Of a DNA stretch of 15,731 nt, positions 1 through 15,731 are shown one piece after another. A program made the translations under genes and the position numbers. The DNA is from Verrucomicrobiota bacterium. GTDB lineage: Bacteria; Verrucomicrobiota; Verrucomicrobiia; Chthoniobacterales; UBA10450. The notes under the pieces are model-generated. The model had not been told where the DNA came from. It saw only the letters and a list, made by a program, of their open reading frames with translations, and searched no databases. The stretch is taken from contig QHPM01000224.1 of NCBI GenBank assembly GCA_003219095.1, positions 1 to 15,731 on the forward strand. Reading direction: 5' to 3'. How positions within the stretch are numbered: the first letter of the stretch is position 1; the number at the start of each line of letters is the position of its first letter.

Positions 1-120
1 GTAAGCTTCCTCCAGCAGCGGCGGGACCAGAGAGCTATTGGTCTGTTCGCGGTCCCAAGGGCAACCGCCTGCTCTGCGCAACTTCGCTACGATGTCGCGC
101 AGCTTTTCAAATTCAGTCAT
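1..120 (-). CDS. mazG: MazG nucleoside triphosphate pyrophosphohydrolase, N-terminal fragment (runs off window)
   Basis: Read on the minus strand from the ATG at 120, the first 40 residues begin MTEFEKLRDIVAKLRR, followed by GGCPWDREQT and then LLEEAY at the window edge. GGCPWDxxQT followed by LLEEAYE is the hallmark opening of MazG, which hydrolyses (d)NTPs to NMP and pyrophosphate and cleans the nucleotide pool; the LLEEAYE segment opens the metal-binding helix of the all-alpha NTP-PPase fold. The rest of the gene lies outside the window. The start codon and the second codon are the last bases of a palindromic repeat (116-196), so the gene's ribosome-binding region is repeat DNA. It lies downstream of the DUF2270 gene on the same strand, 79 bases beyond that gene's stop. 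The family call is firm despite the short length, because the motif is highly specific. Confidence 0.85.
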   Translation of the reverse strand, partial: MTEFEKLRDIVAKLRRAGGCPWDREQTNSSLVPPLLEEAY

Positions 121-196
121 TCTGAGCAAAATCGAAGAATCCGGTCGCGTTACCTTAAGCTTTCACATCGGGTCCCTCGACTGCGCTCGGGATGAC
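116..196 (-). repeat. 81-bp palindromic element at the mazG start
   Basis: The plus strand starts GTCATTCTGAGC (116-127) and ends GCTCGGGATGAC (185-196); these are inverted repeats matching at 10 of 12 positions. On the minus strand the core reads TTAAGGTAACGCGACCGGAT, closely matching the cores of the elements at 4812-4917 and 7463-7555 (AAGGTAACGCAACGGG and AAGGTTACGCAACGGG). The element fills the gap between the DUF2270 stop (200-202) and mazG, and its end supplies the mazG ATG. It could form a hairpin in the transcript between the two genes. Confidence 0.8.
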
Positions 197-199
197 ATT

Positions 200-919
200 T
201 CAAATCCGCCAGAGCGACCGATGCGCACCGAACTCCGTGATTTCCCCAGAGGACTTCTTGCCGACATAAATGGTGATACTGATGACGCAGGCAAACGTCC
301 CGATAAAAGTGCCCGCCACCAGCCAGGAGGGAATGTGACCGACCCGCAGGGCATGATAAAGCGCCCGCGAACTTGTGATCGGTTCGGATGCGTGCAGAAA
401 AATTTTCGTTACCCATGCCACCATGATGAGAATGAAAATGAAAACGTAATTTCGTTTCAACCGGCGCCCGATGGCTTCGAGTTTCGAAATCTTGAATGAC
501 GGCAAAATCAGGTCTTCGCAGACCAGCTTCTTCCATTCGCCCTGAAGCATCTGGCGGTTTTCCATCACCATTGGCACGAGAAAATGCGCTTCGAGCATCC
601 GCACCCGGGCGCGGAAGGCATCGTAAAACCGATAACGCCGGCTTTCGATCCAGAGCATTACCCAAACGATGGCGAGATTGAAGAAGAAGATGATATGGGG
701 GACATCGCGATTGGAAAAAGCAATGGTGATGATTGCGGTGCTGCTGGTAATGGCCCAGTTGGTCGTAATGTCGAGGCGCTGCCGCCAGACCATGATGCGC
801 CCGAGCTCGCCGCGATAGAAATGCGACATGGCATTGACGTAGCCGGGGTCATAAAGGCTGCGTTGCAACGAAATGGTTGCTTCGTCGGTCGGGATGGGCG
901 CGGTTTTTTCTGTTGCCAC
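200..919 (-). CDS. DUF2270 family integral membrane protein
   Basis: This 239-residue protein has the features I associate with DUF2270: an N-terminal YxxxMxHFYRGE-type segment, then RQRLDITTNWAIT leading into the first membrane pair, an ESRRYRFYDAFRARVRMLE amphipathic stretch, an EDL(x)nPSFK segment, a conserved RRLKRNY before the second membrane pair (FIFILIMVAWVTKIFL and a later LVAGTFIGTFACVISITIYV), and a polar C-terminus. Four transmembrane helices are likely; the molecular role is unknown. I chose the GTG at 919 (VATEKTAP...), because a TTG at 955 adds only low-complexity residues and would leave 17 bases to the divergent EIIA gene; the longer form cannot be excluded. The stop is followed within a few bases by the palindromic element that precedes mazG. 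Confidence 0.75.
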   Translation of the reverse strand: MATEKTAPIPTDEATISLQRSLYDPGYVNAMSHFYRGELGRIMVWRQRLDITTNWAITSSTAIITIAFSNRDVPHIIFFFNLAIVWVMLWIESRRYRFYDAFRARVRMLEAHFLVPMVMENRQMLQGEWKKLVCEDLILPSFKISKLEAIGRRLKRNYVFIFILIMVAWVTKIFLHASEPITSSRALYHALRVGHIPSWLVAGTFIGTFACVISITIYVGKKSSGEITEFGAHRSLWRI

Positions 920-972
920 GGTTCTTCGATTAACTGGATAACTGCTTCGCCTCAATATTCCAACTTTTCTCT

Positions 973-1434
973 ATGGCCATCACGCTGGCGGATATTCTCG
1001 ATGAACGGCAGATTGCATTGCAGTTAAAATCGCGCCGGCAAGCGAAGGCGTTACGCGAGATCATCGGTCTTTTTGGAAAAACGGAGAGCATAATAGAGCC
1101 CGCAGATTTTCTCGCACAGGTGCTGGTCCGCGAAAGGGGAAACTCCACCCTGGCCGAAAACAGTGTTGCCTTTCCTCATGCCCGCACAGAACTGGTCGAT
1201 CAAATCACCCTCGCGGTTGGCCGCAGCCGCGCTGGAATTCCATGGAACGATAGGGGCGAGCGCGCTCGTTTGATTTTTGTCGTTGCCGTTCCGCAACGAT
1301 TGCTGAACGACTATCTTGTCCTGGTCGGAAAGCTGGCACGCATCACCCAGAACGAGCAACAGCGCCAGGCCTTGCTGGCGGCACCGACCTCGGCTGAATT
1401 CATCGAGATCTTATGCAGCGCGGCCTCATTTTGA
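973..1434 (+). CDS. PTS EIIA type-2 domain protein (PtsN-like)
   Basis: A 153-residue single-domain protein. It begins MAITLADIL, and residues 56-71 carry the EIIA type-2 phosphorylation motif (GNSTLAENSVAFPHAR), with His69 as the expected phosphohistidine. The later segment LIFVVAVPQRLLNDYLVLVGKLARI matches the helix that follows in the mannitol/fructose-type and PtsN (EIIA-Ntr) fold. Such proteins take phosphate from HPr or NPr and either pass it to a sugar permease or act as regulators of carbon, nitrogen or potassium status. No EIIB, EIIC, HPr or EI gene is visible here, so a regulatory role is more likely than transport; that is inference. It is transcribed divergently from the DUF2270 gene (53 bp between the chosen starts). 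Its last nine bases overlap the end of the convergent rhomboid-like gene. Confidence 0.82.
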   Translation: MAITLADILDERQIALQLKSRRQAKALREIIGLFGKTESIIEPADFLAQVLVRERGNSTLAENSVAFPHARTELVDQITLAVGRSRAGIPWNDRGERARLIFVVAVPQRLLNDYLVLVGKLARITQNEQQRQALLAAPTSAEFIEILCSAASF

Positions 1435-2271
1435 TTCTTTCAACAAACGATTGCGCGCACGATCGAGCGTTCGTCGCTCACCCGGAGTGAGACTGCCAAT
1501 GCCGGACCTGGCAATTTTGTCGAGAATGGGATCGACCGACTCGGAGATGTCATCTTCTTCGCGACGCGTCGGAACGGGTTTGGGGACAACCTTAAACTTT
1601 GGTTTCGGCTGCAACCGGGCTTTGAAATTCTCCCACCAGATTAACTCTGGCCCAACCCCCCGCAGGCGGACAAAACAAAATCCCGCAGCGATACTCGTCC
1701 AAAGCACGGCCAGATCGGTCCAGGAATGGTAAGCCAGCAATTGCAAGGTGTAGATCGCGCCCAGAATCAATGCCGCCCATTTCGCTGTGATCCGCAAAAG
1801 CAGTTCGGCCGATGGATAAATGGTCGCGAAGGCCACAAAAATTCCGAAATGCAACGCGACCGATCCGGCCAGTCCAGTCCGTCGGCCGAAAAATCCCCAA
1901 AGTGTCAGCAGGAACGATGGCGTGAAAAGCAAAACCGCATAGAGAACGATGTAAGCACGTTGTCCGATGAATTTTTCTACCTCGCGGCCAAACACAAAAA
2001 GCATGTACATTTCGATCGCGAACCACAGCAATTGCATGGGCGAATGAATGAAGGCATAAGTCGCGAGCCGCCAGACTTGGCCGCTGCCCAGGACACGAGC
2101 ACTGTCGAACATCATGAGATCGAGCAAACCGCCACCGCCAGCTGCGATGAGAAGGCAAGTGACGATGGCCAGAGCAACATGGACGCCGACGAGAATTGTC
2201 GTTACGTCTACCGGAAAACGACCCATCCACGCGACCGGTCGATAATCGTCGGAAGTGGTCACCCCGAACAT
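1426..2271 (-). CDS. Rhomboid-like membrane protein, catalytic residues missing
   Basis: The 281-residue product begins MFGVTTSDDYRPVAWMGRFP. Hydrophobic helices lie at about 23-44, 66-94, 105-125, 134-152, 163-180 and 186-201. The layout is that of a six-helix rhomboid: VWRLATYAFIHSPMQLLW matches the WRlxTyxFlH-xx-Hllf region of helix 2 with its following FGREVEKFIG. The active-site motifs are absent: the helix-2 HxxxN is replaced by QLLWF, the helix-4 GxSG position reads GSVALHFG (136-143, Val where the Ser should be), and the helix-6 His is not found in TDLAVLWTSIAAG. The tail ILDKIARSGIGSLTPGERR with LDRA is a small helical domain common behind bacterial rhomboids. It is therefore probably a pseudoprotease. 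I chose the ATG at 2271; the frame stays open upstream only because it runs antisense to pckG. No clear ribosome-binding site is visible. Confidence 0.72.
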   Translation of the reverse strand: MFGVTTSDDYRPVAWMGRFPVDVTTILVGVHVALAIVTCLLIAAGGGGLLDLMMFDSARVLGSGQVWRLATYAFIHSPMQLLWFAIEMYMLFVFGREVEKFIGQRAYIVLYAVLLFTPSFLLTLWGFFGRRTGLAGSVALHFGIFVAFATIYPSAELLLRITAKWAALILGAIYTLQLLAYHSWTDLAVLWTSIAAGFCFVRLRGVGPELIWWENFKARLQPKPKFKVVPKPVPTRREEDDISESVDPILDKIARSGIGSLTPGERRTLDRARNRLLKESK

Positions 2272-2448
2272 GCTGAATAATCGGCCACGCTTTTCGGAGC
2301 GCAAGGGCGGCCGATCCACCGAACGCCCCGACTTGGCCCCGGACTGGTCAAACCATCGAAAAAATTCTTGGAGAAGCGGCGGAAGCGAGGGAAATTCGTC
2401 CCCCGCGCGATCGATGAGATCAACATCGTCTCCGGATCGCATGCATTT
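2272..2448. promoter_or_regulatory. Divergent intergenic region between rhomboid-like gene and pckG, with repeat-like motif
   Basis: These 177 bases separate two divergent starts and must hold the promoter of each, although I cannot name convincing -35/-10 boxes. On the minus strand 2307-2320 reads GGTGGATCGGCCGC, identical to the terminal 14 bases of the palindromic element inside uvrA at 6227-6335. This looks like a decayed or half copy just upstream of the rhomboid-like gene. Confidence 0.4.
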
Positions 2449-2865
2449 ATGAACAATCCCGCGCCTGCCATTTCGCCGCCCGCCGGAATCGGCGATCACA
2501 AACCAGCGAATCAGGCCGTGCTTGATTGGGTGCACGAAGTCGAGCTCCTGACCCAGCCCGAGAATATTTTTTGGTGCGATGGATCCGAGCGCGAAAACGA
2601 TTTTCTGATCTCGGAGTCGCTGAAACAGAAGGTATTGATCAAGCTGAACGAGAAGAAAGCCCCACGCTCGTATTTGCATCGCTCGAATCCAAACGACGTC
2701 GCACGGGTCGAGCAATTCACCTTCATTTGCACGCCGACGAAGGCAGAAGCCGGACCGACAAACAATTGGTCCGAGCCAGCAGAGACGTATTCGAAATTGC
2801 AGGGCTTGCTCAAAGGCGCGATGCGCGGACGCACCATGTTTGTCGTGCCTTATATTATGGGGCCG
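2449..2865 (+). pseudogene. pckG: Phosphoenolpyruvate carboxykinase (GTP), 5' fragment
   Basis: This reading frame encodes the N-terminal part of GTP-dependent PEP carboxykinase (oxaloacetate + GTP to PEP + CO2 + GDP). It shows ENIFWCDGSERE, then SYLHRSNPNDVARVEQFTF, ICTPTKAEAGPTNNW and finally GRTMFVVPYIMGP, all in the order and spacing of the family. Homology stops after MGP at about 2862. The frame itself continues to a stop at 3438 without PEPCK-like sequence, while the enzyme resumes in the next frame from about 2872. Family members continue from MGP with SPxxKxGxxxTDSxYVxxxMRIMTRMG; that stretch is missing. I chose the ATG at 2449, giving MNNPAPAIS; upstream codons look non-coding. As written, the product would be inactive. 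Confidence 0.85.
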
Positions 2866-4153
2866 CCCTGGCCACGATCCGAAAGCAGAATGGAACCGCG
2901 GGGTGCATTCGCTACTCGATGTCAATCCGGAGCGACGCTTCATTTGTCATTTTCCGCAAGACAACGCGATCCTCTCGGTTGGTTCGGGTTACGGCGGAAA
3001 CGTCCTCCTTTCGAAAAAATGTCTGGCGCTGCGCATCGGTTCTTACCTCGCGCGTCAACAAGGCTGGCTCGCCGAACACATGCTGATTCTTGGCGTCGAA
3101 TCGCCGGAGGGGAAAAAACATTACGTGGCCGCTGCCTTCCCGAGTGCGTGCGGCAAAACAAATTTCGCGATGCTGATTCCGCCAAAGCATTTCGCCGGCT
3201 GGAAAGTCACCACCGTCGGCGACGACATTGCCTGGATGCAAATTCGCGACGGCCGCTTATGGGCGGTCAATCCGGAGAACGGCTACTTCGGGGTGGTGCC
3301 GGGGACGAGCTGCAAGTCAAATCCGAATGCGATGAAATCGATCGAGCGCGACACGCTTTACACCAATGTCGCGCTGACGGACAACGGCGATGTGTGGTGG
3401 GAGGGCAAGGATGGCCCGCCCCCGAAGCACGCGATTGATTGGCGAGGCAACGATTGGACGCCGGATTCGAAGGAAAAAGCGGCCCATCCTAACAGCCGCT
3501 TCGCCACTCCGATGCGCAATAATCCCGTGCTCGATTCACATGTCGAGGACGGCCATGGCGTTCCCATCAGTGCGATTATTTTCGGTGGACGCCGGAGCGA
3601 TACCATGCCGCTCGTATTCCAGGCCTTCAATTGGGAACACGGCACCTACATTGGCGCGACCATGGCATCGGAAACTACCGCGGCCGCGACCGGCGCGGTT
3701 GGGCAAGTCCGACGCGATCCGATGGCGATGCTGCCGTTTTGTGGCTACAACATCGGCGATTATTTCCGGCACTGGCTCGAAACCGGTAAACGGCTGAGCA
3801 ATCCGCCCTTGATTTTTCATGTGAACTGGTTCCGCAAATCTTCGGACGGCAAATTTCTGTGGCCCGGTTTCGGCGATAACATGCGGGTATTGAAATGGAT
3901 TATTGATCGCTGCGAAGGGCGCGTCGGCGCCAATGAATCGGCGATTGGTCACATTCCGCGGATGCAGGACCTGGATCTCGATGAGCTCAGCGCCGTCTCG
4001 CCTAATCAAATGCACGAACTTCTAAAGGTGAACGCTGAGGAATGGATGGCGGAGATTGCCGGTCACAAAAAGTTTTTTGATTCACTGGGCGGCGTCGTTC
4101 CGGAGGAGCTGCTGAAGCAGCGCGAAAATCTCCAAGCGCGCTTTGTGAAATAA
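2840..4153 (+). CDS. pckG: Phosphoenolpyruvate carboxykinase (GTP), 3' fragment carrying the catalytic core
   Basis: PEPCK-like sequence in this frame starts near 2872 (HDPKAEWNRG), after a break from the frame used upstream. It holds the nucleotide- and metal-binding core: GSGYGGN (~2986), LAEHMLILG with a metal-ligand His (~3070), the P-loop FPSACGKTN (3137-3163), the kinase-2 motif VGDDIAWM (~3217-3240), NPENGYFGV, the guanine/substrate region SETTAAATG, and FHVNWFRK with WPGFGDNMRVLKWI near the C-terminus. The C-terminal end is complete at 4153. The first 10 codons after 2840 are not PEPCK-like, so 2840 is only where the frame opens and is not a genuine start. Both fragments together, plus about 32 missing codons, give roughly the normal 600-residue length. 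An enzyme of gluconeogenesis, expected in the cytosol. The missing part includes conserved core residues, so a functional product is unlikely unless the lesion is a sequencing or assembly error. Confidence 0.88.
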   Translation: MSCLILWGRPGHDPKAEWNRGVHSLLDVNPERRFICHFPQDNAILSVGSGYGGNVLLSKKCLALRIGSYLARQQGWLAEHMLILGVESPEGKKHYVAAAFPSACGKTNFAMLIPPKHFAGWKVTTVGDDIAWMQIRDGRLWAVNPENGYFGVVPGTSCKSNPNAMKSIERDTLYTNVALTDNGDVWWEGKDGPPPKHAIDWRGNDWTPDSKEKAAHPNSRFATPMRNNPVLDSHVEDGHGVPISAIIFGGRRSDTMPLVFQAFNWEHGTYIGATMASETTAAATGAVGQVRRDPMAMLPFCGYNIGDYFRHWLETGKRLSNPPLIFHVNWFRKSSDGKFLWPGFGDNMRVLKWIIDRCEGRVGANESAIGHIPRMQDLDLDELSAVSPNQMHELLKVNAEEWMAEIAGHKKFFDSLGGVVPEELLKQRENLQARFVK

Positions 4154-4162
4154 GACATTCCA

Positions 4163-4273
4163 TCATCCCGAATCGCACGGACGATGAGGGACCGCATATC
4201 TGAGGATGAAGCATACAAGTTATTTTGCGTGACCTATCAGCTTCCGCGAGGACCGTCACTTCGTTCGGGATGA
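4163..4273. repeat. 111-bp palindromic element between pckG and uvrA
   Basis: The ends TCATCCCGAA (4163-4172) and TTCGGGATGA (4264-4273) are perfect 10-base inverted repeats. They match the ends of the elements at 116, 4812 and 7463 (TCATCC[CT]GAG type), but the interior differs, so this is probably a divergent family member. It begins 10 bases after the pckG stop and ends 56 bases before the uvrA start. It could act as a transcript-end hairpin, though no T-tract follows. Confidence 0.7.
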
Positions 4274-4329
4274 CACGCGGTTTGGCGGGTAAAATTTGCG
4301 AAGCGCGGTCGCAGCGCGGATAATTTCCA

Positions 4330-5799
4330 GTGGGTTCGAAGGTCGTAGAAAAAAATTGCGTCATCGCGCCGGCTGAGCGTGGCTGCGTCGAAATCCGCGG
4401 CGCGCGCCAGAACAACCTCAAAGGCATCGATCTCGATCTCCCGCTTGGAAAATTAACCGTTGTCACCGGCCCGAGCGGGAGCGGAAAGTCTTCGCTCGCC
4501 TTCGACACTATCTATGCCGAAGGGCAGCGCCGTTACGTCGAGACCTTTAGCCCCTACATGCGGCAATTCCTCGAGCGCATGGACAAACCGCGCGTCGAGG
4601 ACATTCGCGGGATTCCGCCCGCGATCGCGATCGAACAATCGAATCTGGTAAAAACGTCGCGCTCGAGCGTTGGCACCATCACGGAGATCAACGATTTCTT
4701 GAAATTGTTCTGGGCTCGCACCGCGGGCGCGTTCTGTCCAAGCTGCGGCCGCGAAATTCGCCCGGAAACGGCGACGTCGATCGCGGATCAGGTGCTCGGG
4801 CTTTTCGGCGATCATCCCGAGTCCCGCGGGCGCGGGATCGAGGGATCGCGAGGCGAAACCTCAAAGGTAACGCAACGGGCTCCTTCGACCCCGAAAGCAT
4901 TCGGGGCTCAGGATGACCAGCGCAAGAACGGCAGAACTATTCTCATCACCTTCTGGGTCGGTGTTCCGGCGAAGGCCAAACCGCGTGACTTTTTCCAGTT
5001 TCTCCAGCAACAAGGCTACCTGCGTGTTTGGCTGAACAACAAAATCATTCGCGTAGATAGCGACGCAAAACTCGAGCGCCTGGGGGCGCGCGTTCAAGTC
5101 ATCCAGGACCGCATCGTCGTCAGCGAAGAAAATCGTGCGCGCTTAACTGAGGCCATCGAGACAGCGCTTCGTTTCGGTAAGGGCAAAATCAACGTCATTT
5201 CGTTTCCTGCGGAGCCAGACATGTCGCCTGCAATTTCGAAAACTGCGGCCGACACGGCCGCCGCTACCGGTAACGAGCACCCATTCTCCACCGGCTGGCA
5301 TTGCGCGCATTGCGACCTCGACATCCGCCCTCCTACGTCGGGGCTTTTCAGCTTCAATAATCCGCTTGGCGCCTGCCCGGAATGCCGTGGGTTCGGTCGC
5401 ACCATCGCGATTGATCTGAATCGCGCGATTCCGGACCGATCGCTCTCGATCGGACAAGGGGTGGTGCGCGTTTTTCGCGGGCAGGAAATGGGCGAATCCC
5501 AAAAGGATCTGCTGCGGGCGTGTGCTCGCGAGGAGATCGATGTGCATACGCCTTTCAACGAACTGTCCAAGGCCGATCAGGATTTTGTCATTAACGGTGA
5601 GAAACGTGGGGGCGAATACACCGATGACGATTACGAGAACGATCGCTGGTACGGAGTCCGCGGTTTCTTTCGCTGGCTCGAATCGAAGACTTACAAAATG
5701 CACGTCCGCGTCCTGCTCAGTCGCTATCGTGCTTATGTGAAGTGTCCAAGCTGTGAGGGCGGACGCTATCAACCGGAGGGCCGCCCTCCCGATTTCTGA
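4330..5799 (+). CDS. uvrA: Tandem-type excinuclease ABC subunit UvrA, 5' fragment (first ABC half of copy 1)
   Basis: UvrA is the damage-recognition ATPase of nucleotide excision repair. This 489-residue part starts from a GTG at 4330 and reaches conserved sequence at VEIRGARQNNLKGIDLDLP. The Walker A GPSGSGKSS lies at residues 47-55, followed by FDTIYAEGQRRYVETFSPYM and the UvrB-binding/signature region AIAIEQSNLVKTSRSSVGT. Cysteine pairs CPSC (~4736), CAHC with CPEC around LFSFNNPLG (the insertion-domain zinc finger, ~5306-5382), and CPSC with EGGRY (~5746) follow. An 106-bp palindromic element (4812-4917) is translated as extra residues. Homology ends at RYQPE (~5775); the next frame continues with [11 protein letters not shown]. 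Compared with the second copy in the same gene, about 15 codons are missing at the break. The frame terminates at 5799. Confidence 0.9.
   Translation: MGSKVVEKNCVIAPAERGCVEIRGARQNNLKGIDLDLPLGKLTVVTGPSGSGKSSLAFDTIYAEGQRRYVETFSPYMRQFLERMDKPRVEDIRGIPPAIAIEQSNLVKTSRSSVGTITEINDFLKLFWARTAGAFCPSCGREIRPETATSIADQVLGLFGDHPESRGRGIEGSRGETSKVTQRAPSTPKAFGAQDDQRKNGRTILITFWVGVPAKAKPRDFFQFLQQQGYLRVWLNNKIIRVDSDAKLERLGARVQVIQDRIVVSEENRARLTEAIETALRFGKGKINVISFPAEPDMSPAISKTAADTAAATGNEHPFSTGWHCAHCDLDIRPPTSGLFSFNNPLGACPECRGFGRTIAIDLNRAIPDRSLSIGQGVVRVFRGQEMGESQKDLLRACAREEIDVHTPFNELSKADQDFVINGEKRGGEYTDDDYENDRWYGVRGFFRWLESKTYKMHVRVLLSRYRAYVKCPSCEGGRYQPEGRPPDF
4812..4917 (+). repeat. 106-bp palindromic element translated inside uvrA (KVTQR family)
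   Basis: It begins TCATCCCGAG and ends CTCAGGATGAC, inverted repeats matching at 9 of 10 positions. The core AAAGGTAACGCAACGGGC is shared with the elements at 7463 and (reverse strand) 116. In the uvrA frame it encodes PESRGRGIEGSRGE, then SKVTQRAPSTP and ending AQDD. It falls between LGLFGD and the TILITFWVGVP strand, where UvrA homologues have only a short loop. Confidence 0.85.
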
Positions 5800-8700
5800 C
5801 GCGCGCGATTTACTGGCTGACATCGAAATCGCGCCGGGTGACAGCACCGCGGAAATGCTTCGCAACGAAATTTGTGCGCGACTGCGGTATCTTTGCGAAG
5901 TCGGCGTCGGTTATCTCACCCTCGATCGGTCTACTCGCACCCTGAGCGGCGGCGAGATGCAGCGGGTCAATCTAACCACCTGTCTCGGCGCATCGCTCGT
6001 GAACACACTCTTCGTCATGGACGAACCCAGCGTCGGATTGCATCCCCGCGACGTCGGGCGGCTCGTGCGAGTGATGCACAACCTGCGCGATAAAGGCAAT
6101 ACCCTGCTCGTGGTCGAGCACGATGAGCAAATCATCCGCGCAGCCGACAACTTGATCGACATCGGCCCCGGTCGCGGCGAACGCGGCGGCGAACTGGTGT
6201 GGAGCGGTGGGCTCGAGGAATTTGTAGGTGGATCGGCCGCTCCGCGGGCGATGCCAAACACAATCGCGGAGCGATCAAAAAAGGGCCGCTTCGCGGTTTC
6301 GGGGTTAACATCTTCCGCAGAGCGGCCGATCCACCAATCACTCACGCGCGATTACCTTACCGGTCGCAAATCTATCCCGATTCCAAAATCGCGGAGGAAG
6401 TTTTCATCCGTTATCAAAATCACGGGCGCGACTGAGCACAATCTCAAGCACGTCGATGTCGAGATTCCACTGGGAGTTTTTACCGCCATTACGGGCGTGT
6501 CGGGTTCGGGAAAATCGACCCTGATTCAGGATGTGTTGTATCGAAATCTTTTGCGAGCCAAGGGCCAGCCAAGCGAGCACGAACCGGGCGCATGTCGGGC
6601 AGTGACTGGCACACATCGATTCGACGAAATCGTCATGGTCGATCAATCGCCGCTGGCGCGCACGCCGCGTTCGACCCCGATCTTGTATCTTGGGCTTTAT
6701 GATCGCGTGCGCGAACTGTTCGCGGCCTTGCCGCAAGCGCAGGCGCAAGGACTGACCGCGAGCGCTTTTTCGTTCAATTCCGGGGCCGGCCGGTGCGAGC
6801 GTTGCAACGGCACTGGTTTCGAGAAAATCGAGATGCAGTTTTTGAGCGACCTCTATGTCCGGTGCGCGGAATGCGAAGGCAAACGCTTCCAGCCGCACGT
6901 GCTCAAAATTCGGCTACAGGGAAAATCGATTCATGATGTGCTCGAGCTCACCGTGACAGAAGCAGCCGCCTGGTTCGCCCAGATCAGCGAGCGCGAAAGA
7001 TTATCCGATCCCCTGGAAATCCTGGAAGAAGTCGGGCTAGGGTATTTGAGACTCGGCCAACCCCTTAACACTTTGTCGGGGGGCGAATCGCAACGTCTAA
7101 AACTCGTTCGTCACCTTGCTGAAACCGGAGGGACGCCCTTTAATGCCAGTCCGGCTCGGACCGCGTCCACGGACGAGCGGAAGCTCGTCCCTCCGCACGG
7201 CAATCTTTTTATCTTCGACGAACCAACCACCGGGCTGCATTTCGATGATGTCGCGATTCTGTTGCAATTGTTCCAACGATTAATCGACGCCGGCCATTCG
7301 CTGGTTGTGATCGAGCATAATCTCGAAGTGCTTAAATGCGCCGACTGGATTATCGATCTCGGACCCGAAGCGGGCGAGGAGGGCGGTGAAGTTGTTGCCG
7401 TTGGAACACCAGAACAGATTGCGAAGGTTGAGTGCTCGCATACGGGAAGGTTCTTGAGGAGCGTCATCCCGGGCGCAGTCGAAGGATCCCGTGGCGATGG
7501 CTTTAAGGTTACGCAACGGGATCCTGCGACTCCGCTTCGCTACGCTCAGGATGACGGGGAGGAATTTGCGTTACGCGTCGCGGAAGAGCCGTCCGGCAGA
7601 ATGCTCGCGCTCTCCAGACAAAATATTGCAAACGGCGCCATCCAAATTCATGGCGCGCGCGAGCATAATTTGAAAAACGTCGACGTCGCGATTCCGCGCG
7701 ACCAGCTGGTTGTGATCACCGGCCTGAGCGGGTCAGGAAAATCCACGCTCGCTTTCGACATATTGTTCTCGGAAGGCCAGCGCCGCTTTCTCGACAGCAT
7801 GTCGCCTTATGCCCGACAATTCGTCGAGCAGCTGGAAAAACCGGACGTCGATCTGGTCGAGGGGTTGCCGCCGAGCGTTGCGATTGAGCAGCGTGTCACG
7901 CGTGGTGGCGGGAAATCAACAGTCGCGACGGTGACGGAAGTTTATCATTTCCTGCGGTTGCTCTTCGCGAAAACCGGCACTCAATTCTGCCCGGGTTGCG
8001 ATCTGCCAGTCGAAAAACAAACGCTGGCTGCGATCGTTAAACAAGTGGAAGCGGCGGCCCGCCGTGGCCCACTGAAGGTGCTGGCGCCGCTGGTGAAAGC
8101 GCGCAAGGGGTTTCATACCGATGTCGCGCGTTGGGCCGAGCGCAACGGATTCGACACCCTTTTCGTCGACGGGCAGTTCGTTTCGGTGGGGCAGTTTCGC
8201 CGGCTTGAGCGTTTCAAGGAGCACACCATCGATGTCGTTGTCGGCGTGATCGACAAGAAGCGGATCGCCAAGGCGCGCAATCTCAGCCAGCGCGCGCTCG
8301 AGATTGGCCGCGGTACCGCCCGTCTCATCGATGCGAAGAATCGACTCACGATCATGAGCACGGAGATGAGTTGTCCGGGTTGCGGACGCGCCTTCGAAGA
8401 ACTCGATCCGCGATTGTTCTCATTCAATTCGCCACACGGGGCCTGCCAAGAATGCGGCGGCTTCGGCGAAATCTGGAACCAATCGCTGCAAGTCGGTGAA
8501 AGCGAGAATGGCGAATCCGTCCTCGAAAATGAACTTGCCGCCGAACGTGAATCGGAATGGATCGAAGAAAGTGAAGCGCAGATCTGCCCGGCTTGCCATG
8601 GCTCGCGTCTGAACGCGATCGCACGTCACGTGCGCGTGCAAAACATGGCAATCGACAATTTCACGGCGCTTTCGGCCGCCGCCGCCGCGAAACAGATCGG

Positions 8701-10306
8701 GCGACTAAAATTTAGCGGCAAACAAAAAACCATCGCGAGCGAATTGATTCCGGAAATCGTGCAGCGGCTTCGATTCATGGACAATGTCGGTCTCGGCTAT
8801 TTGTCGTTGGGTCGATCGGCCAAGACTTTAAGTGGAGGTGAATCTCAGCGGATTCGCCTGGCGGCGCAGCTCGGCTCGAATTTGCGCGGCGTTCTCTACG
8901 TGCTGGATGAACCGACGATTGGTTTGCATCCGCGCGATAACGTGCGGCTACTCGAGACGCTGGCGGCATTGCGCGCAAAAGGAAACTCGCTCGTCATTGT
9001 TGAGCACGACGAAGCAACCATGCGTCGCGCCGATCACATCATCGATCTCGGCCCGCGTGCCGGAATTCACGGCGGCGAAGTCGTTGCCAGAGGATCGCTG
9101 CGCGAGATCGAGCGCGCGAAAAATTCCGAGACTGGACGTTGTCTAAAAACGCCGCTTTGTCATCCCATTCGCAAATCACGGCGAAGCCTGCGTGACGTTG
9201 CGGGTTGGGTCGAGATCATGAATGCGCGAGCGAACAATCTGAAAAACATCGAGGTTAAATTTCCTGTCGGTCGCTTGTCGCTCATCACCGGAATTTCCGG
9301 CAGCGGCAAATCCACCTTAATGCATGACGTGCTCTTGCCACTCGTTCGGGCTGTTCTGGGGAGCGCACGCGCCTCGCGTGCTGATCGCGGCGCCTCACCG
9401 CGATCCTCTTCGAGACAAAAAGAGCTTTTCGGCGAGGGCGCCGAAAAGAACACGCGAGGCGCGTGTGCTCCCCAGAATCAAATTCGCGGGATCGACTCGA
9501 TCGATGCGGTTTATGAAGTGGATCAATCACCCATCGGGAAAACTTCACGCTCGACCCCGGCAACCTACATCAAGGTCTTCGATGAGATTCGCAATCTTTA
9601 CGCGCAGGTTCCGGTTGCGCGCATGCGCGGGTACAGCCCGAGCCGGTTCTCCTTCAACGCCGAGGGGGGACGTTGCGAGTCGTGCAAAGGCCAGGGCATG
9701 ATCAAATTGGAGATGAATTTTTTGCCGAGTACTTACGTGCCTTGTGAAGATTGCGGCGGAAAACGCTACAACGCCCAGACGCTCGAAGTTCTTTATCATG
9801 AAAAATCGATCGGAGACGTGATGGAAATGACGATCGAAGAAGCGGCCCAATTTTTCAAAACCAACCCCAAGGTCGCGCGATCGCTTTCGCTGCTTGTCGA
9901 TACCGGACTTGGTTATCTAAAGCTGGGGCAACCGAGCCCGACTTTGAGCGGCGGCGAAGCGCAACGGCTGAAGCTAGCGACTGAGCTAACCCGCGGGATC
10001 GGTCGCGTGCAACACGAGCGGATCCGTAAAATGCGCAAGCCGAAATCGACGCTTTATCTATTGGAGGAACCGACGATTGGCTTACACATGGCCGACGTGG
10101 AATTGCTGCTGAACTTGCTGCATCGGCTGGTAGATGACGGTCATACCGTCATCGTGATTGAGCACAACCTCAGCGTAATTGCGGAAGCAGATTACATTGT
10201 CGATATCCGGGTGAGCCGAACCGCGCCATTTTTGCGGGAAGTTCTGGCGCACACCGGCAAAAGCGCACTCGAGCCACCACTTCGCGTGCCGCGTGCCGGA
10301 TCATAG
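5753..10306 (+). CDS. uvrA: Tandem-type UvrA, 3' fragment (rest of copy 1 and all of copy 2)
   Basis: From about 5785 this frame continues the UvrA begun upstream. The GTG at 5753 overlaps the 5' fragment by 47 bases and is not a true start. Copy 1 finishes with LSGGEMQRV (~5942), [12 protein letters not shown], a second ATPase (Walker A ~6493, zinc finger CERCNGTG...[27 protein letters not shown]). Copy 2 runs from ~7650: Walker A ~7722, CPGC...CQEC finger, LSGGESQRI ~8829, [12 protein letters not shown], Walker A ~9290, CESC...CEDC finger, LSGGEAQRL ~9943 and finally [10 protein letters not shown], where the usual Walker B Asp is Glu. Four palindromic elements (6227, 7126, 7463, 9356) are translated in frame. 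Near the C-terminus YIVDI joins directly to RVSRTAPFL; copy 1 has 22 more residues there ([15 protein letters not shown] onward). Tandem double UvrAs of about 1,850-1,900 residues are known; UvrA acts with UvrB and UvrC at lesions. Confidence 0.92.
6227..6335 (+). repeat. 109-bp palindromic element in uvrA, long inverted ends (type 2)
   Basis: The two 21-base ends are inverted repeats matching at 20 of 21 positions; the left end starts GGTGGATCGGCCGCTC and the right end finishes AGCGGCCGATCCACC. Inside lie two mini-hairpins, ATCGC-GGA-GCGAT (6263-6275) and CCGC-TTC-GCGG (6286-6296), so the transcript could fold into a multi-branched shape. It is translated as [12 protein letters not shown] onward, between EEFV and [14 protein letters not shown], i.e. 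at the join of the two ATPase halves of UvrA copy 1. Confidence 0.87.
7126..7195 (+). repeat. 70-bp palindromic element in uvrA (type 3)
   Basis: The ends CGGAGGGACG (7126-7135) and CGTCCCTCCG (7186-7195) are perfect 10-base inverted repeats. Near the right end GGACGAGC-GGAA-GCTCGTCC (7171-7190) forms a perfect 8-bp hairpin. It is translated as about 23 extra residues ([19 protein letters not shown] followed by LVPP) between RHLAE of the signature helix and [10 protein letters not shown] of Walker B, a place where other UvrAs have a short linker. Confidence 0.8.
7463..7555 (+). repeat. 93-bp palindromic element in uvrA linker (KVTQR family)
   Basis: It begins GTCATCCCGGGC and ends GCTCAGGATGAC, inverted repeats matching at 10 of 12 positions. 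It is exactly 31 codons long and encodes [19 protein letters not shown] then [12 protein letters not shown]. The core and the 3' part match the element at 4812-4917 in both nucleotides and reading frame. It lies in the linker joining UvrA copy 1 (ending SHTGRFLRS) to copy 2. Confidence 0.87.
9356..9475 (+). repeat. 120-bp cloverleaf-like palindromic element in uvrA (type 4)
   Basis: The 25-base ends are inverted repeats matching at 24 of 25 positions; the left starts CTGGGGAGCGCACGCGCC and the right ends GGCGCGTGTGCTCCCCAG. Inside are three further hairpins: GATCGCGG/CCGCGATC (9383-9405), CTCTT/AAGAG (about 9406-9424) and CTTTTCGGCG/CGCCGAAAAG with a 4-base loop (9425-9448). It is exactly 40 codons and is translated ([20 protein letters not shown] onward) after the Walker A helix of the last ATPase half. 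Confidence 0.9.
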
Positions 10307-10361
10307 CGGCAACCCATTCCTTTTTGTTTGCGCGGCGTAGAGGCAGCGACACACTGAATTC

Positions 10362-11186
10362 GTGACCGAATTCTTCGCCAATTACGATACGGGCGAATTT
10401 TACGACGAGATGTTTGCCGCGCCAGGCCAGGCCAGGATCCATTATGAGAGGCTGCTGCAACGTTTTACCGAGCTGACGGAAGGAGAATTCGATCGCAAAC
10501 GTGATCTGGCCGAGCTCACTCTCTTACGCCAAGGCGTCACCTTCACGGTTTACAGCGACGCTCAGGGTACCGAGCGGATTTTTCCATTCGATCTCATCCC
10601 GCGAATCATTTCGGGCGAGGAATGGAAAAAGATCGAGCGCGGTCTGGAGCAGCGAATCACCGCGCTCAATCTTTTTCTGCACGACATCTATCACGGTCAA
10701 TCCATTCTGCGCGATGGCGTGATTCCAAAAGATTACGTCTGGAAGGCGGCACACTTCCGACCGGAATTCATGCATTTCAATGTGCCGCAGAATATCTACA
10801 TCCACATTTGCGGCACCGATCTGGTCCGCGATCGCGACGGTAATTTTCTCGTCCTGGAGGACAATGCGCGCTGCCCATCCGGCGTTTCCTATGTCGTCCA
10901 AAACCGCCAGGTCATGCGCCGGGTTTTTCCAAATCTGTTCGCGCAACACCGTGTCCGGCCAGTGGAAGATTACAGCCAGGAGCTGCTCAATGTTCTGCGT
11001 TACATCGCGGCGGCAGGGAAAGCGAATCCCACCGTAGTACTTCTCACGCCAGGCATCTACAACTCCGCCTATTACGAGCATTCGTTCCTCGCGCGCTCCA
11101 TGGGAATCGAAATTGTGGAGGGGCGCGATCTCATTGCCCGCGATGGGAAAATTTTCATGCGCACGACAAGGGTTTGCAACCGGTAG
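10362..11186 (+). CDS. Circularly permuted ATP-grasp type 2 protein, N-terminal part (frameshifted gene)
   Basis: From the GTG at 10362 ([18 protein letters not shown]) the protein follows the circularly permuted ATP-grasp (DUF404/DUF407) family: [20 protein letters not shown], then [18 protein letters not shown] with LFLHDIYHG, then [39 protein letters not shown] and [18 protein letters not shown]. These proteins probably join an amino acid or peptide by an acyl-phosphate route; the substrate is unknown. At about 11168 the frame breaks: ACAAGGGTTTGCAACCG gives TRVCNR and a stop, but one additional base (ACAAAGGGT...) would restore [13 protein letters not shown], the family's expected sequence. 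With that base the whole gene is 1,449 bases, exactly 483 codons, normal for the family. The lesion may be a real mutation or a base-call error. Confidence 0.88.
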
Positions 11187-11809
11187 ACGTTATTTATCGC
11201 CGGATTAATGACGATTTTCTCGATCCCAAGGTCTTTCGGAAAGATTCCGGACTTGGCGTTCCTGGATTAGTCGATGCCTATCGCAAGGGAAACGTCAGTC
11301 TGGCCAATTCCATCGGTACCGGCATCGCGGACGACAAAGTTATCTATCACTTCGTGCCGAAAATGATCCGCTACTACCTCGATCAGGACGCGATTCTGCC
11401 GAACGTCGATACCTATCTGGCGGCGGACGATACCGATCGCGCATTCATTTTGGAGAATCTGGAAAAGCTTGTCGTCAAGGCAGCCAACGAAAGCGGTGGC
11501 TATGGCATGCTGGTCGGCTCACATTCCACCGCAGCGGAGCGCGACAAATTTCGGCAGCGTATACGAAAGGAACCGCGCAATTACATTGCCCAGCCCATCA
11601 TTCCGCTCTCGCGTTCGCCTGCATTCGATGAGGGCGTGATCCGTGGGCGACACGTTGATTTGCGCCCCTACATCTTATCCGGAGAGAAGATTAAAATCAT
11701 TCCCGGCGCGCTCACCCGGGTGGCATTGTGCGAAGGGTCATTGGTGGTGAATTCATCGCAAGGTGGCGGGAGCAAGGATACCTGGGTGCTCGAAGAGGAG
11801 ATGGAGTGA
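11174..11809 (+). CDS. Circularly permuted ATP-grasp type 2 protein, C-terminal part
   Basis: This frame carries the second part of the same ATP-grasp protein and opens at [18 protein letters not shown], which in intact homologues is continuous with the upstream MRTT segment; the TTG at 11174 is not a true start. Further conserved pieces are [20 protein letters not shown] with [38 protein letters not shown] (ATP-binding Lys and Gly-rich loop), [20 protein letters not shown] and [19 protein letters not shown]. The C-terminus is normal. The last residues EEEME and the TGA stop fall in a repetitive GGAGTGATGGAGTAATG stretch that forms half of an inverted repeat (11798-11880). The alpha-E gene follows 74 bases downstream, the usual partner of this family. 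Confidence 0.88.
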
Positions 11810-11880
11810 TGGAGTAATGCCAATGCGACGAATCGTCTCTTCCATTGCTCCACTACTCCATTGCTCCCTTACTCCACCTT
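11798..11880. repeat. Imperfect inverted repeat of GGAGTAATGGAG-type units
   Basis: The left arm GATGGAGTGATGGAGTAATG overlaps the stop codon of the ATP-grasp gene. The right arm consists of tandem CCATTGCTCCACTACTCC-like units (about 11842-11878), imperfectly complementary to the left arm. It fills most of the gap to the alpha-E gene and ends three bases before that start, so it could form a hairpin between the two coding regions. Confidence 0.6.
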
Positions 11881-11883
11881 GGT

Positions 11884-12885
11884 ATGCTTAGTCGCGTCGC
11901 TGATTCCCTTTTCTGGATGAGCCGCTACATCGAGCGTGCGGAAAATAATGCCCGCATCGCCGACGTAAATTTGCAATTGCTCCTCGATCTCGAAAACACG
12001 CGCGATCCCGACACTCAGCAGCAATGGAACCCGATCATCAGTTCGCTTGAGGAAAACGAACTCTTCACCTCGCTCTATCAAAACCCCGATGGCGAGGCGG
12101 CGGTCGATTTCATCTGTCTGCAACGCCAGAACCCCAACTCAGTTTACGCCTGTCTGGCCACTGCCCGCGAAGACGCGCGGACCGTGCGCGAACAAATCTC
12201 AAGCGAAATGTGGGAACAGATCAATCGTCTCTACCTTTTCATCAAAGGCGAGACCGGGAAAAAGATGCTGCGTTTGAGTCCGTACGAATTCTTTCGCCGC
12301 ATTATTACCGGCTCACATTTGGTCCAGGGAATTGTCGATGCGACCATGACGCATAGCGAAGGCTGGGATTTCATTCGTATCGGAAGATTTCTCGAACGCG
12401 CCGACAACACCTCGCGCATTCTCGACGTCAAATATCATCTCCTTTTGCCTTCGGGAGAAAAAGTCGGTGGCAACATCGATACCGTCCAATGGATGTCGGT
12501 CTTGAAATCGTGCAGCGCGCTTGAGGCCTACCGCAAGATTTACGTTGGACAGGTCGCGCCCTGGAAGGTGGCGGAGTTTTTGATCACCCATCCCGAATTT
12601 CCCCGGTCCATCCGCTTCAGCGTCGACTCTCTTGATGCCGCCCTCCATCGCATCTCGGGCTCTCCGGAGACGAATTACGCCAATGAAACAGAACGTCTTT
12701 CCGGCCGCCTGCGTTACGATCTCGATTTCGCTACCGTCGGCGATATCTTCGAATACGGCCTGCATCAGTACCTCACGTTGATCCAAAAACGTCTGGCCGA
12801 AATCAGTAGTGCCCTTTTCGAAATCTACTGTGCCAGCAACGAAACGATTTCCGCGCCCCCGATCTTGGAGGGTCGAACTGCGTGA
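11884..12885 (+). CDS. Alpha-E domain (DUF403) protein
   Basis: A complete 333-residue protein starting MLSRVADSLFWMSRYIERAE, the diagnostic opening of the alpha-E/DUF403 family, followed by NNARIADVNLQLLLDLE. Other family marks are NPNSVYACLATAREDARTVR, ISSEMWEQINRLYLF, SHLVQGIVDATMTHSEGWDF, RIGRFLERADNTSRILDVKY and a C-terminal YLTLIQKRLAEISSALFEIY. It is an all-helical protein of unknown mechanism, found next to circularly permuted ATP-grasp proteins and often a transglutaminase; the trio has been proposed to make or attach a peptide modification. Here it follows the ATP-grasp gene in the same direction, separated by an inverted repeat. I chose the ATG at 11884, because the conserved family opening starts exactly there; upstream in-frame codons are repeat DNA. 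No ribosome-binding site is obvious. Codons appear intact throughout. Confidence 0.9.
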   Translation: MLSRVADSLFWMSRYIERAENNARIADVNLQLLLDLENTRDPDTQQQWNPIISSLEENELFTSLYQNPDGEAAVDFICLQRQNPNSVYACLATAREDARTVREQISSEMWEQINRLYLFIKGETGKKMLRLSPYEFFRRIITGSHLVQGIVDATMTHSEGWDFIRIGRFLERADNTSRILDVKYHLLLPSGEKVGGNIDTVQWMSVLKSCSALEAYRKIYVGQVAPWKVAEFLITHPEFPRSIRFSVDSLDAALHRISGSPETNYANETERLSGRLRYDLDFATVGDIFEYGLHQYLTLIQKRLAEISSALFEIYCASNETISAPPILEGRTA

Positions 12886-12993
12886 GCCCGGCTTCGCAGA
12901 GTCGTCCGTCGGGGCCAGCGACCACGAGTGCAGTTTAGGAGAACCCTTTTATCTCCGCTGGAAATCGAGAGCGCCCCGGTTATTTATCTCGCC

Positions 12994-13179
12994 GTGAAAA
13001 GCTGGCGTCTCGTTCTCCTCGCTTTTGGAATTGTCGCCTTTGGCGGTTGCGCTATGGATGAAGAATTCAAGGCGGGTGAGGCAGCGAAAATGCGCGAGGC
13101 GGTTCCTGGCGAAGTGAACCCCAATGCGCCTGATGCATTGCAGCAGCAACCGCGCGCTCAGCCTGGCTTTAATTTCTAG
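12994..13179 (+). CDS. Small predicted lipoprotein, unknown function
   Basis: From the GTG at 12994 a 61-residue protein reads MKSWRLVLLAFGIVAFGGC, a short positively charged n-region, a hydrophobic core and a lipobox-like FGGC with Cys19 as the predicted acylated residue. The mature part is about 43 residues, charged then rich in Asn, Pro and Gln (PNAPDALQQQPRAQPGFNF), with no domain I recognise. It would be a membrane-anchored periplasmic or outer-membrane peptide. It lies 108 bases after the alpha-E gene in the same direction, in the position where a transglutaminase gene often occurs in related clusters, so it may share a transcript. The frame is open upstream to a GTG at 12928, but that form would bury the signal peptide. 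Real-gene status rests mainly on the signal sequence. Confidence 0.55.
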   Translation: MKSWRLVLLAFGIVAFGGCAMDEEFKAGEAAKMREAVPGEVNPNAPDALQQQPRAQPGFNF

Positions 13180-13272
13180 CTGTCCGATTTTCGGGACGGC
13201 TGCTTCCGCCGCGGCGGACACTTTCCGGCCGCTGCTCCCGGTTATCACACAGCGGGGCGAGTCCTTTTGCCG
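13180..13272. other. Convergent intergenic region with palindromes
   Basis: Between the lipoprotein stop and the convergent DUF4383 stop lie GTCCGATTTTCGGGAC (imperfect hairpin, about 13182-13197) and the perfect 12-base palindrome CCGCCGCGGCGG (13206-13217). A transcription-end role for either strand is plausible from position, but no T-tract is present. Confidence 0.3.
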
Positions 13273-13653
13273 CTACGCCGTGGTTCTCGCCGCTTCGCCA
13301 CTCGGCGCGAACCCGACGATAAGGGAGACCACCGCAATCCCAACGTGGAGCCAGGTGTCGGCCATGTTATTACTGATAAATCCTAGCAACATTCCATCAC
13401 CGACGACGAAACCGAGGACCGCAACCAGTCCATAAACCACGCCGAAGATTTTGAAGAAAATTTTCGAAGCACCGACGCCAGCTATGCCAGCCAAAAGGGC
13501 AACTACTCCGGTAAGCAAATGGACTGCGTTATGCGCAGCATTAACATGAAAGATATTGAGCAGCATTTCATTCGGCGTCACTGAGGGAACGAAGCCGAGG
13601 ATGCCGATCAAGAGAAAAACGACACCGAATAAGAGTGCGAGTGTTTTAGCCAT
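13273..13653 (-). CDS. DUF4383 family four-helix membrane protein
   Basis: The 126-residue protein MAKTLALLFGVVFLLIGILG... matches the DUF4383 pattern: a first membrane helix ending in GFVP, the segment NEMLLNIFHVNAAHNAVHLL with conserved HN.xHL residues, then three more hydrophobic helices (GVVALLAGIAG, KIFGVVYGLVAVLGFV, TWLHVGIAVVSLIVGF). This gives four transmembrane helices with little outside the membrane. Function is not known; members are common in soil bacteria. The start ATG at 13653 is the only sensible one. It is convergent with the small lipoprotein and divergent from the SET-domain gene, so it is probably a single-gene transcript. Confidence 0.82.
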   Translation of the reverse strand: MAKTLALLFGVVFLLIGILGFVPSVTPNEMLLNIFHVNAAHNAVHLLTGVVALLAGIAGVGASKIFFKIFGVVYGLVAVLGFVVGDGMLLGFISNNMADTWLHVGIAVVSLIVGFAPSGEAARTTA

Positions 13654-13963
13654 GCCAACGCTCTATCGGAAGGCGGAACGCACGGCAATAACAATTGTAC
13701 GAGCATAATCGGGGAGCGATAGTCGACACCCGATCAATTCAAATAATATTGGCCAATCCTGTGGTCATGTCTTCGAATGGAACAGAATGCTTATTTTCTC
13801 CGCTGAGCTCACCAGGGCGGCACATCCCTCACATTTCGATAGAGAGGGGCATCCCAGTCTCCAATTCCGCCAAATTTTTCTATTTGCCTCCACGGCACGC
13901 TCGAGTGCTGTCGCGGTCAATTCTCCTTTTTCGCATCGTCGCCGTTGGCGATAACCGACGCTT
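13654..13963. other. 310-bp non-coding region between DUF4383 and SET genes
   Basis: No convincing gene is seen on either strand. The part at about 13686-13752 is clearly richer in A+T than its surroundings (for example TTCAAATAATATTGGCCAAT near 13737) and is the likely place for the divergent promoters, but I cannot pick firm -35/-10 boxes. No repeat of the families seen elsewhere is present. Confidence 0.4.
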
Positions 13964-14482
13964 GTGAACGAAATTCCCTTTTCCTGGCGCTCGCCCAAAA
14001 CGGAAGTGCGGCAAAGTCCGATTCACGGCAAAGGGCGATTTGCTGTCGCCGATATTGCCAAAGGCGAGATAGTGATGATCAAAGGCGGTCACATCGTCAG
14101 TCGCGATTTTCTGGAACGCGAAGTCACGCCCAAGCTTGGCTCAGTCGAGGTCCAGATTGGCGACGATTTTTTCATCGCACCGGTTAGGCAAGAGGAACGG
14201 GAAGGTTCGATGCTCTACACTAACCATTCGTGCGACGCCAACCTCGGCCTGCGCGGTAATATTACCTTCGTCGCTATTCGCGATATTCGCGCCGGTGAAG
14301 AACTTACCCACGATTGGTGTGTGACGGATGACGACAGCTACAAAATCGAATGCAAATGCGGCTCATCCAATTGCCGTCGCATTCTTACCGGCAAAGACTG
14401 GCAGCGGCCCGACCTGCAAGCACGCTATCACGGTTATTTCGCTACTTACCTTGCCGATAAGATTGCGGCGCGCTTTCACTGA
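13964..14482 (+). CDS. SET-domain protein, putative lysine methyltransferase
   Basis: This 172-residue protein carries a compact but complete SET domain. HGKGRFAVADIAKGE (21-35) is the SET-N GxG strand, NHSCDAN (87-93) is the NHSCxPN cofactor-binding/pseudoknot motif, and GEELTHDWCV (111-120) matches the GEELxxDY motif, with the usual catalytic Tyr replaced by Trp. CKCGSSNCRR (~130-139) is a post-SET cysteine cluster that normally binds zinc with an upstream Cys. SET enzymes transfer methyl from S-adenosylmethionine to lysine in proteins; bacterial targets are mostly unknown. I chose the GTG at 13964 since homology begins shortly after (EVRQSPIHGKG). It has its own upstream region and no co-directional neighbour. 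Whether it is active is uncertain because of the Tyr-to-Trp change, which depends on my alignment. Confidence 0.85.
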   Translation: MNEIPFSWRSPKTEVRQSPIHGKGRFAVADIAKGEIVMIKGGHIVSRDFLEREVTPKLGSVEVQIGDDFFIAPVRQEEREGSMLYTNHSCDANLGLRGNITFVAIRDIRAGEELTHDWCVTDDDSYKIECKCGSSNCRRILTGKDWQRPDLQARYHGYFATYLADKIAARFH

Positions 14483-14722
14483 AAAACGCGCGTTCGGTAG
14501 CAATGCCGGCCCGCGCGGCCGCACTCCCCTTTTCTTTCCGGTTGGTGATGCCGGAATGGCGCAGGAGATTGGCGTTTCGAGTTGCCGCATTCAGGTAAAA
14601 CCGTGCTCGCGCGCAATCAAAAGAACGGAGAAATGATCGGCAAATTTATCTGGAACGGCAAAAAAAGTTTGTGGAGGAGAAGGAAGGAAGGACTACCTCC
14701 GCCAGGCTGGGCGCGCCACCAA
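14483..14722. other. Convergent intergenic region between SET and sugar-kinase genes
   Basis: This 240-base gap separates two convergent genes. I see no supported gene. GGCCCGCGCGGCC near 14509 followed by a pyrimidine-rich CTCCCCTTTTCTTTCC could be a weak terminator for the SET gene. A purine-rich tract GGAGGAGAAGGAAGGAAGGA (~14673-14692) lies near the kinase end. Confidence 0.3.
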
Positions 14723-15412
14723 CTACAAAATTCGCCAACGCGGTTTTCCTGTTTTGCGAGCTGTTTCCCACAACCGACAACCACCAAGAAATGCATTGCG
14801 GTTGTCGCCTTTCTTCACGCCGCGAGGCAATCGCTTCATCTTTTTCACGTTGCCGCCACCGAGGACAACCGTATCGGCGACGAAAGAAAGTTTCAGCTGC
14901 TTGATACAGTAAAGCACTTCCTTGCGCCACGCTTTTTCGCCAAGCCGCTCAAGCCCGTCTATGCCGAGCCAGTCTTCAATTTTGCGATGTTCGCGGTAGG
15001 GCAGATCACCGAGCTCGAGCGGCAAAAGGTTGCTATTCCAAACAAGGGCCGCGCCGAGACCGGTGCCCAACCCAAGAAAAAGCATATGGCCCCGAATGTG
15101 ACTCCCCAGCGCCTGCATGGCGGCGTCGTTAATGACCCGAGTGGGCTTTTTGAGCGCGCGACTAAAATTGAACCCGATCCAACCTTTGCCGAGATGTTTC
15201 GGTTCCTTGACGATCTTGCCGTTGCGCACAACTGAAGGAAACCCGATGGAAACGCTGGCGAACTTTATCTCCGTCGCGGTCTCGTGAAATTTTTTGACGA
15301 AATCGCGCGGCGTCATGTCCGGTCCGGAATCGAATTTCAATTTGTCCTTCGCCGACATCAGCAATTTAACGTGGCTGCCACCGATATCGACGACGAGAAC
15401 GTTGCGCTTCAT
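14723..15412 (-). CDS. ROK-type sugar kinase, polyphosphate-glucokinase-like
   Basis: A complete 229-residue protein. It opens MKRNVLVVDIGGSHVKLL, with the phosphate-1 loop DIGGSHVK at 9-16, then SIGFPSVVRNGKI with PKHLGKGW, INDAAMQALG (Asp96 the likely catalytic base) and the phosphate-2 loop LGLGTGLGAAL at 114-123. The C-terminal part has LELGDLPYREHRKIEDWLG and VVLGGGNVKKMKRLP, then DNRNAFLGGCRLWE. This arrangement, including the VLGGGNxKKxxxLP element, resembles polyphosphate/ATP glucokinases within the ROK family; the ROK zinc-finger motif is absent, as is usual in that group. The probable reaction is glucose plus polyphosphate or ATP to glucose 6-phosphate, in the cytosol. The start is the ATG at 15412, directly before VDIGGS. 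The gene upstream on the same strand ends 24 bases away, so the two are probably cotranscribed. Confidence 0.83.
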   Translation of the reverse strand: MKRNVLVVDIGGSHVKLLMSAKDKLKFDSGPDMTPRDFVKKFHETATEIKFASVSIGFPSVVRNGKIVKEPKHLGKGWIGFNFSRALKKPTRVINDAAMQALGSHIRGHMLFLGLGTGLGAALVWNSNLLPLELGDLPYREHRKIEDWLGIDGLERLGEKAWRKEVLYCIKQLKLSFVADTVVLGGGNVKKMKRLPRGVKKGDNRNAFLGGCRLWETARKTGKPRWRIL

Positions 15413-15436
15413 CGCGCGGCCTTGAGCAGGTAAGAA

Positions 15437-15731
15437 TTACTCGCCGATCCCTATTGACCGGCCCAGACGTTTAAAAACGCTGCCGCGCTCCCCCTTTTCG
15501 GAAGCGGCCGGGGGCCAGCACTCGACAATCTCGAGCTCAACGAAACGGAAGAGGGTCAAGCCGGCGAATTTCAAATCCAGCCGAAGATTGCGCGCGATCT
15601 GGGCGATGGAGCGGGCGCCGTTGAATTGCGAGGCGAATTGCGCTTCGGCCACGGTAAGCCGCAGCTTTTGGATACGCTCAAAACCGTCGCGCGTATAAGC
15701 GGGAATCCAGGCCGGGTCATAATTAGCTTTG
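15437..15731 (-). CDS. Unrecognised protein, C-terminal 97 residues (runs off window)
   Basis: The minus-strand frame is open from the window edge to the stop at 15437. It reads from KANYDPAWIPAYTRDGFER through LRLTVAEAQFASQFNGARSI to IAQIARNLRLDLKFAGLTLF and RFVELEIVECWPP, then a charged tail. The stretch FNGARSIAQIARNLRLDLKF followed by a predicted helix and LEIVE looks like a small winged-helix module of the kind (DG-x-S-x-x-IA...LxxxxLxExx) found at the ends of DUF4388-like and other regulatory proteins. That is a similarity by eye only. It sits 24 bases upstream of the sugar kinase on the same strand, so they probably share a transcript. The start of the gene is outside the window; a GTG at 15652 is internal to the frame. 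Confidence 0.55.
   Translation of the reverse strand, partial: KANYDPAWIPAYTRDGFERIQKLRLTVAEAQFASQFNGARSIAQIARNLRLDLKFAGLTLFRFVELEIVECWPPAASEKGERGSVFKRLGRSIGIGE

Follow-up and report, generated by a model that had tools for sequence, protein, structure and literature searches.

The window analysed here is a stretch of 15,731 nt from a Udaeobacter-like Verrucomicrobium—a soil bacterium—and carries a tandem uvrA gene. In this window, the gene is present as two ORFs on the forward strand: the first (4330..5799) encodes the beginning of UvrA copy 1 and matches solved UvrA structures, and the second (5753..10306) encodes the remainder of copy 1, a linker, and copy 2. In most aligned relatives, the tandem UvrA is a single frame with two UvrA copies. 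The split lies near 5780, where a sequence loss and frame shift (5773..5790) leave the window shorter by roughly 92–95 nt than its relatives. Close relatives have a palindromic element at this site, which is of type E in five and of type D in one of the six closest covering rows (types are described below). The lesion might be either real or an assembly fault, and since the frame is shifted, this copy may not be functional. The frame shift, together with a uvrA copy in L118/L126 that is likewise split in two frames, could be taken to mean that uvrA is a decaying pseudogene here that merely collects insertions. This is very unlikely: in relatives that bear inserts of the same kinds, the frames stay open over about 1,800–2,030 aa, counted from stop to stop, and the enzyme core shows a dN/dS of 0.06–0.11 (4 pairs).

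The sequence-only reading had described five palindromic elements of four types within this gene. All five are confirmed, and a sixth, decayed one had been overlooked. Their positions are given relative to the Walker A, signature, and UvrB-binding regions of this UvrA; own-genome matches are counted at E≤0.001, including the element itself and reverse-strand rows. Element 1 (4812..4917, + strand) is a GTCATCC...GGATGAC palindrome of type A and sits in a copy 1 loop where the UvrB-binding region begins (DNA-fold z −5.47; 20 rows). Element 2 (6227..6335, + strand), of type C with GGTGGATCGGCCGCTCCGC ends, is found in copy 1, in the linker that joins its two nucleotide-binding halves (z −7.43; 17 rows). 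Element 3 (7126..7195, + strand), of type D (GGAGGGACG...CGTCCCTCC), occupies the interval from signature helix to Walker B in copy 1 (z −3.31), and its 16 own-genome rows are short (20–34 nt) and weak. Its matches in pdxA and a Uup-like gene span about 20 nt and may be due to chance. Element 4 (7463..7555, + strand), again of type A, sits in the linker from copy 1 to copy 2 (z −5.14; 53 rows). Element 5 (9356..9475, + strand), of type B with long arms GGGAGCGCACGCGCCTCGCGTGC, lies in copy 2, past the Walker A helix of its last nucleotide-binding domain (z −12.19; 43 rows). The sixth element (5213..5276, − strand) is a decayed GTAG REP doublet of type E, whose DNA fold is not significant (z −0.73); among 27 family rows, 7 bear type E at its site.

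Elements 1 and 4 agree by 79% over 56 nt and form one family, so that the five noted elements make four types; with the sixth, this single tandem uvrA has six elements that belong to five types. The five noted elements sum to 498 nt or about 166 codons, in agreement with the roughly 165 added residues estimated earlier. They were also said to be read through in one UvrA frame: all are in frame, but the frame shift near 5780 places element 1 in the first ORF and elements 2–5 in the second.

The palindromic nature of the five noted stretches is borne out by folding. Each forms a near full-length hairpin (z −3.3 to −12.2), and in no case does any of the 200 shuffles reach an equally good fold. 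As a window control, stretches of the same length were taken in steps of 10 nt away from the elements and compared by RNA energies; of these 1453–1483 stretches per element, none reaches the same stability. A search of the window for known structured RNAs gave no Rfam family at threshold. All five have dispersed relatives in their own genome—weakly so for type D—and thus appear as the multicopy, dispersed palindromes that characterize GTAG REPs and REPINs. Among 37 f1 genomes, 28 have type A and 31 have type B; among 21 others, the counts are 1 and 6.

Relatives show what the sites look like without these elements. The site of element 1 is empty in L096 and L098 and short in L111, the site of element 2 is empty in L111 and L126, element 5 is present in the window and in 0 of the 7 closest rows, and the site of element 3 varies among relatives. 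Empty sites are hence known for elements 1, 2, and 5, and, with the dispersed copies, agree with the mobile-type repeats proposed from the sequence. In-frame insertion into an ORF combined with empty sites in relatives is also a feature shared with Rickettsia palindromic elements. Mapped on a tree built from 41 UvrA rows, the seven sites require at least 32 changes of presence or absence in 28 family rows, and 60 if the element type is used as the state, with 52 of the 112 occupied cells not assignable to types A–E. Seven loops of the tandem UvrA have been re-used by different repeat families, and unrelated peptide sequences are found at one and the same site. Conserved UvrA domains were considered as an identity for the inserts and are ruled out: among 13 outgroup UvrAs, drawn from other families and phyla, not one has a recognised element. 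Four of these 13 (L114, L120, L132, and L137) do have longer loops, of other sequence. Neither of the two outcomes named beforehand as refuting the sequence-only reading, inserts conserved across distant phyla or elements confined to this gene, was thus observed.

The tolerance of the tandem UvrA, which had been suspected to be unusual, is indeed high: 25 family UvrAs carry a mean of 107 extra residues, spread over an average of 4.6 sites per protein, compared with 21 extra residues at two sites in DnaE1 (14 of 21 and 14 of 20 proteins). CarB was unfit as a quiet control gene because it has in-frame insertions itself.

The peptides encoded by the inserts appear weakly constrained, with dN/dS values of 0.22–1.76 (16 pairs) against the low values of the core. 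In the predicted fold of window:5780–8377 (mean pLDDT 78.9), pLDDT drops below 50 in four model segments, 155–184, 451–470, 565–617, and 706–714. The first three fall on elements 2, 3, and 4, with the third extending into the remaining linker; these three inserts are hence of low model confidence and predicted to be disordered loops. Synonymous divergence is lower in the inserts than in the core; between the window and L096, it is 0.24 for element 2 and 0.98 for the core. Such low values would fit young or converted inserts, but also a constraint on the DNA hairpin. They could be read as a sign of domestication, in which the inserts would act as functional linkers, or would regulate uvrA as mRNA/ssDNA hairpins, and their occupancy is selected. 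The copy 1–copy 2 linker, longer in 27 of 27 family rows with differing sequence types, might point the same way; it is also longer in three outgroup rows, where the sequence is untyped. Yet the weak constraint on the peptides, the frequent absence of elements from the other sites in sisters, and the unrelated peptides held by one site make domestication improbable.

Taken together, we consider it quite likely that REP-like mobile palindromes have inserted repeatedly and were retained only where they were in frame and harmless. Several families of short, hairpin-forming, non-autonomous mobile repeats of the REP/REPIN class would insert across these Verrucomicrobial genomes. Within uvrA, an insertion would persist only if its length preserves the frame, no stop occurs in the frame that runs through the repeat, and it falls in a surface loop or an inter-domain linker. 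With at least seven such loops, the tandem UvrA might thus have become a museum of insertions, whose sites gain, lose, and exchange elements from species to species. The inserts, if translated in the cell, would be nearly neutral padding, with selection still acting on the enzyme core. Transposition itself would probably be catalysed by RAYT transposases, with the single-stranded hairpin as their substrate.

That the elements instead target coding DNA had been proposed as well, and repair genes could be a particular target. In-frame elements in the same genome are found in an error-prone DNA polymerase, a Y-family polymerase, and an Ogg-type glycosylase—besides a FadJ-like protein and NuoM—and Di Nocera et al. 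2013 (PMC3733652) likewise list many repair genes. No family hit was obtained for a NuoN-like frame that contains a type E match. Among 87 own-genome places, merged from the fetched loci, 16 lie in a frame that is open for ≥50 codons on both sides. The number rises to 17 with element 1, for which the locus edge truncates the frame; 6 of these 17 are in uvrA. Most places hence lie outside long frames. The genes are also few, two of them share one contig (C86), the gene list was picked by eye, and the match in the error-prone polymerase is 26 nt only. We therefore find targeting quite improbable.

In the window's own genome, type E repeats occur on both sides of the RAYT at L204, where the GTAGCGGCGGCC...GGCCGC repeat is of the same kind as the element at 5213–5276. 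Of the other flanks checked, those of L206 and of the RAYT in CarB bear other GTAG repeats; the check covered these three of four Y1_Tnp loci, the fourth being L203. GTAG adjoins the hairpin in type E, copies of type B mix GGTAG and GGGAG starts, and GTAG is conserved in none of types A, C, and D (type D with three contexts only). Type A starts with GTC, and the preceding base is most often G (40%) rather than C in 53 contexts; it hence lacks the terminal tag of CGTC REPs, even though element 4 itself reads CGTC at 7462–7465. For type A, neither a conserved CGTC/GTAG tag nor a RAYT partner was seen. TGTC and CCTC variants are permitted for CGTC REPs, according to PMC3733652. RAYTs may be the movers of types A to D.

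A complete RAYT is found in frame within CarB at 14 of 18 fetched loci. No paper on a RAYT within CarB was found among the matches listed in literature searches, one listing being mostly noise. In an own-genome search with the whole CarB locus as query, the REPs of CarB matched only each other among the 40 of 158 candidates scored; they may nevertheless be dispersed. A tie of type B to the RAYT in the G002 CarB was considered because the ends look similar, and is not claimed. A more far-reaching reading, which we regard as unlikely, is a system that remodels protein loops: the CarB-embedded RAYT would move hairpin repeats in frame into loops of other proteins, those of repair enzymes most of all, so that entire linkers of a repair protein would consist of selfish DNA and be continually replaced by it; the RAYT would be kept because it is translated inside a metabolic enzyme. 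A CarB–RAYT fusion would suggest one way for the long-term keeping of a single-copy transposase, an open question for RAYTs. More generally, selfish repeats make up inter-domain linkers across a bacterial family, which offers a natural experiment to learn where, among its loops, a large multi-domain enzyme can accommodate foreign peptide.

With tandem UvrA of the PRK00635 type, the present gene shares two UvrA copies per gene, whereas its second ORF reaches 943 bits where the curated cut-off is 3054, and its loops contain inserts. Rickettsia palindromic elements, which had been named as the nearest precedent, are likewise in-frame palindromic inserts in protein genes, but of another phylum. 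The REPIN/RAYT system (REPtron) resembles type E in its GTAG-bearing repeats flanking a RAYT gene; REPINs are usually extragenic, however, and a conserved GTAG end is missing from types A, C, and D. A closer precedent is found in Di Nocera et al. 2013 (PMC3733652), a paper which reports intragenic GTAG/CGTC REPs in both uvrA genes of Opitutus terrae, in a Thioalkalivibrio uvrA, and in the uvrB of R. conorii. Those REPs and the present elements are alike in being short, palindromic, dispersed, often dimeric, and translated in frame within ORFs. The paper describes two inserts per uvrA, whereas the tandem uvrA here contains six elements of five types, in loops re-used by different families across species.

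Each of the open reading frames at 4330–5799 and 5753–10306 has matches to UvrA families as well as to solved structures of UvrA—on these matches, the gene is a tandem UvrA. A UvrA match was obtained in 58 of 58 genomes (own genome counted), though weakly in G043 and G052. By UvrA, the closest named relatives are MAGs of Verrucomicrobia from soil; the 80 loci kept include a Candidatus Udaeobacter MAG. The own genome is incomplete (2.38 Mb in 377 contigs, 74.4% complete), the window being its contig C285.

The five elements within this gene fall into four types: type A (element 1 at 4812–4917 and element 4 at 7463–7555, one family), type C (element 2, 6227–6335), type D (element 3, 7126–7195), and type B (element 5, 9356–9475). 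A type E element lies at 5213–5276—a GTAG-tagged repeat of the kind found on both sides of a RAYT (REP transposase) gene of the own genome, at locus L204. Folded as single DNA strands, all five elements are far superior to dinucleotide shuffles and better than every one of the 1453–1483 other window stretches sampled per element, and a genome search finds relatives of each elsewhere in the own genome. The sequence-only reading of mobile-type palindromes proved true, and none of the five is confined to this gene. The 92 fetched loci reduce to 67 regions; the 87 merged places come from fetched loci, i.e., from the best matches of each search only, and in the own genome most of them fall outside long frames. 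Full-length type A copies number 11 by pattern search, and as the length is divisible by three in 5 of these, the in-frame state is not built into the element. Read by eye, type A-like sequence is also intergenic at 4160–4275 (upstream of uvrA) and 130–200 (near the window start). Type A is present in 28 of 37 genomes of the window's own family (f1) versus 1 of 21 others, and type B in 31 of 37 versus 6 of 21; at most 15 candidates were scored per genome, which makes absences less sure than presences.

In an alignment of 45 sequences, f1 members exceed the outgroup median by at least 10 residues in 11 intervals, the main ones of which we grouped into seven sites, S1 to S7 (elements 1 to 5 occupying S1, S4, S5, S6, and S7). 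By a length rule, an insert is present in 10/26 f1 rows at S1, 14/27 at S2, 22/26 at S3, 20/27 at S4, 14/27 at S5, 27/27 at S6, and 5/28 at S7. The type varies even at a single site: at S4, 4 rows are of type B and 5 of type C; at S3, 11 rows are of type E, with one row each of B and D; at S6, 12 are of type A and 3 of type B. Of all inserts, 52 of the 112 occupied cells have no assignable type. Typed elements are found in none of the 13 outgroup UvrA rows, and thus the inserts are not UvrA segments conserved in distant phyla. Longer untyped loops do occur in 4 of these 13, three of them at the copy1–copy2 linker too. On the core tree—obtained by a quick method, with some forks open and long outgroup branches—the fewest presence/absence changes for S1 to S7 are 9, 8, 2, 5, 3, 0, and 5 (sum 32), and 60 with types as states, counts that do not separate gains from losses.

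Empty sites, which the sequence-only reading proposed to seek in the tandem UvrAs of relatives, emerged for elements 1 and 2: L096 and L098 are without an insert at the former, and in L111 and L126 the sequence is uninterrupted at the position of the window's 109-nt palindrome, which is the latter. At the element 5 site, L094, L095, L111, and L126 keep a short native segment that appears absent from the window; hence, judged by this alignment, around a dozen residues may have been lost in exchange for the element. A predicted model of 5780–8377 (28 sequences; mean pLDDT 78.9, pTM 0.70) has four segments with pLDDT below 50, three of which coincide with elements 2, 3, and 4, the fourth being residues 706–714. 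Elements 1 and 5, outside the modelled part, lie between matched segments in alignments to solved UvrAs.

The proposal of a single UvrA frame through all inserts was wrong in one respect: at 5773–5790, two UvrA stretches are joined with lost sequence and a frame shift. The six closest covering rows bear a palindrome at this place, GTAG-type in five and type D in one. The sequence may truly have been deleted, or the assembly may have collapsed at a palindrome. The uvrA in L118/L126 is likewise divided into two frames.

Compared with four sisters, the window has a dN/dS of 0.06–0.11 in the copy 2 core (alignment columns 1500–2120); for the inserts, the values are 0.22–1.76 (16 pairs, with few sites in each). 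Therefore, the enzyme is constrained and the insert peptides are much less so. Contrary to expectation, synonymous divergence among the uvrA inserts of the window, L095, and L096 is lower than in the core—between the window and L095, 0.12 in element 2 and 0.50 in the core. Inserts that arrived recently, conversion by copies elsewhere, or a constraint on the hairpin could each account for this.

Extra length over the outgroup median averages 107 residues (range 52–172) at 4.6 sites in 25 f1 UvrAs and 21 residues in 21 f1 DnaE1s, where two sites are lengthened (14/21 and 14/20). CarB, chosen as a second control, bears a mean of 136 extra residues in 26 f1 rows, mostly at one site. Further in-frame elements of the own genome lie in a FadJ-like protein, an error-prone DNA polymerase (L053), a Y-family polymerase (L060), an Ogg-type glycosylase (L091), and the end of NuoM. 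Damage-repair genes, apparently over-represented, thereby make up 4 of 6 genes with in-frame elements (uvrA counted), or 4 of 8 with two weak 20-nt matches added, in a hand-picked list; Di Nocera et al. 2013 (PMC3733652) also remark on repair genes among REP-bearing genes.

In the own genome, a search for Y1_Tnp finds four RAYT-like transposases; one of these, at L206, lies between GTAGGGACGCATC repeats. Another sits inside carB (L267:446-4477 on contig C178, minus strand, open frame of 1344 aa), where it is bordered by inverted GTAG-tagged repeats and breaks the oligomerisation domain match after position 55 of 80. Its Y1_Tnp score is above the curated cut-off in one search (26.9 bits) and just below in another (22.1 versus 23). 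Among 18 carB loci fetched because CarB appeared long or split, 14 bear a complete in-frame RAYT (13 belong to f1, and one, G045, to a different family). G025 contains just the repeats, and the linker is short in G007, G014, and G017. The public proteins listed for the CarB-RAYT region number 120, of which 118 were measurable; every one of these 118 has a linker of at least 200 residues, and the HUH and tyrosine motifs are both preserved in 116. The list was ordered by resemblance to a query that is itself a fusion and is hence uninformative on how frequent the fusion is. In the sole compared pair with unsaturated dS, G010 and G004, RAYT dN/dS is 0.11 over 175 codons. Several f1 genomes show a second, smaller in-frame carB insertion near CarB model position ~740; in the own genome (L267), 107 nt near it match another contig at 84%.

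None of the papers listed by literature searches concerns the CarB-RAYT fusion. JGI automatic names already label it 'carbamoylphosphate synthase large subunit/REP element-mobilizing transposase RayT'. RAYTs are described as single-copy, vertically inherited, domesticated transposases (PMC8049555); a RAYT translated as part of CarB would take this domestication to an extreme. For uvrA, as far as searches on intragenic repeats show, three features are new: how many repeat families one gene carries, that the same loops are used again throughout a family, and a repeat-built linker. The phenomenon itself belongs to a known kind: REPs within a verrucomicrobial uvrA are already reported by Di Nocera et al. 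(PMC3733652).
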